From NCBI RefSeq assembly GCF_008831545.1, contig NZ_CP044525.1:124001-188000 (forward strand): a stretch of DNA of 64,000 bases, read 5' to 3'. This document shows positions 1 to 64,000 of this stretch, piece by piece. The stretch is from Halorussus halophilus (lineage in GTDB: Archaea; Halobacteriota; Halobacteria; Halobacteriales; Haladaptataceae). The translations under genes and the position numbers were made by a program. Numbering within the stretch: position 1 is the first letter of the stretch; the number at the start of each line of letters is the position of its first letter. The notes below the pieces were generated by a model, which was given only the letters and a program-made list of their open reading frames with translations, was not told the origin of the DNA and made no database searches.

Positions 1-343
1 CCCGAATATGGGTGACAATATGTAGCATTATAAATTTATCAGCGGCAAGCGGGAGACGGCTACCGGCGTTCGGACGTATGGCGTTCCGTTATCCCGTGCA
101 TGTGAGTCAGGGCCAACTAACTGGTGACTATTCCTCTGAAGCTGACATTCCGTTGACTACATCCTCTATACTCAGCACGCGACTCTTGACAGTGTTCGGT
201 GAGGTCTCTGCGATCATGCTGAATAGAGGGCGCGAATCGGTCACTGGCACAGCATCCAGTATGTGCGAGTCGGATTGCTCAGAACAGAGCGTGTAGTTCG
301 TGTGAGTGCTGACGTTTACAAATACGGGAACTCACATCGAAGT
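1..343. other. Leading stretch without a convincing gene
   Basis: A frame is open from the window edge to a TAG at 293-295, but its codon third positions are not strongly GC-biased and I recognise no family. Bases 213-228 (TGCTGAATAGAGGGCG) resemble, in inverted orientation, a stretch at about 1168-1186 beside the transposase gene, which hints at a relic of a mobile-element end. No RNA gene is seen. Confidence 0.3.
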
Positions 344-1102
344 ATGGTTGCCACGTATCCAATACTGTCACTACTGGTCATCTTCGCGCTCTCATTGTTG
401 ATTGTGCGTATTGGTTCAATTGCGCTGGAGATGACGGGCCTCTCACCAGATGTGGCCTCCTTTCAAGCCACGTCAGCATTCTCTGGAGCGGGATATACGA
501 CCGAAGAAGCTGAACAGGCTGTCACCACGGCTGGCCGCCGAAAGACCGTGAAGGCGCTCATTCGGCTCGGCAGCATTGGAATCATCGGTGCGATTTCGTC
601 GCTTGTGCTTTCGTTCACGCGTACTAGTGGCGATAACCTGTTGAGCTTACTGTACATTCTCGGTGGTGTCGGTGTAATCGTCCTGTTCGCACGAAGCCGA
701 TGGTTCAACCGCCTCGTCACACCACTTATTGAGTGGGCGCTTAGTAAGACAACAGAGTTGGAGGTCACGGATTATGTCCAATTGCTCGGGTTGCAACACG
801 AGTATCGTGTGGCGGAGGTGGATGTCGAGGCGGGGGATTGGCTGGCTGAGAAGACGATTACTGAACTGGATTTACCGAGCGAGGGGGTGTCGATACTCGG
901 CATCCGCCGGGAGGACTCATACATCGGTGCGCCGCAACCAGATGTGGAGACGAAACCCGGAGACACACTCGTCCTCTATGGGAAACGAGACCGTCTCAAA
1001 GAACTGTCAGGCCGCCTCAGTGGAGAGACAGAGGCCCGAGAAGATGCTGTCGAAGACCACGAAGGAACCCTCGAAGAGCAAGAACAACTCATTGAAAAAT
1101 AA
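344..1102 (+). CDS. Membrane protein with TrkH-like loop and TrkA-C domain
   Basis: A 252-residue integral membrane protein. About three hydrophobic segments lie near residues 5-27, 70-92 and 100-117. The loop at 44-53 (SAFSGAGYTT) resembles the pore loops of TrkH/KtrB potassium transporters. Residues about 150-225 form a TrkA C-terminal (RCK-C) domain, a ligand-binding module of K+ channels and transporters. The tail is acidic. I chose ATG 344 because the membrane segment starts at once; an upstream GTG-type extension to 263 adds residues that do not look like this family. A role in K+ or other ion transport control is inferred from the domain; the exact substrate is unknown. It stands alone, with an IS5 element downstream. 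Confidence 0.8.
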   Translation: MVATYPILSLLVIFALSLLIVRIGSIALEMTGLSPDVASFQATSAFSGAGYTTEEAEQAVTTAGRRKTVKALIRLGSIGIIGAISSLVLSFTRTSGDNLLSLLYILGGVGVIVLFARSRWFNRLVTPLIEWALSKTTELEVTDYVQLLGLQHEYRVAEVDVEAGDWLAEKTITELDLPSEGVSILGIRREDSYIGAPQPDVETKPGDTLVLYGKRDRLKELSGRLSGETEAREDAVEDHEGTLEEQEQLIEK

Positions 1103-1130
1103 GCACTCCCTTTCTAGCGGATGGTTCAGT

Positions 1131-2109
1131 AGAGTGTGGTGAAATGAACGGACTCGCCATGCTGAACTCACCCTCTGTATTCAGCAGTCCCTTCCTCTCG
1201 GAATCACGGACAGTCGCTCTCCTCATTTGAAATAGCGAGGTTTCGCTCCAGATTGTGAACAATGCACTTGATGACGAGTTCGCGGAACTGCTTCCACCAG
1301 TCTCGTGAGCGGACGAATGCGCCATATTTCCGTTTGAGGCGAGAATTTACGGTCTCGTTCTGACTGCGCTGACCGTAGAGATTAGTATCCAGCCGAGCGT
1401 TCCATGCCTTGTGGAGCGACGAAAACTCGCGGTGCTTGATGAGCGGTCGAACACCAGTCTCACGGGCCAACGCGCGAATCTTCTGGTCGTCGTATCCCTT
1501 GTCGCCAAGGAGAATATCGACTTCCTCGATATTTCGCATGATGAGTGACGGCGCGATCTTCGAGTCGTGTTTTCTGGTCGTCGTCACGTGTACGTCGAGA
1601 ATCGCGTTCGACCTCGTATCCACGAGAAGGGTAACTTTCAACTGCTGAATCGTCAGCTTCGTTCGTTTCGTGTAGTGCTTTGAGGCGTGACTCCGGTCAA
1701 AACCGGAGGCGTCGATTCCGACGACACCGTTGGTCGGGAGGAGTGTGACCGAGAGGTTGAGCAGAACGCGCCAAACCGCCATATCAAGCCGGTTGAACGC
1801 TTTACATAGCGTTGATGGTGTCGGGAGTCCCTCAAGATTGAGGGCGCTCCGAATCCGAGGCATCTCGATGAGTTCGTCAAGAAGCGTCCGGTACGTCGTA
1901 TTCTTCCGCACCTTGAGACATAGCAAGACGATGTGTTGATGGAGCGTGTACCGCCGTTTCGAGAACTTCGACGAGTAGCGAGCGACAGCTCGACGAGCCA
2001 AGTGGTATGCTTGTTCCACGAACTGGAGCAACCGCGACTTTGGGAGGGCTTCCATCCGGTCAGACTACCGGTCGAATTTGTAACTCCCCGAGGATTTCAA
2101 CAGAGCCCT
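1131..2109 (-). mobile_element. IS5-family insertion sequence
   Basis: The element carries one transposase on the minus strand. Imperfect terminal inverted repeats are visible: reading inward from about 1130 (TAGAGTGTGGTGAAAT) and from about 2110 on the other strand (TAGGGCTCTGTTGAAAT), matching over roughly 16 of 22 positions with one gap. Both ends are bordered by TA, so a short target duplication is possible but not certain. Exact ends are an estimate. The element sits between the TrkA-C gene and a regulator with a nonsense codon. Confidence 0.65.
1204..2055 (-). CDS. IS5-family DDE transposase
   Basis: A 283-residue transposase of normal length for haloarchaeal IS5 elements. The catalytic acidic triad is visible: D115 in GIDASGF, D185 in LLGDKGYDD, and E234 in QNETVNSRLKRKYG with the family's downstream K spacing. 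An N-terminal helical region with a basic patch (residues 25-60) probably binds the terminal repeats. The reading frame is intact, so the copy may still be active. ATG at 2055 leaves about 50 bases to the proposed right inverted repeat. Confidence 0.92.
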   Translation of the reverse strand: MEALPKSRLLQFVEQAYHLARRAVARYSSKFSKRRYTLHQHIVLLCLKVRKNTTYRTLLDELIEMPRIRSALNLEGLPTPSTLCKAFNRLDMAVWRVLLNLSVTLLPTNGVVGIDASGFDRSHASKHYTKRTKLTIQQLKVTLLVDTRSNAILDVHVTTTRKHDSKIAPSLIMRNIEEVDILLGDKGYDDQKIRALARETGVRPLIKHREFSSLHKAWNARLDTNLYGQRSQNETVNSRLKRKYGAFVRSRDWWKQFRELVIKCIVHNLERNLAISNEESDCP

Positions 2110-2150
2110 AAAAATCTATATCGAACCCTCTCGAATTGCTACCGAGTAGC

Positions 2151-2960
2151 ATGGCGTCTGACGAACTACTTGGAGCACCACTCTCGGAACTCGAATTCCT
2201 CGCCCGCTCACCCAACCGCGTCAACGTACTCGACACGATATCCTAGGGCCCGATTGGACGCTACGAATTAGAGGACACGACCGGCGTATCACGCGCAACG
2301 CTGGGCCGAACCCTCGACGACTTCGAAGAACGCGGCTGGGTCACCGAAGAAGACCGAGACTATCGGGCGACCCAACTCGGAACCTACGTCGCGCGAGAAA
2401 TCACGAACCTCTTGGAGCGCTTCGACCCCGTCCCCGCCCTCAACGAAGTTGCACAGTGGTTTCCAGAAGAGGGGTTCGATTTCGACCTCGGTCATCTCGC
2501 GGGAGCGAAAATCGTTCGCGCGACAAAGAGCGACGCGCTCGCCCCGACCGCCCATATCTCGACCCGAATCCAATCCGCTGACCGAGTCCGACTCATCACC
2601 TACTCGGTACTGCCGACTATCATGAAGGATTGCTGGCGGGAGAGCATCGATGGGACGCTCGAACTCGAAGGCGTGCTCGATGCGAGCGCGTTCGAGAACT
2701 TCGAATCGAACCAACAGCTGGTCGAACGGGCACAGGAAATGTTCCAAACCGAGAACACCGAGATATTCCTCTACCATGGTGACATCGAGTCCACTGTCTT
2801 CATCGTTGACGACGTCGTGTTGCTCTGCCTGTCCGGCGGTGAAGGAGCACCACTCGCAGTAATCGAAACCGACGACGAAGCGGTCTGTTCGTGGGCTGAA
2901 TCGACCATCGACGACTACCGCCGCGAAGGCGACCGTCTCGACTCGTCTCTGTTCACGTGA
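2151..2960 (+). pseudogene. Winged-helix transcriptional regulator, amber-interrupted
   Basis: One frame runs 270 codons from ATG 2151 to TGA 2960, broken only by TAG at 2244-2246 (codon 32). Both sides read as one haloarchaeal regulator: an N-terminal winged helix (LARSPNRVNVLDTIS, stop, GPIGRYELE, then VSRATLGRTLDDFEERGWV) and a C-terminal effector-like domain. The stop lies in the first helix of the DNA-binding domain, so normal translation would give only 31 residues. Re-initiation downstream, for example near 2412, would lose the DNA-binding part. The IS5 element ends about 40 bases upstream. I call it a recent nonsense pseudogene; a sequencing error is the main alternative. Confidence 0.75.
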
Positions 2961-3035
2961 TGAGAATCGTGCACACCGAGTGAAACTCTCAGCGCGAATC
3001 TATACCTTGCCACCAGACCACGTTCCGAGTGTACC

Positions 3036-3854
3036 ATGACAGCCAAGAATCGACTATCCCAAGCGAGCGCGGAACAGACTCGACGGACTAGACGGTCATC
3101 TCTCGCAGCGAAAGCAAGCGCAATCACTCCGCAGGCCGGCGACTCTCCCTGGTCTGACCACGAGTTCGTTCGCGGGTACGCCGTGATGGTGTTGCCGTTC
3201 TCGACAGGCCATCTGCTGGCACTGCGAGTGTGGCCCCAGAGTTCCTTCGGGCCGTACGTCTCAGTCTGGCACCGACCGCCCGGAGGGGAGTGGTCGATAT
3301 ACAGCGACGGCCCGTCTCTCGATACGACCTGTCCACGCTACTGGGGACCAGCCACGGAAGAAGCTGCTCTGGCGAACATCGATGTCACGTGGACTGGCCC
3401 GAACGAACTTCGTGTCGAGATGGACGACCCACAGCTAGTCTGGACGCTGTCAGTGTCGGCACCACCCCTGCTAGAGCGACTGAACGCGGTGCACGCGTCC
3501 CTACCACTCTGGACATGGAAACCCAGCCTGTTCGTTCGGACACGCGAGCTGCTGGCGAAACAGGTCTTCGATATCGGGGACGTCCGATTCTCCTTCAGGA
3601 CTGCGAGCGGCCACGACACCGTCATCATGCCCGAGGAGGAATACGCTATCCCAGACTCGGACGCTACGTTGGAAGGTCAGTCATTAGGTAGTCCTACCCA
3701 ACTGCGGGAAAATCCGACCATCGGAGACGTACCACTCCCGACGCACCCGTGCTTCGTGTTCGGAGAGGCTCACATGCGGATCAAGAATCCCGGCGAGTTC
3801 CAGCGAACGCGGGAACGGATTCGTGACACCGCATCCCGCTCGAATACGGTGTAA
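3036..3854 (+). CDS. Conserved hypothetical protein
   Basis: A 272-residue soluble protein without signal peptide or membrane segments. The N-terminus is basic and low in complexity (residues 1-30); the rest is rich in beta-strand-like stretches with many aromatic residues (for example GYAVMVLPFSTGHLLALRVW, then YVSVWHRPPGG). This looks like a lipocalin- or hydratase-like beta fold, but I cannot name the family. It ends 21 bases from the stop of the convergent aldehyde dehydrogenase and has no obvious operon partner. Confidence 0.7.
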   Translation: MTAKNRLSQASAEQTRRTRRSSLAAKASAITPQAGDSPWSDHEFVRGYAVMVLPFSTGHLLALRVWPQSSFGPYVSVWHRPPGGEWSIYSDGPSLDTTCPRYWGPATEEAALANIDVTWTGPNELRVEMDDPQLVWTLSVSAPPLLERLNAVHASLPLWTWKPSLFVRTRELLAKQVFDIGDVRFSFRTASGHDTVIMPEEEYAIPDSDATLEGQSLGSPTQLRENPTIGDVPLPTHPCFVFGEAHMRIKNPGEFQRTRERIRDTASRSNTV

Positions 3855-3875
3855 CCCGGTGGTGAGCGTAGTGAG

Positions 3876-5318
3876 CTAGCTGTAATCGTGGTAGACGCTC
3901 TTGATTTTCGTGTACTTGAGGACGCCGTGCTTGCCGTCGTCTCCACCGACGCCGGACTCCTTCCAGCCGATGTGGTGGCCCTGCCACGCTTCGCCTAATG
4001 TCCGGTTGATGTATGTCTCGCCGTATTCGAGTTCGTCGGCCGTTTTCATCGCAGTCTGGTAGTCCTCCGTATAGACGTACGAGGAGAGCGCGTACCGGGA
4101 GTCGTTTGCGAGTTCGACGGCCTCCTCGACGGATTCGACGGTGACGATTGGCGTCACCGGACCGAAGACTTCCTCTTCGACGATATCCATCGTCGGTTCG
4201 ACCTCACCGAGAACCGTGGGTGGATACCAGAAGCCACGGTCGAACCCGTCGCCGCCGGCGCGTGAGCCTCCAGTGAGAACATCGGCACCAGCCTCGACAG
4301 CTTTCTCGACCGATTGTTCGGTCCATTCGAGTTCGCTCTCGCTGACTTGGGGTCCCATGTCGGGGTCCGACGTGGGGTCCCCGAGTTCGATTGCGTCCGT
4401 GGCAGCGACGTACTTGTCCGTGAACTCTGCCGCCACGTCTTCGTGGACGTACACGCGTTCTGAACAGGTACACACTTGGCCAGCGTTCGTGATGCGCGCG
4501 GTGAGGATGTCCTCGACTGCCGCGTCTAAATCCGCGTCCGGGGCGACGATAGCAGGAGCTTTCCCACCGAGTTCGAGCGAGACTGGCGTGAGGTTCTGGG
4601 CGGCGGCCTCCATGATTTTCTTGCCGACGCGAGTCGATCCGGTCATGGTCACCAAATCCGTCTGGGGCGACGAAACCATCGCGTCACCGACGGCTCCCCC
4701 TCCGAGCACGAGATTGAGGAGGCCATCGGGGAGGTCCAGTTCTTCGTCGATGAGTTCGAAGACGCGAATCGTGGCGAGCGGCGTCGTGGAACTTGGTTTG
4801 ACGACGACTGCGTTGCCCGCGATGAGTGCCGGGAGAATCTTCCGTAGCAGAACGCCGATAGGGTAGTTCCACGGGATGATAGCCGCTACAACGCCGACGG
4901 GATGGCGCTGGAGGTGAATCTGTTCGTCGCGATTGTCACTCGGAACGATATCGCCCTCGATGCGTCGGCCCCACCCAGCGACGTACTGTGCGAGGTCAAC
5001 GGTGGCGGCGACTTCTCCCTGTGCCGTGGACGTCGGTTTCCCCTGTTCGGCGACTAAGAGGTCCGCGATTTCGTCAGTATGTTCGTCGATGAGGTCACCG
5101 ATATCTCGGAGGGCGTTCGCTCGTTCGACGCCCGGGACGTCACCCCACTCGTCTTGTGCGTCGTCTGCGGCGGACAGTGCGTCCTCCACGAGGTCCGTAG
5201 AGCCATTCGGTATCGAAGCGATCACGTTCTCAGTTGCCGGGTTCAGAACGTCGACGTCGTCCGCTCCGGCGTGCCACTCTCCGTTCACGTAGTGAGCGGC
5301 TGTAGGTGTACCTACCAT
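3876..5318 (-). CDS. NAD(P)-dependent aldehyde dehydrogenase
   Basis: A 480-residue aldehyde dehydrogenase that oxidises an aldehyde to a carboxylic acid with NAD(P)+. It has the Rossmann and catalytic signatures: IIPWNYP, the glutamate motif LELGGKAP, and the catalytic cysteine in NAGQVCTCSERV. I chose ATG 5318 (MVGTPTAAHYVNGEW) because the family starts just before the YxxGEW motif; the longer frame to 5423 adds atypical residues. It resembles lactaldehyde, glycolaldehyde or succinate-semialdehyde dehydrogenases, and the sugar-acid setting favours a short hydroxyaldehyde. The GTTCA element lies 44 bp upstream, as in other catabolic genes here. Confidence 0.9.
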   Translation of the reverse strand: MVGTPTAAHYVNGEWHAGADDVDVLNPATENVIASIPNGSTDLVEDALSAADDAQDEWGDVPGVERANALRDIGDLIDEHTDEIADLLVAEQGKPTSTAQGEVAATVDLAQYVAGWGRRIEGDIVPSDNRDEQIHLQRHPVGVVAAIIPWNYPIGVLLRKILPALIAGNAVVVKPSSTTPLATIRVFELIDEELDLPDGLLNLVLGGGAVGDAMVSSPQTDLVTMTGSTRVGKKIMEAAAQNLTPVSLELGGKAPAIVAPDADLDAAVEDILTARITNAGQVCTCSERVYVHEDVAAEFTDKYVAATDAIELGDPTSDPDMGPQVSESELEWTEQSVEKAVEAGADVLTGGSRAGGDGFDRGFWYPPTVLGEVEPTMDIVEEEVFGPVTPIVTVESVEEAVELANDSRYALSSYVYTEDYQTAMKTADELEYGETYINRTLGEAWQGHHIGWKESGVGGDDGKHGVLKYTKIKSVYHDYS

Positions 5319-5361
5319 GCCATCGGATATCGATACATGACGCTTAATAGTTGGGGCTCTC

Positions 5362-5376
5362 ATGTTCAGTTCCCTG
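5362..5376. promoter_or_regulatory. Candidate operator before the 5318 aldehyde dehydrogenase
   Basis: ATGTTCAGTTCCCTG lies 44 bp upstream of the dehydrogenase start. It shares GTTCAGTTCC with the element before the gene at 31170 and the GTTCA core with other catabolic promoters in the window. The position would be just upstream of BRE/TATA, as expected for an archaeal activator site. Confidence 0.35.
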
Positions 5377-5686
5377 CTCTGGAAGGTTGTGCAGACGGCC
5401 CCCCCGAACGAGAACTGGCGCACTTCTACATGCGGAGCAGGCCGAGTACCTCGGGGTCGTTCAGGAGAGTGACGCTCTCTCGTGATGACGAGACACCTTC
5501 GGAGTCTCGAACCACATAACCCCGAGGCGGCTCACCGCTCTCTGGAACTGCTGGGAGTTGGCTAATCGAAATAGCTTTGCGTAGTTAGTGAGATACCCTT
5601 CAGTATCACCGCCGCCGACGCAGTGCCGAAGCGCAATCACCCACACGATAGAGCCTGTCGTCTCTCCGCAACCAAGAAATACACAT

Positions 5687-6391
5687 ATGCTTCACGTTAG
5701 AATCAGAGTCACTTACGAAGGAGACTGGACGGCGGAGTTACAGGGGTACGACGTCTCCGGCCAATTCCTCGCCTCGACGTACCGGGACCGTCGATATCTC
5801 GGAATCGTCCGAATCGAAGTTGCAGACCGCGATTACGACGCCGTCATCGACACCATCCAAGAACACAAATACACTGAAACGCTCGACGTCATCGAGTCGA
5901 ACGAAATCCAGTTTCGAGATAGACGGACTGTCACGCTTCTCGTTCGCGGGAACTACTGGGAGTACACCCCACTGCAGATACTCCTCTACGAGGGCTACCT
6001 CCCGTTCGGCGCGTTCGGCGAACTGGAGAACGGCCAACTCGTGTACGATCTGCTCGTCGAAGACCGCGACAGCATCCAAGATGCGGTCGAGTTGCTCCGG
6101 GAATTCGGAAGCGTCAGCGTGGACAAAATCTCACAGGACTTCCATAGCCACGTCGTCCCGAGCATCACCGAGTGGCAGAACCTCCTGCACTCGTTCTCGG
6201 TCAGACAACGGGAAATCGTCCAGAAAGCCATCGACATGGGATACTACAAACGTCCTCGTGAGACGACGCTCCAAGAGATCGCGGACGAAGTCGGAATCGC
6301 GAAGACGACTGTTTCACAGCATCTTCGGAAGGCAGAAGAGCAAACAGTCGAATTCGTCGCTCAATACCTCAGTCTGGCTGACGCCAATTAG
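5687..6391 (+). CDS. HTH-10 family transcriptional regulator (Bat-like)
   Basis: A 234-residue regulator. The N-terminal two thirds form the variable sensor region of haloarchaeal bacterio-opsin-activator-type proteins. The C-terminus (about 175-225) is an HTH-10 domain: it opens with LHSFSVRQREIVQKAIDMGYY and KRPRETTLQEIADEVGIAK, then the recognition helix TTVSQHLRKAEEQ. ATG 5687 starts directly at the beta strand MLHVRIRVTY. It faces away from the aldehyde dehydrogenase at 5318 with a 368-base gap and converges on the stress-protein gene. The target is unknown; neighbouring catabolic genes are candidates. Confidence 0.88.
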   Translation: MLHVRIRVTYEGDWTAELQGYDVSGQFLASTYRDRRYLGIVRIEVADRDYDAVIDTIQEHKYTETLDVIESNEIQFRDRRTVTLLVRGNYWEYTPLQILLYEGYLPFGAFGELENGQLVYDLLVEDRDSIQDAVELLREFGSVSVDKISQDFHSHVVPSITEWQNLLHSFSVRQREIVQKAIDMGYYKRPRETTLQEIADEVGIAKTTVSQHLRKAEEQTVEFVAQYLSLADAN

Positions 6392-6402
6392 GAGAGACCG
6401 AC

Positions 6403-6849
6403 CTACGTTATTTCCGTGGGTAGCACCACCAAGGGAATTGTCGCTTTCGAGAGGACTCGCTGTAGTGAACTCCCATGCACTGCTTTTCCGACCGGGCTTC
6501 GCTTCCGTTTGAAGAGATACATGCGGTCGGCATTCTCGTCACGTGCGGTCTCGAGAATTGCGTCGCCTCGACTCTCGGATTCGACCCCCCGAATTTCGAC
6601 CTCGAACCCCGCGTCTTCGAGGGTTTCTGTGGCCGCAGCCACGCTCGCCTTCGAACCTGCGAGGTCGTCGATAGACGACGTATTCTCGTTGTCCGTCGAT
6701 TCGAGCAAGGCGTGTTTCTCGTCGGCGTCGAAGACGTGCAGGACTATCGGTTGCATTCCCTCGCGGTCTTCGAATTCGACCACAGCTTCGGCGACTGCGC
6801 GGGACCACGGCGGATGTGAGGTCGCCGGAACTAATACGCGGTCAGTCAT
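6403..6849 (-). CDS. Universal stress protein (UspA family)
   Basis: A 148-residue single-domain UspA protein of usual length. The N-terminal strand (DRVLVPATSHPPWSRAVAEAV) and the C-terminal motif region (GKAVHGSSLQRVLSKATIPLVVL) are typical, but the ATP-binding G-x2-G-x9-GS motif is altered (RKRSPVGKAVHGSSLQ), so nucleotide binding is uncertain. ATG 6849 was chosen because the fold starts at MTDRVLVP. It is transcribed alone, convergent with the HTH-10 gene. Confidence 0.82.
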   Translation of the reverse strand: MTDRVLVPATSHPPWSRAVAEAVVEFEDREGMQPIVLHVFDADEKHALLESTDNENTSSIDDLAGSKASVAAATETLEDAGFEVEIRGVESESRGDAILETARDENADRMYLFKRKRSPVGKAVHGSSLQRVLSKATIPLVVLPTEIT

Positions 6850-7022
6850 TCGACGGTCACTTCCATCGCGCACGACAAAATTCCACCCCCTCACATAGCC
6901 CCAGATTTATATCTACGACTCTTGCGCTCGGATGGAAGCACACCCCGAGAGACGGAGCGGATACCCCCCGACCTGAGTGCCGTCTGTGAATCCATCCGAG
7001 GTTCCACCCTGTTCGACGTATA

Positions 7023-7036
7023 TGTTCAGGTGAACC
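7023..7036. promoter_or_regulatory. Candidate operator before the 7081 enolase-family gene
   Basis: TGTTCAGGTGAACC contains a perfect GTTCA-GG-TGAAC inverted repeat at 7024-7035. It lies 46 bp before the start codon, the same distance at which related elements precede other catabolic genes in the window. Confidence 0.45.
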
Positions 7037-7080
7037 ATTATTGGGAGTCGCTAGCTCACCGCTAGTATCGGCTTGGTCCG

Positions 7081-8214
7081 ATGGATTCCATGGAAATCAC
7101 AGACATCAACCAATACCATCTCCGCTACCAGATGGACGACAGTTGGGAACCAGCGTGGAAACCCGGCTACGAGCAAGATGAACACGAAGTCCTCCTCTTC
7201 GAACTCGAAACCGATGCGGGTATCTCCGGCATCTCCACTGCCTCCGGATTCGCCGGTCGAATGGACTATCTCGAACTCGCAGAGATGTTCCTCGTCGGAG
7301 AAGACCCACGGAACGTCGAATCCCTACTCGAACAACTGGACCCCCTCAATCTCTGGGGGCCCCGCCCGTGGCACTTCGAAGTTGCACTCTGGGACATCAT
7401 CGGGAAAGACGCTGGCAAACCTGTCTACGAACTCCTCGGCGGTAGCGGTGAACCGATTCCAGCGTACGCCTCCACCGGGGAGCGCCAACCCGCCGACGAG
7501 CGACTCGACTACGTCCGTGACCGCGTCGCCGAAGGATTCGACGCCGTGAAACTCCGCTGTCACGGTGAAGACCCAACTCCGGATTTGGAGGCCGCCCGCC
7601 GCATCCGCGAGGAGTTCCCCGACCTCACGCTCATGATGGACGCCAACATGGGCTGGAGTGTCCCGATGGTGGACGTCGAGAAGTGGTCGTTCAGCGAGGC
7701 TCTCGCCGTCGCCCGCGAGCTAGAAGACATCGGGAATATCGGGTGGCTCGAAGAACCGTTGGACCGCCGCGACTACGAGGGTCTCGCACGCCTGCGAGAG
7801 AAGACGGACGTGCCAATTGCTGGCGGCGAGTTCAACAACGGGATGCATCACTTCCGGGAGTTCATCAAACAGGGGTCGCTCGATGTGCTCCAACCGGATG
7901 CCGTGCTGGCGACCGGTATCCTCAACGGCAAGAAGGTCGCGGGCATGACGGAGACCCACGGCTTAGAGTTCGCCCCTCACACGTGGAACGATGGTCTCGG
8001 ATTCGCTGCGAACCTCCATCTGCTCGCCTGTACGAACGCCACCTGGTGTGAGTATCCCATCGAACCGCCGGGATGGACCCCCGAATCGCGGGACTTCCTG
8101 TTGGCCGACCCCATCGTCGCGGAAGACGGTGCGGTCGAACCACCGTCAGGTCCCGGACTCGGCGTCGAACTCGATTGGGACCTCGTCCACGAACTCGACC
8201 AGTCTAAGGAGTGA
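7081..8214 (+). CDS. Mandelate racemase/muconate lactonizing enzyme family dehydratase
   Basis: A 377-residue enolase-superfamily enzyme of normal length. The N-terminal capping domain spans residues 1-125, and a TIM barrel follows. Catalytic features fit the acid-sugar dehydratase group: a lysine in VKLRCHG, metal ligands in LMMDANMGW, WLEEPLDRRD and IAGGEF, and a histidine base in FAPHTWNDG. Such enzymes dehydrate aldonic acids (rhamnonate, fuconate, gluconate and similar) to 2-keto-3-deoxy acids. The precise substrate cannot be read from sequence. A second family member follows at 8327, and dehydrogenases and an importer nearby fit a sugar-acid route. An internal ATG at 7090 is an alternative start. 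Confidence 0.85.
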   Translation: MDSMEITDINQYHLRYQMDDSWEPAWKPGYEQDEHEVLLFELETDAGISGISTASGFAGRMDYLELAEMFLVGEDPRNVESLLEQLDPLNLWGPRPWHFEVALWDIIGKDAGKPVYELLGGSGEPIPAYASTGERQPADERLDYVRDRVAEGFDAVKLRCHGEDPTPDLEAARRIREEFPDLTLMMDANMGWSVPMVDVEKWSFSEALAVARELEDIGNIGWLEEPLDRRDYEGLARLREKTDVPIAGGEFNNGMHHFREFIKQGSLDVLQPDAVLATGILNGKKVAGMTETHGLEFAPHTWNDGLGFAANLHLLACTNATWCEYPIEPPGWTPESRDFLLADPIVAEDGAVEPPSGPGLGVELDWDLVHELDQSKE

Positions 8215-8326
8215 CCGACCTCGTCGGAGCTCCACTACTGTTTGACCGTCCCTCGCCCATCGTTCGACCTCGGCAATACTATCCGGAGCACCCGCGATTA
8301 TTTGACGTAGTTGTGTACCAATTCAC

Positions 8327-9505
8327 ATGGCAATCGCAGAGGTGGATACCTACGTCGTAGGGACTCCGCCACCGCACAAAGGCGGCCAGAACTGGGTCTT
8401 CGTGAAACTCACCGCAGACGACGGAACGGTCGGGTTCGGCGAGTGTAATTGGACCGAGTACCGCGCCCACACGCTAGTACAGTTGATCGAAGACCTCGAA
8501 GAGGAGTTCATTATCGGGACCGACCCGTTCGAAATCGAGGACCTTCGCGCGCGGCTCTACCGAGGGTCGCACTTCCTCCACGTGCCCGGCCCGCTCCACG
8601 CGCAAGTCGTCGGTGCAATCGAGATGGCCTGTTGGGACATCGCCGGGAAGCAAGTCGGCAAACCCGTCTACAAACTTCTCGGCGGGAAACTCAACGACGA
8701 ACTTCGGTCGTACACGTATCTCCACTGGGGATGGAACCCACCCGAATCGCCGGAGAAAGCCGCCGAAGTCGCTGCGGAGTACGTCGAGAAGGGATTCACC
8801 GCGCTCAAATTCGAGCCACTATACCCACAGGATGGCCCGCGGGACTATTCGCTGGAAGACTTAGAGTACGCCGCGTCCGTCGTCGGAGCAGTCCGTGAGG
8901 CAGTCGGTGACCGGTGTGACATCTTGGTCGGTACCCACGGTCAGATGTACACCCAGACGGCAATCCGATTCGCCGAACGAATCGAGAAGTACGACCCGCT
9001 GTGGTTCGAAGAGCCAGTCCCGCCGGAGAACGTGAACGAAATGGCGAAAGTCGCCGACGCGACGAACATCCCGATAGCGACGGGCGAACGCCTACTGACC
9101 AAACACCAAGTCGAAAACGTCCTACAGGCGGACGCCGCCCAAATCATCCAACCAAACGTCGGGATGAACGGCATCCTCGAATCGAAGAAGATCGCGGGCA
9201 TGTGCGAGAGTCAGTACGCACAAATCGCGCCGTGGATGTACTGTGGCCCGGTCGCTGGCGCGGCGAACCTCCAGCTCGGCGCGTGCAGTCCGAACTTCCT
9301 CCTGCAAGAGGGTATCGAACAATGGGGTGGATTCCAGGCAGAGATACTCGAAGAACCAATCGAGTGGAAGGACGGCTACGTCCGGCCACCGACCGGCCCC
9401 GGGCTCGGAATCGAAGTCGACGAGTCCGTCCTGAAAGAACACGCTCACAACCAGCTCCCCGCACCGGGTGACCGCCACCACTATCAACACCACGAGAAAC
9501 CGTAG
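8327..9505 (+). CDS. Enolase-superfamily protein with altered metal site (galactonate dehydratase-like)
   Basis: A 392-residue protein closest in layout to galactonate-dehydratase-type members of the mandelate racemase group. The barrel keeps WFEEPVPPEN and ATGERLLTK as the second and third metal-ligand strands and NFLLQEG near the end. The first ligand strand reads ILVGTHGQ, where galactonate dehydratases have VDFHG: the aspartate is gone while the histidine stays. The later catalytic histidine position reads IAPWMYCGP. It therefore belongs to a divergent subgroup whose chemistry I cannot assign. It lies 112 bases after another enolase-family gene, probably in the same transcription unit. 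Confidence 0.82.
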   Translation: MAIAEVDTYVVGTPPPHKGGQNWVFVKLTADDGTVGFGECNWTEYRAHTLVQLIEDLEEEFIIGTDPFEIEDLRARLYRGSHFLHVPGPLHAQVVGAIEMACWDIAGKQVGKPVYKLLGGKLNDELRSYTYLHWGWNPPESPEKAAEVAAEYVEKGFTALKFEPLYPQDGPRDYSLEDLEYAASVVGAVREAVGDRCDILVGTHGQMYTQTAIRFAERIEKYDPLWFEEPVPPENVNEMAKVADATNIPIATGERLLTKHQVENVLQADAAQIIQPNVGMNGILESKKIAGMCESQYAQIAPWMYCGPVAGAANLQLGACSPNFLLQEGIEQWGGFQAEILEEPIEWKDGYVRPPTGPGLGIEVDESVLKEHAHNQLPAPGDRHHYQHHEKP

Positions 9506-9602
9506 CGGCGGGTTCTTCAATTCGACTCCTTTCGTGGACGAACTTCATCGCGAAATTCTCCTGTACTACACGGCTTATAAACTGAACTGTATTTGTGTCT
9601 GT

Positions 9603-10016
9603 ATGGCCGCCTCCCAATTAGTGTACGGACTACTCGCAATGTTCTTCTGGGGAGCCTGGAGTATCCTTGCATCCCACGCCGTATCGTACTCCTCAACGGG
9701 AAGAGTGGTCGTATTCACGTACTTCGTCGGTCTCCTCACGATAGGTGCGCTTCGTTTCGGCGAACTCTCTCAAACTGGGTTCTCGACGCCAGCCATCCTC
9801 CTGAGCGCCGGGTCAGGACTGATGATGAGTCTCGGCACGCTCGCATTCTATCGTGGTCTCGATGGCGGCGGTCTATCCATCGTTCCGGCACTGAGCGGCC
9901 TCTACTTTGTCGTTTCTGCAGTCTACGGAGTCGTCGCCCTCGGAGAACCACTCGACGCGAGCAAGGTCGCTGGATTGGTGTTCGCTGGAATAGCCGTGAC
10001 ACTACTAGCGAAATAA
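9603..10016 (+). CDS. Single-domain EamA-type (DMT) transporter
   Basis: A 137-residue membrane protein with about five hydrophobic segments. It ends in a typical EamA half (VSAVYGVVALGEPLDASKVAGLVFAGIAVTLLAK). Usual EamA carriers have two such units; single-unit members act as dimers. ATG 9603 is chosen because the first helix begins immediately (QLVYGLLAMFFWGAWS). It follows the 8327 gene by 97 bases and may export or import a pathway metabolite. The substrate is unknown. Confidence 0.82.
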   Translation: MAASQLVYGLLAMFFWGAWSILASHAVSYSSTGRVVVFTYFVGLLTIGALRFGELSQTGFSTPAILLSAGSGLMMSLGTLAFYRGLDGGGLSIVPALSGLYFVVSAVYGVVALGEPLDASKVAGLVFAGIAVTLLAK

Positions 10017-10086
10017 CGTCACTTCGAGAATCGTGCCTCGGTTATTCTCGGAAAAGTATGAGACAGCAGTCGAAAGCTCCGCTGAG

Positions 10087-11214
10087 TTAGTTCCCTTGCG
10101 GAACGAGCGTCGCCCGAGTCACCTCACGATTCTCAGATTCTTCGAGTGCCGTCTCGACGTCTCGAAGCGGATACTCGGCGTCGAGCAAGTTCTCGTACGG
10201 ATACTTGTCCTTGGTGTTCGCGAGGAACTCCAAGGCGTCGTACAGGACCCACGGGTCGTACTCGACCGCCGTCGTCACGTCGATGGACTTCCGAACGAGT
10301 TTCCCGGGGTCGAAGTCGATGTCGTGGCCGGGTCTGACGTTCCCCATCTCGAGATAGCGTCCGCCGGTTCGAAGGAGTTCGATACCTTCGTCGAACGCCT
10401 CCGGAACTCCAGCGACTTCGACAGCAACGTCGGCACCGCTCCCGTCCGTGAGTTCGCGGACACGTTCGGCACGAGCTTCGACCGTGTCGTATTCCCGGAA
10501 GTCGATAGTGTGGTCGGCACCGAACTCCTCGGCGCGTTCGAGACGCGTGTCGACGCCTTCGATGACGATTGTCTCTGCACCGCGTTCGTTCGCGTACGCC
10601 GTCGCGTTCAACCCAAGGCCGCCCGCTCCCTGTACGACGACAGTGTCGCCGTACTCGATACCCGTCTCGTTCAGGCCGAACATGACCTGCGAGAGCGCGC
10701 AGTTCGCGGCTGCAGCAACTCCGGGCGTCTCTTCTAGTTCCTCGGGGAGTTTGTAGAAGTTCTGTGTCGAGTGGACGTAGTAGTGGGTGCCCCACGGTGC
10801 GTGAAAGTGCGGCCAGACGTCGGGGGACTCGCCGGCGTACTCGTAGTCGTTCGCACAGCGATAGAACTCACCGCGTCGGCAGAATTCACAGTGCTGGCAC
10901 GTCTGGAAATAGACGGGGGCGATGAGGTCGCCCTCTTCGACCGGTTGCCCGGCACTATCGGTTTCCACTTTCTCCCCGAGCTCGCTGATCCGACAGATGG
11001 CTTCGTGACCGAGGACGCAGTCCATTAACGGGTGGTCGCCTCGCCAGACGTGGAGTTCCGACCCACAGACGTTCGTCTGCTCGACTTCGGTCACGACAGC
11101 GTTCGGCTCTGGGGAGGGGACCTCGTACTCGCGGAACTCGACGCTTTCTGGCCCGTCGATGTAGACGAGGTGGCCGGTTTCGGCGTCGTCGGTCGGTTGG
11201 TCGTGCTGGCTCAT
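10087..11214 (-). CDS. Zinc-dependent alcohol dehydrogenase (MDR family)
   Basis: A 375-residue medium-chain dehydrogenase. The catalytic zinc region (NVCGSELHVWRGDHP, LGHEAICRI), the structural zinc cysteines (CQHCEFCRRGEFYRC) and the nucleotide-binding GAGGLG motif are all present. It oxidises a polyol or sugar, or reduces an aldehyde, with NAD(P). Its ATG overlaps the stop of the NTF2-like gene by four bases, so the two are co-translated. It resembles sorbitol/threonine dehydrogenase-type enzymes in this sugar-acid region; the substrate is not assignable. Confidence 0.9.
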   Translation of the reverse strand: MSQHDQPTDDAETGHLVYIDGPESVEFREYEVPSPEPNAVVTEVEQTNVCGSELHVWRGDHPLMDCVLGHEAICRISELGEKVETDSAGQPVEEGDLIAPVYFQTCQHCEFCRRGEFYRCANDYEYAGESPDVWPHFHAPWGTHYYVHSTQNFYKLPEELEETPGVAAAANCALSQVMFGLNETGIEYGDTVVVQGAGGLGLNATAYANERGAETIVIEGVDTRLERAEEFGADHTIDFREYDTVEARAERVRELTDGSGADVAVEVAGVPEAFDEGIELLRTGGRYLEMGNVRPGHDIDFDPGKLVRKSIDVTTAVEYDPWVLYDALEFLANTKDKYPYENLLDAEYPLRDVETALEESENREVTRATLVPQGN

Positions 11215-11642
11215 GCGTCGCTGACTCCGTCCGCTTCTGCTTGCGCCTGGACGTTCGGCACGTCTTCGGGGACATCGTCGACGTAGCCGCGATAGTCGAG
11301 ATACGCTCGGAAGGCGACGATGTTGTCGTCTTCGTCGAACTCCATCACGTCACAGAGCGGGACCCCATCTGCTGAGCGACCGACTCGTGTCTCGCCGTCG
11401 AGGTAGCCTTCACACACCACTGTGCCCCCTGCTTCGTGGAAGTGAGTCATATGGTGTTCGCCGCCGGTGAAGAACTCGCTGTTGTCGTTGTAGAACTGGC
11501 GGATGTTCTCTCGGCCGCTCACGACACCAGCGCGGGAGGAATGGACGACGGGGTCGTCTCCGTACAGTTCCATGACTTCGTCCGTTCCGGCGTCTGCGCT
11601 GTCCATCAACTCGAAGTAACGTTTCGCTTTCTGTACGCTCAT
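11211..11642 (-). CDS. NTF2-like (SnoaL/ketosteroid-isomerase fold) protein
   Basis: A 143-residue protein with the cone-shaped NTF2-like fold: helix KRYFELMDSADAGTDEVMELY, then strands around DPVVHSSRAGVVSGRENIRQFY and a C-terminal sheet. Members include small isomerases, cyclases, hydratases and binding subunits. ATG 11642 fits the family start; the longer frame reaches into the promoter. It overlaps the following alcohol dehydrogenase (ATGA), so the pair probably works on the same substrate. The activity is unknown. Confidence 0.8.
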   Translation of the reverse strand: MSVQKAKRYFELMDSADAGTDEVMELYGDDPVVHSSRAGVVSGRENIRQFYNDNSEFFTGGEHHMTHFHEAGGTVVCEGYLDGETRVGRSADGVPLCDVMEFDEDDNIVAFRAYLDYRGYVDDVPEDVPNVQAQAEADGVSDA

Positions 11643-11680
11643 ACACTTGGCTCCTAGGCAACTATTCTCATACAACTTGA

Positions 11681-11691
11681 GGTGAACATGG
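11681..11691. promoter_or_regulatory. Candidate operator before the NTF2-like/ADH pair
   Basis: GGTGAACATGG lies 39 bp from the start codon at 11642. The same GGTGAACATGG occurs 38 bp before the aldehyde dehydrogenase at 13244, which makes chance less likely. Confidence 0.5.
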
Positions 11692-11795
11692 TTTTCCATT
11701 TATAATGGTGGAAGAACCTCCATTCGGAAAAAGCGCCGGCAAAGAACTCATCGACCAGAACGAGTCGATGGCCGTAAGGAACGAATCGGCGGTCG

Positions 11796-13244
11796 CTACT
11801 CGCGGCCGATGTAGGCACAGACGTTCTTCGTCTGCGTGTAGGCGTCGATGGCGTCGAGACCTTTCTCGCGGCCGAACCCGCTCTTTTTGAACCCGCCGAA
11901 CGGCGTCTCCTCGCCACCGGCGAACCACTCGTTGATGTAAATCTGGCCCGCGTCGACGTCACGTGCGAATCGATGCGCGCGGCCAACGTCGTTCGTGTGA
12001 ATACCCGCGACCAGACCGTACTCGACGTCGTTCGCGAGTTCGAACGCTTCCTGTTCGTCTTCGAATTCGATGACCGAGAGCACCGGCCCGAAGATTTCCT
12101 CCTGTGCGATTCGCATATCAGTTTCGACGCCGTCGAAGATAGTCGGTTCGACGAAGTAGCCGTCTCGGTCGAGCGTCTCGCCACCGACGACCGGTTCACC
12201 GACTTCCTCACGGCCGAGGTCGAGATACTTCGTTACCTTCTCGAACTGCTCTTCGGAGACGAGCGGCCCCATCTCGGGGTCTTCGAGACCGGCATCGACG
12301 GTAATCTCGTGGACACGCTGGACGAGTCTGTCGAGGAACTCGTCGTGGACATCCTCGTGGACGAGTAGTCGCGACCCGGCCGAGCAGACTTGGCCAGCGT
12401 TCGCGAAAATCGATGTCTTCGTACTCTCGACAGCGGCGTCGAGGTCGGCGTCCGGGAAGACGAGATTCGGACTCTTTCCCCCGAGTTCGAGGTGGACGTT
12501 GGTGACATTTTCAAGTGCGGACTTCCCGACCTCGATACCGGTTGGCACCGACCCCGTGAAGCTCACACCATCGACAGATGGATGCGAAGAGAGAGCTGCC
12601 CCCGCCTCGTGACCGTATCCGGGGACGACGTTCAACACGCCTGCGGGGAGGCCAGCGTCGAGGGCTAGCTTTCCAACCTCGACGGCAGTCACCGGCGTCT
12701 GTTCAGCAGGCTTGACGACCGCCACGTTTCCAGCGGCCAGTGCCGGGGCGACACTCCGTCCGAAGATATTCGTCGGAAGGTTCCACGGGATGATCTGGGC
12801 CGTCACGCCGAGCGGCTCCCGAATAGTGTAATCGGCGTATTCGTCGGTCAGCGGAATGCTGTCGCCGTGAATCTTGTCGGCGAATCCGGCGTAGTACTCG
12901 AAGTACCGCGCACACGTCTCGACGTCGTTCTGGGCGTGCCAGAGGGGCTTCCCATTATCTCGGGTTTCGAGTTCGGCAAGTCGGTCCTGCTCTTGGCGTA
13001 TCTTCCCGGCAATTCGGTTGAGAATTCGGCCGCGTTCTTGGGGGTCCGTCGAAGACCACTCCTCGAAGGCAGCCTCCGCTGATTCGACGGCGGCATCGAC
13101 GTCTGGTTCGTCTCCACGCGCTACGTCGGCGAACGGTTCGGCGGTCGCCGGGTCCCGCGTCTCGAATCGCTCGCCGCTCTGTGCTTCGAGTAGTTCGCCG
13201 TCGACGAGTAGGTCGTACGTCTGACGGTCTGCTGGGGTGGCCAT
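11796..13244 (-). CDS. NAD(P)-dependent aldehyde dehydrogenase (betaine-aldehyde type)
   Basis: A 482-residue aldehyde dehydrogenase. It has AQIIPWNLP, the glutamate motif LELGGKSPN, the catalytic cysteine in NAGQVCSAGSRL, and the C-terminal GGFKKSGFGREKG of tetrameric betaine-aldehyde or glyceraldehyde-type enzymes. It belongs to another subgroup than the enzyme at 3876. ATG 13244 was preferred to the upstream ATG at 13256 because the latter precedes an atypical MCEL. It lies between the ABC transporter operon and the NTF2-like/ADH pair, all on the minus strand, with its own operator-like element. Confidence 0.9.
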   Translation of the reverse strand: MATPADRQTYDLLVDGELLEAQSGERFETRDPATAEPFADVARGDEPDVDAAVESAEAAFEEWSSTDPQERGRILNRIAGKIRQEQDRLAELETRDNGKPLWHAQNDVETCARYFEYYAGFADKIHGDSIPLTDEYADYTIREPLGVTAQIIPWNLPTNIFGRSVAPALAAGNVAVVKPAEQTPVTAVEVGKLALDAGLPAGVLNVVPGYGHEAGAALSSHPSVDGVSFTGSVPTGIEVGKSALENVTNVHLELGGKSPNLVFPDADLDAAVESTKTSIFANAGQVCSAGSRLLVHEDVHDEFLDRLVQRVHEITVDAGLEDPEMGPLVSEEQFEKVTKYLDLGREEVGEPVVGGETLDRDGYFVEPTIFDGVETDMRIAQEEIFGPVLSVIEFEDEQEAFELANDVEYGLVAGIHTNDVGRAHRFARDVDAGQIYINEWFAGGEETPFGGFKKSGFGREKGLDAIDAYTQTKNVCAYIGRE

Positions 13245-13281
13245 CAGTTCACACATGCCGTACTGGTTTCATTCAAATTAC

Positions 13282-13293
13282 GGTGAACATGGG
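13282..13293. promoter_or_regulatory. Candidate operator before the 13244 aldehyde dehydrogenase
   Basis: GGTGAACATGGG lies 38 bp upstream of the start codon and is identical over 11 bases to the element at 11681. Confidence 0.5.
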
Positions 13294-13397
13294 TAACGGT
13301 TTAAAGGGAGCGTCGAGTCCCGATTCGTCATTCGCGCACGATGAGATGTGGCTATCGCGCCATCGTCAGTGAAGAATTCCCAAAAGCCGCTATGGAA

Positions 13398-15479
13398 CTA
13401 CTCGACGTCAGTGTCGAGCGGGTCTGACATCTCCGAAGAATCGAGATGACAACTGATACAGTGAGAACTGTCGCTCGACCCGTCCACGGCTTCGAGCGAT
13501 GGCTCGTCCGACTCACAGACGCCACCGATCTTCTGTGGACAGCGGGTGTGGAACGAACAGCCGTTCGGGGGTTCCCGGGCGTTCGGCACGTCGCCTTCGA
13601 GGCGGATTCGGGTTGACTCACTGTCCGGGTCGAGCGTCGGAATCGAGGAGAGCAGTGCACGCGTGTAGGGGTGATACGGCGGTTCGAAGATTTCGTTGGT
13701 CGAACCCTCCTCGATGATTTTCCCGAGATACATCACAGCCACTTTGTCACAGATCGTCTCGATGACGCTCAAGTCGTGGCTGATAAACAGGTAGGAGGTT
13801 CCGTACTCCTCTCGAAGGTCCTCGAGCAAGTTCAGGATACTCGCCTGCACGCTCACGTCGAGCGACGATACAGGTTCGTCGAGGACGATGAGCGAGGGAT
13901 TCGCCGCGAACGCACGGGCGATAGCAACACGTTGCTGTTGGCCACCCGAGAGTTCGTGGGGAAACTTGAAGCGGACGTCACTGTTCAGATTTACTTGCTC
14001 CAACAACTCCGTAACCTGCTCCTTTCGGTCTGCCTCGGGTGCGTCCGTGAACAGTTTTAGCGGGCGCTCGATACTCTCTTCGACCGTGCGGTTCGGATTC
14101 AGACTTCGTTCGGGGTCTTGGAAGATTATCTGGCACTCGGAACGGAACTCCTTCAGTTCCGCTTTCGACAGCGCGTCAAGATCGGTCCCTTCGTACTCGA
14201 TTGCACCTTCGGTAACGTCGTGGAGCTTCAACAGCGTTCGACCTAACGTACTCTTCCCACAGCCACTCTCTCCCACGAGACCGACCGCTTCTGACTCTCG
14301 AACAGTCAACGAGACGCCATCGACGGCGCGTACTGGATTGTGGTCGCCGAGGAGGTTCTTGACGAACGTTCCTGGATCGTAAAACTTCTTGAGGTCGTTC
14401 ACGTGCAGAATCTCATCGCCCGCTTCAGCAGTACGGTCACTCTTCGTACCGACAGTAATCGGATCCTCGACTGCGGTCTCCCACCGCCGACACCGCGTTT
14501 CGTGATCGTCGTCGGCTGATACCGTCTCCATCTCGATGTCGTCCCGTTTGCAGTCTTCGGTGGCGAACTCGCAGCGGCTGGCGAATATACAGCCGTTCGG
14601 AATGTAGTCTAACGCCGGAATATTGCCTGGAATCGGCTTGATGTCCTTATCACTCGAGAACTCCGGCGTCGATGCGAGCAGAGCCTGCGTGTATGGGTTC
14701 GCGGGCTGTTCGAATACGTCGTCGACGGGTCCTCGTTCCAGCATTTCGCCCGCGTAGAGTATGTTCACCCGGTCTGCGATTTCGGAGATGACACCGAGGT
14801 TGTGTGTAATGAGGAGGATACCCGCGTCGTACTCGGCTTTCAGTTCCTCGACGAGGTCGAGGAACTTCGCTTGGGTCGTCACGTCGAGGCCTGTCGTCGG
14901 CTCGTCGAGTATCAAGAGTTCGGGATTACATGAAAGACCGATAGCGAGCAGTGCTCGCTGTTGCTGGCCACCTGAGAGTTCGTGCGGATAGCGTTCAGCC
15001 ATCGACTCGGGGTCCGGCAGGTTCACTTGGTCGAGTACTTCGTAGACACGTTCTTCAGCCTCCGCCGAACTTGAGGTGTCTTGATGGAGTTCGATAGTCT
15101 CCCGAATTTGCTTCCCAATGCGCATGCTGGGGTTCAACGAGCGCGCTGGATTCTGGGCGACGTGCGCGATGCGCTTGCCCCGGATAGACCGAAGTTCCTT
15201 CTTCGACGCGTTGAGTAAGTCCTGCCCGTCGAACGTGATCGATCCGTCGTCGACCCAGCCATTCGAATCCAGATACCGGACGATAGCGAGCGCGAGTGTA
15301 CTCTTCCCGCTTCCGCTCTCGCCCGCGATACCGACGGTTTCTCCTTTCTTGACGCTCAGTGAAACGTCTCGGAGTGCGTGAATGTAGCCGTCCGAGAGGC
15401 CGAACTTCACATCGAGAGAATCGACGTTCAGCAATGTCTCTTGGTCGATACGCCGGTCTTCGCGTTCTTGCACGTTCAT
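13398..15479 (-). CDS. Oligopeptide-type ABC transporter, fused ATPase (DppD-DppF)
   Basis: A 693-residue protein with two complete ATPase units in one chain. Each has Walker A (GESGSGKS, then GESGCGKS), the signature LSGGQQQR and Walker B (LLILDEP, then LIVLDEP). After each unit comes the oligopeptide-type tail with a cysteine cluster (CIFASRCEFATEDC; CSFHTRCPQ with later CISC), known to bind an Fe-S cluster in DppD. It powers the permeases encoded just upstream (15479-17316). Its ATG overlaps the stop of the DppC-like gene by one base. The cargo could be a peptide, but many haloarchaeal members of this family move sugars or sugar acids, which suits the neighbours. Confidence 0.93.
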   Translation of the reverse strand: MNVQEREDRRIDQETLLNVDSLDVKFGLSDGYIHALRDVSLSVKKGETVGIAGESGSGKSTLALAIVRYLDSNGWVDDGSITFDGQDLLNASKKELRSIRGKRIAHVAQNPARSLNPSMRIGKQIRETIELHQDTSSSAEAEERVYEVLDQVNLPDPESMAERYPHELSGGQQQRALLAIGLSCNPELLILDEPTTGLDVTTQAKFLDLVEELKAEYDAGILLITHNLGVISEIADRVNILYAGEMLERGPVDDVFEQPANPYTQALLASTPEFSSDKDIKPIPGNIPALDYIPNGCIFASRCEFATEDCKRDDIEMETVSADDDHETRCRRWETAVEDPITVGTKSDRTAEAGDEILHVNDLKKFYDPGTFVKNLLGDHNPVRAVDGVSLTVRESEAVGLVGESGCGKSTLGRTLLKLHDVTEGAIEYEGTDLDALSKAELKEFRSECQIIFQDPERSLNPNRTVEESIERPLKLFTDAPEADRKEQVTELLEQVNLNSDVRFKFPHELSGGQQQRVAIARAFAANPSLIVLDEPVSSLDVSVQASILNLLEDLREEYGTSYLFISHDLSVIETICDKVAVMYLGKIIEEGSTNEIFEPPYHPYTRALLSSIPTLDPDSESTRIRLEGDVPNAREPPNGCSFHTRCPQKIGGVCESDEPSLEAVDGSSDSSHCISCHLDSSEMSDPLDTDVE

Positions 15480-16363
15480 TAGTGGTCACCCGTCTCTCGT
15501 GGATCGAGGACGTCACGTAGTCCATCGCCGATCAAATTCGTCGACATGACCGTCAGCATGAGCGCGATGCTCGGCCAAATCAGGAACCACGGCGTCTCGT
15601 AGATGTGTTCTCTCGCAGTCGCAATCATGTATCCCCAGTCCGGATTCGGTGGTCCGGCACCGAGTCCGAGGAACGACAGCGCCGTGCCGATCATGATAGC
15701 GTAGCCAACTCGAACCGACCCTTCGACCACGACCGGCCCGGTGACGTTCGGGAGTATCTCGCGGAAGAGGATGTGTAGTCGAGATTCGCCGCGTGCCTGC
15801 GCCGCCATCACGTACGGCTCTTCGCTCACCGACAGTGTCGCCGACCGCGTCACGCGTGCGATTCGGGGCGCGTAGACGACGCCGATTGCGAGCAAGATGT
15901 TGAAGATGCTCGACGGTAACACGACGAGGATGAGCAAGCCGAGCAACAACGTCGGCACGCTAATCATGATGTCCATCGTCCGCATCAGTAGCTCGTCGGT
16001 GCGGCCCTTGGCGTAGCCCGCCAATAGACCGATGGGAACTCCAAGCGACAGCGCGAGCGCGGTGGAACCGAAGCCGAGCAGGAGACTCGTCCGACTCCCG
16101 AGTATAACCCGTGAGAGCAAGTCTCGACCGAGATGGTCGGTCCCCAGGATGAACTTCCCACCCGGGCCAGCGTATCGGTCGGTGACGTGTGGCACAGTCG
16201 GGTCGTACGGTGCGATCACGTCACCGAATATCGCCATTGCGATGATCGGACAGAGGATGGCGAGGCCAATCAGTATCCGGCGGTTGCTCAAAAGCTGTCC
16301 GACTATCGGGGGGAGTTCGATACCATTTGACTGGTTCTCTGTCGCGTCGTTCGTAGCCATCAT
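15479..16363 (-). CDS. ABC transporter permease (DppC type)
   Basis: A 294-residue permease with about six membrane helices, an N-terminal OppC extension (VTDRYAGPGGKFILGTDHLGRD) and the EAA loop region around ARVTRSATLSVSEEPYVMAAQARGES. It pairs with the DppB-like subunit; the two genes overlap by four bases. It sits in the operon order binding protein, DppB, DppC, ATPase. Confidence 0.92.
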   Translation of the reverse strand: MMATNDATENQSNGIELPPIVGQLLSNRRILIGLAILCPIIAMAIFGDVIAPYDPTVPHVTDRYAGPGGKFILGTDHLGRDLLSRVILGSRTSLLLGFGSTALALSLGVPIGLLAGYAKGRTDELLMRTMDIMISVPTLLLGLLILVVLPSSIFNILLAIGVVYAPRIARVTRSATLSVSEEPYVMAAQARGESRLHILFREILPNVTGPVVVEGSVRVGYAIMIGTALSFLGLGAGPPNPDWGYMIATAREHIYETPWFLIWPSIALMLTVMSTNLIGDGLRDVLDPRETGDH

Positions 16364-17316
16364 TGATCACCCAAACTGATCCGCGGATCGAGATACGTGT
16401 AGAGGACGTCCGCCGCGAAATTCGCCATGATGAAGGCGGTCGTCGGGATGAGAATCCCAGCCTGAATCAACGGCAGGTCCCTATTTTCGATTGCCTGCAC
16501 GATGAGTTCGCCAAGCCCTGGGAAGGCGAAAATCTCTTCGATGATGACGACGCTGCCCATCATCCACCCGAAGTTGAGCGCGAGCACCGTTATCGTCGGA
16601 AGCAACCCGTTGCGGAGCGCGTGCTTGAAGAGCACGCTCGACTCTCCGACCCCTTTGAGTCGTGCTGTGCGGATAAAGTCTGATTCGAGCGTCTCGACCA
16701 TCGACGACCGGGTCTGGCGGAGTACGTACGCGAGGATGACGGTGTTCATCGCCAACGCTGGCAACAGCAGATGGTGCAGCCATGGGACGAGCCCTTCGCT
16801 GGGCGGGACGTATCCGCCCTTTGGGAAGAAGTCGAAGGGTGGCGTCGTTAGGAACAACAACAGGAGCGTCGCGCTGACGAACGACGGCATGCTCAGGCCG
16901 ACGTACGACCCGCTCGTCACGAGGTGGTCGATGACCGTGTCGCGCTTCGCTGCGACGAGTATGCCCAGCGGAATGGCTGTCACGACCGAGATGACCATCG
17001 CGACCACTGCGAGCTGGAGTGTGCGCATCAATCGCGGCCAGATCATGCTCGACACTGACTGTCCGGAGATGAGGCTGTTCCCGAAGTCTCCCGTAAAGAC
17101 GCCGCCGACGAAATCGATGTATTGGACGGACAGCGGTCGGTCAAGACCGAGTTCGCTTTCGACCTGTGCTATCGCTTGATCAGTCGCTTCGGTTCCGAGG
17201 ACGATGTTCGCGGCGCTCCCGGGGAGCAGGGTCGTTACGGCGAACACGACTGTAGCGACGACCCAGATGGAGAACACCGCGATGACGAGTCGTTTCGCGA
17301 GATACAGATAATTCAT
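16360..17316 (-). CDS. ABC transporter permease (DppB type)
   Basis: A 318-residue permease with about six helices. The N-terminal helix LVIAVFSIWVVATVVFAVTT, the periplasmic-type loop and the EAA motif (FIRTARLKGVGESSVLFKHALRNGL) are standard for DppB/OppB. It follows the binding-protein gene by 20 bases and overlaps the DppC-like gene by four. Confidence 0.93.
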   Translation of the reverse strand: MNYLYLAKRLVIAVFSIWVVATVVFAVTTLLPGSAANIVLGTEATDQAIAQVESELGLDRPLSVQYIDFVGGVFTGDFGNSLISGQSVSSMIWPRLMRTLQLAVVAMVISVVTAIPLGILVAAKRDTVIDHLVTSGSYVGLSMPSFVSATLLLLFLTTPPFDFFPKGGYVPPSEGLVPWLHHLLLPALAMNTVILAYVLRQTRSSMVETLESDFIRTARLKGVGESSVLFKHALRNGLLPTITVLALNFGWMMGSVVIIEEIFAFPGLGELIVQAIENRDLPLIQAGILIPTTAFIMANFAADVLYTYLDPRISLGDQ

Positions 17317-17336
17317 AGCTTGGCCTTGCGTTGTGA

Positions 17337-19016
17337 TTACTTATCGACTGCACATTGGGTGACGAAGTCTTTCACGTACGTCGGGTAGAAGTCGTAGTTC
17401 TTGACGTAGTTCTTGTGTGCGCCGTAGATGGTGGGGTGGTACGTGCCAACCCATGCACCTTCCCTGTGATTGATTTCTTGGCACTTCTTCAAGTTCTTCG
17501 CCTTCGTCTCACCGTCCGTCGCCGTGACTGCCTTATTGAACGCCTCGTCGAACTTCTTGTTACTCCAGTTCGCTTCGTTCCACGGTCCTTCCGACCGGAG
17601 CGCAAGTTGGAGCACCGTTTCGCCCAGCACACGCGTCGAGTAGTTCGTGATGTACCATTCGCCGTCCTTGTTCCAGTAATCCGCGAGCCACTTCTCCTCC
17701 GTGAGTTTCTTGATCTCGAACTCGATACCGACGTTCCGCATCTGTTGTTGGAACAGTTGCGCGATAGTCTCCTTCGCGGGGACTCCGTCGTCGTAGTGGA
17801 AGGTCTTGACTTCGAACCCGCCTGCGTGCCCGGCCTCCTTGAGCAGTTGTTTCGCTTTCTTTGGCTTGGCAGTCTTTCCGAACGTGTCGTCCACCGGAAG
17901 GTTGTCGTTGTAGTACGTGTGTGCCGGCGTAATTCCGCTGTGATGTCCGAGGACGCCCTCCCCGGAGACTGCGGTGACGATTTGTTTCCGGTCGAGCGCG
18001 TACTTGATGGCTTTTCGGACCTTCGGGTCGTCGAACGGTTTGATCTTCGTGTCGAGGACGATGGGGAACTGGAGTCCGGATGCTTGCTTCTCGACTTTCG
18101 CACTGTTCGGAACGCGCTTTTTGACTTTCGAGGAGATACGGCTCACCGCGTCGATACTTCCGTCGGACAGTGCGTTGACGCGTTGAATTTCGTCCGAGAG
18201 GATGTCCCACTCTAATTTGTCGAAGTAGGGCAGGGGCTTGTCATCTACACCCTTGCGGTGGTAGTCTGACTTCGCCTCGAACGTGAGCTTATTCTTCTGG
18301 TTCCAGTTGGTGAGGGTTAGCTGGCCGGTACCGTAATCGGTGTTTTCGAGTTTTTTCGGGTCGTCGTCGAGGATTTTCTTGGGGACGACGAAGAACGCAC
18401 CACCGGTTTCGGCGATGCGTTTCGGGAAGTCGATGTCCGAATTCGCCAGCGTAATCTCGACCGTCTTGTCGTCAACGGCTTTCACTTGTTCGACGTCACC
18501 CAGACTCGACGCGGACCCTGAAAACTCCTCGGACGTCAGGTACTCGTAGGTCGCTTTCACGTCGCTCGCCGTAGCCGTCTGCCCGTCGAGGTTTGCGAAT
18601 GTCGCGTTTTCTTGGAGTTTGAACGTCCACTTGGTGTAGTCGTCGTTATGCTCCCACTCTTTTGCGAGGTTCGGGTGGACTTTGAAATCCTGGTCGACGC
18701 GCGTGAGGCGGTCGTACATCACCTCTCCTGTCAGGAGATCCGCGAGGAATCCCTTGAATGGGTTCATCGTCTGGATGCCTTGCTGGGCTCCGATCTTGAA
18801 CGTGCCGCCACGGGGAAGACTATCAGGGGTCGTTTCGGTCGATGATTCGGTGTCGTCGCCGGCAGTCGTTCCGCCGCTCGAGGTTCCATCCTGACTACTG
18901 TTGTTTCCTGAGCAGCCTGCCAGACCTGTGAGACCGACCGCGCCGAGCGTTGCTCCGATTTTTAGAGTCGCACGTCTATTCGTCTCGGTTGGGTTCGCTT
19001 CCCCGGGCTTTGTCAT
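17337..19016 (-). CDS. ABC transporter substrate-binding lipoprotein (SBP_bac_5)
   Basis: A 559-residue binding protein. It has a twin-arginine signal (NRRATLKIGA) and a lipobox with the anchor cysteine at residue 35 (LTGLAGC), followed by a Ser/Thr/Gly linker. The mature part has the normal SBP_bac_5 order: N-lobe start GGTFKIGAQQG, the hinge region with DFPKRIAETGGAFFVVPKK, and a C-lobe ending near WVGTYHPTIYGAH. It captures the substrate outside the membrane for the importer encoded downstream. A TGAACATGTTCA palindrome lies 42 bp before the start. Confidence 0.92.
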   Translation of the reverse strand: MTKPGEANPTETNRRATLKIGATLGAVGLTGLAGCSGNNSSQDGTSSGGTTAGDDTESSTETTPDSLPRGGTFKIGAQQGIQTMNPFKGFLADLLTGEVMYDRLTRVDQDFKVHPNLAKEWEHNDDYTKWTFKLQENATFANLDGQTATASDVKATYEYLTSEEFSGSASSLGDVEQVKAVDDKTVEITLANSDIDFPKRIAETGGAFFVVPKKILDDDPKKLENTDYGTGQLTLTNWNQKNKLTFEAKSDYHRKGVDDKPLPYFDKLEWDILSDEIQRVNALSDGSIDAVSRISSKVKKRVPNSAKVEKQASGLQFPIVLDTKIKPFDDPKVRKAIKYALDRKQIVTAVSGEGVLGHHSGITPAHTYYNDNLPVDDTFGKTAKPKKAKQLLKEAGHAGGFEVKTFHYDDGVPAKETIAQLFQQQMRNVGIEFEIKKLTEEKWLADYWNKDGEWYITNYSTRVLGETVLQLALRSEGPWNEANWSNKKFDEAFNKAVTATDGETKAKNLKKCQEINHREGAWVGTYHPTIYGAHKNYVKNYDFYPTYVKDFVTQCAVDK

Positions 19017-19057
19017 ACGTAGTCACACAACACGTATACTCCATTTAACGATTATGT

Positions 19058-19069
19058 TGAACATGTTCA
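19058..19069. promoter_or_regulatory. Perfect 12-bp palindrome before the ABC transporter operon
   Basis: TGAACATGTTCA is a perfect palindrome 42 bp upstream of the binding-protein start at 19016. It contains both half-sites of the GTTCA/TGAAC element seen before other catabolic genes. A weaker GGTGAAC copy lies at 19196-19202, before the divergent alcohol dehydrogenase. Confidence 0.5.
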
Positions 19070-19263
19070 CACCATTAATAACATCTCTCATGGTGTTAGT
19101 GATCGTGCATCAATCTTAGAATCGAACGAATACGACCGCGTCTGGCGATTTCCGTCTTCATCTCCACTCGACTCGACCCTTCCTGCGAATCCGCGGGTGA
19201 ACTTGAAAGCGAGTACTGATGGCCGGTAAAGTTAAAGTCGAATTGCTCCCACCAACTTCAATA

Positions 19264-20316
19264 ATGCGTCGCGCTGCCATCTTAGAGGCCTACGATGAAC
19301 CGCTCGAAGTACGCGAAGTCGACTCCGTCTCGCCAGCTCCAGACGGAATCGTCGTGGTTACAGACGCCTGCGGAATCTGTCGCAGTGACTGGCACGCCTG
19401 GAAGGGACACTGGCCATCCGTCCCAACGGACCACATTCTCGGGCACGAACCTGCCGGGACAGTCACCGCAGTCGGCGACGAAGTCGAACACTTCGCAGTT
19501 GGCGACGAAGTCGGCATTCCGTTCAACGTCGCCTGCGGTCACTGTGAATTCTGCTGGGAAGGCGAGTCCCACATGTGTTCAGACGGTCTCAGCCTCGGGT
19601 TTGCACCAGACCTCCCGGGCGCGTTCACCTCCGAGTTCGCCATCCCGAACGCGGACTTCAACGCGGTGCATCTCCCCGATGGAATGACGCCAGTAGAGAT
19701 GGCAGCACTCGGTTGTCGGTTCGCCACGTCGTTTCATGCACTCGCACACAAAGCCGATGTCGAGGCGGGCGACTGGCTCGCCGTTCACGGCTGCGGTGGT
19801 ATCGGCCTCTCGGCCGTGAATATCGCAAGCGCGCTCGGCGCGAACGTCGTGGCCGTCGACCTGAACGACGAAGCTCTCGACCTTGCATCGCAAGTCGGGG
19901 CAGTCGCAACTGTCAACGCGAACGATACCAACGACGTCCCTACTGCAGTCCAAGACATGACCGATGGCGGTGCAGACGTCTCCGTCGATGCACTCGGTAT
20001 CGCTGAGACGTGCCGGAACTCCATCGAGAGCCTTGGGGTGCAGGGACAGCACGTGCAAGTCGGAATGACAACAGACGACGAAGCAGGCGAAGTGTCGCTC
20101 CCCGTCGACAGCATCGTCGGAAGCGAACTGGAACTCGTCGGCGTCAAAGGAATGCCCCCGAACCGATATTCGGAACTATTCCAGATGATCGCATCCGGTA
20201 AAGTGCAACCGGCGAAACTCGTCACCAACCGAGTTAGCCTCGAAGACGTTTCCGGCAGACTCCAGTCGATGGACGACTACGATACGCTCGGATTCGAGGT
20301 AGTCACGGCGTTCTAA
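19264..20316 (+). CDS. Zinc-dependent alcohol dehydrogenase
   Basis: A 350-residue medium-chain dehydrogenase. The catalytic zinc ligands are in ACGICRSDWHAWKGHW and ILGHEPAGTV, the structural zinc in CGHCEFCWEGESHMC, and the coenzyme motif in GCGGIGLSAV. ATG 19264 starts the fold (MRRAAILEAYDEPL); the longer frame adds an unlikely N-terminus. It is divergent from the ABC operon, and the shared 247-base gap holds operator-like elements for both. The substrate is unknown. Confidence 0.9.
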   Translation: MRRAAILEAYDEPLEVREVDSVSPAPDGIVVVTDACGICRSDWHAWKGHWPSVPTDHILGHEPAGTVTAVGDEVEHFAVGDEVGIPFNVACGHCEFCWEGESHMCSDGLSLGFAPDLPGAFTSEFAIPNADFNAVHLPDGMTPVEMAALGCRFATSFHALAHKADVEAGDWLAVHGCGGIGLSAVNIASALGANVVAVDLNDEALDLASQVGAVATVNANDTNDVPTAVQDMTDGGADVSVDALGIAETCRNSIESLGVQGQHVQVGMTTDDEAGEVSLPVDSIVGSELELVGVKGMPPNRYSELFQMIASGKVQPAKLVTNRVSLEDVSGRLQSMDDYDTLGFEVVTAF

Positions 20317-20339
20317 GGGCGCCAGTCACGAGCAGCACA

Positions 20340-20723
20340 CTACGAGAGTGTCTCCTCGAACTCGACCTCGTACCCGTCTGGGTCCTCGACGAATGCCACT
20401 CGACTCCCGATCTGTTCGATAGTAGTCGGCTCCATCGCGACGGGACAATCCGTCGCCTCGACGACTCGTTCGAACGTCGCATCGACGTCGTCGACACTGA
20501 ACGCGAGGTGGTCGAATCCACGGGTGTCGGTTCGGTCCTCACTGTCCCTAGAGTCCGAATCACATTTAAACTGGATTTCAGCACCGTCCTCGCTTCCAAC
20601 GAAGTAGTTACGCACGCCATCGATTTCGAACTCGCGGTGGAACGCGAGATCAAGTGCGCCTTCGTAGAACGCCGCCGTTCGGTCGATATCCGATACCCAT
20701 ACCGCAGTGTGTGCGAGGTGCAT
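20340..20723 (-). CDS. VOC-family (glyoxalase-like) metalloprotein
   Basis: A 127-residue protein of two beta-alpha-beta-beta-beta modules, as in glyoxalase I and related lyases. Metal-ligand positions are visible at H3 (HLAHTAVWVSD), E49 (GAEIQFK), H72 (FDHLAFSVDD) and E118-E124 (DPDGYEVEFEE). It converges with the alcohol dehydrogenase, 24 bases apart. A lactoylglutathione-lyase-like role in detoxifying methylglyoxal is possible; haloarchaea lack glutathione, so the thiol would differ. Confidence 0.85.
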   Translation of the reverse strand: MHLAHTAVWVSDIDRTAAFYEGALDLAFHREFEIDGVRNYFVGSEDGAEIQFKCDSDSRDSEDRTDTRGFDHLAFSVDDVDATFERVVEATDCPVAMEPTTIEQIGSRVAFVEDPDGYEVEFEETLS

Positions 20724-20904
20724 GCAGGCTCACTGAGCGCAGAAAACACGATAAACTCTTCGCTGGAAGAGGGCTACGTTCCACGGATAGATGGGGTCAG
20801 GTTCGGTTCGTTTCGACGAACTCGAATCCACGTCTGTCAACTCGGCTTCTATCGATTAGGACTGTTTACGATGGCTATGTTCCCCCAAAGTTTAATTCCC
20901 CCCT

Positions 20905-22233
20905 ATGCAGTCCATCATGCTACGGATGAACGTGATGTCCGCCTTAGAGGCACGTGTAGATGAGCCTATCCCAGTTGCATTGATCGGTCCCGGTGTGTTC
21001 GGCGCACACCTCGTCTATCAAATAGAAGAGACGCCCGGCATGGTACCCACCATCCTCGCCGACCTCGACATAGAGAAGGCCAAACGAACGTTCGAGAAAA
21101 CAGGTATCGACGCCGACGAGGTAGTGTTCTCGAACGACTCCGACGACGTAGCTGGAGCAATCGATGCGGGCAAGCGCGTCGTCACGGAAGACGGCGTCGT
21201 CGCCTCCGAGGCTCCAGTGGAGGTAGTCATCGAGACCACCGGCGACCCCCAGGCCGCCGCACGCCATGCATGGTCGGCAATCGGTGCAGAAAACGACGTC
21301 GTCATGGTCAGCGTCGAAGTCGATTCCACCATCGGTCCACTTCTTTCGCAGTACGCGTCCCAACAGGGAGTCACTTACTCGATGGCCTACGGTGACGAAC
21401 CCTCGCAAGTCGTCGGCATGGTCGACTGGGCGCGAGCCAACGGATTCGAAGTCGTCGCTGCCGGGCAAGGCACCGAACTCAACTTCAATCGCCACGCGAC
21501 CCACGAAGACTCACTCGACCGCTACGGCGTCACCGAGAAGTTCAGAGAAGACAACGACCCCGACCCGAAGATGTACAACACGTTCCTCGACGGCACGAAG
21601 GTTGCCGTCGAACTCTGTGCCGCAGCGAACGCGATGGGGATGCGCCCGGACGTCAGCGGCACGCACATGCCGGAGACGGACCGTGAGGGACTGCTCGAGA
21701 CGTTCCGTCCGAAGGCAGACGGTGGTGTCCTTGACCAGACGGGCGTCATCGATTCGGTCACGCCTACCGACTACAGGAATCCGAGCGCGTTCGTCGTCAC
21801 TCGTGCAGAAAACGAGGCCACCCAGCGATACCTTGACCAGCGGTACAATATCCTAACGGCGAACGACGGCGAATACCAACTGTTCGACCGTCAGTACCAC
21901 CTACCGCCCGAGACGCTTGTCAGCGTCGCGAGCGTCGCCCTCCACGACCATCCCACCGGAGTGGTCCGCGAACAGACTTCAGAGGTCGTCGCGAAAGCGA
22001 AACGCGACCTGGAACCCGGCGAGACGCTCGCTACCGGGGAAGACACGATTTATGGCATCCTCGAAGCCGCCGACGTCGCCGACGCCGAGGGCTGGGTGCC
22101 ACTTGAACTCCTGAACGGCGCGGAGGTCAAGCAGTCAATTTCGACCGACGACACTATCTCCGAAGCCGACGTCGAACTACACACCGACTCCGTGTTGTAC
22201 CACCTTCGGAAACTACAAGACGAACTCGTCTAA
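20905..22233 (+). CDS. SAF-domain NAD(P)-dependent oxidoreductase
   Basis: A 442-residue protein of the homoserine-dehydrogenase-like family with a C-terminal SAF domain. The Rossmann motif is VALIGPGVFGAH near residue 25; the middle contains IETTGDPQAAARHAW and AYGDEPSQVVGMVDWARA. The SAF-like end (AKRDLEPGETLATGEDTIYGILEAADVA) is typical of sugar-acid and erythritol-type oxidoreductases. Several in-frame ATGs (20905, 20917, 20926, 20935) leave the start uncertain. It is followed after 41 bases by the tungsten oxidoreductase gene, probably in one operon. Confidence 0.85.
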   Translation: MQSIMLRMNVMSALEARVDEPIPVALIGPGVFGAHLVYQIEETPGMVPTILADLDIEKAKRTFEKTGIDADEVVFSNDSDDVAGAIDAGKRVVTEDGVVASEAPVEVVIETTGDPQAAARHAWSAIGAENDVVMVSVEVDSTIGPLLSQYASQQGVTYSMAYGDEPSQVVGMVDWARANGFEVVAAGQGTELNFNRHATHEDSLDRYGVTEKFREDNDPDPKMYNTFLDGTKVAVELCAAANAMGMRPDVSGTHMPETDREGLLETFRPKADGGVLDQTGVIDSVTPTDYRNPSAFVVTRAENEATQRYLDQRYNILTANDGEYQLFDRQYHLPPETLVSVASVALHDHPTGVVREQTSEVVAKAKRDLEPGETLATGEDTIYGILEAADVADAEGWVPLELLNGAEVKQSISTDDTISEADVELHTDSVLYHLRKLQDELV

Positions 22234-22274
22234 GCGACTACGAAGACACCAAAGCGAACTCGAATACACCACTC

Positions 22275-24131
22275 ATGACAGGGACCCTTCCACCGGTTTA
22301 CGGCGGCGAGATACTGCACGTTCACCTCGATAGCGGTGAAACCACGACCGAAGCAATTTCACCAGCAGACGCACGGCGGTTCCTCGGTGGCAACGGTTTC
22401 GCTGCGAAAGCAGTGTACGACCACGTGCCGGCCGACGCTGACCCATTCGACGCGTCGAGCGTCGTCGCGTTCGCCGTTGGGCCGATGAATCTGACCCCGT
22501 TCCAGAGTACCAGTCGTGGCGTCGTCGGGTTCGTCAGTCCGTTGACGAACGGCTTTTTCGACTCGACGTTCGGTGGGACGTTCCCTCAGGCTCAGAAGAC
22601 GACTGGCTACGAGCTAATCGTCCTGCATGGCGTTGCTGACGAGTTATCCTACGTCCATGTCAGCGAGGACGGAGCACGAATCGAGGATGCCACTGACTTC
22701 GCAGGGATGGATACCTACAAGACGTGTACCGCCGTCCGAGACGAGGAAGGACGTGGACACGAGACGCACGTCATCGCAGCTGGGCCTGCTGGCGAGAATC
22801 AAGTCCGATACGCGTGTTTACTACACGACGGTAAACTCCGAGAGGGCGTCGCTGGGCGCGGTGGGTCCGGAGCCGTCCTCGGGTCGAAGAACGTCAAGGC
22901 CGTCGCGGTCCGCGAGGGTGAGTTCTCTCCGGAGTTAGCCGACGAAGACGGACTCCGAGAAGCGGCAACCGGACGGATGGGTGACCTACTCCGGGAGACG
23001 GAGATGCTCCAAGAGTACGGGACGGCTGGGCTCGTCAACCCCGTCAACGAAATGGGGAAACTTGGTCGTCGAAACAACCAGTCCGAGCAGGTAGCCGACG
23101 ACGAAGCCGAAGCAGTGAGTGGGGAGACGCTGAAATCCGACTACGTTACCGAAGACACCACGTGTGCGAACTGTGCAGTGCGGTGTGGCAAGCACGTCTC
23201 CGTCCAATCGGAGGGGATGACCGAAGCGAAGATACCCGAGTTCGAGAGTCTGTACGCGACCACGTCGATGCAGGAAGTGTACGACATCAAACGCGTGATG
23301 AAGGCGAACGATCTCTGTGACCGACTCGGTATCGACACCATCTCGTGGGGCGTCACGGTCGCGTTCGCTCGCGAGTGCTACGAGAAGGGACTCATCGACG
23401 AGGACGCCTCGCCCTATCTGGAGTTCGGCGACGCAGACGGTCTCGTTGAACTCGCTCGCCAGACCGCACACCGCGACGGCATCGGCGATACGCTCGCCGA
23501 AGGTTCGTTCCGGATGTCGGCTTCGCTCGCCGAGGAGGCAGACCGCTACCTACACGGGTCGAAGGGCTTGGAGTTCGCCGCTCACTCTCCGCGCGGGCTC
23601 AAGGGGATGAGCATCGGGTACGCGACTGCGACGCGCGGTGGCTCCCACCACGATACTCGGCCCACTCCACAGTACGGTGGTGAACACGCGGAAACGACGG
23701 AGGGCACACCGGAATTCGCTGCTCGTTCTCAGCATTTCACCGCTCTCGGTGATTCACTGACTCAGTGTCGGTTCGTCAGCGAGGGCGGTTGGGGTAAGGA
23801 GGTCAACGACCGCTATCGAGACGCTATCAATCTAGCGACCGGTTGGGACCTGACCACTGAGGAAGTCGAGACTATCGGTGAACGCGTCTACAATCTCGAA
23901 CGGCTCATCAACGTCGAGCGCGGCGTCGCGAACCGGGAGACGGACACGCTCAGTTATCGGGTGATGCAGGAACCGATCCCCGACGGCCCGGCAGAGGGCA
24001 TGTACTGCCCACCAGAAGAACTCGACCGAATGCTCACCGAGTACTACGCGTTCCGGGGCTGGGACGAAGACGGAAAGCCGACAGACGACACCGTAGCGCG
24101 ACTCGACCTTGAGTCCATCCGCGCGAACTGA
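22275..24131 (+). CDS. Aldehyde:ferredoxin oxidoreductase (tungstopterin)
   Basis: A 618-residue AOR-family enzyme of full length. The N-terminal domain (LGGNGFAAKAVYDHV; VGFVSPLTNGFFDSTFGGTFP) binds the bis-pterin tungsten cofactor. The [4Fe-4S] ligands are CANCAVRCGK near residue 297 plus a late cysteine in LTQCRF. The enzyme oxidises an aldehyde to an acid and reduces ferredoxin. Haloarchaea carry several paralogues of mostly unknown substrate. Its neighbour, a SAF-domain oxidoreductase, may supply the aldehyde. Confidence 0.92.
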   Translation: MTGTLPPVYGGEILHVHLDSGETTTEAISPADARRFLGGNGFAAKAVYDHVPADADPFDASSVVAFAVGPMNLTPFQSTSRGVVGFVSPLTNGFFDSTFGGTFPQAQKTTGYELIVLHGVADELSYVHVSEDGARIEDATDFAGMDTYKTCTAVRDEEGRGHETHVIAAGPAGENQVRYACLLHDGKLREGVAGRGGSGAVLGSKNVKAVAVREGEFSPELADEDGLREAATGRMGDLLRETEMLQEYGTAGLVNPVNEMGKLGRRNNQSEQVADDEAEAVSGETLKSDYVTEDTTCANCAVRCGKHVSVQSEGMTEAKIPEFESLYATTSMQEVYDIKRVMKANDLCDRLGIDTISWGVTVAFARECYEKGLIDEDASPYLEFGDADGLVELARQTAHRDGIGDTLAEGSFRMSASLAEEADRYLHGSKGLEFAAHSPRGLKGMSIGYATATRGGSHHDTRPTPQYGGEHAETTEGTPEFAARSQHFTALGDSLTQCRFVSEGGWGKEVNDRYRDAINLATGWDLTTEEVETIGERVYNLERLINVERGVANRETDTLSYRVMQEPIPDGPAEGMYCPPEELDRMLTEYYAFRGWDEDGKPTDDTVARLDLESIRAN

Positions 24132-24816
24132 ACAGACTTTCCTTCCTTCGAGTTCGACTTCCGTAGCCTGCCCGACCGACAGGTTGGTAGCGCGGGTTCA
24201 CTTGCTTGAATTCGTAAACCGATTCATCATCGATGAATGACGGGCTTCTCTTGACACCGGTCTTTCTTATCCACAGGTACTGATCGGCGTTGATGGCGGC
24301 CCTGCGTTAGCCTGATTCGACGAGTAGCACTATACACCCTGAAATTCGCGAGCGGCGAATCCATCGGCTGTTCTGACTGTTCCCATCCTCCTCCAAATCA
24401 TCGGCATGGATATTGACACGCCTGCTTTCATAGCGGCACAACCAACTCCGGAGAATTCCGGTTTCCGTGTCGGGATTGGGGTCGATTCTCTATCACCGAA
24501 TTAAATTACTGTAACGAAACCCCCGTATTACCGGTATACGGATTATTCCCCGCCACCTGATGTGATTCGGTCACGCCGAAAACGCTCACGGCGACGGTCC
24601 CATCTGACGTGTCTCGAAATCTCCACCGTTTGGAGTGTGTTTGCAGAGTAGCGTTCGGTGATACGTTGGTGTTCGTCTGGGAGCGCAACGGCGTCTTCGG
24701 GGAAAAGCGCGACGACGAGGTTATTTGCGTACTGATGCACGTAATCGCCTATCCGGACGTTCAATCGGTAAATTCCACCCCTCCATCACATACGTACTGT
24801 TGTTAGAAAACGTTGT
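24132..24816. other. 685-base gap with weak ORFs
   Basis: No convincing gene is seen. A minus-strand frame at 24543-24764 (73 aa, rich in arginine at its end) and an overlapping plus-strand frame at 24609-24806 are both short and unrecognised. A hairpin at 24219-24243 followed by GGGCTTCTC resembles transposon ends. Base composition falls below that of the neighbours in 24440-24540. Confidence 0.4.
24219..24243. repeat. Hairpin resembling an IS200/IS605-type end
   Basis: ATTCATC-ATC-GATGAAT is a perfect 7-bp stem, extended by CCG and CGG with a small bulge, and is followed by GCTTCTC. Haloarchaeal IS200/IS605 and IS1341 ends have hairpins followed by GCTTCC. No transposase is nearby, so this would be a relic. 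Confidence 0.3.
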
Positions 24817-25440
24817 TTAGTCACAATCGCACCCCTCTTGCTCGAGTAGTTCGTCGATGGTATACTGAGTACCGCACTCCATGCAGATGACTTTGATTTC
24901 GACGAGCGTCTGTGCGTCTCCTAGTTCGATGTGATCGGCGTCGTGGAGTTGCTGGAGTTTACTCTCGACAACGGAGAGCGTTCGACCCCGCAGTCGCTGG
25001 ATATTTTTAGCCTCACGTTCCACTTGGTCGTGGTCGTCCTTCGAGTACTCCGCCTCGCGATACTTGGTGAGGTAGGTCCTGATCGCCTGATACGTGACGA
25101 AATCCTCGAGAAGTTCCTCGACAGCGATACCCTCGCGTTCGAGGCGACGACGGGTTCGCGTTCGGTCGGCCGTACTAACGTCATCGCTAGTCAGTAGACG
25201 ATAGTGGTTTTGGTGTTCACCGTCGAGAGAATGCATACCGGCATTAGACATGGCCGTTTCGAGCAGTCGTTGGTTAAAGTAGTCGGCAAGGTCGCGGAGA
25301 CTCCAACGCTGGTCGCCGTCGGCCGTCCAGTACTGCTCCATCTCCGACCCGATTCCGTGCAGGTCGTACTCGGATATCAGGCGTGCGACCTTGCTTTTTC
25401 TCCCGCCCGTCGAGTCATCGTCGCTTTCAGCCGTCTCCAT
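24817..25440 (-). CDS. RdfA-like protein (rod-determining factor family)
   Basis: A 207-residue soluble protein. The order of features matches haloarchaeal RdfA: a basic KSKVARLISEYDLHGIGSEME start, then WSLRDLADYFNQRLLETAM, LLTSDDVSTADRTRTRRRLEREG, a helical middle with YLTKYREAEY, and a C-terminal zinc-ribbon-like end (CMECG with CDCD). In Haloferax volcanii RdfA is needed for rod shape; paralogues of other function may exist. ATG 25440 (METAESDDD) fits family starts; the longer frame to 25497 is atypical. It is a single gene upstream of the convergent gap and downstream of two IclR genes. Confidence 0.75.
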   Translation of the reverse strand: METAESDDDSTGGRKSKVARLISEYDLHGIGSEMEQYWTADGDQRWSLRDLADYFNQRLLETAMSNAGMHSLDGEHQNHYRLLTSDDVSTADRTRTRRRLEREGIAVEELLEDFVTYQAIRTYLTKYREAEYSKDDHDQVEREAKNIQRLRGRTLSVVESKLQQLHDADHIELGDAQTLVEIKVICMECGTQYTIDELLEQEGCDCD

Positions 25441-25570
25441 GGTTGGAGGGAGTTCGCATGGTGTAAAAATGTAATTGTTGGCCATGCCCACCGTCAAATT
25501 GACTGAGTATGGTGACTCATTGGTTCCATAACAGTAGTACTTGTGTTATGATTAGTGCGAAGAATCTCGA

Positions 25571-26374
25571 TTAGTCGAGGTCTTTTGTCGAGACAGTCGC
25601 TCCCCGATACTTCACGCCGATGATGTTCGACGCTTCGCGAAGTCGCTCTGGGAGTTCAGTTCGAAAGCGCTTGGCTTTGACACGGCTAACGGGTCCTGAG
25701 ATAGAAATTGCCCCGATAAGATCGTCGAACCCATGCACTGGTGCAGCGATCGCACGTAGTCCGACGGCGGCCTCCTCGTCGTCGAACGCGATTCCCTCCT
25801 CCCGAATCGTCTCCAACTCGCTCAGTAGTTCCGACCGGTCCGTTATCGTGTTCTTCGTCACCGCTTCGAGTCCGTACTCGTCGAGTATTTCGACGACACG
25901 GTCTTCATCCATGTGCGCGAGAGCGACTTTCCCTGCCGCTGTCGCATGGAGTGGCCACCGACTGCCCAACGTATACGCGCCAGTTTCGACGGCGCGTTCG
26001 TTGCCAGTCTTGTACACGTAGATCGCTTGACCGTGTTCTTCGACCATCAACCAAACGAACTCGCCAACTTCCTGTGCGAGGTTCTTGGCCTCGCTCGTCC
26101 CGTGTCGATAGATGCCGATGTGGTTCTCTTTGACCTTCTCGCCGATTTCGAAGTAGCGCAGTCCCGGCCGATAGTGATAGTCCTCTTCGACGACGTATTT
26201 TCGTCGCCGTAGTGTCGCGAGATGGGCGTGGACGCTACTAGGAGAGCGGCCGACGGTCTCTGCTAACTCTGTTACTGTCATCGGCTCTCGTTCGACGAGC
26301 GCCTCCAAGATATCGAGAGATGTGTCGACCGCTTTCACGGTTCGGTGGGCGTCGTCCGTGTGCTCCTCTGCCAT
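25571..26374 (-). CDS. IclR-family transcriptional regulator
   Basis: A 267-residue IclR protein. The winged helix spans about 12-75 (TSLDILEALVEREPMTVTELAETVGRSPSSVHAHLATLRRR across two motifs). The effector domain spans about 90-255, with ATAAGKVALAHMD and the GLRAIAAPVHGFDDLIGAISISGP signature. In haloarchaea such regulators activate or repress sugar and organic-acid genes. A TGTTCAC element lies 38-46 bp upstream, the same placement as in catabolic genes here, so it may autoregulate and control them. This is inferred from motif sharing only. Confidence 0.92.
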   Translation of the reverse strand: MAEEHTDDAHRTVKAVDTSLDILEALVEREPMTVTELAETVGRSPSSVHAHLATLRRRKYVVEEDYHYRPGLRYFEIGEKVKENHIGIYRHGTSEAKNLAQEVGEFVWLMVEEHGQAIYVYKTGNERAVETGAYTLGSRWPLHATAAGKVALAHMDEDRVVEILDEYGLEAVTKNTITDRSELLSELETIREEGIAFDDEEAAVGLRAIAAPVHGFDDLIGAISISGPVSRVKAKRFRTELPERLREASNIIGVKYRGATVSTKDLD

Positions 26375-26411
26375 ACCTCATAGAGATACTACCCCTCAAT
26401 CAATTTGTCGC

Positions 26412-26418
26412 TGTTCAC
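26412..26418. promoter_or_regulatory. Half-site before the IclR gene at 26374
   Basis: TGTTCAC lies 38 bp from the start codon, the same spacing as the elements before 11642 and 13244. It is short, so it counts only as part of the shared pattern. Confidence 0.3.
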
Positions 26419-26473
26419 AAGACAATTCGTCTCTCACCCTCTGCCTCTGATTCGTATGGTCGTAATCGAGCGG

Positions 26474-26490
26474 GTTCAGTAATGCTGAAC
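26474..26490. promoter_or_regulatory. 17-bp palindrome, copy 1
   Basis: GTTCAGTAATGCTGAAC has 6-bp arms (GTTCAG/CTGAAC) around a 5-bp centre. It lies 100 bp upstream of the IclR gene at 26374. A near copy is at 26564. Paired palindromes before a regulator gene suggest autoregulation. Confidence 0.55.
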
Positions 26491-26563
26491 GTATCGTCCG
26501 AACCCCTCGTTCGGGCCGAAAACAGACGTATTCGACGGTCTCTCAGTCTGTAGTCTCCGTCGA

Positions 26564-26580
26564 ATTCAGTACTGTTGAAC
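26564..26580. promoter_or_regulatory. 17-bp palindrome, copy 2
   Basis: ATTCAGTACTGTTGAAC matches copy 1 at 26474 in 14 of 17 positions with the same arm spacing. It lies just after the stop of the upstream IclR gene. The 90-bp distance between copy starts is about nine helical turns, which could place both on one DNA face. Confidence 0.5.
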
Positions 26581-26592
26581 GCCGGCGAAAAA

Positions 26593-27360
26593 TCACTGCT
26601 CGTGGAGGAGATTGATTTCGACCACGTTTGCGGCCTCACAGAGAAGTTCGGGCAGAATTTCGTCGAACCGTTCGCCCTTCATCCGTGTTTCCGGACTCGA
26701 GACGCTGATTGAACCGATTGCGATGTTCTCTCGGTTGGTAATGGGTGCAGCGACACACCGCACGCGCTCGATGCGTTCACCCCGATTCTGCGCGAAGCCT
26801 TGCTCGCGAATCTGGGCTAACTCGTCGTACAGCTCCTCGCGCGTCGCAACGGTGCGGCTCGTTTTCGCGTCCAGACCATGGTCGTCGATTATTTCCTCGA
26901 CTTGGGCTTGAGGGAGGTGTGCGAGTATTGCCTTGCCGAGGGCCGTGCAGTGGAGGTCGATGTACTTTCCGGACCGAGTGTCGTGGTTGACTGCCTTCGT
27001 TCCTTTCGTCTTGTAGAGGTAGATGCCGCGATTTTGTGCGGGCACCATTAGGTTCGCTACCTCTCCTGTCTCTTCGGCGAGGTCGTCGATGACGGGTCTG
27101 GCGACGCGATACAGTCTCTCGTTGCTGCGCGCATACTCTCCGTAGTGGAGGAATTTGAATCCGATTCGATACTCGTCGTCTGCTCTTCGGACGTAGCCAT
27201 GTTCCAACAGCGTCTGAAGATGGTTGTGAACGGTACTTTTCGGCAGTTCGAGGTAGTCAGATAGGTCACAGAGTCGTGCACCGTCTAACTGCTCGAGCGC
27301 TTCGATGATAGTGAACGTCCGTTCGGTTGCTTTCACCGGATTCTTTGCGAGTTCCCCCAT
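26593..27360 (-). CDS. IclR-family transcriptional regulator
   Basis: A 255-residue IclR protein. The winged helix (about 8-70) contains RTFTIIEALEQLDGARLCDLSDYLELPKSTVHNHLQ in parts, and the effector domain contains HCTALGKAILAHLP and CVAAPITNRENIAIGSISVSSP. ATG 27360 (MGELAKNPVKATER) matches family starts better than ATG 27375. It is transcribed toward the second IclR gene across a 218-base gap. The two are paralogues but clearly divergent, so they likely respond to different effectors. Confidence 0.92.
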   Translation of the reverse strand: MGELAKNPVKATERTFTIIEALEQLDGARLCDLSDYLELPKSTVHNHLQTLLEHGYVRRADDEYRIGFKFLHYGEYARSNERLYRVARPVIDDLAEETGEVANLMVPAQNRGIYLYKTKGTKAVNHDTRSGKYIDLHCTALGKAILAHLPQAQVEEIIDDHGLDAKTSRTVATREELYDELAQIREQGFAQNRGERIERVRCVAAPITNRENIAIGSISVSSPETRMKGERFDEILPELLCEAANVVEINLLHEQ

Positions 27361-27425
27361 GTTCCCACATCCCATACGTCATCATCCATCATAAACCCTC
27401 TTCACTATCACTGAACACTCTCCCA

Positions 27426-29060
27426 TCAGTAACAACCGACCGTTCCGTCCTTTCTTGGGTCAGTCGCTCCAGACAACACACCTGACTGATACCGAGCGAA
27501 CTGGCCTCCACCGAACTCCTCAGGAGGACGGACTTGGACATCGTGACCCCGACGCGCCAACTTTGCAAGTAGGTCGTCCGTCATTCTCGCTTCGACCGAA
27601 AGAACGCCGCTTTCTCGATATCGCCACCGTGGAGCGTCGAGTGCTGTCTGTAAGGAGTCCTGACAATCGAGGACGTTCGAAAGCACTTGGAGGTGTCCCT
27701 GTGGTTGCATGAACCCTCCCATGACGCCGAACGCCGCCCAGTCGTCCGCGCCGAACCGGACCAGTGCCGGAATCAGCGTATGGAACGGTCGCTTGCCGGG
27801 TTCGAGACGGTTCGGATGCTCTGGATCGAGCGAGAACGACCGCCCACGGTTCTGCAGTGCGATACCGGTATCTCCTGCGACGAGGCCGGACCCGAATCCT
27901 TTGAACAACGAGTTGATGAACGTGACGACGTTCCCGTCGCCGTCGGCGACCGTCAAGAGAACAGTGTCGGCATCTTCTGCATTCGATTCAGGGACACCAA
28001 TCGAGACGTTCGTCGCCGCCGCTTCACCGACTGTCGCGGCGCGCTCGCTCGCATACTGCTTCGAAGCCAGCGGTGGCACGTCTTCGTACTCGGGGTCGGT
28101 GATGTAGTGATGACCGTCGTGGAACGCTAGCTTGAGTGCCTCTACGAGATAGTGTGTCCGACGAGGTGATTGGGCGGGCAGTTCACCGACGCCGAGTTCC
28201 TCCGCGATGTTGAGAGCTTCGAGGGCGACGAGACCCTGATTGTTCGGCGGGAGTTCGTAGATTTCAGCACCACCGTACGTTGTTGAGACGGGGTCCACGA
28301 ACTCCGGTTCGAACGAGGCGAGGTCGTCGGTGCTCAGCAATCCACCTTTCTCCCGTACTTCATCGACTATCGCGTCGGCTATCGACCCTTCGTAGACGAC
28401 GTCGGCCCCCTCGCTTGCAATCGTGCGAAGCGAATCCCCGAGGTCTGGTAGTCGAATCACTTCACCCACTCGTGGCGACCGGCCGTCGAGTAAGAACGTC
28501 TCGCGGGCGTTCTGGTCCTCGAATAGCGTCTCTGCGTGCGTCCACTTCTGCGCGACGAACTCGGTCACGGGATAGCCCTGTTCTGCGTACTCGATTGCTG
28601 GCCGAAGCACCTCCGCCAACGAACGGCGACCGAACGTCTCGACGGTCGTCTCCCACCCACGAGCGGTTCCTGGAACGGTTACCGTGTGAGGGCCCGTCAG
28701 TGGGTATGTCACGTCTTCGGGCGCGCACTCTTGTTCTTCGGCGAGTATCGCTCGTACATTCTCGATTGTTGCGTCGGCAGGCGCACCACCACAGGAACGC
28801 ATCGCACCGACGTCGCCGTCGGCGGTTCGGTACAACATGAATGCGTCACCACCGAGTCCCGTACTCGTCGGTTCGACGACGTTCAGGGTCGCCGCTGTGG
28901 CGACGGCGGCGTCGAACGCGTTTCCTCCCTCTCGAAGGATTTCGATGCCAGCCGTCGCGGCGAGTGGTTGACTCGTCGCAATAATGCCGTCGTTCCCGTA
29001 CACGACTGACCGCCGGGAGCCAAATCTATCGAGGTCTACCGCTGTCTCGGTCCCCACCAT
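27426..29060 (-). CDS. Gamma-glutamyltransferase family protein
   Basis: A 544-residue Ntn-hydrolase of the GGT family. The N-terminal part has ATSQPLAATAGIEILREGGNAFDAAVA and the typical GLGGDAFMLY. The autoprocessing site is the threonine in EDADTVLLTVADGDGNVV, with FINSLFKGFGSG as the binding strand. GGTs cleave or transfer gamma-glutamyl groups, for example from gamma-glutamylcysteine, the main haloarchaeal thiol. No signal peptide is visible, so a cytoplasmic place is likely; related cephalosporin-acylase-like or oxamate-amidohydrolase members are alternatives. ATG 29060 begins the conserved region; the longer upstream frame overlaps the divergent FAH gene. Confidence 0.9.
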   Translation of the reverse strand: MVGTETAVDLDRFGSRRSVVYGNDGIIATSQPLAATAGIEILREGGNAFDAAVATAATLNVVEPTSTGLGGDAFMLYRTADGDVGAMRSCGGAPADATIENVRAILAEEQECAPEDVTYPLTGPHTVTVPGTARGWETTVETFGRRSLAEVLRPAIEYAEQGYPVTEFVAQKWTHAETLFEDQNARETFLLDGRSPRVGEVIRLPDLGDSLRTIASEGADVVYEGSIADAIVDEVREKGGLLSTDDLASFEPEFVDPVSTTYGGAEIYELPPNNQGLVALEALNIAEELGVGELPAQSPRRTHYLVEALKLAFHDGHHYITDPEYEDVPPLASKQYASERAATVGEAAATNVSIGVPESNAEDADTVLLTVADGDGNVVTFINSLFKGFGSGLVAGDTGIALQNRGRSFSLDPEHPNRLEPGKRPFHTLIPALVRFGADDWAAFGVMGGFMQPQGHLQVLSNVLDCQDSLQTALDAPRWRYRESGVLSVEARMTDDLLAKLARRGHDVQVRPPEEFGGGQFARYQSGVLSGATDPRKDGTVGCY

Positions 29061-29178
29061 GTCATACTCTCGCAGTGCGCGTAGAAATAAATGAATCGCC
29101 GCAATGGCGGCGTCGCTCCTCGTCGGGGAAACAGCCATATACGTAGTTGGTGATACCAGTATCCGGAGGTACGAGAGA

Positions 29179-29844
29179 ATGGAAGCGTTCGACCTCGACT
29201 CGATAGGCACGTTCATCGCGCTCGGGGGGAGTTTTTCGACGCACAGACGACAGGACAGCCAACCAGAGTGGCCCATCCTCTGGACTGTCCCAGCACAAGC
29301 AATCATCCCGGAAGAGGAACCGATCCAGATTCCGTCATACGTCGAAGACGTGGTTCCCGGTCCGGAACCGGCGGTCGTCATCGGCGACGTCGGGGACGGT
29401 CTCTGGCAGGCGTCAGAATCGGAAGCCGCAGAGGCGGTCAAAGGGTTCACTGTCTCCAACGACGTGACGGCGAAGGGGAAGTTCCCCGCGTACCCCTACC
29501 CCGACCAAGAGGGGTCGCTGGGTCGCGGCTACAAGATTTTCCCGTCGTTTAGTCCGACGCTGTCGGGCTACGAACCACTCGCTGCGGACGCCATCGACGA
29601 GGGCACCAACGTCGAGGCAGTCGTGGACGGGGAGACGGTCGTCTCCGGGTCGACCGACACGATGGATTGGACTGTCGCGGAACTCGTTGCGCACGTCAGC
29701 AAGATTATCAACCTACAGGAGAACGACGTGATTTCGCTCGGCGACCCCTCGCAACCGACGGGGTACCTCGACGACGCCGAGGAAGTGACGTGCATCGTCG
29801 AGAACGTCGGCGAACTCACGAACCCAGTCGAGCGAATGGAGTGA
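29179..29844 (+). CDS. Fumarylacetoacetate hydrolase (FAH) fold protein
   Basis: A 221-residue protein of the FAH/MhpD superfamily, shorter than the usual 280-residue hydrolases. It has PEPAVVIGDVG (first metal ligand strand), GFTVSNDVTAKG, and SFSPTLSGYEP in place of the usual DTFGPLGP. Family members hydrolyse or decarboxylate 2-oxo acids or dehydrate acidic sugars. ATG 29179 follows the TATA-like region; upstream codons lack sense. It is divergent from the GGT gene and convergent with YeiH, four bases apart. Confidence 0.8.
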   Translation: MEAFDLDSIGTFIALGGSFSTHRRQDSQPEWPILWTVPAQAIIPEEEPIQIPSYVEDVVPGPEPAVVIGDVGDGLWQASESEAAEAVKGFTVSNDVTAKGKFPAYPYPDQEGSLGRGYKIFPSFSPTLSGYEPLAADAIDEGTNVEAVVDGETVVSGSTDTMDWTVAELVAHVSKIINLQENDVISLGDPSQPTGYLDDAEEVTCIVENVGELTNPVERME

Positions 29845-29847
29845 GTG

Positions 29848-30870
29848 TCAGAGACCGAACAGCGCGGAGACGACGAACAGTGTCACTGAACTGACAACGA
29901 GCAGGCTCACGAATACGACGATGACTGGTCGAAGACCCGTGTCGCGTACGTCGGCAACTCGGATGTGCATTCCGAGGCCGGCGAATGCGAGGAGGAAGAG
30001 CCACTGGTAGGCGTGTCGGGCCGACGTGACCTGTGTGGGTGTGAGGATGCCGAGGTTGGCGACAACCATTACGGCTACGAACCCGAGGACGAATTTGGGG
30101 AACTTCGTCCAGAGCAGCGATAGCGAGTCGATGGATCGGGTAGACGTCGCGCGACGACGGGCATAGTAGACGGAGTATGCGACGACTGCGAGTCCGATGA
30201 AGAGGTTGCGGGTGAGCTTCGTCACGGTTGCCCACTGTCCAGCGGTTTCTGAGTAGGCGAAACCAGCGGCCGCGACCGGGCCGGTGCTGAACATGCTCAG
30301 CCCGGCCCAGACGCCGAAGACGGTATCAGTGAGTCCGAGCAGGTGGCCGACCAGTGGGTATGCTGCGAGCGTGAGCGCGTCGAACAGCAGAATGGTGGCG
30401 ACGGCGTACGCGATTTGGTCTTCGTCGGCGTGGATACTTCCGGAGACGGCGACGATAGCTGAGACGCCACAGATGCTCGCGCCCGCTGCGAGCAGTGACC
30501 CAGTTTTGTCGGCCATTCCGAACACGTTTCGAGAGACGAACTCGATGAGGAGGCAGGTGAACACGATAACGGCGATCACCAAGCCGATGAGTGTCGGCCC
30601 GGCGTCCAGAATTGAGTCGAGCGTCAGTCGGATACCCATCAGTACGATTCCGGTCTCTAGGAGGAGTTTGTGTGAATTGACACCTGCTCGTGCCCAGTCG
30701 GGAACGCCGTAGAGATTAGTCAATAGCGCTCCGAGTGCGATTGCGACGATGAGGTAGTTGGCACCGGGGACGAGGACTGCGACCGTTCGTGCGCAGATGC
30801 CGATGACCGCGAGAAGCGCGAGACCACCGAGTACGTCTGAGTACTGGACGGCGGTGCGCTTCAGTGCCAT
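29848..30870 (-). CDS. YeiH-family putative sulfate/sulfite exporter
   Basis: A 340-residue membrane protein with about ten helices. It matches the Cons_hypoth698/YeiH family: LIVAIALGALLTNL, LLETGIVLMGIRLTLDSIL, and the signature AAGASICGVSAIVAVSGSIHADEDQIAYAVATI. Relatives sit with sulfonate- and cysteate-degradation genes and are thought to export sulfite or sulfate. ATG 30870 follows a 52-residue membrane-protein gene by five bases, so the pair is co-transcribed. The longer frame to 31134 runs through that small gene and is rejected. Confidence 0.87.
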   Translation of the reverse strand: MALKRTAVQYSDVLGGLALLAVIGICARTVAVLVPGANYLIVAIALGALLTNLYGVPDWARAGVNSHKLLLETGIVLMGIRLTLDSILDAGPTLIGLVIAVIVFTCLLIEFVSRNVFGMADKTGSLLAAGASICGVSAIVAVSGSIHADEDQIAYAVATILLFDALTLAAYPLVGHLLGLTDTVFGVWAGLSMFSTGPVAAAGFAYSETAGQWATVTKLTRNLFIGLAVVAYSVYYARRRATSTRSIDSLSLLWTKFPKFVLGFVAVMVVANLGILTPTQVTSARHAYQWLFLLAFAGLGMHIRVADVRDTGLRPVIVVFVSLLVVSSVTLFVVSALFGL

Positions 30871-30875
30871 CGAGT

Positions 30876-31034
30876 TCACCACGGCACGGGAACGTCGAGT
30901 GCAACTGCGATGAGGAAGACGAATCCAAGCAGAACGGCCTTCCAGCCCCGGTCGATTGCCGACCAGTAGAACTGGACACGGCCAACTGCCGACTCCACGC
31001 GAGAGTCGTCGCTGTCGGTAGTCGTGGCGGTCAT
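30876..31034 (-). CDS. Small single-helix membrane protein upstream of YeiH
   Basis: A 52-residue protein from ATG 31034 to TGA at 30876-30878. The N-terminal third is polar and acidic (TATTTDSDDSRVESAV), then a short amphipathic piece (RVQFYWSAIDRGW), and one hydrophobic helix (KAVLLGFVFLIAVALDVPVPW). Codon third positions are GC-rich. The stop lies five bases before the YeiH ATG, so translational coupling is likely. It may be a small accessory subunit of the exporter. I do not recognise a named family. Confidence 0.7.
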   Translation of the reverse strand: MTATTTDSDDSRVESAVGRVQFYWSAIDRGWKAVLLGFVFLIAVALDVPVPW

Positions 31035-31112
31035 CTCCGTAGCGAAAGCCGCCGTGCATCTTCATAAAGATTCGTGAGATACTACCACGTCGAATCGGTA
31101 ATCGAATAAGCA

Positions 31113-31128
31113 GTTCAGTTCCTGAAAC
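31113..31128. promoter_or_regulatory. Candidate operator before the 31170 gene
   Basis: GTTCAGTTCCTGAAAC lies 42 bp upstream of the start codon. It shares GTTCAGTTCC with the element before the 5318 aldehyde dehydrogenase and is a near-palindrome (GTTCAG/CTGAAA). Confidence 0.4.
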
Positions 31129-31169
31129 CTCCACAATCTTTATTCTTGGTCTCGTGAAGGTCTGAACCG

Positions 31170-32171
31170 ATGACGGACGACATGCTCGAACTAGAGATGA
31201 GTCCGACTTCGGCCGCCATCGTCGAGCAGTGCCTCTCGGTCACGCCCGACGACGAAGTGTTGGTCATCACGGACCCACGCAAGGTCGGAGTCGCAAAAAG
31301 TATCGCCACCGCCTCGAACGCCATCGGCGCAGAGACAGTCACCGCAATCATGCCACTCTTAGAGAGCCACGGCAACGACCCACCCGACACTATCGCCGAC
31401 GCGATGGCGACGGCCGACGTGGCGTTCACCTGCACCACCCACGCAATCACCCACACCCGAGCACGGTTACGAGCAGCAGAACAAGGCACACGAATCGGCA
31501 TCCTGCGAAGCGTCACGGAAGACATGATGGTCGAAGGCGCGATGACCGTCGACTTCGAGACCCTCCGCAGACGGACGGAAGCACTCGCGGACATCGTCAC
31601 CGACGCTTCTCACGCCCACGTCACCAGCGACAAGGGCACCGACATCGAATTCAGTATCGACGGCTGTCAGGCGTTCTCACTCGACGGCTACTTCCACGAA
31701 GAGTACGGGTTTGCGACGCTCCCCCCGGGCGAGTCACCGACGCATCCCGCCGAAGGAACAGCCAACGGCACCATCGTCATCGACGTGTCGATGGACAACA
31801 TCGGCCACCTCGACGACCCTATCGAACTAACGTTCGAAAACGGCTTCGTCACCGACGTCACCGGTGGCGACGAAGCCGAGGAACTCCGTGCCATCCTCGA
31901 CCGAAGCGACGAGAACGCGGGCAACCTCGCCGAGTTCGCAATCGGGACGAACCCAAAAGCGAAACTCATCGGCAACCTGGCGGAAGACAAGAAACTCGCG
32001 GGCACGATTCACTTCGCCATCGGCGACAACGAATCGCTCGGCGGCACGACTAAGAGCAACATCCACCTCGATGGCGTCGTTCGAACGCCAACGGTCCAAC
32101 TGGACGACCTCGTCGTCGTCGAGAATGGCGTTCTCGACACCGACCTGCTCGACGAACACCAGCGGTCGTGA
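31170..32171 (+). CDS. M29-like metallopeptidase (leucyl aminopeptidase/NicX superfamily)
   Basis: A 333-residue protein of the AmpS (M29) superfamily. The C-terminal metal site is visible: AEFAIGTNP (Glu), GTIHFAIGDNESLGG (His), and SNIHLDGVV (His and Asp). The N-terminal half (DEVLVITDP, AMATADVAFTCTTHAITHT) is the superfamily's first domain. The same fold serves aminopeptidases and the ring-cleaving 2,5-dihydroxypyridine dioxygenase NicX, so peptidase activity is not certain. Its stop overlaps the GTG start option of the epimerase-like gene at 32168. Confidence 0.82.
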   Translation: MTDDMLELEMSPTSAAIVEQCLSVTPDDEVLVITDPRKVGVAKSIATASNAIGAETVTAIMPLLESHGNDPPDTIADAMATADVAFTCTTHAITHTRARLRAAEQGTRIGILRSVTEDMMVEGAMTVDFETLRRRTEALADIVTDASHAHVTSDKGTDIEFSIDGCQAFSLDGYFHEEYGFATLPPGESPTHPAEGTANGTIVIDVSMDNIGHLDDPIELTFENGFVTDVTGGDEAEELRAILDRSDENAGNLAEFAIGTNPKAKLIGNLAEDKKLAGTIHFAIGDNESLGGTTKSNIHLDGVVRTPTVQLDDLVVVENGVLDTDLLDEHQRS

Positions 32172-33295
32172 CGACTATGGAACTCGAATCCGCGGACGTC
32201 CACCGACTATCGGTGCCGATGCGTGGCTCATATGGGAGCGCACACCACCGAGAGTTCACCACGATGGAATCGACGCTGGTCGTCCTCACCGACACTGATG
32301 GTAGACGAGGAATTGGGACTGCAGACGCAACACCCGGCTACTCCCGCCAGACGCACGACGACATCCAACGGTCGCTAACCGACCACATATTGCCGTCGCT
32401 CCTTGACCGCAACCCCAGGCATCCGAACGGACTCGACGCCTTGTTGAGAGAGTTCCACGGGATACCGAATGCGAAGTGTGCCGTCGAAATGGCGTGGTTG
32501 GACCTGTACTGCCGACGTGACGACCGACCACTCCACGGCCTACTGAACGGCCCACTGCAAGAGCGAGTGGCACTCAACGGCTGGGTCGGCATCGACACGC
32601 CTGCCGAGATGGCGAGCGAAGCACGAACATGGCGTGACGACGGCTATCAGTCAGTGAAAATTAAGCTCTCAGGCGACCCAGAAGGAGATATCGAGCGAGT
32701 ACAGGCCGTCTGTGACGCGGTCGCTGACGAGATGCAGGTTCGTGCCGACGTCAACGCGGGGTACGACGTCGAGACTGCAATCGACGTCGCACGGCGACTC
32801 GAATCGCTTCCACTGGTGCATCTCGAACAACCAGTCCCGAAAGACGACATCGCTGGACTGGCCGCGGTCACCGAATCGACGACTACCACGATTATGGCCG
32901 ACGAGTGCATCCAAACCGCTGGAGACGCGTTCGAGGTGCTCAAAGGAGAGGCCGCGGATAGAATCAAAGTGAAGGCGCTCCGCCTCGGTGGGTTGTTTGG
33001 AACGCGCCGAGTTCAGGATGCCGCGGACCTCGCGGGTGTCGAGTGTGTCCTCGGACACGGGTTCGGACTCACGCCCGCGACGAGCGCGGAACTGCAACTG
33101 GCGGCGACGCAGTCGAACGTTTTCGAGGGTGTCGAGTGCGTCGGTCCGTTGAAGATGCAAGTCGAACCCTTCGAGCCAGCTATCGACTTCGAAGATGGTA
33201 CTGCCGTCCTTCCAGATGGGCCGGGACTCGGTGTCGACTTGGCTGGCGACGAACTCGATGAATTCGTCACACAGTCTGCACGGGTAGAACGCTAA
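32168..33295 (+). CDS. Enolase-superfamily epimerase/cycloisomerase-like enzyme
   Basis: A 375-residue MLE-subgroup enzyme. The two catalytic lysines are in VKIKLSGD and in RIKVKALRLGG; metal ligands are in VRADVNAGY, HLEQPVPK and IMADECIQT. This KxK plus lysine pattern is that of dipeptide epimerases, o-succinylbenzoate synthases and cycloisomerases, unlike the two dehydratase-type members at 7-9 kb. A GTG at 32168 overlaps the preceding stop, and ATG 32177 is the other start option. Next to an M29-like peptidase, dipeptide or N-acyl amino acid racemisation is plausible. Confidence 0.85.
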   Translation: MTTMELESADVHRLSVPMRGSYGSAHHREFTTMESTLVVLTDTDGRRGIGTADATPGYSRQTHDDIQRSLTDHILPSLLDRNPRHPNGLDALLREFHGIPNAKCAVEMAWLDLYCRRDDRPLHGLLNGPLQERVALNGWVGIDTPAEMASEARTWRDDGYQSVKIKLSGDPEGDIERVQAVCDAVADEMQVRADVNAGYDVETAIDVARRLESLPLVHLEQPVPKDDIAGLAAVTESTTTTIMADECIQTAGDAFEVLKGEAADRIKVKALRLGGLFGTRRVQDAADLAGVECVLGHGFGLTPATSAELQLAATQSNVFEGVECVGPLKMQVEPFEPAIDFEDGTAVLPDGPGLGVDLAGDELDEFVTQSARVER

Positions 33296-33318
33296 CGAAG
33301 TCACGGACAAGCGAGGTG

Positions 33319-34773
33319 TTATGGAACCAGCGGCCAGTAGACGGTCCACGAGAGCGCGATGACGGCGACGGCGTAGGCGAGCGTGATCACACCAACGACG
33401 AACACGTCCCGATTGGTTACAGGGCCGCGCTCGGTCACGATGAGAGCAGGCGGCATGTGGAAGGGCAAAAGCGTGGCAGAGCCGACGACGATGACCACCG
33501 AGAGCGCGAGGTATCGGCCATCGATGCCTAGTGCGCTCGCCAACGAGAGGACGATTGGGAGCACGATTGCCAAGCAGGCGGAGGCCGTCGAGAAGAACAC
33601 TCGGAGCGTGAGGATGATAGTGAGCAAGACGGCGACGGCAATTGGGATAGAGTACGTCCCGATTGGAACCACGGCGAGCAGTTGATCCACGACGAACGCT
33701 ATTGCGCCGATGTCACGCATCACGCTGATGAGTGAGAGCATCGCTCCGAACAGGAAGAGGATTCCCCAGTTGAGTTGCTTTACGTCCTCGGACGAGAGTA
33801 TCTTGACGCCGGGAAGTGCGAGCACCAGCACTGCGAGCAGTGGCGGGAGGATTGTTGGAACACCGGTCAGCGACCCGACCACCCAGCCGAGAATTGTGAG
33901 GACTAGCAGACCAGCAACGACTCGCTGTTGGTGATTCAGGAATTCTCCTTGGGAGTTAGTTTCTTCAGACACTGTCTCTGGTCCGGACCGCGCGTTGTCA
34001 TCGACGGGATACAACCGCTCGATGGTTAGTGTCGTCAGGATGTAGACGGCGACGATGGGCGGTGTCATGTGGACGGCCCATCCGAGCCACGTTATTGGTT
34101 CGCCCGACGCTCGGATGATCTCCGAAGAGAGAATCGCCATTCCACCCCCAGTCATCAACGCGAGCGAGGCGATAGGATTGAGCTGGCCGAGGACTAGCAG
34201 CGACGCTCGTGGAAAGTTGCTGTCGGTCGAACAGTCGAAACGGTCGCTCAGTCGCTCGACGATGGGTAGAAACGTAACGGTCCGTGCGATTCCGGAGGGC
34301 ATGACGAACGCGAGCGTCAGTATATTCGCCGAGAGCAGCCAGTAGGACCGGCGGGGTGTGGACGCAGTCGCCACCAATTGCCCGGCGAGTCGGTCTGCGA
34401 GTCCGACGTTCGAGATAGCGGACCCAAGTAATAGTAGGAGAAAGAGAAAGAACACGAGGCGTGAGGCGAACCCTGCTGCTGCTTCTGCAAACGAGTCGGT
34501 GATGCCGGTGAGGAACAGGAGGCAGACGCTCGTGACGCTCGCAATCGTCAACGGGACGGGTTTCGCTAACCACAGTACGACCGAGAATAGGAAGACGGCG
34601 AGGACTCGCTGCACGTCGGTCCGAACACCCGGAACAGGAGCAACGCTACCCACTGCTAGAACAATGAGCGCTAACAACAGCCCCCAGATGTGCGGACTCA
34701 CCAGTCTTCGCCGCACTCGCACGAGTCTGCTCGGACGCTGTGTCCCGTCCATTAGCTCAGCCCTCGTGTCCAT
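33319..34773 (-). CDS. SLC13-type (DASS) anion/dicarboxylate permease
   Basis: A 484-residue membrane protein with about 11-12 helices. It carries the DASS features: VFLFSVVLWLAKPVPLTIAS near the N-terminus, a SNVGLADRLAGQL re-entrant region, and a second half with NWGILFLFGAMLSLISVM and FSTASACLAIVLPIVLSLA. Such carriers take up dicarboxylates, sulfate or related anions with Na+. ATG 34773 places the start just before the first helix; 34752 is an alternative. It is divergent from the hydroxyacid dehydrogenase gene, with 126 bases between. Confidence 0.88.
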   Translation of the reverse strand: MDTRAELMDGTQRPSRLVRVRRRLVSPHIWGLLLALIVLAVGSVAPVPGVRTDVQRVLAVFLFSVVLWLAKPVPLTIASVTSVCLLFLTGITDSFAEAAAGFASRLVFFLFLLLLLGSAISNVGLADRLAGQLVATASTPRRSYWLLSANILTLAFVMPSGIARTVTFLPIVERLSDRFDCSTDSNFPRASLLVLGQLNPIASLALMTGGGMAILSSEIIRASGEPITWLGWAVHMTPPIVAVYILTTLTIERLYPVDDNARSGPETVSEETNSQGEFLNHQQRVVAGLLVLTILGWVVGSLTGVPTILPPLLAVLVLALPGVKILSSEDVKQLNWGILFLFGAMLSLISVMRDIGAIAFVVDQLLAVVPIGTYSIPIAVAVLLTIILTLRVFFSTASACLAIVLPIVLSLASALGIDGRYLALSVVIVVGSATLLPFHMPPALIVTERGPVTNRDVFVVGVITLAYAVAVIALSWTVYWPLVP

Positions 34774-34899
34774 TCCGTAAAGCGCCGCCTCCGAGGACGA
34801 ACTGGATGACGCGACGCAACGACCTATACGTTCGGACTCTGGGACAGACTGCAGTGCTCGCAATGGTTTTGTACCGTTGTCCCGTCTATACGATGACTC

Positions 34900-35856
34900 A
34901 TGCAGGGGTTGGTCGACCAAGACGTGCAACCGTTCGAAGCACTCAGTGACCCCGTAAGTGGCGATATTGAGTTGACGACGGGCGTCGAGGCAGACGAATC
35001 AGCAGTACAGGCCGCGCTCGATGGAATGGACGTACTCTTCACGACATCTCGACTTCCGATCTCGCGGCGAGTACTCGAAGACTCACAGTTGCAGGTCGTC
35101 GCCAAACTGGGCACCGGACTCGACAACATCGACTTGGACGCCGCCAGCGAGTTCGGGATTCTGGTTACGCACACGCCCGGCGTCAACGCGCTGTCGGTTG
35201 CAGAGCACACCCTCGGCCTTCTGCTAGCCAACCTTCGCCAGACATCGTACTGTCAACGACTCCTCGAATCCGGCCACTGGCGCGACGAGACGCCCGTCGG
35301 AACACAACTGTCTGGAACGACTGTTGGTATCGTCGGCTACGGCGATATCGGCCGTCGGTTTGCACGTCTCTTAGACGGCTTCAACGTCACGGTACTCGCC
35401 ACTGACCCCTACGTTCAACCGGAGGAAGCTGAGCTCACTGGTGCAGAATTAACCAGCTTAGACGACCTCCTTGAACGAAGCGACGTCGTCACCGTGAACG
35501 CTGAGTTAACTGAAGAGACACGAGGTCTGCTTGGCGAAGCGGAATTTGCGGCGATGCAGTCATCGGCAGTCGTAGTGAACACTGCGCGGGGCGCTATCGT
35601 GGACGAAATCGCGTTGGTCGATGCACTCCGGGATGGAGCTATCGCTGGTGCCGGGTTGGACGTGTTCGAGTCAGAGCCACTCGCGGCCGATTCGCCGCTC
35701 CACGACTTTGACAACGTGACGCTGACGCCACATATCGCGGCGCGGACGAAGCAGGCGAGCGTCGAGTGTATCGACCGGTTGGCGACGAACGCACTCGCGT
35801 TGCTGAACGGTGAGCCGGTACCGGACAGGTATCTCGCTGTTCCGCCACGTGACTAG
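34900..35856 (+). CDS. D-isomer-specific 2-hydroxyacid dehydrogenase
   Basis: A 318-residue NAD-dependent dehydrogenase of the phosphoglycerate-dehydrogenase type without the ACT domain. The Rossmann motif is VGIVGYGDIGRRFA; catalytic residues lie in NTARGAIVDE (Arg), GLDVFESEP (Glu) and TLTPHIAARTK (His). It interconverts a 2-oxo acid and a D-2-hydroxy acid. It converges on the SDR gene with a four-base overlap of the 3' ends. Next to a dicarboxylate carrier, a hydroxy-dicarboxylate or glycerate-type substrate is possible. Confidence 0.9.
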   Translation: MQGLVDQDVQPFEALSDPVSGDIELTTGVEADESAVQAALDGMDVLFTTSRLPISRRVLEDSQLQVVAKLGTGLDNIDLDAASEFGILVTHTPGVNALSVAEHTLGLLLANLRQTSYCQRLLESGHWRDETPVGTQLSGTTVGIVGYGDIGRRFARLLDGFNVTVLATDPYVQPEEAELTGAELTSLDDLLERSDVVTVNAELTEETRGLLGEAEFAAMQSSAVVVNTARGAIVDEIALVDALRDGAIAGAGLDVFESEPLAADSPLHDFDNVTLTPHIAARTKQASVECIDRLATNALALLNGEPVPDRYLAVPPRD

Positions 35857-36644
35857 AGGTTCGAGCTTCCCGCTCCGCCGTCGACTGGGATGGCGACACC
35901 GTTCACGAAGCTCGATTGGTCCGAGCAGAGGAACGCGACAGTGGTGCCGAGTTCCATCGGATCGCCGATTCTACCGAGTGGTATCCCTTGACCGCGAGCG
36001 TCGAGTCCGTCTTCGTATGAGTCGTACTCGTCGCGTTCGACGCTCTGCTCGACGAGTTCCTGCATGCGAGCAGTCTCGTGTGGCCCAGGCAGGACGGCGT
36101 TCGCCCGGACCTCGGGTGCGAGCTCTTTCGAGAGCGTCTTTTCGAGGCCGATGACGCCCATCCGAACGGAGTTCGAGAGCACCAACGAGTCGATGGCTTC
36201 CTTGACGCTTCGCGATGTTATCGTGACGATGGTGCCGCCGTCGTCTTCGCCGAGTGCGTCGGCCGCTTCGCGGACGATGCGGACGACACTCATGACGAGT
36301 AGGTCGAATGCGTGATACCAGTCCTCGTCGCTCGTGTCGAGGAAGGGACCGCTCGGTGGACCGCCGGCGGAGGTGACGAGGTGGTCGAGACGCCCGAACT
36401 CGTCCAGCGTCGTCTCGACGAGTCGTTCGATATCGTCGGGGTCGGTGAGGTCGCCTTGCTGACCGATTACTCGTCCTGATGCGACGTCCTGTATGTCTGT
36501 GACAGCGGCCTGTAATCGGTCTTCGTCGCGGCCGTTGACGACGACGTTCGCTCCGCTTTCTGCAAGTGCGGTTGCTGATGCTTTGCCCAGACCGCTACTC
36601 GATGCTGTGACTAGCGCAGTGTTTCCGTCGAGGTCGTACCCCAT
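35853..36644 (-). CDS. Short-chain dehydrogenase without the usual Tyr-Lys motif
   Basis: A 263-residue SDR protein. The coenzyme motif (VTASSSGLGKASA) and the strand motif (LVTSAGGPPSG, replacing NNAG) are clear. At the catalytic site the sequence is TITSRSVKEAIDSLVLSNSVRMGVIGLEK: where most SDRs have YxxSK, it has LSNSVR. This belongs to the 'BKR-like SDR-like' subgroup, whose members often lack the Tyr-Lys pair. Catalysis by the usual mechanism is doubtful. A GAACA-CGA-TGTTC repeat lies 46 bp before the start. Confidence 0.88.
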   Translation of the reverse strand: MGYDLDGNTALVTASSSGLGKASATALAESGANVVVNGRDEDRLQAAVTDIQDVASGRVIGQQGDLTDPDDIERLVETTLDEFGRLDHLVTSAGGPPSGPFLDTSDEDWYHAFDLLVMSVVRIVREAADALGEDDGGTIVTITSRSVKEAIDSLVLSNSVRMGVIGLEKTLSKELAPEVRANAVLPGPHETARMQELVEQSVERDEYDSYEDGLDARGQGIPLGRIGDPMELGTTVAFLCSDQSSFVNGVAIPVDGGAGSSNL

Positions 36645-36689
36645 AGCGCAGTGAATTCCACGTACTCATATAAAATAGGCACCCTGTCT

Positions 36690-36702
36690 GAACACGATGT
36701 TC
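36690..36702. promoter_or_regulatory. Inverted repeat before the SDR gene
   Basis: GAACACGATGTTC has 5-bp arms around CGA and lies 46 bp from the SDR start codon. A TATA-like CATATAAAATAG lies between it and the gene at about 36668-36679, so the repeat is placed upstream of TATA. Confidence 0.45.
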
Positions 36703-36789
36703 GATGTCGTGATTCGGTTGTTTGGTGATTGGGTCGCGATCGCTCTTTCGAAACCAGTACTCTTGTGGGACGTTTACAAACCACACAAT

Positions 36790-36941
36790 CTATAAATAGC
36801 CGTGACTGGAAGTGATATGCGACCGTGTAACGCCACTGCCCTCCCGATACGGGGGCGTAAGGAGGCTCGGCGACCAGGCGAGGGCCGTTGAGCTGAGATA
36901 CGAATCGGGGGCGCAGTGATGGCGGGAGACGAGCAAAACTC
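36790..36941 (+). promoter_or_regulatory. TATA box and long leader of the tctBAC operon
   Basis: CTATAAATAG at 36790-36799 is a strong archaeal TATA box. Transcription would begin near 36822-36826, leaving a leader of about 115-120 nt before ATG 36942, unusual for haloarchaea, where most messages are leaderless. The leader is GC-rich with several complementary tracts (for example CCTCCCGATACGGGGGCG and AGGAGGC). No known riboswitch class is recognised. Confidence 0.4.
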
Positions 36942-37472
36942 ATGAAACTAGAACGGGATTCCGAAACTGGATTACTCCTGTTTTTCCTGGGGGTATCCGG
37001 TTACATGTTCGTAGAGTCGTACACGTTCGGGGACACTGCGGGGTTGTTTCCGCGACTTACGAGTGCGACTGTCCTAGCTGGGTCGGCGCTGTTATTGGTA
37101 CGTGACTTCCTGCCGGGACCGCTGTACTCGTTCGTCGCAGAGTCCTCGGAGCTTATCAGCACACCAGACGAGGCAGAGATGTACGAGGAGACTGACGACC
37201 CACCAAGCAGTGACCGGGCAGTCGATAGACCAGTCCGACCGTCGGTGTTCACCGGAGCGATTATCGTACTGTACGCGCTCGCGTCGTTCCTATTCGGCAT
37301 GCTCTGGATGTCACCGCTATTTGTCGTCATCTACTCTCGCTGGTTCCGCCAGCGATGGTACACGACTGTTGGACTCGCTGTTCTGGCTTACGGCCTCGCG
37401 TATGGATTCATGAGTGTCCTCAACCTCGAACTGGCAGAAGGCTACCTCCTCAACATGGGAGGGGTGATGTAA
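36942..37472 (+). CDS. tctB: Tripartite tricarboxylate transporter small subunit TctB
   Basis: A 176-residue membrane protein with four predicted helices (about 11-27, 35-55, 103-122 and 130-165). The GLFPRLTS motif after the first helix is typical of TctB. An acidic linker of about 40 residues between helices 2 and 3 fits haloarchaeal versions. It forms the small membrane subunit with TctA. The TctA start follows after one base. Confidence 0.88.
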   Translation: MKLERDSETGLLLFFLGVSGYMFVESYTFGDTAGLFPRLTSATVLAGSALLLVRDFLPGPLYSFVAESSELISTPDEAEMYEETDDPPSSDRAVDRPVRPSVFTGAIIVLYALASFLFGMLWMSPLFVVIYSRWFRQRWYTTVGLAVLAYGLAYGFMSVLNLELAEGYLLNMGGVM

Positions 37473-37473
37473 C

Positions 37474-38970
37474 GTGGCCATCGTCGAAGGACTGACGCAG
37501 GCAATCGACATTATTACGTCAGGACAGACGCCATTGTGGATACTACTCGGTGTGTTATTGGGTATCTTCTTCGGGGCACTCCCCGGTATTGGAGCGACGC
37601 TTGGGATGGCTATCGTTCTTCCACTCACGTTACCGCTCGGCGGAGCGGATGCAATCATTCTGCTCATCAGTATCTACAGTGGTGCGATGTATGGCGGTAG
37701 CATTCCAGCGATACTCGTCAACGTCCCCGGCACAGCAGGTGATGCAGCAACGACGTTCGAAGGGTATCCATTAGCGAGGAAGGGACGAGCAATCGACGCC
37801 CTCACGGTATCTGCGCTATCGTCGGCAATCGGAGGCGTCCTCGCGGTTATCGCACTCATCGCTATCTCGCCGGTGATGGTCGAACTCGTATTGTTGTTCG
37901 GGTCACCACAGTACTTCCTGATGGCGATTCTCGGCCTGTCGATGATTACGGTCATCACGCAGGGTTCGACTGTCAAAGGTATCACGGCGGGGGCATTCGG
38001 CCTGCTACTAGCGACTGTCGGCGTCGCGCCATCCGTGCCGATACAACGGTATACGTTCGACCGGTTGGCGCTCTACGATGGTCTGAACTACGTTGCGATT
38101 CTCATCGGACTGTTCGCCATCGCGGAGATGATTAGTCTCTCCGAAGAAGAGCAGGTCGCACAGTCCGAGACTGGACTGGAAGGAAGCGTGTTCTCCGGTA
38201 TTCGGAAGACGATCACGTACTGGGTGACGCTCCTGAAGTCGGCATTCCTCGGACTCGTCATCGGGGCCGTGCCGGGGTCCGGTGCATCAATTTCGAACTT
38301 CATCGCGTACGGTGAGGCGATGCGGTCTTCGAAGACGCCAGAGAAGTTCGGGAACGGGACCGAAGAGGGAATCGTCGCTACCGACTCGGCAAACAACGGG
38401 ACCGTGGCTGGGTCGCTCATTCCGACGCTCTCGTTCGGTATCCCCGGAAGTGGGTCGACGGCCGTCCTCCTCGGTGGATTGATAATGCACGGACTACGAC
38501 CGGGGCCAGACCTGTTCACGTCACAGATTGGAATTACGTACAGTGTCTTCCTCGCGCTGTTGTTCGGGAATCTCATCATCCTCTTCGTCGGCCTCATAGT
38601 TGTGCCACGAACGGGCTATCTGACGCAAGTGGATACGGACCTCATCATTCCAGTCATCGTCGTTCTCTCGTCGCTCGGCGCGCTCGCGCTCCGCAACAAC
38701 TGGGTGGACGTTTGGACGATTATCGTGCTCGGCATGGTGGGGTACTTCATGAAGAAGTATAACTATTCGATTATCGCGTTCGTTCTTGGCGCGATTCTCG
38801 GCCCGATTGCTGAGGAGAACCTCTATCGGTCGTTGTCGATTTCGGGAGGATCGTTCTCCATTTTCCTGACTGACCCGCTTTCGTTGGTGTTGGTCGTGTT
38901 GACTATCGTAATACTGGCTGGTCCGTATCTCAAGACGAAGATTGCGGAGATTCGGGCGGGAACGACGTAG
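37474..38970 (+). CDS. tctA: Tripartite tricarboxylate transporter large subunit TctA
   Basis: A 498-residue membrane protein with about 10-12 helices. TctA signatures are clear: GIFFGALPGIGATLGMAIVLPLT, YGGSIPAILVNVPGTAGDAATTFEGYPLA, GAVPGSGASISNFIAYGEA and the second-half PTLSFGIPGSGSTAVLLGGL. The start is GTG at 37474, one base after the TctB stop. It moves a carboxylate captured by TctC, driven by an ion gradient. Confidence 0.95.
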   Translation: MAIVEGLTQAIDIITSGQTPLWILLGVLLGIFFGALPGIGATLGMAIVLPLTLPLGGADAIILLISIYSGAMYGGSIPAILVNVPGTAGDAATTFEGYPLARKGRAIDALTVSALSSAIGGVLAVIALIAISPVMVELVLLFGSPQYFLMAILGLSMITVITQGSTVKGITAGAFGLLLATVGVAPSVPIQRYTFDRLALYDGLNYVAILIGLFAIAEMISLSEEEQVAQSETGLEGSVFSGIRKTITYWVTLLKSAFLGLVIGAVPGSGASISNFIAYGEAMRSSKTPEKFGNGTEEGIVATDSANNGTVAGSLIPTLSFGIPGSGSTAVLLGGLIMHGLRPGPDLFTSQIGITYSVFLALLFGNLIILFVGLIVVPRTGYLTQVDTDLIIPVIVVLSSLGALALRNNWVDVWTIIVLGMVGYFMKKYNYSIIAFVLGAILGPIAEENLYRSLSISGGSFSIFLTDPLSLVLVVLTIVILAGPYLKTKIAEIRAGTT

Positions 38971-39142
38971 AGTAGAGCGGCTAGTCGCTTTTCGGGAGAG
39001 CTGACTTTCTTCTTGAGCAGCTATCGCTTGTTGTTCGATGGCTGTGGTAGTGCAGGAAAGGGCTGCTACTTATGCGGTTTCCAGAACTATATGAATAAAT
39101 CAAGAAAATTATTAATAATGGTGGATTGTGGTCTCTATAGTC

Positions 39143-40231
39143 ATGTCGGGCAAGCCGAACAGACGAGAGTTCCTCAAATACGCAGGCACGGCATCCGCGG
39201 CGACGACGTTTGGGTTGACGGGGTATGCACGGGGACAAGAAACGACTACCGAATCGGGCGAAGAAACAACTGAAGGCGGCCAAGAGACGACATTCACGCC
39301 AGTCGATCAGAACTATCCGGAGTCCGGGCAGACGATTACGTACATCGTCCCGTTCAGCGAAGGCGGGGGGACAGACACCTATGCCCGCCAAATCATGCCG
39401 GTGGCGGCAGAAGAACTCGGCGGAGTGAACGTCCAAATCAGCAACGTTCCCGGCGGAGCGTCGTTGCGTGGAACGGGCAGAATCGTGAACGCGGAAGGTG
39501 ACGGCTACACGATGGGGGCCTTCAACCCACCATCGACACCATTGTCGTACCTCGTGTTCGAACCAAACTACGACCTGACCAACGTCGAAGGCATCTGTTC
39601 GTACGCTCGAACGCCGTACGTCATCATCGCAAACGCGGACGCGAACGTCGAGAACATGGACGACCTCATCGGACGCTACGAAAGCGGCGAGTTCCAAGCG
39701 TTCGGCGGCTGTCAAGCCAGAGGTGGCCTGAACCACGTCGCCTCGCTCGTGATGAAAAACCAGTACGGGATGCAGTGGCAGAACTACGTCGGCTACGACG
39801 GCTGTGCCCCAGCAGCACAAGCGGTCGCCTCCGGGGAGATTCCGGCGTCCATCGGTTCAGACTTAGCAGTCGAAGGCACTGTCAACTCCGGTCGGGCAAA
39901 CGTCGTCGCTGTGCTGATGAGCGGCGGGAGCGGCGTCTTCCCGGACGTTGCACCCGTCACCGAGCAGGGCTATGAGAACATCGACTACATCGGGGGACTC
40001 AACCGCTGTATGTGGTTCCCACCAGGCACCGACGAGGGGAAAGTCAATCGGATGGCAAACGCCGTCCAAGCGGCGACCCAGTCCGAGCAAGTCCAGCAAT
40101 GGTCCGAAGAGTCAGGTAACCTCGTCGAGTTCAACGGGCCGGAGTACGCGAACCAACTGCTTCAAGATACGTTGGAGATACTCCCGGAGCAAGTCGACAT
40201 CGAACAGATCCGCGAAGAGGCCACCGGGTAA
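39143..40231 (+). CDS. tctC: Tripartite tricarboxylate transporter binding protein TctC
   Basis: A 362-residue binding protein. A twin-arginine signal (PNRREFLKYAGTASAA) leads to a cleavage region near ARGQ; no lipobox cysteine is present, so it is probably secreted or held by its partners. The mature protein starts with a Thr/Glu/Gly-rich linker, then the TctC core (ITYIVPFSEGGGTDTYARQIMP, YVIIANADANVENMDDLI). ATG 39143 fits the signal; the earlier frame start at 39128 does not. An AT-rich spacer of 172 bases separates it from TctA and may hold a promoter. Confidence 0.9.
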   Translation: MSGKPNRREFLKYAGTASAATTFGLTGYARGQETTTESGEETTEGGQETTFTPVDQNYPESGQTITYIVPFSEGGGTDTYARQIMPVAAEELGGVNVQISNVPGGASLRGTGRIVNAEGDGYTMGAFNPPSTPLSYLVFEPNYDLTNVEGICSYARTPYVIIANADANVENMDDLIGRYESGEFQAFGGCQARGGLNHVASLVMKNQYGMQWQNYVGYDGCAPAAQAVASGEIPASIGSDLAVEGTVNSGRANVVAVLMSGGSGVFPDVAPVTEQGYENIDYIGGLNRCMWFPPGTDEGKVNRMANAVQAATQSEQVQQWSEESGNLVEFNGPEYANQLLQDTLEILPEQVDIEQIREEATG

Positions 40232-40308
40232 TCGGATTTCAGACCGACCACACGAGACAACGCATCGGCGGGCGAATAGCACCGAGCTAACGAAATCGAA
40301 CAACGACG

Positions 40309-41184
40309 ATGGAACGACTTTCCAACACGGTCCTCGACCGCCTCTCGGCACTTGTAGGTCGGCTACAGCAGTCTGAGTATACTGGCGAGAACCGGTGTCT
40401 GCCGTGTACAGTGGTGAACATACTGATCGCGTTCGGACTGAGCGCTCTTCTCACCGTCACGTCGCTTGCGGTTGCGGGAACGGTGTTGGTTGCGGCGCTC
40501 GCGACGATTTACCTCCGTGGGTATCTCGTTCCGGGGACGCCAACGTTGACGCGTCGATATTTACCAACTCGCGTTCAGCAGTGGTTCGGAAAGCCGAGGC
40601 CCGGGGGGCCACCACAGCATGGAGGCAAGCCGGAGCGGGGGACGAGAGTTTCACCAGAGGCAGTCTTAGACGATGCAGGTGTCCTGACCGAGTGCGTATC
40701 TCGGGACGACGTCTGTCTCACAGACGACTTCGAGGCGAGGTGGCGTGATGCTATCGACGAGCTTCGGGGGTCAGAATTGAGTCGAAGGAGTGCGTTAGCT
40801 GAGTTGCTGGGGATTTCGACTCACGAATTGACATTCGGAACAGTTGACGGGACTGAGACCGTGTTCGCGGAGGCGAACGGTGAACGCGTCGGTCAGTGGC
40901 TGTCGACTGGTGCACTCGTCGCTGACCTCGGTGCCGCGCGAGCGTTCGAAGACTGGTATCCGGAGTGGAGTACGCTCGAGATGAACGATAGGGGAACCGT
41001 CCTCTCGGTCCTTCGGGTGTTCCTCACGCAATGTCCCACATGCGATGGTGACGTAGTCATGGGAGAAACTACGACTGATGATTGCTGTTCGTCACAGGAT
41101 CAGTTTACGGTTCAGTGTGATTCATGCGAGACACGGCTGTATATGGCTGACAGTACGGCGTTCGGATTGGCAACGAACGATTGA
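40309..41184 (+). CDS. Haloarchaeal membrane protein with C-terminal zinc ribbon
   Basis: A 291-residue protein. Residues about 33-76 give two close hydrophobic helices, starting at a Cys pair (ENRCLPCTVVNILIAF). A basic linker follows (RRYLPTRVQQWFGKPRPGG), then a soluble domain, and a zinc-ribbon-like end with CPTCDGDV and CDSCETRLY near residues 243-275. It is conserved in haloarchaea without known function. It follows TctC by 77 bases but is probably an independent gene. Confidence 0.8.
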   Translation: MERLSNTVLDRLSALVGRLQQSEYTGENRCLPCTVVNILIAFGLSALLTVTSLAVAGTVLVAALATIYLRGYLVPGTPTLTRRYLPTRVQQWFGKPRPGGPPQHGGKPERGTRVSPEAVLDDAGVLTECVSRDDVCLTDDFEARWRDAIDELRGSELSRRSALAELLGISTHELTFGTVDGTETVFAEANGERVGQWLSTGALVADLGAARAFEDWYPEWSTLEMNDRGTVLSVLRVFLTQCPTCDGDVVMGETTTDDCCSSQDQFTVQCDSCETRLYMADSTAFGLATND

Positions 41185-41828
41185 GCGCTCTTTTTTAGGT
41201 GATGAATCGAGATGGTGGATTGATTACTTCAGTGTGGCACCGTTGACAGATGACAGCCTTCTTATAAATATTCGGGGTGTTCACATGTTCCTCATCCAAA
41301 CGAGTTCTTTCGGTTGGGCACTACTCATCAATTACACTCTATGACATTTATTCTATTATTTCATTTTCCTCCTTATATATGGGGGCATATTCATTTATAG
41401 GGCATGATTGTGCAGATAGTGGTCATATACGCAAATATAACCTCGTTTTATATAGAAACGCCTATCAAATTCCACGATAGGAGAATTTACTTTTGCCCAA
41501 TCGCCTTTTAACCTATAGAAAACGAGAAAATCGTCTGTATCAAAAGTTAGATTGAACTCAAAGGAAGTTTTCTCACGTCACACTACTACCTGGAGGGGAG
41601 AAATCACTCCGGGAGGTCCAAAATTCTCGTTCAGAAAGTACGTAAGTCACCCACGACTAAAACCGTGGGCTTCCGACTTGAAATTCATGCGAACTAACCT
41701 AAACTAACTATATGGGGACAAGTCCGTACAGGTGTACGAAATAAAGTGAGCGTATCGATCAGCGATGGATGAGGAAGACACGAGTGTTCGTCAACGCGTT
41801 CATACCTCTCTCCATCCTATACAATTCT
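41185..41828. other. AT-rich gap with a solitary transposon-type hairpin
   Basis: The 644 bases are much richer in A and T than the flanking genes, especially 41330-41560. No ORF longer than 80 codons looks coding. The only structured parts are the hairpin at 41644-41679 and an imperfect GGAG/CTCC repeat near 41592-41620. The composition and hairpin suggest a scar of mobile DNA between the transport region and the metal-resistance block. Confidence 0.55.
41644..41679. repeat. IS200/IS605-type terminal hairpin, solo
   Basis: CCCACG-actaaaac-CGTGGG forms a 6-bp stem (41650-41669), and AAGTC (41644) pairs with GACTT (41675). The GTGGGCTTCC context is the usual end of haloarchaeal IS200/IS605-family elements. 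No tnpA or tnpB lies within several kilobases. Confidence 0.55.
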
Positions 41829-42590
41829 ATGCGTGAACTCGTCTTCGCTCTTGAATACACGCCGGGCACCAACGCCGTAGCCGACATCCTCACCTCGAAC
41901 CCGGAGACGAAGATTCGTTCCCTCTCCTGCCACGTCTCCGCCGAAAATCTCTGGCGCGTCGATTACGTCACCGGTGGGCAAAGCGCACTCGACGAACTCA
42001 CCGAAACCGTCACCAACGCCGAATACTACACGGACTGTCTGGCCCGCCGTGACTGCGAAGCCGACTGGGAAACCCAAGTCATCGACCGGACCGACGACGC
42101 ACTCGTCCTCTACTCCTACTGGTCACGCACACCTTCCTGTACCTCCATTCCCCACCTCGCACTCGACCACTTCGGCAACGGTCTCATCTTCCAAACGACG
42201 TGGGTCGGACACCGCTACGAGTGGCGTATCATCGCGCCCGACGACACTTCCTACCACGCCTTCCGCGACGCCATCGAGAACGAAATCGACGACACCACCG
42301 GTGTCACATTCGTCCGGGTCGGCGACGCGGACGACGCCACCCCGGACGACGCCACCCCGGACGACGGCGACTCTTCGCTGACACCTGAACAGGATGCCGC
42401 TATGCGGGCCGCCGTCGAACACGGCTACTACCGGACGCCCCGCGAAATCGAAACCTACGAACTCGCCGAGAAACTCGGTATTCCGGGCTCGACGCTCTCA
42501 TACCGACTCCGCCGTGCTGAAGCGCAACTGGCCGAAAACTACGCTACCGAACACTCACCGCCCGCCAATCTCTCCCCACCCGACACCTAG
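41829..42590 (+). CDS. HTH-10 family regulator, probably of the metal ATPase
   Basis: A 253-residue regulator. The N-terminal sensor (about 1-165) contains several cysteines and histidines (SLSCHVSAENLW, CLARRDCEADW, PSCTSIPHLALDHF) that could bind metal. A short Asp/Thr/Pro repeat (DDATPDDATPDD) links to the HTH-10 domain (AAVEHGYYRTPREIETYELAEKLGIP, then STLSYRLRRAEAQ). ATG 41829 starts at a beta strand; ATG 41769 is less likely. It lies 78 bases upstream of a heavy-metal P-type ATPase on the same strand, an arrangement that suggests metal-responsive control. Confidence 0.88.
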   Translation: MRELVFALEYTPGTNAVADILTSNPETKIRSLSCHVSAENLWRVDYVTGGQSALDELTETVTNAEYYTDCLARRDCEADWETQVIDRTDDALVLYSYWSRTPSCTSIPHLALDHFGNGLIFQTTWVGHRYEWRIIAPDDTSYHAFRDAIENEIDDTTGVTFVRVGDADDATPDDATPDDGDSSLTPEQDAAMRAAVEHGYYRTPREIETYELAEKLGIPGSTLSYRLRRAEAQLAENYATEHSPPANLSPPDT

Positions 42591-42667
42591 CCGCCCTCCC
42601 GACACGTAACCGAAGTTGGTACACACCAAACAAACGGGTTTGTCCTCCGGGGACGTCCATACGCACA

Positions 42668-45229
42668 ATGAGTACGAACGCACCCGGTTCGGAGGACTTC
42701 GAATCCCGGACCGTGAAACTCGACGTGCCAGGGATGGACTGTCCCTCATGCGCGGAGAAGATAGTCAACAGCGTCTCCGAACGTGACGGCGTCGTCTCGG
42801 TCGAACCGCAGGTGATGACCGGCACCGTTCATATCGAGTATCTTCCCGAGAAAGTCGCGGTGGATTCGCTCGTCGAACACGTGCAGGCCGCTGGCTACGA
42901 TGTCGAATCACGCGACGACCTCCGGACCGAACGGTTCGACGTGCCTACGATGGACTGTGCGTCCTGTGCAGGCAAGATTGAGAACGCACTCGACGCAATC
43001 GCTGGGATTCAGGAACGCGAGACGATCCCGACGACCGGCACCGTCATCGTCACCTACGACCCCGAACAGACTTCTCTCGCCGACCTCGCCACCACAATCG
43101 AGAGTGCGGGCTACGCCGTCGAAGAGACTGCCACTGACACAGCAGAGGAAGACCTCGTGGAGGGGAACCGGGCACGAGACGTGTGGTGGAGTCCGCGCGC
43201 GCTCAAGACGTGGCTCGGTGGGGGTTTACTACTCGTCGGCCTCGCACTGGAGTTCCTGTTCTCGGGGTTCGACGTGACGCTCACCACGTTCCTCGGGCGA
43301 GAGTTCGCCGCCGCCGAGTTGTTCTACTTAGTCGGCGCACTGGTTAGCGGCGAGCAAATCCTCCGGAACGGCTACTACTCCGCCCGTACGCGGTCATTAG
43401 ACATCGACCTGCTGATGAGTCTCGGTATTCTCGGCGCGATCACTGCCAGCGTCGTCTTCGGTGAATCACTTTATCTCGAAGCCGGGATGCTCGCCGTGCT
43501 GTTCAGCATCGCCGAGTTGATGGAGGAGTACGCAATGGATCGCGCCCGCTCCTCGCTCCGCGAACTGGTGGACCTTTCGCCGACGACCGCAACTGTTCGC
43601 AGGGATGGTGAGGAGACGACCGTCCCAGTGGAGGAACTGCGCGTCGGTGACCGCGTCATCGTGCGTCCCGGCGACCGCATCCCCGCCGATGGCACGGTCG
43701 TCGAGGGCGAAAGCGCGGTCAATCAGGCACCGATCACGGGCGAGAGCGTACCCGTGGACAAGACGGACGGCGACGAGGTGTACGCCGGAACCATCAACGA
43801 GGAAGGCTATCTCGAAGTGGAGGTTACGACGGCGGCTGAAGACAGCACGCTCGCCCGAATTATCGAACTGGTCGAAGACGCACAGCGCGACAAGACCGAC
43901 CACGAACAGTTCGTGGACCGCTTCGCTGGTCAGTACACACCGGTAGTGGTCACGCTGGCGGTCCTCACTGCTGCAGTACCGCCACTCCTCATCGACGGTG
44001 CGGTGTCGCTCGGCCTCGGTGGTCAGACGTTCGTGTTCGCTGGCGACTGGGCGACGTGGTTCAAGCGCGGACTGGCACTCCTCGTGCTCGCCTGTCCGTG
44101 TGCGCTGGTCATCAGCACGCCTGTCAGCGTCGTCTCCGGCATCACGAGTGCCGCGAAGAATGGTGTCCTGATCAAGGGTGGCACGCACCTCGAATCAGTT
44201 GGGACGGTGAAGGCCGTTGCATTCGACAAGACGGGGACGCTCACACATGGCGAACTCACAGTCACCGACGTCGTGCCCGCGAATGGTGAGTCCCGAGCGT
44301 CGGTGCTATCCGTTGCGGCGAGTCTGGAGGCGCGCAGCGAACACCCTATCGCGGAAGCAATAGTGGAGGCCGCCGATGAGACGGATGTCGAGACCAACGA
44401 TGTCTCCGCGTTCGAGAGCCTGACTGGAAAGGGTGTGCGGGCTGACTTGGACGGTGAGACGTACTTCGCAGGGAAGCCCGCGCTGTTTGAAGAACTGGGT
44501 CTCTTGCTCGACACCGTCCGTGTCGCGTCCGATGGTGGCGTTGCAGTCGAAGATTCCAGCAGTCACGATACCCCCGATGCTGGTGATGAGACGATTAAAG
44601 ACTTGCAGGCCGACGGGAAGACCGTCATTCTCGTCGGAACGGTGGATCGAATCGTGGGTGTCGTCGCGGTGGCAGACGAGGTTCGCCCGGAGGCGAAGCG
44701 GGCGGTCGAACGACTACACGATCTCGGTGTCGAGCATGTCGTGATGCTGACCGGCGACAACGAGGTGACGGCACGAGCGGTCGGTGAGGCAGCAGGGGTC
44801 GATGAGGTACGGGCTGCGTTGCTGCCCGAGGAGAAGGCCGAGACTGTGGCCGAACTCAACGAAGAGTTCGGCGGTGTAATCATGGTTGGTGATGGCATCA
44901 ACGACGCGCCGGCACTTGCGACGGCAACAGTCGGAGTAGCGATGGGTGCGGCGGGGACGGACACGGCGGTCGAGTCGGCGGATGTCGCGCTAATGGGTGA
45001 CGATTTGTCGAAACTACCGTATCTCTACGCAATGTCGGGGAAAGCGAACAGTGTCATTCGGGAGAACATCTGGGTGAGTGTCGGCGTCAAAGCACTGTTG
45101 GCGGTGGGCGTCCCCTTCGGGTTGGTTAACGTCGCCGTCGCCGTCATCGTAGGCGACATGGGGATGAGCCTTGGCGTGACAACGAACGCACTCCGACTGG
45201 CGAGAATCAAGCCCGACAGTTTCGAGTAG
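42668..45229 (+). CDS. Heavy-metal P1B-type ATPase with two HMA domains
   Basis: An 853-residue metal exporter. Two N-terminal HMA domains carry MDCPSC (C25, C28) and MDCASC (C97, C100). Then come membrane helices, the TGES loop, the CPC metal site (C476-P-C478), the phosphorylation motif DKTGTLT (D520), SEHPIAEAI, and GDGINDAP (D742). The end (KALLAVGVPFGLVNVAVAVIVGDMGMS) resembles the Zn/Cd/Pb group (ZntA) more than Cu exporters, whose last helices carry MxxSS. Export of Zn2+, Cd2+ or Pb2+ is the best guess. The HTH-10 gene upstream is its likely regulator. Confidence 0.93.
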   Translation: MSTNAPGSEDFESRTVKLDVPGMDCPSCAEKIVNSVSERDGVVSVEPQVMTGTVHIEYLPEKVAVDSLVEHVQAAGYDVESRDDLRTERFDVPTMDCASCAGKIENALDAIAGIQERETIPTTGTVIVTYDPEQTSLADLATTIESAGYAVEETATDTAEEDLVEGNRARDVWWSPRALKTWLGGGLLLVGLALEFLFSGFDVTLTTFLGREFAAAELFYLVGALVSGEQILRNGYYSARTRSLDIDLLMSLGILGAITASVVFGESLYLEAGMLAVLFSIAELMEEYAMDRARSSLRELVDLSPTTATVRRDGEETTVPVEELRVGDRVIVRPGDRIPADGTVVEGESAVNQAPITGESVPVDKTDGDEVYAGTINEEGYLEVEVTTAAEDSTLARIIELVEDAQRDKTDHEQFVDRFAGQYTPVVVTLAVLTAAVPPLLIDGAVSLGLGGQTFVFAGDWATWFKRGLALLVLACPCALVISTPVSVVSGITSAAKNGVLIKGGTHLESVGTVKAVAFDKTGTLTHGELTVTDVVPANGESRASVLSVAASLEARSEHPIAEAIVEAADETDVETNDVSAFESLTGKGVRADLDGETYFAGKPALFEELGLLLDTVRVASDGGVAVEDSSSHDTPDAGDETIKDLQADGKTVILVGTVDRIVGVVAVADEVRPEAKRAVERLHDLGVEHVVMLTGDNEVTARAVGEAAGVDEVRAALLPEEKAETVAELNEEFGGVIMVGDGINDAPALATATVGVAMGAAGTDTAVESADVALMGDDLSKLPYLYAMSGKANSVIRENIWVSVGVKALLAVGVPFGLVNVAVAVIVGDMGMSLGVTTNALRLARIKPDSFE

Positions 45230-45297
45230 CGGGAACAGTCAATACCTTCCTCAGTTTGATGGAATCACGCAGAGGGGGATCTGGTACGAGATGAGTA

Positions 45298-45636
45298 CTA
45301 CGCAGACTCGGCGTCTAGTCGGTCGACCAGTCCATCGCGGAACAGCTGTCGAGTTCCCTCTGGGCCAGTGATGGTCAACACAGTTTCCTCGTACGGCGGT
45401 GTGACCGTTATCTCGTACTCAGCGAACGCACAACACTGCAATTCCGAGGACGTGAACTGCGCAACCGCGAGAAGCGATTCGTCAGTTCCATCGAACCGAA
45501 CGGCCAGACCATCTTCAGTCTCCTCGAATCCGAGGTAGTGGGAGACAAGTCGAGACTGGACTTCCTTACTCCGCTCTCGCTCCTGTTCTTCGGTCAGCGT
45601 ACATACAACCTCCCGCGAGGAGTCTTTCTGACTCAT
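45298..45636 (-). CDS. Small cysteine-pair protein linked to the MerB-like gene
   Basis: A 112-residue protein without membrane segments. The one striking feature is the CC pair in SSELQCCAFAEYEI, followed by a beta-rich half. Similar short CC proteins occur in mercury and arsenic clusters, but I cannot name the family with certainty. Its start overlaps the stop of the MerB-like gene by four bases, so the two are co-translated and probably act on the same metal. Confidence 0.75.
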   Translation of the reverse strand: MSQKDSSREVVCTLTEEQERERSKEVQSRLVSHYLGFEETEDGLAVRFDGTDESLLAVAQFTSSELQCCAFAEYEITVTPPYEETVLTITGPEGTRQLFRDGLVDRLDAESA

Positions 45637-46292
45637 TCTGCAGCCTCCGTCGGGGACGACGCCGTCAGGGCAGCGGCGATAGGCATGCTCGAGTCGAGCG
45701 GGATTCCGACCGTTGTGGCAGCCACGTCTGCCGCCCAGCGTTCGTAGTCCGCACGAGTTTGGAACGCCTTCACGTACGGACAGACGGCCCCGTAGACGTC
45801 CTGTGCAGTCGGATCATCGTCAGCAGGGACCTCGTGGTCAGTAGCTATACCGAAGGACATGACCGCATCCGGTGGCGTGACGTTGATCTTGCTCCCCGGG
45901 GAGACTTGCAGCTGGATCAAAGTATTCGTGGGAGTGTTCGTCTGGATTTCGACCGGTTCGTCCACGAGATGCGCCAAGGCGATACCGTCGTAGAAGCACC
46001 GGAAGTAGTACGTCTCGTCGGCCGTCTTCGCGGAGTGTGGTGTTTCCCCCTCGACGTGACAGAGTTCATCGACGGCGATTCCATCTCCATCGACCACGGT
46101 CCGGAACGCCGAAATCATATCGTCGAACGTCTCGATCGATTCGTCGAAGAACCGACTCATGTTGTCTGCCATGTCTTCTGGGAGTTGTGCTGTCTCGACG
46201 GCCTGCCCTGCAATCCAGCTGCCTGAACCTGTCGTCCGTTCGTCTGTCTGATCAAACGTCAGTTTGGCGCAATTGCAGCTTTCGTCCAACAT
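45633..46292 (-). CDS. Organomercurial lyase (MerB)-like protein
   Basis: A 219-residue protein. Residues 92-185 match the alkylmercury lyase core: C99 and D102 in FRCFYDG correspond to the C96/D99 pair of bacterial MerB with the same spacing, and C171 in AVCPYVKAF to C159. MerB cleaves carbon-mercury bonds using these residues. The N-terminus has an extra CxC motif (DESCNCAKL), not part of the classic enzyme. A catalytic role is supported by the full triad; activity on other organometals is possible. No mercuric reductase gene lies in the window. It is divergent from the HxlR regulator. Confidence 0.75.
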   Translation of the reverse strand: MLDESCNCAKLTFDQTDERTTGSGSWIAGQAVETAQLPEDMADNMSRFFDESIETFDDMISAFRTVVDGDGIAVDELCHVEGETPHSAKTADETYYFRCFYDGIALAHLVDEPVEIQTNTPTNTLIQLQVSPGSKINVTPPDAVMSFGIATDHEVPADDDPTAQDVYGAVCPYVKAFQTRADYERWAADVAATTVGIPLDSSMPIAAALTASSPTEAAE

Positions 46293-46311
46293 ACACCATT
46301 ACCTTCAATAG

Positions 46312-46345
46312 CGAAGTATTAATACTGTCAAGTCCGAAGTATTGG
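46312..46345. promoter_or_regulatory. Operator-like repeats between the MerB-like and HxlR genes
   Basis: AGTATTAATACT at 46315-46326 is a perfect 12-bp palindrome. CGAAGTATT occurs at 46312 and again at 46335, 23 bp apart. The cluster lies 20 bp before the MerB-like start and 24-57 bp before the HxlR start, so it overlaps both promoters and is well placed for control by the HxlR protein. Confidence 0.55.
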
Positions 46346-46368
46346 AGTAAGTGCGGTGCGTGAAAGCT

Positions 46369-46734
46369 ATGGCAGAAACACCCGACACGTCCCCTGACGG
46401 TCCAGACCGACAGAACACCGATATCAACTGCTACTGTCCACTTGGTGGTGTGATGGAACTCCTCAGTCGGCAGTACGCGATGCAAGTGATTTGTGTCGTC
46501 GGCGCCATCGGGCCAGCCAGATACGGGACGATCGAAGAGACGCTCGGCGAGGTGAGTAGTTCGACGCTGTCGAGTCGCCTCGATGACCTCGTCGAAGCGG
46601 GCTTGCTCTCCCGGGAACAGTACAACGAAATTCCGCCCCGCGTCGAATACGAACTCACCGAAACGGGCGACGAACTCCGCGAACGACTCGATCCGCTCCT
46701 CGAATGGGCAGACGAACAGGACGACTCCGTCTAA
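46369..46734 (+). CDS. HxlR-family winged-helix regulator
   Basis: A 121-residue regulator of normal HxlR length. It opens with the family hallmark cysteine region (INCYCPLGGVMELLSRQYAMQVICVVG) and has the winged helix STLSSRLDDLVEAGLLSREQYNEIPPRVEYELTETG. Cysteines 19 and 21 or nearby could sense metal or oxidation. ATG 46369 (MAETPDTS) is preferred to the earlier frame start at 46351. It is divergent from the MerB-like gene and converges with the BASS-type exporter, three bases apart. Control of the metal genes is inferred from position. Confidence 0.88.
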   Translation: MAETPDTSPDGPDRQNTDINCYCPLGGVMELLSRQYAMQVICVVGAIGPARYGTIEETLGEVSSSTLSSRLDDLVEAGLLSREQYNEIPPRVEYELTETGDELRERLDPLLEWADEQDDSV

Positions 46735-46737
46735 CGC

Positions 46738-47661
46738 TCACTTAGGACGGCTGAACCATTTCGCGAGTCCGGCACTCGTCGTCATCTCTACGATTCCGAA
46801 AATGACGGCCGGAAGAGTAGCTACCGTCGGGAACCCCGCGCCGACGAGCAGGGCGGCAGCGACGGCGAAGTCCCGCATGCCAATCGACAGCGTCGCGGCA
46901 ATCCGCTCGTCTCGAGTAAAGTTCCAGCTGACGAGCCAACCAGTAACGTAGCCACTACAATTGAGAGCGACCGCGCCGGCCGCGACAAGGACGAGAACGC
47001 TCCCGCCATCACGAACGAGCGAAGCGTTCGCCGCCGCGACGATACCGATGATGAGTATCACCATGAGCCCAGACACCGAGGGATAGACATCGTCGTACTG
47101 GCCGATGCGGTCTGGCCACCGATAGCGAGCCCCGACTGCGAGCGTCATCGGAACGACCACCGCGAGCAACAACTGTTCGACAATGAGTACCGAATCGACT
47201 GTGACTGACTCCCCGAGAAACAGGGTGACGACTCCTGGGACGAACACGAGTGTTCCGAGACCAACAACGACGAGAACCACCGTCGAAAGCGCGGTGTCGC
47301 CCCCACTGAGCTCGGTCATCGTCGGCGTCACGAGTTCGGGCGTCACCGCGCCAAGAACCACGAACCCGGCTGTGAGCGCGGGACTGAGACCAAGTGCCCG
47401 GGCGATGGCGAACGCGAGCAGCGGCATGCCGGTCTGAACGACGAGAATTACGAGCAAGGCCCGACCGCGGAGTTGGCGGAATTGGTCGGGCGAAAGCGTC
47501 AGTGAGACCGCGCCGATCATGATGGCGAGAATCGGCGTCGACAGTGGCGTGAGTACGACTATCGAGGGAACGAGTAGCCCGACGGCGACCGATATTAGCA
47601 CCCAGACCAGCAGATAGTCGTCGACGAGAGCTGCGGCACGAGTCACGACGCAGTCCGCCAT
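46738..47661 (-). CDS. BASS/ACR3-fold transporter
   Basis: A 307-residue membrane protein with about ten helices of the bile-acid:sodium symporter superfamily, which also includes the arsenite exporter ACR3. Key pieces are LTLSPDQFRQLRGR after helix 2-3, LGAVTPELVTPTMTELSGGDTALS (an asymmetric binding loop), and SWNFTRDERIAATLSIGMRDFAVAAALLV. The 'TLSIGMRDFAVA' motif is BASS-like; the ACR3 cysteine motif is not seen. ATG 47661 was chosen over 47745, which adds a basic extension. The substrate could be an organic anion or metal oxyanion. Confidence 0.8.
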   Translation of the reverse strand: MADCVVTRAAALVDDYLLVWVLISVAVGLLVPSIVVLTPLSTPILAIMIGAVSLTLSPDQFRQLRGRALLVILVVQTGMPLLAFAIARALGLSPALTAGFVVLGAVTPELVTPTMTELSGGDTALSTVVLVVVGLGTLVFVPGVVTLFLGESVTVDSVLIVEQLLLAVVVPMTLAVGARYRWPDRIGQYDDVYPSVSGLMVILIIGIVAAANASLVRDGGSVLVLVAAGAVALNCSGYVTGWLVSWNFTRDERIAATLSIGMRDFAVAAALLVGAGFPTVATLPAVIFGIVEMTTSAGLAKWFSRPK

Positions 47662-47769
47662 TGATGATGTGATTCGTTCATCCGTAGTTTGGTTGCTTAT
47701 TCGTTTCTGTTGGCGAGCAACCCCTATAGCCACCGCGAAACCCATGACATCTTAACAGAACCTGTATAC

Positions 47770-48309
47770 TCAACTCGCTACAAGAGCCTCGAAATCATCT
47801 ACCATCTCGGAAAACGCTGCAAGCTGCGGTTGAGTTCGAAAGAATCCCAACTGCAACGTTTGCTCGAGGAACTCTCGGCCACAATCGAGAATCTCGTTCG
47901 AGAGCTGTTCTGTTCGCACGACGTACCCTCGTGCAGAGTTGGCGGTTGGTGGAATAGGGTCGTCTTCCTCTCGACTTCGAGCCCGAAACGCTACTCGAAG
48001 GTGCGATTCCGAGATTGGTTCCAGCAGGAAGTACGCGTTCATGGCTTCAATATCGACTCTTACGCGCTTGTATCGGTCTACGTCTCCCATTTGAATCCGC
48101 TCTAACGCAGTAACCCAATTGACCAGATCAGAACGTAGATGGTCGCCAACGAATTCTGGGTTCCAGTCGTACCAGTCACGTTCCTCCTCGTTCTGGTACT
48201 GATTCACCCGCTTGCTTTCTACTTCGATTTTGATACCGCCTCGGACCATCACCACGGAGGAAACGCCCTCATCAGCGACCCAAATTGAGACAGATAGACT
48301 CACGTTCAC
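47770..48309 (-). CDS. Unknown soluble protein divergent from the rhomboid gene
   Basis: About 179 residues from a GTG at 48309 (48303 also possible). The start is beta-rich (SLSVSIWVADEGVSSVVMVRGGIKIEV), then an aromatic, charged stretch (YQNEEERDWYDWNPEFVGDHLRSDLVNWVTALE), more strands and a C-terminal helix. The fold pattern recalls small immunity-type or DUF6228-like proteins, but this is a guess. The longer frame to 48375 reads through the divergent promoter. Confidence 0.65.
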   Translation of the reverse strand: MNVSLSVSIWVADEGVSSVVMVRGGIKIEVESKRVNQYQNEEERDWYDWNPEFVGDHLRSDLVNWVTALERIQMGDVDRYKRVRVDIEAMNAYFLLEPISESHLRVAFRARSREEDDPIPPTANSARGYVVRTEQLSNEILDCGREFLEQTLQLGFFRTQPQLAAFSEMVDDFEALVAS

Positions 48310-48365
48310 CGCAAGTTTTGGCACCAGAAAAATATTTCTCCCCCGACAATCAGACTTCGGACAAC

Positions 48366-49304
48366 ATGGACCCACTGGCGGACACGTACTCTAAATCCCA
48401 AACTGAGAGCCGAGAACTACCCTCGCTTCCAGAGTGGGAACCCTACGCCATCGACATCTTCGCCATCACGGCAGTCGCAGTAGTTCTCCTCCTCGTCAGC
48501 AAGACCCCCGCAAGTTTCCAGAATCAACTCGTCCAGCGCTACAACGACCCATCGCTCCACGCACTCTACACCACCCACTTCGTCCACCAGTCCGCGGAAC
48601 ACCTACGGGGCAACCTCGTTTCGTATCTGGTAACGGTGCCGCTCACCTACGTAATCTGTCTTCGAGCAGGACGACACCGCGAATTCCGTCAGGCATTCCT
48701 TGGCGTCCTGTTCGTGCTGCCACCGCTTATCTCCGTGGTGAGTCTATTCGGGTTCGACATCGTCGTCGAGGTACTACTCGGGGTTGACCCAAACGTCAAG
48801 ACGAGTCGCGGATTCTCCGCACTCGATGGTGCGTTCGTTGGCGTTCTGCTGGTCGCAGTCGCCGATCTATTGCGAACTGCAAATAGCTGTGAAGGGTCGG
48901 TATCTTCGGTAGTGGGTGCGTTGTTCTGTATCGGCCTTGGAGGCGGGTTCTGGAACGTCTTCGAGTACACGACGAGCGTGTACGCCATCGTACTGGTTTT
49001 GTTGCCGGTCGGTTATGGAGTCTGGCTGGTTCGGAGTGTTGATGAGACGTACCGAATCGGCGCAGGACTGCAGTCTGGTGGATGGCTTCGGGGCGAGTAC
49101 TTGGTTGGTGGATTGTTGCTAGCTGGGTCATTTGCGGCAGCATGGGGCGTGCAGGGACTGTTGGCGTTCCCGTGGTTTACCGGTGGGACGAATACGCTCA
49201 CGCACTTTGTGGGTTTGGTAGCGGGTGTAGGAATGGGAGTCGTTTGCTTCGGGGATGTCGGTCCATCATCCCCTTCGACAAACATTCTGAAGAGGAGTTG
49301 GTAA
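48366..49304 (+). CDS. Rhomboid-like intramembrane serine protease
   Basis: A 312-residue membrane protein with about seven to eight helices. Rhomboid features: HFVHQSAEHLRGN with HxxxN (H79, N83) after helix 1; GFSALDGAFVGV with candidate catalytic Ser151; and H280 in TLTHFVGLVAGVGMG in the last helix. The serine motif is GFSAL rather than GxSG, as in some divergent archaeal forms. The pieces fit a Ser-His dyad. ATG 48366 is preceded by an AAAAATATTT TATA-like box about 35 bases upstream. Substrates are unknown. Confidence 0.75.
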   Translation: MDPLADTYSKSQTESRELPSLPEWEPYAIDIFAITAVAVVLLLVSKTPASFQNQLVQRYNDPSLHALYTTHFVHQSAEHLRGNLVSYLVTVPLTYVICLRAGRHREFRQAFLGVLFVLPPLISVVSLFGFDIVVEVLLGVDPNVKTSRGFSALDGAFVGVLLVAVADLLRTANSCEGSVSSVVGALFCIGLGGGFWNVFEYTTSVYAIVLVLLPVGYGVWLVRSVDETYRIGAGLQSGGWLRGEYLVGGLLLAGSFAAAWGVQGLLAFPWFTGGTNTLTHFVGLVAGVGMGVVCFGDVGPSSPSTNILKRSW

Positions 49305-49757
49305 TTCGTCGAATTCCTGGACCATAGAAAATCCCTTGGTCGCAACGGGACACCTGCCTTGCTCAGATGCGGTTATTAGGTGAATTGAGTAAGAATCGCA
49401 GTGCAACGACGACCGGGAATCTCGAAGACCTCGCCTGCACGTCCCCCCGGACAGTCCGCCGAGACCAGACCACTGTAGGAGCACAACCACGCTTGCAGAG
49501 CGAAATGAGAACGATAGCACTATCGGGACGAGTACTGCCGAGTGCATATCGAAGCGTGGGTATCGGTGGATGTCTCGGGATAGTGAGAACGTGATGGGAG
49601 TGACAACAGGTACGAAACACGGATTTCGCCGATTGGTCCTGCAATTCGGTGAGTTTCTAGCCAGATTATGAAATGTAGAGTACCCGATTTGCAGAGTTTG
49701 CCGGATTACAATGATTCCAGATGGTGGCCTCCACTCTTTTCGATAGTCGAGTAGTGA
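49305..49757. other. Non-coding gap, possible gene remnant
   Basis: No confident gene. A plus-strand frame at 49367-49594 begins LLGELSKNRSATTTGNLEDLACTSPRTVRRD, which faintly resembles a helix-turn-helix start and may be a decayed regulator. Nothing else is recognised. Confidence 0.35.
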
Positions 49758-49832
49758 TCTATTATTCTTCGTATCGAATTTAGAACGCAACCGACGGGGG
49801 TTCTCGAACGCCTTGACGAACGGTTACCGGAC

Positions 49833-50462
49833 GTGCGGAGCATCGAACTGGACAATGCGTTTTACGTCGAAGACGGGACGTGGATCGAATCGCTCACGAT
49901 TTCGTCCAACGAGTCGTTCGACATCTCCGCGACAGTCGAACAGATTTCGGGTGTGTCGTTGTATTATCGTCACGAGATTCCAACGGGCCCGACGGAGGCG
50001 GCCATCGAACGTGTGACGGTGTTAGCGAACGAGTCGTTTCCGTTCATTCTGGGTGTCGTCCTTCGGCAGGAAGCGATTCCGAATCGGATCGTCTTGCGGG
50101 ACAATCAGTTCTCTGTCGTGACGACAGTCCGGGATTGGGAGCAGTTTCGTGAACTTGCCGACGAGGTGCAACAGAAACTCGGACAGTTCGACTTGCAGAA
50201 GGTCAACAATATCGAGCGTCCCGGTGAACCGCTCGACGGTGGCCGACTTTCGGAGATTCTCATCACGAAACTGACGGAGGTACAGATCGAGACGATTGAG
50301 ACGGCATACGATTTGGGGTATTTCGAAGTGCCGCGTGAGTCGTCTGCCACTGAGGTCGCTGAGGCACTGGAGATTAGTCAGTCTACGCTGAGTGAGCGTC
50401 TTCGGACGGCGCAACTTCGTCTGTTCGAACTAATTTTCGGGTCTAATACGAATAGCATCTAA
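49833..50462 (+). CDS. HTH-10 family regulator without a normal start
   Basis: From GTG 49833 this gives 209 residues with a sensor region and a clear C-terminal HTH-10 domain (KLTEVQIETIETAYDLGYFEVP, SSATEVAEALEISQSTLSERLRTAQLR). Coding sense extends upstream in frame to 49758 (IILRIEFRTQPTGVLERLDERLPD), which looks like a true N-terminal strand, but this part has no ATG, GTG or TTG before the TGA at 49755. Either translation begins at GTG 49833, an unusual ATT is used, or the start codon was lost and the gene is decaying. No clear target; the ABC operon starts 195 bases downstream. Confidence 0.75.
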   Translation: MRSIELDNAFYVEDGTWIESLTISSNESFDISATVEQISGVSLYYRHEIPTGPTEAAIERVTVLANESFPFILGVVLRQEAIPNRIVLRDNQFSVVTTVRDWEQFRELADEVQQKLGQFDLQKVNNIERPGEPLDGGRLSEILITKLTEVQIETIETAYDLGYFEVPRESSATEVAEALEISQSTLSERLRTAQLRLFELIFGSNTNSI

Positions 50463-50657
50463 CTTGTTTGTGGAATCGAAGGTGTGACCGCGGCTATAGG
50501 TTAGGATAGACACCATTTTCGACGATTTTGCTATAGTACTTACAAGAAATTCGTGTTAGTTCGGGAATGTTCGTGACGTACCTTATAAAGAGCGATATAT
50601 ATCGGTGCCTATCGGGAGTATATCTTTTATACCGTCTGCTATTTGCCCACACGGTTC

Positions 50658-52631
50658 ATGCCAGAACGAAGCCAAACGGACGAGACCCCCGACGGGCAAA
50701 CCGGCAACTCAGGACTGTCCCGACGCCAGTACCTACAAGCGTCGGCACTAGCGAGCACAGCCGGCATCGCCGGACTCGCGGGATGTAACGGCAACTCCTC
50801 AGAGAACAACAGCGACAACAACCAATCCAACAGTGGCGGCACCGACGCGAAGGCCCAGGTGCCAGAAGGCGTCCAAGAACAAGTCGAAACCAAGTACTGG
50901 CACGACTGGTCGAACATCGACGCCGACAAACCACCGATGGAGTACACCGCCAAGGCCGGAGCGGCACTCGACCCAGTCACCATGGAGTACTCCAGTGAAG
51001 ACGACCCGTGGATGCGCGAACACGCACTCATGATGAAACGCGCCGTCGAAGACCTCGGCGCACCCACCGACCTCACCGACCGACCGCTCAACCAACTGTA
51101 CGCCCAGAGTTGGAACACCCCGGGACTCGAGAAGATGATCTCGATGAGCACCCACGGTCCCGACCCCCAACGCGGTCTCGACCCCAACCCCCTGCTGATG
51201 CGACGGTACAAAGACAACCCCTCCAACTACGACAACTACTGGAACCCGAAACTCAACGAACTCCTCGACAAACAGCGTCAAATCACCGGCAACGACCAAA
51301 AACGCCAAGAGCTAGTCAACGAGGCCCAAGCGGTGTTCGCAGAAGACGTGGGCGGCATCATCTCACTGTTCTCTGACGTTATCACCGCCGTCAACACGAA
51401 CAAGTGGAACGGCTACGTGAAGACGCCCGGCAACGGCCCGACCGGCGACTCCTTCCAGTGGACGGAAGTGAACCTCCAACCGAAGACGGATGAGACGACG
51501 TTCGTCAAGGGGACCACTACGTCGATGAACTCCCTGAACCTCCCGTGGGCGGCTGGTGGTGCCGAGGAGAAGCGACTCAAGTACGTCTACGACGGTCTAT
51601 TCGACGCGTCACCGGACCTCGAAATCGTGCCCGCACTCGCAACGAACGCAGAGTTCGCCGACGACACGACCGTCGACGTCCAACTCCGAAAAGGCGTAAA
51701 GTGGCACGATGGCGAGTCGTTCACCGCAGAGGACGTGAAGTTCTCCGTCGAACTGTATATGGAGAACACCTCGACCAGTCAGGCGACGTTCTACGACCCC
51801 ATCGAGAGCGTCAAAGTTAACGGGACCCACAGTGTCACATTCAACCTCAAGCGACCGGACGCGTCGTTCCTGACCCAACGCGTCGTCCGAAGCGCCATCA
51901 TTCCCAAGCACAAGTGGAAGGACGTGGACAATCCGTCCCAGCACAACCCGAAGAATCCGGTCGGTACTGGCCCGTTCAAGTTCGAAAACTGGGATCAAGG
52001 CTCTCGGTTCGAAGTCTCGGCGAACAAGGGCCACTGGATGTTCGACGACCAGTGGCGCAAGAAGACGCTCGGCGACCACGCCGCGAGCGGCGACGGTATC
52101 GACCGCATCGTCTGGGTGAACGTCGGCAACGTCGATGCGCTCATCGGTGCCGTCCAGAACGGTAAAATCGACGCCATCGGCTCGACGCTGTCGAACGGAC
52201 AGGCAGACCGTGCGGCCTCGACCAGCGGCATCGAGAAGAAAGTCACCAAGAACTTCGCACCGCTCGACGCGAAACTGATGTTCTCCGCGCCGCTCATCCG
52301 GGACAAAGAGTTCCGGGTCGCGCTGGCGAAAGCGACCGACGCGAAGGGCTTCGTCGAGGACGTGCTGTCGGGACGCGGAACCCCCGGCAAGAACAACCCG
52401 ATTTCACCGCTCACGCAGTGGCACAACGCCGACACCAAAGAGTACGGGTACAACGTCGAGGAGGCCCGAACCATCCTGAAGAAAGCGGGCTACACGTGGG
52501 ACGACAACGACAACCTTCGGTTCCCGAACGGCGAGGCGTGGGGTGCGTTCGTCGAACGCGTCCAGAACGGCAACACGCACAAGCGCCGTGAAGAACTCGG
52601 CCAGAAGGACTTCTCGAAGTCCGGGTCGTAA
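50658..52631 (+). CDS. Circularly permuted ABC substrate-binding lipoprotein (SBP_bac_5)
   Basis: A 657-residue binding protein, longer than usual. A twin-arginine signal (SRRQYLQASALAS) and lipobox (LAGLAGC-type, C43) are followed by an Asn/Ser linker. Residues about 90-265 read like the C-terminal lobe of the family (DPWMREHALMMKRAVEDLG; YWNPKLNELLDKQRQ; AEDVGGIISLFSDV; NKWNGYV). From about 282 the normal N-lobe begins (FVKGTTTSMNSL, LRKGVKWHDGESFTAEDV near 345-360, NPVGTGPFKF near 433) and the protein ends where the normal C-lobe would start (YGYNVEEARTILKKAGYTW). The order is thus permuted. It is the first gene of the importer and CoA-pathway operon. Confidence 0.85.
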   Translation: MPERSQTDETPDGQTGNSGLSRRQYLQASALASTAGIAGLAGCNGNSSENNSDNNQSNSGGTDAKAQVPEGVQEQVETKYWHDWSNIDADKPPMEYTAKAGAALDPVTMEYSSEDDPWMREHALMMKRAVEDLGAPTDLTDRPLNQLYAQSWNTPGLEKMISMSTHGPDPQRGLDPNPLLMRRYKDNPSNYDNYWNPKLNELLDKQRQITGNDQKRQELVNEAQAVFAEDVGGIISLFSDVITAVNTNKWNGYVKTPGNGPTGDSFQWTEVNLQPKTDETTFVKGTTTSMNSLNLPWAAGGAEEKRLKYVYDGLFDASPDLEIVPALATNAEFADDTTVDVQLRKGVKWHDGESFTAEDVKFSVELYMENTSTSQATFYDPIESVKVNGTHSVTFNLKRPDASFLTQRVVRSAIIPKHKWKDVDNPSQHNPKNPVGTGPFKFENWDQGSRFEVSANKGHWMFDDQWRKKTLGDHAASGDGIDRIVWVNVGNVDALIGAVQNGKIDAIGSTLSNGQADRAASTSGIEKKVTKNFAPLDAKLMFSAPLIRDKEFRVALAKATDAKGFVEDVLSGRGTPGKNNPISPLTQWHNADTKEYGYNVEEARTILKKAGYTWDDNDNLRFPNGEAWGAFVERVQNGNTHKRREELGQKDFSKSGS

Positions 52632-52682
52632 CCACCCACTCCACTATCGATTGACAGACAGAATCTACTCGAGTTTACGTAC

Positions 52683-53930
52683 ATGCCAATCACAAACCAT
52701 ACACAACCGCTCGACGGACTCACGGTCATCGACGCCGCTTCGCTGTACGCCGGACCGCTCTCGGCGATGCTGCTGGGCGACTTCGGCGCTGACGTGATCA
52801 AAGTCGAGCATCCAGAATCAGGGGACGCCCTCCGGGACTTCGGTGAGGGTGACGAATCACTGTCGTGGAAGTGGGTCAACCGCAACAAAAAGAGCGTGCC
52901 GCTCGACCTCCATACCGAGAAGGGCCAGCGACTGTTTCGCGAACTCGTCGCGGACGCAGACGTGCTGGTCGAGAACTTCCGGCCGGGAACGCTCGAACGC
53001 TGGAACGTCGGCTGGGAGACGCTCTCGGACGTGAATCCCGGTCTCGTGATGGTTCGAACCACGGGATTCGGCCAGACGGGACCGTACAAGGACCGCCCCG
53101 GTTTCGGCACGTTAGTCGAAGCGATGAGCGGGTACGCCTATTCGACAGGACAACCGGACGGCCCGCCGACGCTTCCGCCCGTGGCGATGGCTGACTCCAT
53201 CTGTGCGCTCCACTCGGTGTACGCCACGATGATGGCGTTGTACTGGCGGGACACGAGCGACGGTACTGGCCAGTACATCGATTCGGCCATCTTGGAGAAC
53301 ATGTTCGGGTTGCTCGGCGACCACGTCATCGAACACCACCAGCACGAAACCGACCACCGGCGGTCGGGCAACCGGAGCAGTCGAACCGCCCCGCGGAACA
53401 CCTACCAGACGAAAGACGACCGCTGGGTCGCTATCTCGGGAAGCGCCCCGAGTATCGCCGACCGAATCCTCCGTATCGTCGGTGGCGAGGAACTCGCAGA
53501 AGACGAGCGGTTCCAGACGATGGACGACCGACTCGCGCACGTCGAGGAGTTAGACGAAATCATCGGCGACTGGATGGCCGACCACACGCGCGAGGAAGTC
53601 ATCGACATCTTCGAAGAGCATGAAGCGGCCATCGGTCCGGTCTACAACATGGCCGACATCTTCGAGGACCCGCACTTCGAGGCCCGCGACTCGGTCATCA
53701 CCGTCGAAGACGGCGACGAGGAAGTCGGGATGCGCGGCGTCTTCCCGAAACTCTCGGAGACGCCCGGCGAGGTGGTTCACGCCGGTCCAGACATCGGCGA
53801 ACACACGGTCGAAGTCTTGGGCGAGCAGACGGACCTAACTGCCGAGGAGATTCGAACGCTCGCCGACGAGGGCGTCACCGCCGTCGATGAGAACGCGGCG
53901 AACACCGTGGAGAGTGAGAGCGATGACTAG
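52683..53930 (+). CDS. CaiB/BaiF-type (family III) CoA-transferase
   Basis: A 415-residue family III CoA-transferase. The N-terminal fold is clear (LDGLTVIDAASLYAGPLSAMLLGDFGADVIKVEHP), with NRNKKSVPLDL, NFRPGTLERW, TTGFGQTGPYKDRPGFGTLVEAMSG, and ADSICALHSVYATMMAL. The catalytic aspartate normally sits in this last strand region. The enzyme moves CoA between carboxylic acids through an aspartyl anhydride. The following CitE-like gene overlaps it by eight bases, so the pair likely activates and then cleaves a C5-type dicarboxylate. Confidence 0.92.
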   Translation: MPITNHTQPLDGLTVIDAASLYAGPLSAMLLGDFGADVIKVEHPESGDALRDFGEGDESLSWKWVNRNKKSVPLDLHTEKGQRLFRELVADADVLVENFRPGTLERWNVGWETLSDVNPGLVMVRTTGFGQTGPYKDRPGFGTLVEAMSGYAYSTGQPDGPPTLPPVAMADSICALHSVYATMMALYWRDTSDGTGQYIDSAILENMFGLLGDHVIEHHQHETDHRRSGNRSSRTAPRNTYQTKDDRWVAISGSAPSIADRILRIVGGEELAEDERFQTMDDRLAHVEELDEIIGDWMADHTREEVIDIFEEHEAAIGPVYNMADIFEDPHFEARDSVITVEDGDEEVGMRGVFPKLSETPGEVVHAGPDIGEHTVEVLGEQTDLTAEEIRTLADEGVTAVDENAANTVESESDD

Positions 53931-54786
53931 CGGTCTCAGGCGCTCGTTCCTCTACACGCCCGCCGACGACCCCGAAATGATGCGGAAGGCCGCGAAGACC
54001 GACGCGGACGCCGTCATCTACGACCTCGAAGATGCGGTTCCGGACTCGGCAGTTCCCGAGGCCCGAGAGAACGTGGCGGACGTGACCGCGACGGCCGAGT
54101 TCGGCGACACGGAGCGATGCGTTCGCATCAACGGCGCACAGACCCAGCGATGGTTGAACGACCTGCTCGCAGTGGTCGAGAGCGACTCGGATTCGGTCAT
54201 CGTTCCGATGATCGAGACGCCTAGCGAACTAGAGACGTTCGTCTCGGTCGCTCGGCAGGCCGACGGTGAGACGCCGGAGTTCATTCCTATCGTCGAAACG
54301 CCACGCGGGCTGTTTTCGGCGGTCGAAATCGCAGAACGCGGCGGTGAACTCCCGGAAGTAACTGGCTTCTCGTTCGGATTCGGCGACTACACGCGCGCCA
54401 TCGGCGCAACCGGCCGCCCCGAACGAGTCTTGGAGTTCGTGAGCCAGCTCACGGTCGGTGCCGCCGCAGTCGGTGGTCTCGACCCGATTGCGACCGTCTA
54501 CCAAGACTTTCAGGACACGGACGGATTGCGTGAATCGGCCCGGCGGGCCCGCGAAATCGGGTACGTCGGACAGAAGGCAATCCATCCTGCTCAGATAGAG
54601 GTGCTAAACGACGTGTACACGCCGACAGCGGACGAGGTCGAACAGGCACGACGATTCGTAGAGCAGTTCGACGCCTCGGCGAGAGACTCGCTCGTCGTCG
54701 ACGGCGTCTTCCTCGACACGGCCATCGTCGAGCAGTACGAGACGGTGCTGGCTCGGCACGAACAAGTCGAGGAGGTGAGCGGATGA
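53923..54786 (+). CDS. CitE-like CoA-ester lyase (HpcH/HpaI aldolase family)
   Basis: A 287-residue TIM-barrel lyase. It begins RRSFLYTPADDPEMMRKAAKTDADAVIYDLEDAVP; the metal ligands are the Glu in IPIVETPRGL and the Asp in GFGDYTRAIGA; and GQKAIHPAQIEVLNDVYTP is the C-terminal signature. Relatives split malyl-, citramalyl- or beta-methylmalyl-CoA to a 2-oxo acid or glyoxylate and an acyl-CoA. ATG 53923 overlaps the CoA-transferase stop; the earlier frame start at 53887 is rejected. The next gene overlaps by four bases. Confidence 0.9.
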   Translation: MTSGLRRSFLYTPADDPEMMRKAAKTDADAVIYDLEDAVPDSAVPEARENVADVTATAEFGDTERCVRINGAQTQRWLNDLLAVVESDSDSVIVPMIETPSELETFVSVARQADGETPEFIPIVETPRGLFSAVEIAERGGELPEVTGFSFGFGDYTRAIGATGRPERVLEFVSQLTVGAAAVGGLDPIATVYQDFQDTDGLRESARRAREIGYVGQKAIHPAQIEVLNDVYTPTADEVEQARRFVEQFDASARDSLVVDGVFLDTAIVEQYETVLARHEQVEEVSG

Positions 54787-55775
54787 GCAGTTTCCAGCGG
54801 TTCTTGGCGAAGCGGGTCGCCATCGCGATGATGCTAACGTTCGTCGCCGTCTCGATAATCTTCGTCGTCCTCCGGATGCTCCCGGGAAGTCCGTTCGAGG
54901 CGCTCATCACGGCGGGCAATCTCACGCAGGACCAAGTCGACCAGATTATGGCGCTGTACGGTCTCGACAAGCCGCTCTGGCAGCAGTACGTCATCTACCT
55001 GAAGAACATCCTCACCTTCCAGTTCGGCTACTCGATTCTCCAGAGCCGGCAGGTGTGGTCGATCCTCGCGCCGAAACTGGCGAACACGCTCGTCCTGCTC
55101 GTGCCCGCACTGACTACGACGGCCATCCTGAGCACGCTGCTCGGCATGTACGTCGGCTGGAACCGCGGGTCGAAACTGGAGACCATCAGCATCATCGGGA
55201 CGACGTTCCTTCGCTCGACCCCCGTGTTCATCACAGCCATCTTCTTCGTCATCATCTTCTCCTACACGCTGGGCGTCGCCCCGGCGTTCGGAATGCGGTC
55301 GGTGACGGCGTCACCGGACGGACTACTGGAAACGTATCTCTCGATGGACTTCCTGCACCACTACATTCTGCCGTTCACCGTGACGGTGCTGTTCTACAGC
55401 GGCGACTTCCTCCTGCTCGCCCGCAACGGCGTCGTGGAGAAGAAGGGTTCTGAGTTCCTCAAACTCCATCGCGCGAAGGGTCTCTCGGAGAACGAGCAGC
55501 TGATGCGCGCCGGGCGGAACTCGATGCTTCCGGTACTCACCTACTTCGCGCTCCGACTCGGGATGATATTCCAAGGCCTCATCCTCCTCGAAGTCGTCTT
55601 CGCGTGGCCCGGCATCGGCCGGGCGCTCGTGCTGGCGATCCAACAACAGGACTATCCACTCGTGCAGGCTGCCGTCTTCATCATGGCACTTGCGGTCATC
55701 GTCATGAACCTGCTCGCAGACGTCTTGTACGCGTACTTCGATCCGACGGTCACGGTTGATGGAGGTGGTGCCTGA
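54783..55775 (+). CDS. ABC transporter permease (DppB type)
   Basis: A 330-residue permease with six helices. The start (FLAKRVAIAMMLTFVAVSIIFVVLRMLPGSPFEALI) and the EAA region (EFLKLHRAKGLSENEQLMRAGRNSML) are standard. It overlaps the lyase gene upstream (ATGA) and the DppC gene downstream by one base, so transport and catabolism are physically joined in one operon. Confidence 0.93.
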   Translation: MSSFQRFLAKRVAIAMMLTFVAVSIIFVVLRMLPGSPFEALITAGNLTQDQVDQIMALYGLDKPLWQQYVIYLKNILTFQFGYSILQSRQVWSILAPKLANTLVLLVPALTTTAILSTLLGMYVGWNRGSKLETISIIGTTFLRSTPVFITAIFFVIIFSYTLGVAPAFGMRSVTASPDGLLETYLSMDFLHHYILPFTVTVLFYSGDFLLLARNGVVEKKGSEFLKLHRAKGLSENEQLMRAGRNSMLPVLTYFALRLGMIFQGLILLEVVFAWPGIGRALVLAIQQQDYPLVQAAVFIMALAVIVMNLLADVLYAYFDPTVTVDGGGA

Positions 55776-56686
55776 TGGCAACCTCCTCTGTCACGTGGCG
55801 GGACCGCCTCTCGAACACGGCGGAGCGAGCGAAGTCTCAGCTCGAATTTATCGCGCAGGACCGGATGGCGCTCGTGGGCGTTCTCGTCCTCGCGGCGTTC
55901 GTCTTCCTCGGGCTATTCGGGCCGATGCTCGCGCCCCACGACCCCATCGAACACGACATGCGGACCGACTCCGGCGAACTCATGCGCGTCGAGGCTCCGA
56001 ACGGCGAGGCGCTGTTCGGAACGACGGCGTACGGCAAGGACGTGTTCAGTCAGTTCCTCGCAGGCGCACGACCGACGCTCATCGTCGGCCTCTTCGGCGG
56101 CCTCGGAACCGGACTCCTCGGCTTCCTCGTCGGCCTCGTCAGCGGCTACTTCGGCGGGTGGGTGGACGAGTTGCTGATGCGCATCACCGACCTGACGTTC
56201 TCGCTGCCGTTCATGCCGATGGCGCTGCTGTTGTTGACGTTCGTCACGCCGAGCATCTGGCTTATCACGGCTATCATCGCCGGGTTCCTCTGGAAGATGC
56301 CTGCTCGCGTCGTTCGTGCGGAGGTGCTGACGTTACGGGAGCGTACCTTCGTCAAATCCGCACGAGCGAGCGGTGCGAGTCACCCACGGACGATGTTCCT
56401 GCACGTCGCACCGAACGTCCTGCCCATCGGTTTCCTCTACACGGCGTACGGCGTCGCGTGGTCCATCGCCTCGGCGGCCAGTCTGGCGTTCCTCGGCTTC
56501 GGCGACCCGACGACGACCAGTTGGGGACGGATGCTCCGGCAAGTGTTCGAGTCCGGTAACATCCGCATCGCGTGGTGGTGGGTGTTCCCACCAGCACTCG
56601 GCATCGCAGCGGTCACCACGTCGGTGTTCCTCATCGGTAGAGCCTACGAAGAAGTGATCAACCCCGAAATCCAGACCGAACAATGA
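55775..56686 (+). CDS. ABC transporter permease (DppC type)
   Basis: A 303-residue permease with an OppC N-terminal domain (MALVGVLVLAAFVFLGLFGPMLAPHDPIEHDM, then GEALFGTTAYGKDVFSQ) and six helices. The EAA loop is RVVRAEVLTLRERTFVKSARASGASHPRTM. The ATPase gene starts four bases before its stop. Confidence 0.93.
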   Translation: MATSSVTWRDRLSNTAERAKSQLEFIAQDRMALVGVLVLAAFVFLGLFGPMLAPHDPIEHDMRTDSGELMRVEAPNGEALFGTTAYGKDVFSQFLAGARPTLIVGLFGGLGTGLLGFLVGLVSGYFGGWVDELLMRITDLTFSLPFMPMALLLLTFVTPSIWLITAIIAGFLWKMPARVVRAEVLTLRERTFVKSARASGASHPRTMFLHVAPNVLPIGFLYTAYGVAWSIASAASLAFLGFGDPTTTSWGRMLRQVFESGNIRIAWWWVFPPALGIAAVTTSVFLIGRAYEEVINPEIQTEQ

Positions 56687-58770
56687 CACTGCTCGAAGTA
56701 GACGACTTACACGTCACGTACAGCACCGGAGAGGATAACGTCCACGCAGTCAACGGCATCTCGTTCACCATCGAGGAAGGAGTCAACTACGGTCTCGCCG
56801 GTGAGAGCGGATCGGGTAAGTCCACGGCCGCAGAGGCCGTCCTCGGACTCCTGCCCGACAACGGCACCGTCGATAGTGGGTCGGTCACGTTCAAGGGCCA
56901 AGACCTGCTGTCGCTCTCCGAACGCGAACGCCGAGACGTTCTCTGGGAGGACATCGCGTACATCCCACAGAGCGCGATGGACTCGCTGGACCCCGTGATG
57001 TCCACGGGTGCCCAGATTCGGCAAGCCATCCAGAAGCATCGCAACGTCTCGAAGCAGAAGGCCCGCGACAGGGTCCAGGAGTTGTTCGACATGGTGGGTC
57101 TCGACCCCGAGCGAATCGACGACTACCCCCACGAGTTCTCCGGCGGAATGCGCCAGCGAGTCACGATTGCGATGGCGCTCGCACTCGACCCGGACCTCAT
57201 CATCGCCGACGAGCCGACGACGGGGTTGGACGTCATCGTCCAAGACAAGATTATCGACAAGATAATCGAGATTCAGGACCGTATCGACAGTTCGCTGCTG
57301 CTCATCACGCACGAAGTCGGTGTCATCGCGGAGACCTGTGACGACCTGTCCATCCTCTACGGCGGCAAAGTGATGGAGCAGGGAAGCGTGGACAACGTGC
57401 TGGTCAATCCGACGAATCCCTACACTATCGGGTTGAAGAACTCGTTCCCGGAGATAGAGGACGTGGCGGACGACCCGGTTTCGATTCCGGGGTCACCGCC
57501 GAATCTGAGCGAAAAGCCGTCTGGCTGTGTGTTCCGGGACCGCTGTCCGTTCGCCGACGAGACGTGCGAGCAGTCACATCCAGACCCAGTAGACTTGCCG
57601 AATCGCAACCATAAGTCTGCGTGTCACTACGTCGATCAAGCCGCCCAGATGCGGCGGGAGGCGACGAAACCGAAGACGTGGGGAATCGAACCCGAGGAGT
57701 CCCGTACGGTCGCTGACCGAGGGGAGGTCATCCTCGAGACTGACGACCTCGAAAAGTGGTACCAGCAGAGCCAACCGCTGTTCGATCAGATTCGTGGCGA
57801 GGAGCCAAATCACGTGCGCGCCGTCGATGGCGTCTCGCTGTCGGTTCGGAAGTCGGAAGTGTTGGGCATCGCTGGCGAGAGCGGTTGTGGGAAATCGACA
57901 CTCGGCGAGACGGTCGCACTGCTCGAAGAACCGACTGGTGGGTCGATTACGTTCGACGGTACCGACATCGAGGAGTATCAGGACGGGAATATGCAGGCGT
58001 TCAGAGAGAAGGCCCAGATTATCTTCCAAGACCCCTTCGATTCGTTGAACCCGCGCCAGCGGGTGCGCCGGTTGGTGGGTGAACCGCTGGTGATTCACGA
58101 CCATGCCCCGGAGTCGCGCGACCAGAAGGTTCGTGAGACGCTCGAACGGGTTGGGCTGACGCCCGCCTCGAAGTTCCTCGATCAGTATCCCCACGAGTTG
58201 TCGGGCGGGCAACGCCAACGCGTCGCTATCGCTCGGGCACTCGTCCTCGAACCGGACTTTCTGGTGTGTGACGAACCGGCGTCGATGCTGGACGTGTCGC
58301 TGAAGGTGAACCTCCTCAATCTGCTCCGTGGTCTCGCCGACGAGGAGGACATCGGCATCATCTACATCTCACACGACCTCGCGAGTCTGGCGCAGGTGTC
58401 GGACCGGCTCGCCATAATGTATCTGGGCCGCATCATCGAAGAAGGAGAGACCGAACGCATCGTGGAGTCGCCGAAGCATCCGTACACGGAATCGCTGTTG
58501 TCTGCGGCGCCGGAGAAAGACCCGTCTGTGGTACGCGAGCGAGTGTTGCTCGATGGGGAACCCCCGGACCCCGTCGATTTACCGTCCGGGTGTGCGTTCG
58601 CGCCGCGTTGTCCAAAAGCGAGCGAGGAGTGCCACGAGGCCGAACCGACGCTCGATGAAACGAGTGAACAGGGTCAGTCAGCCGCCTGTTACTTCCCGGT
58701 TGAGGGTGAACATATCGAGCGACATTCCGATTCGCCGGGTGACTCGACTCGCGCTCAGGAGTCAGACTGA
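56683..58770 (+). CDS. Fused dual ABC ATPase (DppD-DppF)
   Basis: A 695-residue double ATPase. Unit 1 has [12 protein letters not shown], the signature FSGGMRQR and [12 protein letters not shown]; unit 2 has [20 protein letters not shown] and [11 protein letters not shown]. Each unit ends with the cysteine-rich tail ([28 protein letters not shown]) of the oligopeptide family. In unit 1 the signature reads FSGGM and in unit 2 Walker B is followed by ASML, both usual for DppD and DppF. The layout equals the fused ATPase at 13398-15479, which points to a shared haloarchaeal design. Confidence 0.93.
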
Positions 58771-58911
58771 GACGGCACGCTTCACTGTAGACCTCGCCCA
58801 CGACCGCTTAACCAGTTTGAGTTGTGTGCGTGGTAAGATTATCCGTGACCCAGGTCCCTTTCAAACTGGGCTGGCAAAATATTCACATAAATATGTATGC
58901 CGTGGTGATAA
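58771..58911. promoter_or_regulatory. Intergenic stretch with TATA-like box at 58885
   Basis: ACATAAATATG at 58885-58895 is TATA-like and lies about 25 bases before TTG 58912, the spacing expected for a leaderless message. The rest shows no gene. Confidence 0.3.
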
Positions 58912-59169
58912 TTGGGACAACACTCACTGCTCTCTATCTTCTATGCGGCTGGCTTCATCACCAAGGCATACTATGGTGCGCAAGTCACGAAAGTCGCCAA
59001 GGCCACCAGCACGTTCGGGAACATCGAGGATTTCGTCACCTCCACTCGCGCTAGCCGACTGGCACTCAAAGTCAAAGAGCCATACGACCGTGGGAAAACT
59101 CGCGTCGCGGTAGGACTCGCACGCGGTGGGAATCACAATCGAATTTATATCATACGAAGAGCTATATAA
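58912..59169 (+). CDS. Small unknown protein with TTG start
   Basis: An 85-residue frame from TTG 58912 with strong GC bias at third positions, unlike the other frames. The start is mildly hydrophobic (HSLLSIFYAAGFITKAYYGAQV), then Lys/Arg-rich. I recognise no family. The TTG start is supported by a TATA-like box 25 bases upstream and stops directly before it; the next gene starts five bases after its end. Confidence 0.45.
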   Translation: MGQHSLLSIFYAAGFITKAYYGAQVTKVAKATSTFGNIEDFVTSTRASRLALKVKEPYDRGKTRVAVGLARGGNHNRIYIIRRAI

Positions 59170-59174
59170 ATAGC

Positions 59175-59867
59175 ATGGCGGGGAGATCTAGTAATCTATG
59201 TGTCTATACAAAGAAAGACTACAGTGACGTCGTGGACATTGCACTACAGGCCTTTGAAGCAGTAGGGTTTGAGACCGAGAGACGGAATGAAGAATTCGAT
59301 GAAGAGATTCCCTCAATGAATATCCCATACGGAAATAAATCGTTTAATATTAGTATCACTCTCGGAGGAAATCTGAACCCACATGAACCAGTTCTCACGA
59401 TGAGCTTCAAGGACTGGCTCAATCCGTCTAACTGGGAATACGACGAAAAATACGAACAATTCTTCGACGACTGTATCGGACTTGTTTGTAGACTTGCTAC
59501 CGGATTTAGTGCAGATTACGTTCCCGTATGTACTCGCATCCAGCGTGCCGAAGTTCTCCCACTTGAACCTCCTCTTGCCGATCATATTGATCAAATCTCA
59601 CAACTCGGCGTCTACTCTCAATCATTGCTAGCCGAATTTGGAGGCCTTTCTGGTTTATTTGAAGAATCTCGCTGGGAGTATTCTCAACCACCGTGGCGGG
59701 TCGGTGAACTGGACAACGGCAGTTTGCTCGTCATTACACACCCAAGACCGTGGACCGATGTCGGATGGACCGAGTCATCGCACGTCGATCTTCGGCCTGG
59801 CGAAGAATACATCTGGGCCATTCACAGAATCCAAGGGTTCGGGGGCATGTTACTCAATCAAATCTAA
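59175..59867 (+). CDS. Hypothetical protein of accessory-type composition
   Basis: A 230-residue soluble protein of lower GC than the core genes. It has no signal peptide or membrane helix. The first half mixes strands and acidic helices (DVVDIALQAFEAVGFETERR; YEQFFDDCIGLVCRLATGF); the last third is rich in Trp and Pro (WEYSQPPWRVGELDNGSLLVITHPRPWTD). I recognise no family. Its position among decaying small genes and its composition suggest horizontal gain. Confidence 0.65.
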   Translation: MAGRSSNLCVYTKKDYSDVVDIALQAFEAVGFETERRNEEFDEEIPSMNIPYGNKSFNISITLGGNLNPHEPVLTMSFKDWLNPSNWEYDEKYEQFFDDCIGLVCRLATGFSADYVPVCTRIQRAEVLPLEPPLADHIDQISQLGVYSQSLLAEFGGLSGLFEESRWEYSQPPWRVGELDNGSLLVITHPRPWTDVGWTESSHVDLRPGEEYIWAIHRIQGFGGMLLNQI

Positions 59868-59944
59868 TATGATATCGATTGGAAGTTGGAAACATAGAAA
59901 CTTAAACAGGGAATTTATTGCCTCTCGAATGAATGTAGACTCAA

Positions 59945-60193
59945 ATGGAGGTTAATTTGTATTCTCACGAACGCTGTAGTGACTGTGGAGACATCCGCGG
60001 CGCTCTCAAACGCAGAAACGTTCGTTTTACGGACAATCACTTTCCCCCGCCCGATCCCGATATTAATGCACTCTCGGGCAACGTTACATATCCCGTCCTG
60101 GTCGATGAAGAGCACGCTCCGAAAGGCGTCGTCGGCCACAAAAAAATCCTCGAATGGGTTGAGGAAAACTATAGTGAGTCATCTATACCTTAG
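59945..60193 (+). CDS. Glutaredoxin-like small protein
   Basis: An 82-residue thioredoxin-fold protein. The active-site CSDC is at residues 11-14 after strand MEVNLYSHER; the cis-Pro segment is VTYPVLVD near 48-55; the end is GHKKILEWVEENY. This fits small glutaredoxin or NrdH-like proteins that reduce disulfides with a low-molecular thiol. Two damaged relatives follow at 60240 and 60517. Confidence 0.8.
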   Translation: MEVNLYSHERCSDCGDIRGALKRRNVRFTDNHFPPPDPDINALSGNVTYPVLVDEEHAPKGVVGHKKILEWVEENYSESSIP

Positions 60194-60239
60194 GTTATTT
60201 GCAGAAAATACAATAATAGACTGCCCGTTCTAACAATAG

Positions 60240-60470
60240 TATTCACAGACCACACACGACCAATGCAGTCGCTGTGGTGATATCCTCCACGCACTCCAAG
60301 ACCGGAATATCGAGTACCACGGCCATTATTTCCCACCTGAAGATTCCGATATCGATGCCCTCTCGGGTGACATGCCAGAGCCAGTCCTCGTCGACGAGGA
60401 ACGATCGCCTGAGGGCATCGTTGGTCACGAAGAAATTCTTGAATGGATTGCGAACGAGTATACGGATTAA
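60240..60470 (+). pseudogene. Glutaredoxin-like copy without start codon
   Basis: A 76-residue open frame begins right after TAG 60237-60239 and has no start codon until a late internal ATG. It matches the intact copy closely: CSRCGDILHALQDRN, YFPPEDSDIDALSGD, EPVLVDEERSPEGIVGHEEI and LEWI. The CxxC is kept, but the N-terminal strand is out of frame and three residues are inserted before the CxxC. I call it a pseudogene. Confidence 0.7.
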
Positions 60471-60516
60471 TAGATGATAGGTATGATTTTGTAATAGTTC
60501 GAATGTGACCTAAATT

Positions 60517-60609
60517 ATGGAATTTCATATCTATCACCGCGAACGCCGTAGTAGCTGCAGTGACATTCGACGCGCTGTTCAAGAAATATTGCTCACCCGA
60601 AGACCGTGA
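60517..60609 (+). pseudogene. Truncated third glutaredoxin-like copy
   Basis: A 30-residue frame from ATG 60517 begins like the intact copy (MEFHIYHRER, then SCSDIRRAVQ) but the first active-site Cys codon TGT has become CGT (Arg) and the frame stops at TGA 60607. The remainder is missing, ending 30 bases before the convergent protease gene. Confidence 0.65.
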
Positions 60610-60639
60610 ACGACGGATACCTGAGAGAATCGTGGAGTC

Positions 60640-61938
60640 TCAGACTGGGGTTGCGTCCTCGTCGTCCTGAGAGGAGGGGGGTGAGTTGCTGTCTTCTAGT
60701 CGGCGGATACGTTCGGGAATCGGTGGATGGTCGTAGTGGAACGTCTCGTAGAGTGGATGCGGGAACGGATTGGAGAGGTTTTCGCCGCCGAGGGTCTGCA
60801 GCGACGACACCATCGCGTCGACGCCAGCTATCGTCGCGCCGAAGTCATCCGCTTCGCGCTCGAACCGGAGCGAGATCTTGTTTGTCAGCGGCGAAAGCAA
60901 CTGCATGAGTGGATACAGCCAGAGCAGTGCCAGTGCAAGGCCAGCATAGGTTGCGGTGGTGGGCACGTTGAACATCGCGTACAGCCACTCCGTCGACGTG
61001 AGGTACTGTGCAATGGCGAGCACGATTCCGATTTGGAGGATCGAGGCGGCCATGAGCTTCCAGACGTGCTTTTTCTGCCAGTGAGCGAGTTCGTGTGCGA
61101 GCACCGCCTGCAGTTCCTCGCGAGTCATCTGTTCGACGAGCGTGTCGAACAGGACCACGCGTTTTGTTCGACCGAATCCAATGAAGTACGCGTTCGATTT
61201 CGAAGATCGACGGCTGGCGTCCATCTCATAGAGTTGGCTGAGTTCGAAGCCAGCGCGGTCGAACACGTCGTCGACAGCTTCGCGCAGATCGCCGGAATCG
61301 ATGGGGTCGAAGTCGTTGAATAGGGGTGCGATGATCCGTGGGTAGACGATTTGGAAGACGAGCATGAAGGCGACGAAGAGTGCGATGCCGCCGAGTGCCC
61401 AGAGGTTCGGGAACGATTGGATGATACTTAGCAGCGCCGCTGACAGACCACCAGCGATGGCAGTAGTGAGAAGCAGTGAGACGACGGTGTCACGAACGAA
61501 CAAGGCGGGCGTCTGTTGGTTGAAGTCGAACAATTCCTCAACGACGAACGTGGCGTACGCGTCGAACGGCTTCTGTATGAGTGTGAGTGCGGCGAAAGCA
61601 CCAGCGAAGAGCACGGCGCCCTGTGCGAGTGGCGAGAGGGTCGTTGCTTGTAATGCAGTGACGATGTCGGTGAACAACCCCGAATACAGTGTCCCGAGGA
61701 CCACTAGCATTGTCGTCGTGGTCTGTAAAAGGTTTACGCCGGTCGTTGCACGGTCGTAATCCGCGATTTCCCAAGGATCCTCAACAGCGAAGCGTTCTCG
61801 GACCCATGCCGATCGCTGGGCAAGCATCCGTTCTCCGTGCAGGACGTTTACGACGTCGAGCCACGAGAAAAACACGGTCGTGCCAACGAACAGACCGATG
61901 AACGCGAGGTGATTGAGTAGCATGGTATGTATACTCAT
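60640..61938 (-). CDS. M48-family (Ste24/HtpX-like) membrane metalloprotease
   Basis: A 432-residue protease with about six to seven helices. The zinc motif is HELAHW (HExxH) in LQAVLAHELAHWQKKH, and the third ligand is the Glu in FEREADDFGA. The layout (long N-terminal membrane region, WLDVVNVLHGE, FVVEELFDFNQQTP) is that of Ste24-type CAAX proteases rather than short HtpX. The C-terminal tail is polar. ATG 61938 (MSIHTMLLNHL) is preferred to 61953. It may act in protein quality control. Confidence 0.9.
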   Translation of the reverse strand: MSIHTMLLNHLAFIGLFVGTTVFFSWLDVVNVLHGERMLAQRSAWVRERFAVEDPWEIADYDRATTGVNLLQTTTTMLVVLGTLYSGLFTDIVTALQATTLSPLAQGAVLFAGAFAALTLIQKPFDAYATFVVEELFDFNQQTPALFVRDTVVSLLLTTAIAGGLSAALLSIIQSFPNLWALGGIALFVAFMLVFQIVYPRIIAPLFNDFDPIDSGDLREAVDDVFDRAGFELSQLYEMDASRRSSKSNAYFIGFGRTKRVVLFDTLVEQMTREELQAVLAHELAHWQKKHVWKLMAASILQIGIVLAIAQYLTSTEWLYAMFNVPTTATYAGLALALLWLYPLMQLLSPLTNKISLRFEREADDFGATIAGVDAMVSSLQTLGGENLSNPFPHPLYETFHYDHPPIPERIRRLEDSNSPPSSQDDEDATPV

Positions 61939-61962
61939 ATTTGTCCCGAACATAGTGAACTA

Positions 61963-62012
61963 CCCCACCCTACTCGCTCACCGCCGAGGCGGTTCGCTCC
62001 TTGAGGGTGGGG
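61963..62012. repeat. Right-end hairpin of the TnpB element
   Basis: A 9-bp stem CCCCACCCT/AGGGTGGGG encloses a second hairpin CCGCC-GA-GGCGG at 61981-61992. It overlaps the tnpB stop codon (TAG, 61970-61972). In IS200/IS605 elements this region gives rise to the guide RNA (omega/reRNA) bound by TnpB. Confidence 0.6.
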
Positions 62013-63259
62013 CTTCCTGTTTCCACGACGCGCTTTGCAGACACCCGCGTGTCCGCAGGGAGCGCAGTCTCCACAGGCGTTCGAAAATCGCTATGCGATT
62101 TTCGCAGCCCATCAGAATCGCTCTGCGATTCTGAGGACGTTGATTCGGAGTATCCCACTCCTACGTCTTCAAGGCCGCGAGAACGAATATTCCACGCCGC
62201 ATTCGCGTCCCTATCCGCCTCGAACCCACACGCCGGACACGAATGCTCGCGTACCCACAGCGGTTTATCCGTCTCGACACCGCAGGAGGCACACTCCTTC
62301 GTCGTGTCCTTCGGGTCGACCGCGACATAGTGCGTTCCTTCCCGTTTGCACTTGTATTCGAGCATACGGAGGAACGTCCCCCACGCCGCGCCTGCGCGAT
62401 TCCGTGAGTTACCGGGGAGTTCGACCAGTCCCCTCGCGTCCAAGTCTTCGACCGCCACCAAGTCGTACTCACGGGCGTAGTAGTTCGACAACTTGTGGAG
62501 AAAGTCGCGGCGCTTTCGCTTCAACTCGGCGTGGCGTTCAGCCACGACCTTCCTTTGTTCCTCCCAATTGTTCGAGCCGTGTTCTTTCCGCGAGAGGTTG
62601 CGTTGGGCGCGTTCGAGTCGTTCGCGCTCGTCGCTGAAGTCGGGACTCTCGATGGCGTATCCGTCGGTGTCGTGGGCGTACTTGCAAATCCCCACGTCGA
62701 TCCCAACGACTCGCTCTGGATTCTCCGACTTCTCGGGCGTGGCTTCGTCTACGTCGATGCCGAACGTGGCGTACCACTCGCCCGTGGGTTCTCGTTTGAC
62801 CGTGACCTGTTTGATGGTCGCGTTCTCGGGGATGTCTCTGTGGAGGTGGATCGGGATCTCTCCGATTTTGCTCAACCACAACACGGGCCGACCACTCGTA
62901 TTCTTGAGCTTGAAGCCGGACTGGTTGTAGGTGAGCGACCGATACTCCCGAGGCGGTTTCCACTTGAGCATCCCCACGGCACGTCCGTTCTCCTTCTGGG
63001 CTTTGAGCGTGGAGAGGTTGTCGTAGACGCGCTTGACGACCATCTGCAACACTTTCGAGTGAACGTCCCCGAGGTCATCCCACCACGATTTGAGGTCGGG
63101 GAGTTGCCCCTGCACGTCGTAGCGGGCGGGAATGTCGTCTGCCTCGTTGAGCAGGTAGAGGACGTGATTGTACAGTTGCCTGCAAGTATCGACGTGGTGC
63201 AGAAGCGTCTCGGTGAGGGCTTCCGGTGGGGCCAGTCGGTACTTGTAGTTGTACTGCAT
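61970..63259 (-). CDS. tnpB: TnpB (IS200/IS605 OrfB), RNA-guided nuclease family
   Basis: A 429-residue TnpB. The RuvC triad is complete: D188 in VVGIDVGIC, E271 in VAVEDLDARG and D351 in EADRDANAAWN. The zinc ribbon is CASC (323-326) with CPAC (341-344). TnpB proteins are RNA-guided DNA endonucleases, ancestors of Cas12, guided by RNA from the element's right end. The frame is intact. The DUF2080 gene ends three bases upstream, so the two are co-transcribed. Confidence 0.95.
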   Translation of the reverse strand: MQYNYKYRLAPPEALTETLLHHVDTCRQLYNHVLYLLNEADDIPARYDVQGQLPDLKSWWDDLGDVHSKVLQMVVKRVYDNLSTLKAQKENGRAVGMLKWKPPREYRSLTYNQSGFKLKNTSGRPVLWLSKIGEIPIHLHRDIPENATIKQVTVKREPTGEWYATFGIDVDEATPEKSENPERVVGIDVGICKYAHDTDGYAIESPDFSDERERLERAQRNLSRKEHGSNNWEEQRKVVAERHAELKRKRRDFLHKLSNYYAREYDLVAVEDLDARGLVELPGNSRNRAGAAWGTFLRMLEYKCKREGTHYVAVDPKDTTKECASCGVETDKPLWVREHSCPACGFEADRDANAAWNIRSRGLEDVGVGYSESTSSESQSDSDGLRKSHSDFRTPVETALPADTRVSAKRVVETGSPTLKERTASAVSE

Positions 63260-63262
63260 GGT

Positions 63263-63409
63263 CTACTCGTCTGGGTCGGGTTCGGAGACGCGGACGACTT
63301 TTACGTCGGCTCCGCGCCAGCGTTTGGGAACGATGACGTGGGCACTATTGCCCGACGGTTTTGCAGTGCCGTCGAGGACTTCCTCGCCTTCGATTTCAAA
63401 CCTATCCAT
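63263..63409 (-). CDS. DUF2080-family transposase-associated protein
   Basis: A 48-residue protein from ATG 63409 to TAG 63263-63265. It reads as one SpoVT/AbrB-like strand-turn unit: MDRFEIEGEEVLDGTAK, then GNSAHVIVPKRWRG and DVKVVRVSEPDPDE. DUF2080 proteins regularly precede tnpB in haloarchaeal IS elements and may bind element DNA as regulators. Confidence 0.85.
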   Translation of the reverse strand: MDRFEIEGEEVLDGTAKPSGNSAHVIVPKRWRGADVKVVRVSEPDPDE

Positions 63410-63500
63410 CACCGATGTATAGACTATGGATAGACATAAAGGTAGCGGTGGGCCTGTGGGCCGAGCGACGAACGTGTTTGAGACCTGTGCGGCGCTGTAT

Positions 63501-63558
<58 letters not shown>

Positions 63559-63589
63559 GCCTAATTCCAGTTAAATAACTCGTTCAGAC

Positions 63590-63847
63590 TGAATAGTTAG
63601 AGTGGTGAGTCTGATTGCCCATTACCACTATTCAGTAGCATTGCTTAAGGAGACTGCACGCTAATATTGAGGGATCATACTGGTCAACTCTACTGTCTGG
63701 TTCATATGTCCAAGACTATTGTTCAGTGTTACTGGCCAGTAATTCTGGCCAGTATCACTGAGCAATGTTATTATTTAGTGCAACTCGGCAGTGGCACTGT
63801 CTCGTCTGACGAGATTATTTATACAGGCAGTGTGACGTGCCAGTACG
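63590..63847. promoter_or_regulatory. AT-rich, palindrome-rich region upstream of ParA
   Basis: The stretch repeats variants of CAGT...ACTG: ACTGGCCAGT (63731-63740), TGGCCAGTATCACTG, TTCAGTAGCATTGC, GGCAGTGGCACTGTC and GGCAGTGTGACGTGCCAG. A TTATTTATA box (63815-63823) precedes ATG 63848 by about 25 bases. Repeats of this kind before a parA gene are typical of autoregulatory or partition sites. Confidence 0.5.
63718..63766. repeat. 21-bp near-perfect inverted repeat
   Basis: ATTGTTCAGTGTTACTGGCCA (63718-63738) and TGGCCAGTATCACTGAGCAAT (63746-63766) are inverted copies with two mismatches, separated by 7 bp. Each arm ends in the self-complementary TGGCCA. The size is right for a partition-protein or initiator binding site. 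Confidence 0.65.
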
Positions 63848-64000
63848 ATGATTTCGTACACCGTCTGGAGCGAGGCCGGCGGAATCGGGAAAACAACCGT
63901 TTCAGTATCCCTCGCGGCAGCACACGCCCGAAACGATCAATCCGTTCTCGTCATCGACATGGACCCCCAAGACGGCGGACTCACCCACCACCTCGGCACA
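63848..64000 (+). CDS. ParA-family ATPase (partial, runs off the window)
   Basis: The first 51 residues are visible. The deviant Walker A motif is EAGGIGKTTVSVSLAAAHA, and VLVIDMDPQDGGLTHHLG is the following ParA strand. Such ATPases segregate plasmids or chromosomes, or position other cargo. The start has a TATA box about 25 bases upstream, so the message is probably leaderless. A partner gene would lie beyond the window. Confidence 0.85.
   Translation, partial: MISYTVWSEAGGIGKTTVSVSLAAAHARNDQSVLVIDMDPQDGGLTHHLGT

Follow-up and report, generated by a model that had tools for sequence, protein, structure and literature searches.

A MerB-family lyase, a three-cysteine protein and an HxlR regulator in Halorussus halophilus: a candidate MerA-independent organomercury detoxification regulon

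What becomes of the metal when an organomercurial lyase works in a cell that has no mercuric reductase? In the classical model, MerA is the partner that receives Hg(II) from MerB. MerA was nonetheless found to be lacking in 906 of 1795 MerB-bearing genomes (Christakis et al. 2021, PMC8261052), and the passages of that paper on MerA-less genomes pose the fate of the freed Hg(II) as a question and discuss non-mer reduction and sequestration by thiols or sulphide. The locus described here raises the same question in the haloarchaeon Halorussus halophilus. It lies in a stretch of 64,000 nucleotides (the window) on a 219-kb contig of a 4.45-Mb genome that is assembled in 4 contigs and is 99.98% complete. 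Within the window, a gene for a MerB-family lyase adjoins one for a small cysteine-containing protein (the CC protein) and is divergent from one for an HxlR-family regulator. Our preferred reading, to which we assign a probability of roughly 0.48, is a MerA-independent organomercury detoxification regulon composed of an HxlR sensor, MerB and CC.

The MerB-family lyase and the missing reductase

The lyase gene (positions 45633-46292, minus strand) encodes 219 residues and matches the MerB family model PF03243 (E 3.3e-15; 56.6 bits against a cut-off of 27). Its scores fall below the cut-offs of the NCBIfam MerB models (43.2 against 193 bits and 37.7 against 200 bits), and we therefore describe it as a MerB-family protein and not as a curated-equivalog MerB. 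The protein has cysteines at positions 6, 8, 78, 99 and 171, in addition to D102. A reading made from the letters of the window alone (the sequence-only reading) had proposed that C99, D102 and C171 (codons 45996-45998, 45987-45989 and 45780-45782, minus strand) fit the MerB active site, and the proposal held: in alignment A7 these residues share columns with the catalytic Cys96, Asp99 and Cys159 of MerB, and in an alignment of 69 MerB proteins, 67 haloarchaeal and 2 actinobacterial, they are kept in 67, 67 and 69 rows, respectively. Deviations at catalytic columns come from L107, a fragment, and from L105, a divergent protein. The N-terminal CxC, which the same reading had picked out as a special feature, turned out to be common among haloarchaeal MerBs, with a cysteine at position 6 in 38 and at position 8 in 48 of the 69 rows; C78 is kept in 62. 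The window MerB thus shares with the MerB of the mer operon (R831b MerB, PDB 3F0O and relatives) its family, the C-x-x-D motif, the second catalytic cysteine and the predicted fold, and differs in having the N-terminal CxC and Cys78 and in lacking a cysteine at 117. The column of R831b Cys117 is occupied by Thr120 in alignment A7, which places the protein in the '117alt' type. Cys117 is structural and is the fourth MerB signature used by Christakis et al., who call the '117alt' class untested in the relevant part of their paper (PMC8261052).

Structure prediction points the same way. The AlphaFold model of the window MerB, built from a nine-row alignment, has a low mean pLDDT (62.7); confidence rises to about 79-80 in the blocks that hold C99, D102 and C171 and drops below 50 in residues 151-170. 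With this model as the query, the best nine Foldseek matches were all MerB (E 3.6e-6 to 5.3e-5), and VIA-align 2 superposed it on eight MerB entries with Z scores of 9.6-13.6 (rmsd 3.0-4.7, 119-151 residues aligned), the first non-MerB match being NosL at Z 4.5. A sequence search of the PDB with the protein gave no match at E 0.001, and a search of viral contigs for MerB relatives gave one pattern stretch, which was not confirmed. Taken together, the family score, the conserved catalytic columns and the fold match make the MerB identity well supported, and by family, residues and predicted fold the protein looks like a genuine organomercurial lyase.

A second kind of MerB-like protein offers a comparison. 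SaoL, reportedly described by Haft and Gwadz in 2023 (as cited in PMC13188914), is said to be the MerB-like organometallic lyase of the SAO system. What it has in common with the window MerB is that both are MerB-like lyases outside classical mer operons. The two differ in that the SaoL model NF040728 did not match the window MerB in searches with limits of E 1, where filters drop most matches above 0.1, and of 0.05.

That no mercuric reductase is visible had been remarked for the window, and the genome as a whole agrees. No protein passes the cut-off of the MerA model TIGR02053 (best 360 bits against 454), and the C-terminal cysteine pair is absent from each of the three best MerA-like matches. 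Among the haloarchaea, 58 of 391 genomes have a MerB match (57 of them above the cut-off) and 54 have a strong MerA match (E <=1e-120; 52 over the cut-off). Of the MerB genomes, 53/58 are without a strong MerA match (odds ratio 0.55, not significant). The proposition that MerB and MerA travel together in haloarchaea was rejected on these counts, since a strong MerA match accompanies MerB in just 5/58.

The HxlR regulator and its 21-bp operator

The regulator gene (46369-46734, plus strand) is divergent from MerB and matches PF01638 with 69.8 bits (cut-off 20.8), so that, as first proposed, a divergent HxlR shares the MerB promoter. Its reading frame opens at a GTG at 46351; a likelier start is Met7 of that frame (ATG, 46369), which at least 90% of 52 homologues share. 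In addition to winged-helix membership of its family, the protein has a C-x-C...C pattern of its own, kept nearly without exception in the homologues (C27 and C29 in 52/52, C48 in 51/52; 127-residue numbering), and an operator linked to MerB and CC. In comparison with the classical mer operon, an HxlR here takes the place of MerR beside merB, and the genome has no merA. HxlR proteins are known as thiol or electrophile sensors. To our knowledge, the members characterised so far sense electrophiles or disulphide stress and not metals.

Between the two genes, at 46322-46342, lies a 21-bp operator, ATACTGTCAAGTCCGAAGTAT, with inverted arms ATACT/AGTAT and no assigned strand. Its distance is 29 nt to the start of MerB and 26 nt to the likely start of HxlR, and it overlaps TATTAATA, a TATA-like element of MerB; a site so placed, between divergent genes and over a TATA-like element, suits a repressor. 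The promoter upstream of HxlR is similar across many MerB and CC loci. A perfect 12-bp palindrome beside the operator, AGTATTAATACT, is exact in the window only among 21 regions and was not counted as an operator.

The distribution of this operator supports a link between the genes. The genome of H. halophilus holds a single site at up to 3 mismatches. The 391 haloarchaeal genomes contain 26 sites with at most 2 mismatches, against 0 in the control; these are spread over 20 genomes and 18 genera, and each of the 26 has a MerB or CC match no more than 775 bp away. This genome-wide scan is the unbiased test; a further scan covered 84 haloarchaeal regions (1.03 Mb) that had been preselected for MerB or CC, and there 57 sites have 5 or fewer mismatches, compared with 2 in reversed sequence. 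It is present in 46 of the 52 regions with a recognised HxlR (at least 60 bits) and in 1 of the 32 without, counts in which the regions are not independent of one another. By target, it is found in 36 of the 67 regions with MerB and in 20 of the 25 with CC, with nine regions counted in both and a 26th CC region (L202), whose CC is an unrecognised scrap, standing outside the CC counts. Where a region holds MerB and CC apart from each other, the operator is found at both (8/8: L055, L058, L060, L061, L084, L093, L098 and L106). In two genomes with MerB and CC in different regions it marks only one of them, the MerB region in G003 and the CC region in G285. The shared operator, with 26/26 sites at MerB or CC loci, supports the view that MerB, CC and HxlR form a unit.

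These results also weigh on a plainer explanation, in which the locus is what remains of an ordinary broad-spectrum mer system: a plasmid-acquired MerB with accessory genes, whose Hg(II) binds to bulk thiols or is reduced by an enzyme from outside the mer system, and to which operator and CC add little. The MerB contig is possibly a plasmid, and the share of MerB-bearing genomes that lack MerA, about half in the survey passages of PMC8261052, would fit such an origin. Conservation of the operator (at most 2 mismatches) and of the HxlR cysteines over 18 genera and several gene orders is unexpected of a remnant, and we regard this explanation as very improbable.

The CC family and its neighbours

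The CC gene (45298-45636, minus strand) encodes 112 residues with cysteines C12, C68 and C69, and the overlap with MerB noted at the outset is real, 4 nt at the MerB stop codon being common to both reading frames. It matches no Pfam, NCBIfam (limit E 1), PADLOC or PHROGs (0.01) model. Relatives identified by tblastn, some with weak E-values, come from haloarchaea, Actinomycetota, Bacteroidota and Bacillota and are found on plasmids; a further search added weak matches in Alphaproteobacteria (E about 1e-3), and a search of viral contigs gave 24 pattern stretches, of which 0 were confirmed. The relatives have the motif C...E..CC in common. C12, E65, C68 and C69 are invariant in alignments A2 (15 rows) and A3 (17 rows), and F71 is invariant in A3, which leaves out A2 rows L117 and L121, and variable in A2. 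C12 is also invariant in the larger alignment A6 (49 rows), for which 48 of 68 cut CC domains were drawn and the sole one without the first cysteine, L239, was left out; the conservation of E..CC in A6 is uninformative because its actinobacterial rows were picked by an EQxCC pattern and trimmed by the CC motif.

A structural model of CC made from A6 reaches a mean pLDDT of 89.2. With it, Foldseek returned no match at E 0.001, and a search of the PDB with the CC profile returned none at E 1. Kinship with the C-terminal domain of ArgR, to which VIA aligned the model with Z 9.2 (rmsd 3.5, 83 residues aligned, 6% identity), was considered and not adopted; the likeness of the predicted folds may reflect a common arrangement.

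CC stands alone in haloarchaea and Bacillota, is fused to a MerR regulator in actinobacteria and is fused to the methyltransferase ArsM in two haloarchaea. In view of the bacterial members, the idea of an archaeal invention was rejected. The suggestion that the locus is a distinct archaeal unit survives in part: the shared operator supports a unit of MerB, CC and HxlR, and its parts are not purely archaeal, since CC occurs in bacteria, there fused to MerR.

Among the 391 haloarchaeal genomes, CC occurs in 25, more often where MerB is also present (11 of the 58 genomes with MerB and 14 of the 333 without; odds ratio 5.3, p 2.6e-4, relatedness ignored). It lies within about 6 kb of MerB in 9 of 67 MerB regions, in at least three gene orders, and the MerBs so linked are mostly of one group (8 of 9 best matches). 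Two of these nine CC genes look broken, being split or truncated (L060:4604-5092(-) and L061:5261-5476(-)). Elsewhere in the L061 genome there is another CC, which is intact and has an operator of its own. Since 58 of the 67 MerB regions lack CC and 28 lack HxlR and the operator, CC is not required for a haloarchaeal MerB.

The frequent absence of CC from MerB regions fits a rival explanation, a regulon for soft-metal stress in general, in which one thiol sensor switches MerB and CC independently and CC is a passive thiol scavenger instead of an acceptor of mercury from MerB. The same operator stands before MerB alone, CC alone and CC-ArsM, 16 of the 25 recognised-CC regions are without MerB, and the known role of HxlR proteins as thiol or electrophile sensors agrees with this explanation. 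Thiol sequestration is, moreover, among the MerA-free mechanisms discussed in the corresponding passages of PMC8261052. It fits less well that CC overlaps MerB in the window and adjoins it in L061, though there with its own operator, that the two co-occur across genomes, and that CC keeps a fixed set of residues and not merely a loose cysteine-rich composition. We consider this broader explanation unlikely.

A transporter of the SBF/BASS family (46738-47745, minus strand; PF01758, 53.4 bits) is a recurrent CC neighbour. BASS matches occur in 6 of the 9 MerB regions with CC and in 1 of the 58 without, so that in haloarchaea BASS goes with CC rather than with MerB. The 25 CC genomes have a mean of 2.0 SBF genes, and in 9 of the 25 one lies within 3 kb of CC; G297 (L061, L187), with a BASS beside CC in the region data, is absent from this genome-wide list, the pieces being short. 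The operator scans found no copy upstream of the BASS gene in the window, and its part in export is therefore an association only.

Other genes also occur near MerB. A DoxX-like membrane protein is encoded between MerB and HxlR in L055, L058, L060, L084, L093, L098, L110 and L122; in L110 and L122 its gene overlaps merB by 4 nt and occupies the position that CC has in the window. A genome holds 6.7 P1B ATPases on average, and 10 MerB regions have an ATPase nearby, six of them from two genera. In these six (L064, L067, L082, L085, L088 and L089) MerB lies near P1B ATPases without HxlR, CC or operator, possibly another MerA-free arrangement.

From a genome scan we examined the best 80 of 148 confirmed CC loci (L204-L283), ranked by likeness to a Rhodococcus domain; to judge by their record titles all 80 are actinobacterial, and some of these loci end at contig ends. 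CC is fused to a MerR regulator in 72 of these 80 best loci. Within 2.5 kb after CC there is a BASS gene in 26/80, YnfA in 20/80 and neither in 34/80, and the fetched flank holds ACR3 or ArsC in 12/80 and a MerB with C-x-x-D in 9/80, a count that leaves out L280 (a match to the thioredoxin-like domain only) and L234 (a gene in pieces, with no C-x-x-D). MerA queries matched in 3/80, with the C-terminal cysteine pair in L259 only. Within 900 nt downstream, 30 of the same best 80 encode a membrane protein whose CC..P motif is MerT-like. Nine of ten such proteins weakly match MerT/MerF-type NCBIfam models (E <=0.05; best 24.8 against 375 bits), two of the nine looking identical in sequence, and Pfam placed MerT or MerC below the cut-off in 5 of 8 tried; it is mainly the motif that suggests a MerT-like protein. 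These operons (L112, L119, L220 and others) share with the window the CC domain, the transporter superfamily and, in some, nearby MerB or arsenic genes, and differ from it in the fusion of CC to the regulator, in having MerR for HxlR and in the MerT-like protein.

The bacterial company of CC is at least as close to arsenic as to mercury, and the domain links mercury and arsenic gene islands across archaea and bacteria. A rival reading has the regulon respond to arsenic or an organoarsenical instead of mercury: HxlR would sense trivalent arsenic, CC would be a chaperone that passes arsenic to ArsM or an ACR3-like exporter, and the substrate of the MerB homologue would be an organoarsenical or mixed organometal. 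The two haloarchaeal CC-ArsM fusions, with CC at the N-terminus (L197:5071-6330(-) and L198:5140-6327(-); NF008823, 334.7 and 337.1 bits against a cut-off of 263), speak for this, as both loci have an HxlR, and the 21-bp operator recurs there, with 3 mismatches, some 40 nt upstream; fusions under that operator mean that the signal may be arsenic or soft metals at large. CC also lies beside ACR3, ArsC, ArsR, ArsN or ArsO genes in Adhaeribacter, Cytobacillus, Rhodococcus and Streptomyces plasmids, and two bacterial BASS proteins weakly match the ACR3 model (41.0 and 46.3 against 282.8 bits). Around the haloarchaeal MerBs, however, arsenic genes are scarce, with ArsR in 3 of 67 regions (L059, L086 and L090), ArsC in 1/67 and ACR3 in 0/67 by few query proteins. 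The flanking methyltransferases might suggest an arsenic role of MerB, but with ArsM queries they reach only 23-56 bits and the fusions 193-196, and this argument was rejected. The complete catalytic columns of MerB and the MerT-like motif proteins that follow CC in the actinobacterial set likewise favour mercury, and we know of no MerB that cleaves a C-As bond. On balance we hold an arsenic-centred regulon to be doubtful. Two actinobacterial MerBs situated among arsenic genes (L119:7115-8083(+) and L220:8146-9147(+)) have an N-terminal thioredoxin-like domain, with a DF-family seleno match below the cut-off.

A proposed route for the freed metal

In the MerA-independent organomercury regulon that we prefer, an HxlR with three near-invariant cysteines would control MerB and/or CC genes through its dedicated 21-bp operator. 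This link of sensor, operator and target is the best supported part of the reading. We infer repression and ligand alike: the cysteines of HxlR would bind Hg(II), an organomercurial or some other thiophilic metal(loid), which would release the repressor. MerB would then protonolyse the C-Hg bond and be left with Hg(II) on C99/C171, a predicted chemistry that the family strongly supports. CC, to judge from its cysteines and gene company, would take over the Hg(II) with C12, C68 and C69. The metal might perhaps not be reduced to Hg(0) but leave through a neighbouring pump, either the BASS protein at 46738-47745 or a P1B ATPase at 42668-45229, a step that we suggest only weakly. As a more far-reaching proposal, which we put forward tentatively and would not call probable, CC would be a new cross-domain family of three-cysteine domains that handle mercury or arsenic and, in the HxlR-ruled haloarchaeal regulon, would replace MerA as the acceptor of the MerB product, to give a complete MerA-free organomercury route.

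Parts of this picture are already known, namely MerB itself, MerA-less MerB genomes and the thiol sequestration discussed for them. The passages on MerA-less genomes in PMC8261052 share with our locus a MerB without MerA and contain no MerB-linked three-cysteine protein, which the window has in CC; the term HxlR has 0 occurrences in the main text of that paper. A literature search, made mostly outside subscription papers, gave no account of the CC family, the HxlR operator or an HxlR-MerB regulon, and the 21-bp operator, the CC family and their link to MerB are, in the literature searched, new here. A conserved and co-regulated CC, a candidate metal sensor from the unexpected HxlR family and a 21-bp operator make the question of Hg(II) fate directly testable in genetically tractable haloarchaea, and the unit of MerB, CC and HxlR offers a testable answer to how MerA-less organisms cope, in which CC may take the freed metal.

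Further along the window, the P1B-type metal ATPase (42668-45229, plus strand) is convergent with CC, has two HMA domains and scores 588.9 bits against TIGR01525, above the cut-off. Its sequence contains CPC and DMG motifs, which we take to be of the type of Zn/Cd/Pb pumps. Adjacency is its link to MerB and CC, and we regard it as only a neighbour. Upstream of the ATPase, an HVO_2928-type HTH_10 regulator (41769-42590, plus strand; PF24281, 187.3 bits; PF04967, 54.7 bits) probably goes with it and not with MerB and CC. Genes for TctA and TctC of a tripartite tricarboxylate transporter lie upstream of the cluster at 37474-38970 and 39128-40231 (plus strand).

Follow-up and report, generated by a model that had tools for sequence, protein, structure and literature searches.

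The window, that is, the whole stretch of 64,000 nucleotides of Halorussus halophilus DNA that was analysed, carries a gene in one open frame of 657 codons (ORF 50643-52631, forward strand, with an ATG at 50658), the product of which is a lipoprotein of the SBP_bac_5 family with its two segments in exchanged order (Table 1). Residues R22, R23, G42 and C43 were found to be near-invariant among 60 permuted proteins, and 58 of the 66 permuted ORFs from haloarchaea carried the twin-arginine-plus-lipobox pattern; in some of the other eight, the lipobox had been missed by the pattern. The N-terminal extension (residues about 66-100) is common to the close relatives and is lacking in other permuted subfamilies. 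In the AlphaFold2 model, the first strand of segment B is formed by residues 107-111.

Table 1. Features at and around the permuted gene (window coordinates), with the ordinary paralogue and the Archaeoglobi pair
Feature	Coordinates	Strand	Basis
Ordinary-order SBP_bac_5 paralogue, comparison gene (L009)	17337..19016	-	A 75-400, then B 405-560
HTH_10 (bacterio-opsin-activator type) regulator, upstream	49833..50462	+	Pfam PF04967 3e-17
Circularly permuted SBP_bac_5 lipoprotein gene, 657 aa	50658..52631	+	ORF, Pfam, own HMMs
Tat-type signal peptide and lipobox (SRRQYLQ...LAGC, Cys43)	50658..50786	+	Sequence
Subfamily-specific N-terminal extension, residues about 66-100, ETKYWHDWSNIDADKPPMEYTA	50853..50957	+	Relatives compared
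Segment B (C-terminal in ordinary SBP_bac_5), residues 107-257	50976..51428	+	Own HMM B, DppA mapping
Junction, old C-terminus to old N-terminus, residues 258-283	51429..51506	+	Own HMMs
Segment A (N-terminal in ordinary SBP_bac_5), residues 284-613, AGY at end	51507..52496	+	Own HMM A, PF00496
C-terminal tail past the cut, residues 614-657, ending near ...QxDFS	52497..52628	+	Subfamily conservation
Family III CoA-transferase (CaiB-like)	52683..53930	+	PF02515 2.8e-119; no NCBIfam equivalog cut-off reached
HpcH/HpaI-CitE-like C-C lyase	53887..54786	+	PF03328 1.4e-32; best NCBIfam RipC_Ccl, below cut-off
DppB/OppB-type permease	54783..55775	+	Pfam/NCBIfam
DppC/OppC-type permease	55775..56686	+	Pfam/NCBIfam
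Fused DppD-DppF ATPase, 695 aa	56683..58770	+	Pfam/NCBIfam
Archaeoglobi pair, ordinary versus permuted	L158:3879-5450 versus L083:3327-4943		Exchanged halves 83-84% identical

The permuted gene is followed, in this order, by the genes for the CoA-transferase, the CitE-like lyase, DppB, DppC and the DppD-DppF fusion. An earlier note on this DNA, made from the sequence alone, had described the gene as intact, provided with a lipoprotein signal and placed at the head of an operon, and the single frame, the Tat-type lipobox and the Dpp genes downstream agree with this description. The regulator and the transporter genes are kept around relatives in Haladaptatus, Halostagnicola and a further genome (G032), and the position of the regulator is kept at L049, L050 and L098. 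An SBP_bac_5 protein is expected to be secreted and tethered and to be accompanied by Opp/Dpp permease and ATPase genes, and both points hold on the basis of the sequence and the neighbours. The link of the permuted SBP to the Dpp transporter, drawn from gene context, is firm. It is likely that the protein is an ordinary tethered receptor which supplies the adjacent Dpp-type importer, its binding activity being inferred. The ligand might be a carboxylic acid (dicarboxylate-like) on which the neighbouring CoA-transferase and CitE-like lyase act, but there are no binding data, and this idea is weak because the two enzyme genes, which lie between the SBP and permease genes here (52683-54786) and in Haladaptatus, are absent from the related operons of Halostagnicola and G032.

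With regard to the order of the segments, positions 1-296 of the 368 in the Pfam PF00496 profile matched residues 322-637 with 195 bits, compared with a gathering score of 32.4, and no SBP model was matched by residues 1-281 in the Pfam search. The earlier note had proposed that a search by halves would place the C-terminal part at the start of the profile and the N-terminal part at its end; this held for the former, while the N-terminal half went undetected. Given that Pfam is silent on the N-terminal half and does not show it on its own, we built our own HMMs from 15 SBPs of ordinary order, 13 from the same genome and two bacterial. The alignment was divided at the loop following the AGY helix, so that HMM A covers everything before it and HMM B everything after it, up to the C-terminus; residue numbers of the HMM matches are ORF coordinates minus 23. 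HMM B was found at residues 113-257 (E 1.2e-9) and HMM A at residues 284-613 (E 5e-62), the latter match ending at A position 317 of 319. The swapped order that had been claimed was thus recovered with HMMs derived from ordinary proteins only. When segment B alone was used in tblastn, it matched the C-terminal ends of ordinary SBPs of Cetobacterium and Paenibacillus. In a comparison with the PDB, positions 2-139 of a profile of the permuted junction corresponded to residues 358-495 of the 507 in DppA, and its right-hand part corresponded to the N-terminal approximately 85 residues (about 6-86) of PDB chains, while the junction was spanned by none of the 60 best PDB chains. The identification of the N-terminal half as the end of the SBP family is supported by HMM B and by the DppA mapping, and an alignment of this half to the start of the profile or to no SBP region, which would have refuted it, was not obtained.

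The SBP_bac_5 content of the 657-residue protein is complete, A and B both being present, and the ordinary A-then-B order is not met. On account of its B-then-A order, we have filed the protein as a permuted variant of SBP_bac_5 rather than as an ordinary member. A natural circular permutation requires that both segments be present and exchanged and that a relative of ordinary order exist, and all of this is the case. The paralogue in the same window shows the usual order with our HMMs, as had been stated in the earlier note. The protein does not belong to cluster B (type I), as its SBP match is to SBP_bac_5 and cluster C chains make up all 50 of the top fold matches. That the 657-residue lipoprotein is a substrate-binding protein of family 5 (SBP_bac_5, cluster C) with a circularly permuted chain is confirmed.

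The AlphaFold2 prediction, made with 60 permuted sequences, gave one compact model (pLDDT 88.5, pTM 0.86) with disorder at residues 1-59 only. A Foldseek search of the PDB returned cluster C proteins (AppA, NikZ, DppA and others) with a query TM of about 0.4 over about 370-440 columns; such partial alignments are expected of a sequential aligner when the order is permuted. The compact two-lobe model anticipated beforehand was therefore obtained with regard to compactness, and its two-lobe form is only inferred: neither a non-sequential superposition nor a folding experiment supports our inference that the chain folds as the usual two-lobe Venus flytrap, which in cluster C has an extra domain Ib. 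The model of a Desulfurococcales type described below (L114, 6 sequences) was uninformative, with a pLDDT of 42.8 and a pTM of 0.30. If the permutation is real, the protein could nevertheless form a domain-swapped dimer, in which segment B of one chain completes segment A of another. We consider this improbable since the model of the monomer is confident across both segments, yet such a dimer cannot be ruled out. Although the linker is short, this need not impede a monomer, as the termini of ordinary cluster C proteins are close together.

The same genome encodes a second permuted SBP (C3:92431-94215, 594 aa) of a different subfamily, about 24% identical and colinear, which adjoins its own dppC-dppD-dppF-dppB genes. 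The lipobox position of this second protein (L013:432-2216, corresponding to G000:C3:92431-94215) reads LAGR, not LAGC, and, judging by its sequence, it may be without lipidation. Many haloarchaeal genomes contain relatives of the 657-residue protein that are 46-73% identical to it over virtually its entire length, and relatives are also found in complete plasmids of Haladaptatus, Halarchaeum, Natrinema and Halostagnicola. By a count from the table of matches, close relatives (E <= 1.7e-94, whole junction) are present in 68 of 391 Halobacteria genomes, and a permuted-junction match at E <= 1e-25 is present in 235 of the 391, about 60% of the sampled species genomes. All 12 genes that were fetched from among the weaker matches (E about 1e-24 to 1e-39) were of the B-A order. 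The search of haloarchaeal genomes for the same order, which the earlier note had recommended, was therefore successful in many independently sequenced genomes as well as in complete plasmids. The arrangement is not an isolated rearrangement, but belongs to a large haloarchaeal family, in addition to which there are separate permutations in other lineages.

The dN/dS ratio, obtained with our own NG86 script, was 0.09-0.25 over the gene and 0.03-0.07 at residues 265-300, the junction. These low values indicate that both halves and the join are under purifying selection, which is in line with the earlier view of a functional rearrangement rather than debris, and by all the sequence evidence the protein is functional. 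The tail of one SBP could also have been fused to a truncated second SBP, resulting in a dead or partly functional chimaera, and segment B (E 1e-9) does diverge more than segment A (E 5e-62). This explanation is very improbable and already largely refuted, given that the order and the cut are identical across a large number of genomes, that purifying selection is strong on both halves and on the junction, that A ends and B starts in one and the same loop, little being lost or repeated there, that AlphaFold2 gave a single confident compact model, and that the Archaeoglobi pair shows a complete swap at 83-84% identity. An assembly or annotation artefact at 50658-52631 can be dismissed for practical purposes, as no evidence for it was found, the ORF is uninterrupted in a 4-contig assembly, relatives occur in complete plasmids and many other genomes, and the order is kept across independent genomes, which excludes the assembly error that could have overturned the earlier claim.

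The explanation which we prefer, and regard as very likely in the absence of any experiment on expression, folding or binding, is a working membrane-tethered SBP_bac_5/cluster C protein with a circularly permuted chain. The old C-terminus is fused to the old mature N-terminus, and the chain has been opened at the loop that follows the AGY helix, which puts the new termini in the second lobe. The signal peptide and the lipid anchor now stand ahead of segment B, from which we infer that the tether attaches to the second lobe and not to the first. It is further inferred that ligand would be captured by the permuted SBP, which would dock on the co-encoded DppBC, with power provided by DppDF.

For lineages other than Halobacteria, GTDB genomes were scanned with an Archaeoglobi-based junction alignment, and the matches were sorted by HMMs A and B. 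Many of the non-haloarchaeal permuted genes originate from MAGs, although each of the main archaeal types is represented by several MAGs. The Archaeoglobi genes L082-L084 are permuted, with a cut identical to the haloarchaeal one. Positions 33-359 of the ordinary Archaeoglobus protein L158 are 83.5% identical to positions 213-539 of the permuted L083, and positions 350-521 are 83.7% identical to positions 40-211; the two are interpreted as a recent before/after pair. A further Archaeoglobus gene (JdFR-37, L081:3733-5496) has the B-A order and a PGF-CTERM sorting tail, above the Pfam cut-off, at its new C-terminus, which places the anchor on the end opposite to that of the haloarchaeal lipid anchor. 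In soil MAGs of Bathyarchaeota and Crenarchaeota (L104, L106 and L107), the arrangement is A(254-316 or 227-316)-B-A(3-221), and their sister L108 is cut at the AGY loop. Desulfurococcales and allies have two sister types, the first cut at A 182-188 (L110, L114, L124, L127, L130, L155) and the second inside B at about 67-90 (L109, L113, L115, L116, L122, L156), which are 57-67% identical in the swapped blocks. Both types have an N-terminal transmembrane segment and a Ser/Thr stalk.

A gene from an Anaerolineae MAG (L105:3234-5753) encodes a protein in which an SBP_bac_3 domain precedes A(101-317)-B-A(5-95), with the cut at A 95-101, and adjoins an SBP fusion paralogue of ordinary order. A permutation in Chloroflexota is possible on this evidence, but less certain, as it rests on a single MAG. 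No permuted bacterial gene was seen among the 40 best plasmid records in a tblastn search with the Archaeoglobus junction, since every match consisted of two pieces over about 1.3-1.6 kb, as the ordinary order gives. Finally, L085:2310-5387 (G500:C18), from the phylum of the haloarchaea but not from Halobacteria, is an in-frame tandem A-B-A-B gene of 1026 aa with two complete SBP_bac_5 copies and one signal peptide.

Trees were built on the un-permuted A+B columns. L082-L084 were nested within ordinary Archaeoglobi genes with full support, and the grouping of L108 with L104-L107 and that of the two Desulfurococcales types with each other were also fully supported. Fifteen of the 16 haloarchaeal permuted rows formed a group, interrupted only by the ordinary row L014 with its long branch; L086 grouped elsewhere, and a single clade of all 16 was not rejected (p-AU 0.346). 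The haloarchaeal permuted subfamilies are mutually divergent. The starred branches of the tree cannot be reconciled with fewer than four changes among the permuted rows from outside the haloarchaea. Given that permuted genes are nested among ordinary ones, independent gains would be the simpler reading, and gains and reversals are formally indistinguishable on these data. One permutation shared by haloarchaea and the Archaeoglobi L082-L084, which have the same cut, was also considered and was rejected, as L082-L084 nest among ordinary Archaeoglobi genes.

The permuted order would most likely have originated through in-frame tandem duplication to A-B-A-B, after which the first A and the last B were trimmed away. 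This inferred route fits the tandem gene L085, which is the intermediate that it predicts (PMC3320104), and the sister families with different cut points. Fission and re-fusion of half-proteins is the other standard model (PMC3320104). We find this route unlikely, though tenable: it has to contend with the existence of a full tandem gene and with sister cuts (A188 and B67; L108 and A254) that are natural products of tandem-gene trimming, and no separate half-proteins were present among the classified ORFs, although short ones would have been missed at the cut-off of 380 aa. With duplication and trimming as the preferred route, we consider it probable that cluster C SBPs have been repeatedly permuted in Archaea (Halobacteria, Archaeoglobi, a Bathyarchaeota/Euryarchaeota clade and Desulfurococcales, and possibly also in bacterial Chloroflexota), with at least four cut points, probably via in-frame A-B-A-B genes that were differently trimmed in sister lineages. 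Each such event would re-seat the tether, be it a lipid anchor or a transmembrane stalk, on another face, so that permutation may alter how the receptor meets the transporter.

As receptors with two lobes, substrate-binding proteins are a textbook example, and they often serve as scaffolds for biosensors. The glucose-binding TpMglB-2 (Tp0684) of Treponema pallidum is a natural circular permutation, designated 'Type Ic / Cluster Bc', which is membrane-tethered, binds ligand and changes conformation, and it has permuted relatives in other treponemes and many Gram-positive bacteria (PMC4990184). The family described here is likewise composed of natural permuted tethered substrate-binding proteins. 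However, TpMglB-2 is a bacterial cluster B (type I) protein with termini moved within the N lobe, whereas this family is archaeal, belongs to cluster C/SBP_bac_5, has its new termini placed in the second lobe, and shows several cut points. For the permutation of TpMglB-2, Brautigam et al. put forward a reason connected with the tether (PMC4990184); a similar reason for the archaeal permutation can only be a hypothesis, because ordinary archaeal SBPs are also tethered. The ordinary PF00496 proteins DppA, OppA, AppA and NikA share with the permuted family homology in both halves, a lipoprotein signal and Dpp/Opp-type permease and ATPase partners, but have the order A-B instead of B-A. Saposin/swaposin and the DNA methyltransferases are natural circular permutations as well, with documented intermediates for the methyltransferases (PMC3320104). 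They probably also arose through duplication and trimming, but are other protein families; the SBP family differs from them in its several cuts in sister lineages and its recent ordinary/permuted pair.

Neither the PDB nor the literature searched yielded a permuted protein of cluster C; in that literature TpMglB-2 was the only natural permuted binding protein, most subscription papers being outside the scope of this search. A permuted substrate-binding protein was thus already known, and what was not found in that literature is a permuted family of cluster C, its distribution across Halobacteria and the recurrence of permutation at different cuts. In a large archaeal class, a permuted topology of cluster C that is stable has been masked by the label 'ABC transporter substrate-binding protein'. 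Its recurrence, which amounts to a natural experiment in protein rearrangement, is of more interest than the single gene. The Archaeoglobi pair, the differently cut sister families and the A-B-A-B gene make the duplication and fission models testable on real lineages, and with the same genes it can be examined directly whether transport that depends on a binding protein is affected by the position of the tether. With regard to gene orientation in Archaeoglobi, the ordinary gene at the related L165 locus is co-directional with dppBCDF, and the permuted gene L083 is inverted with respect to the matching dpp genes.
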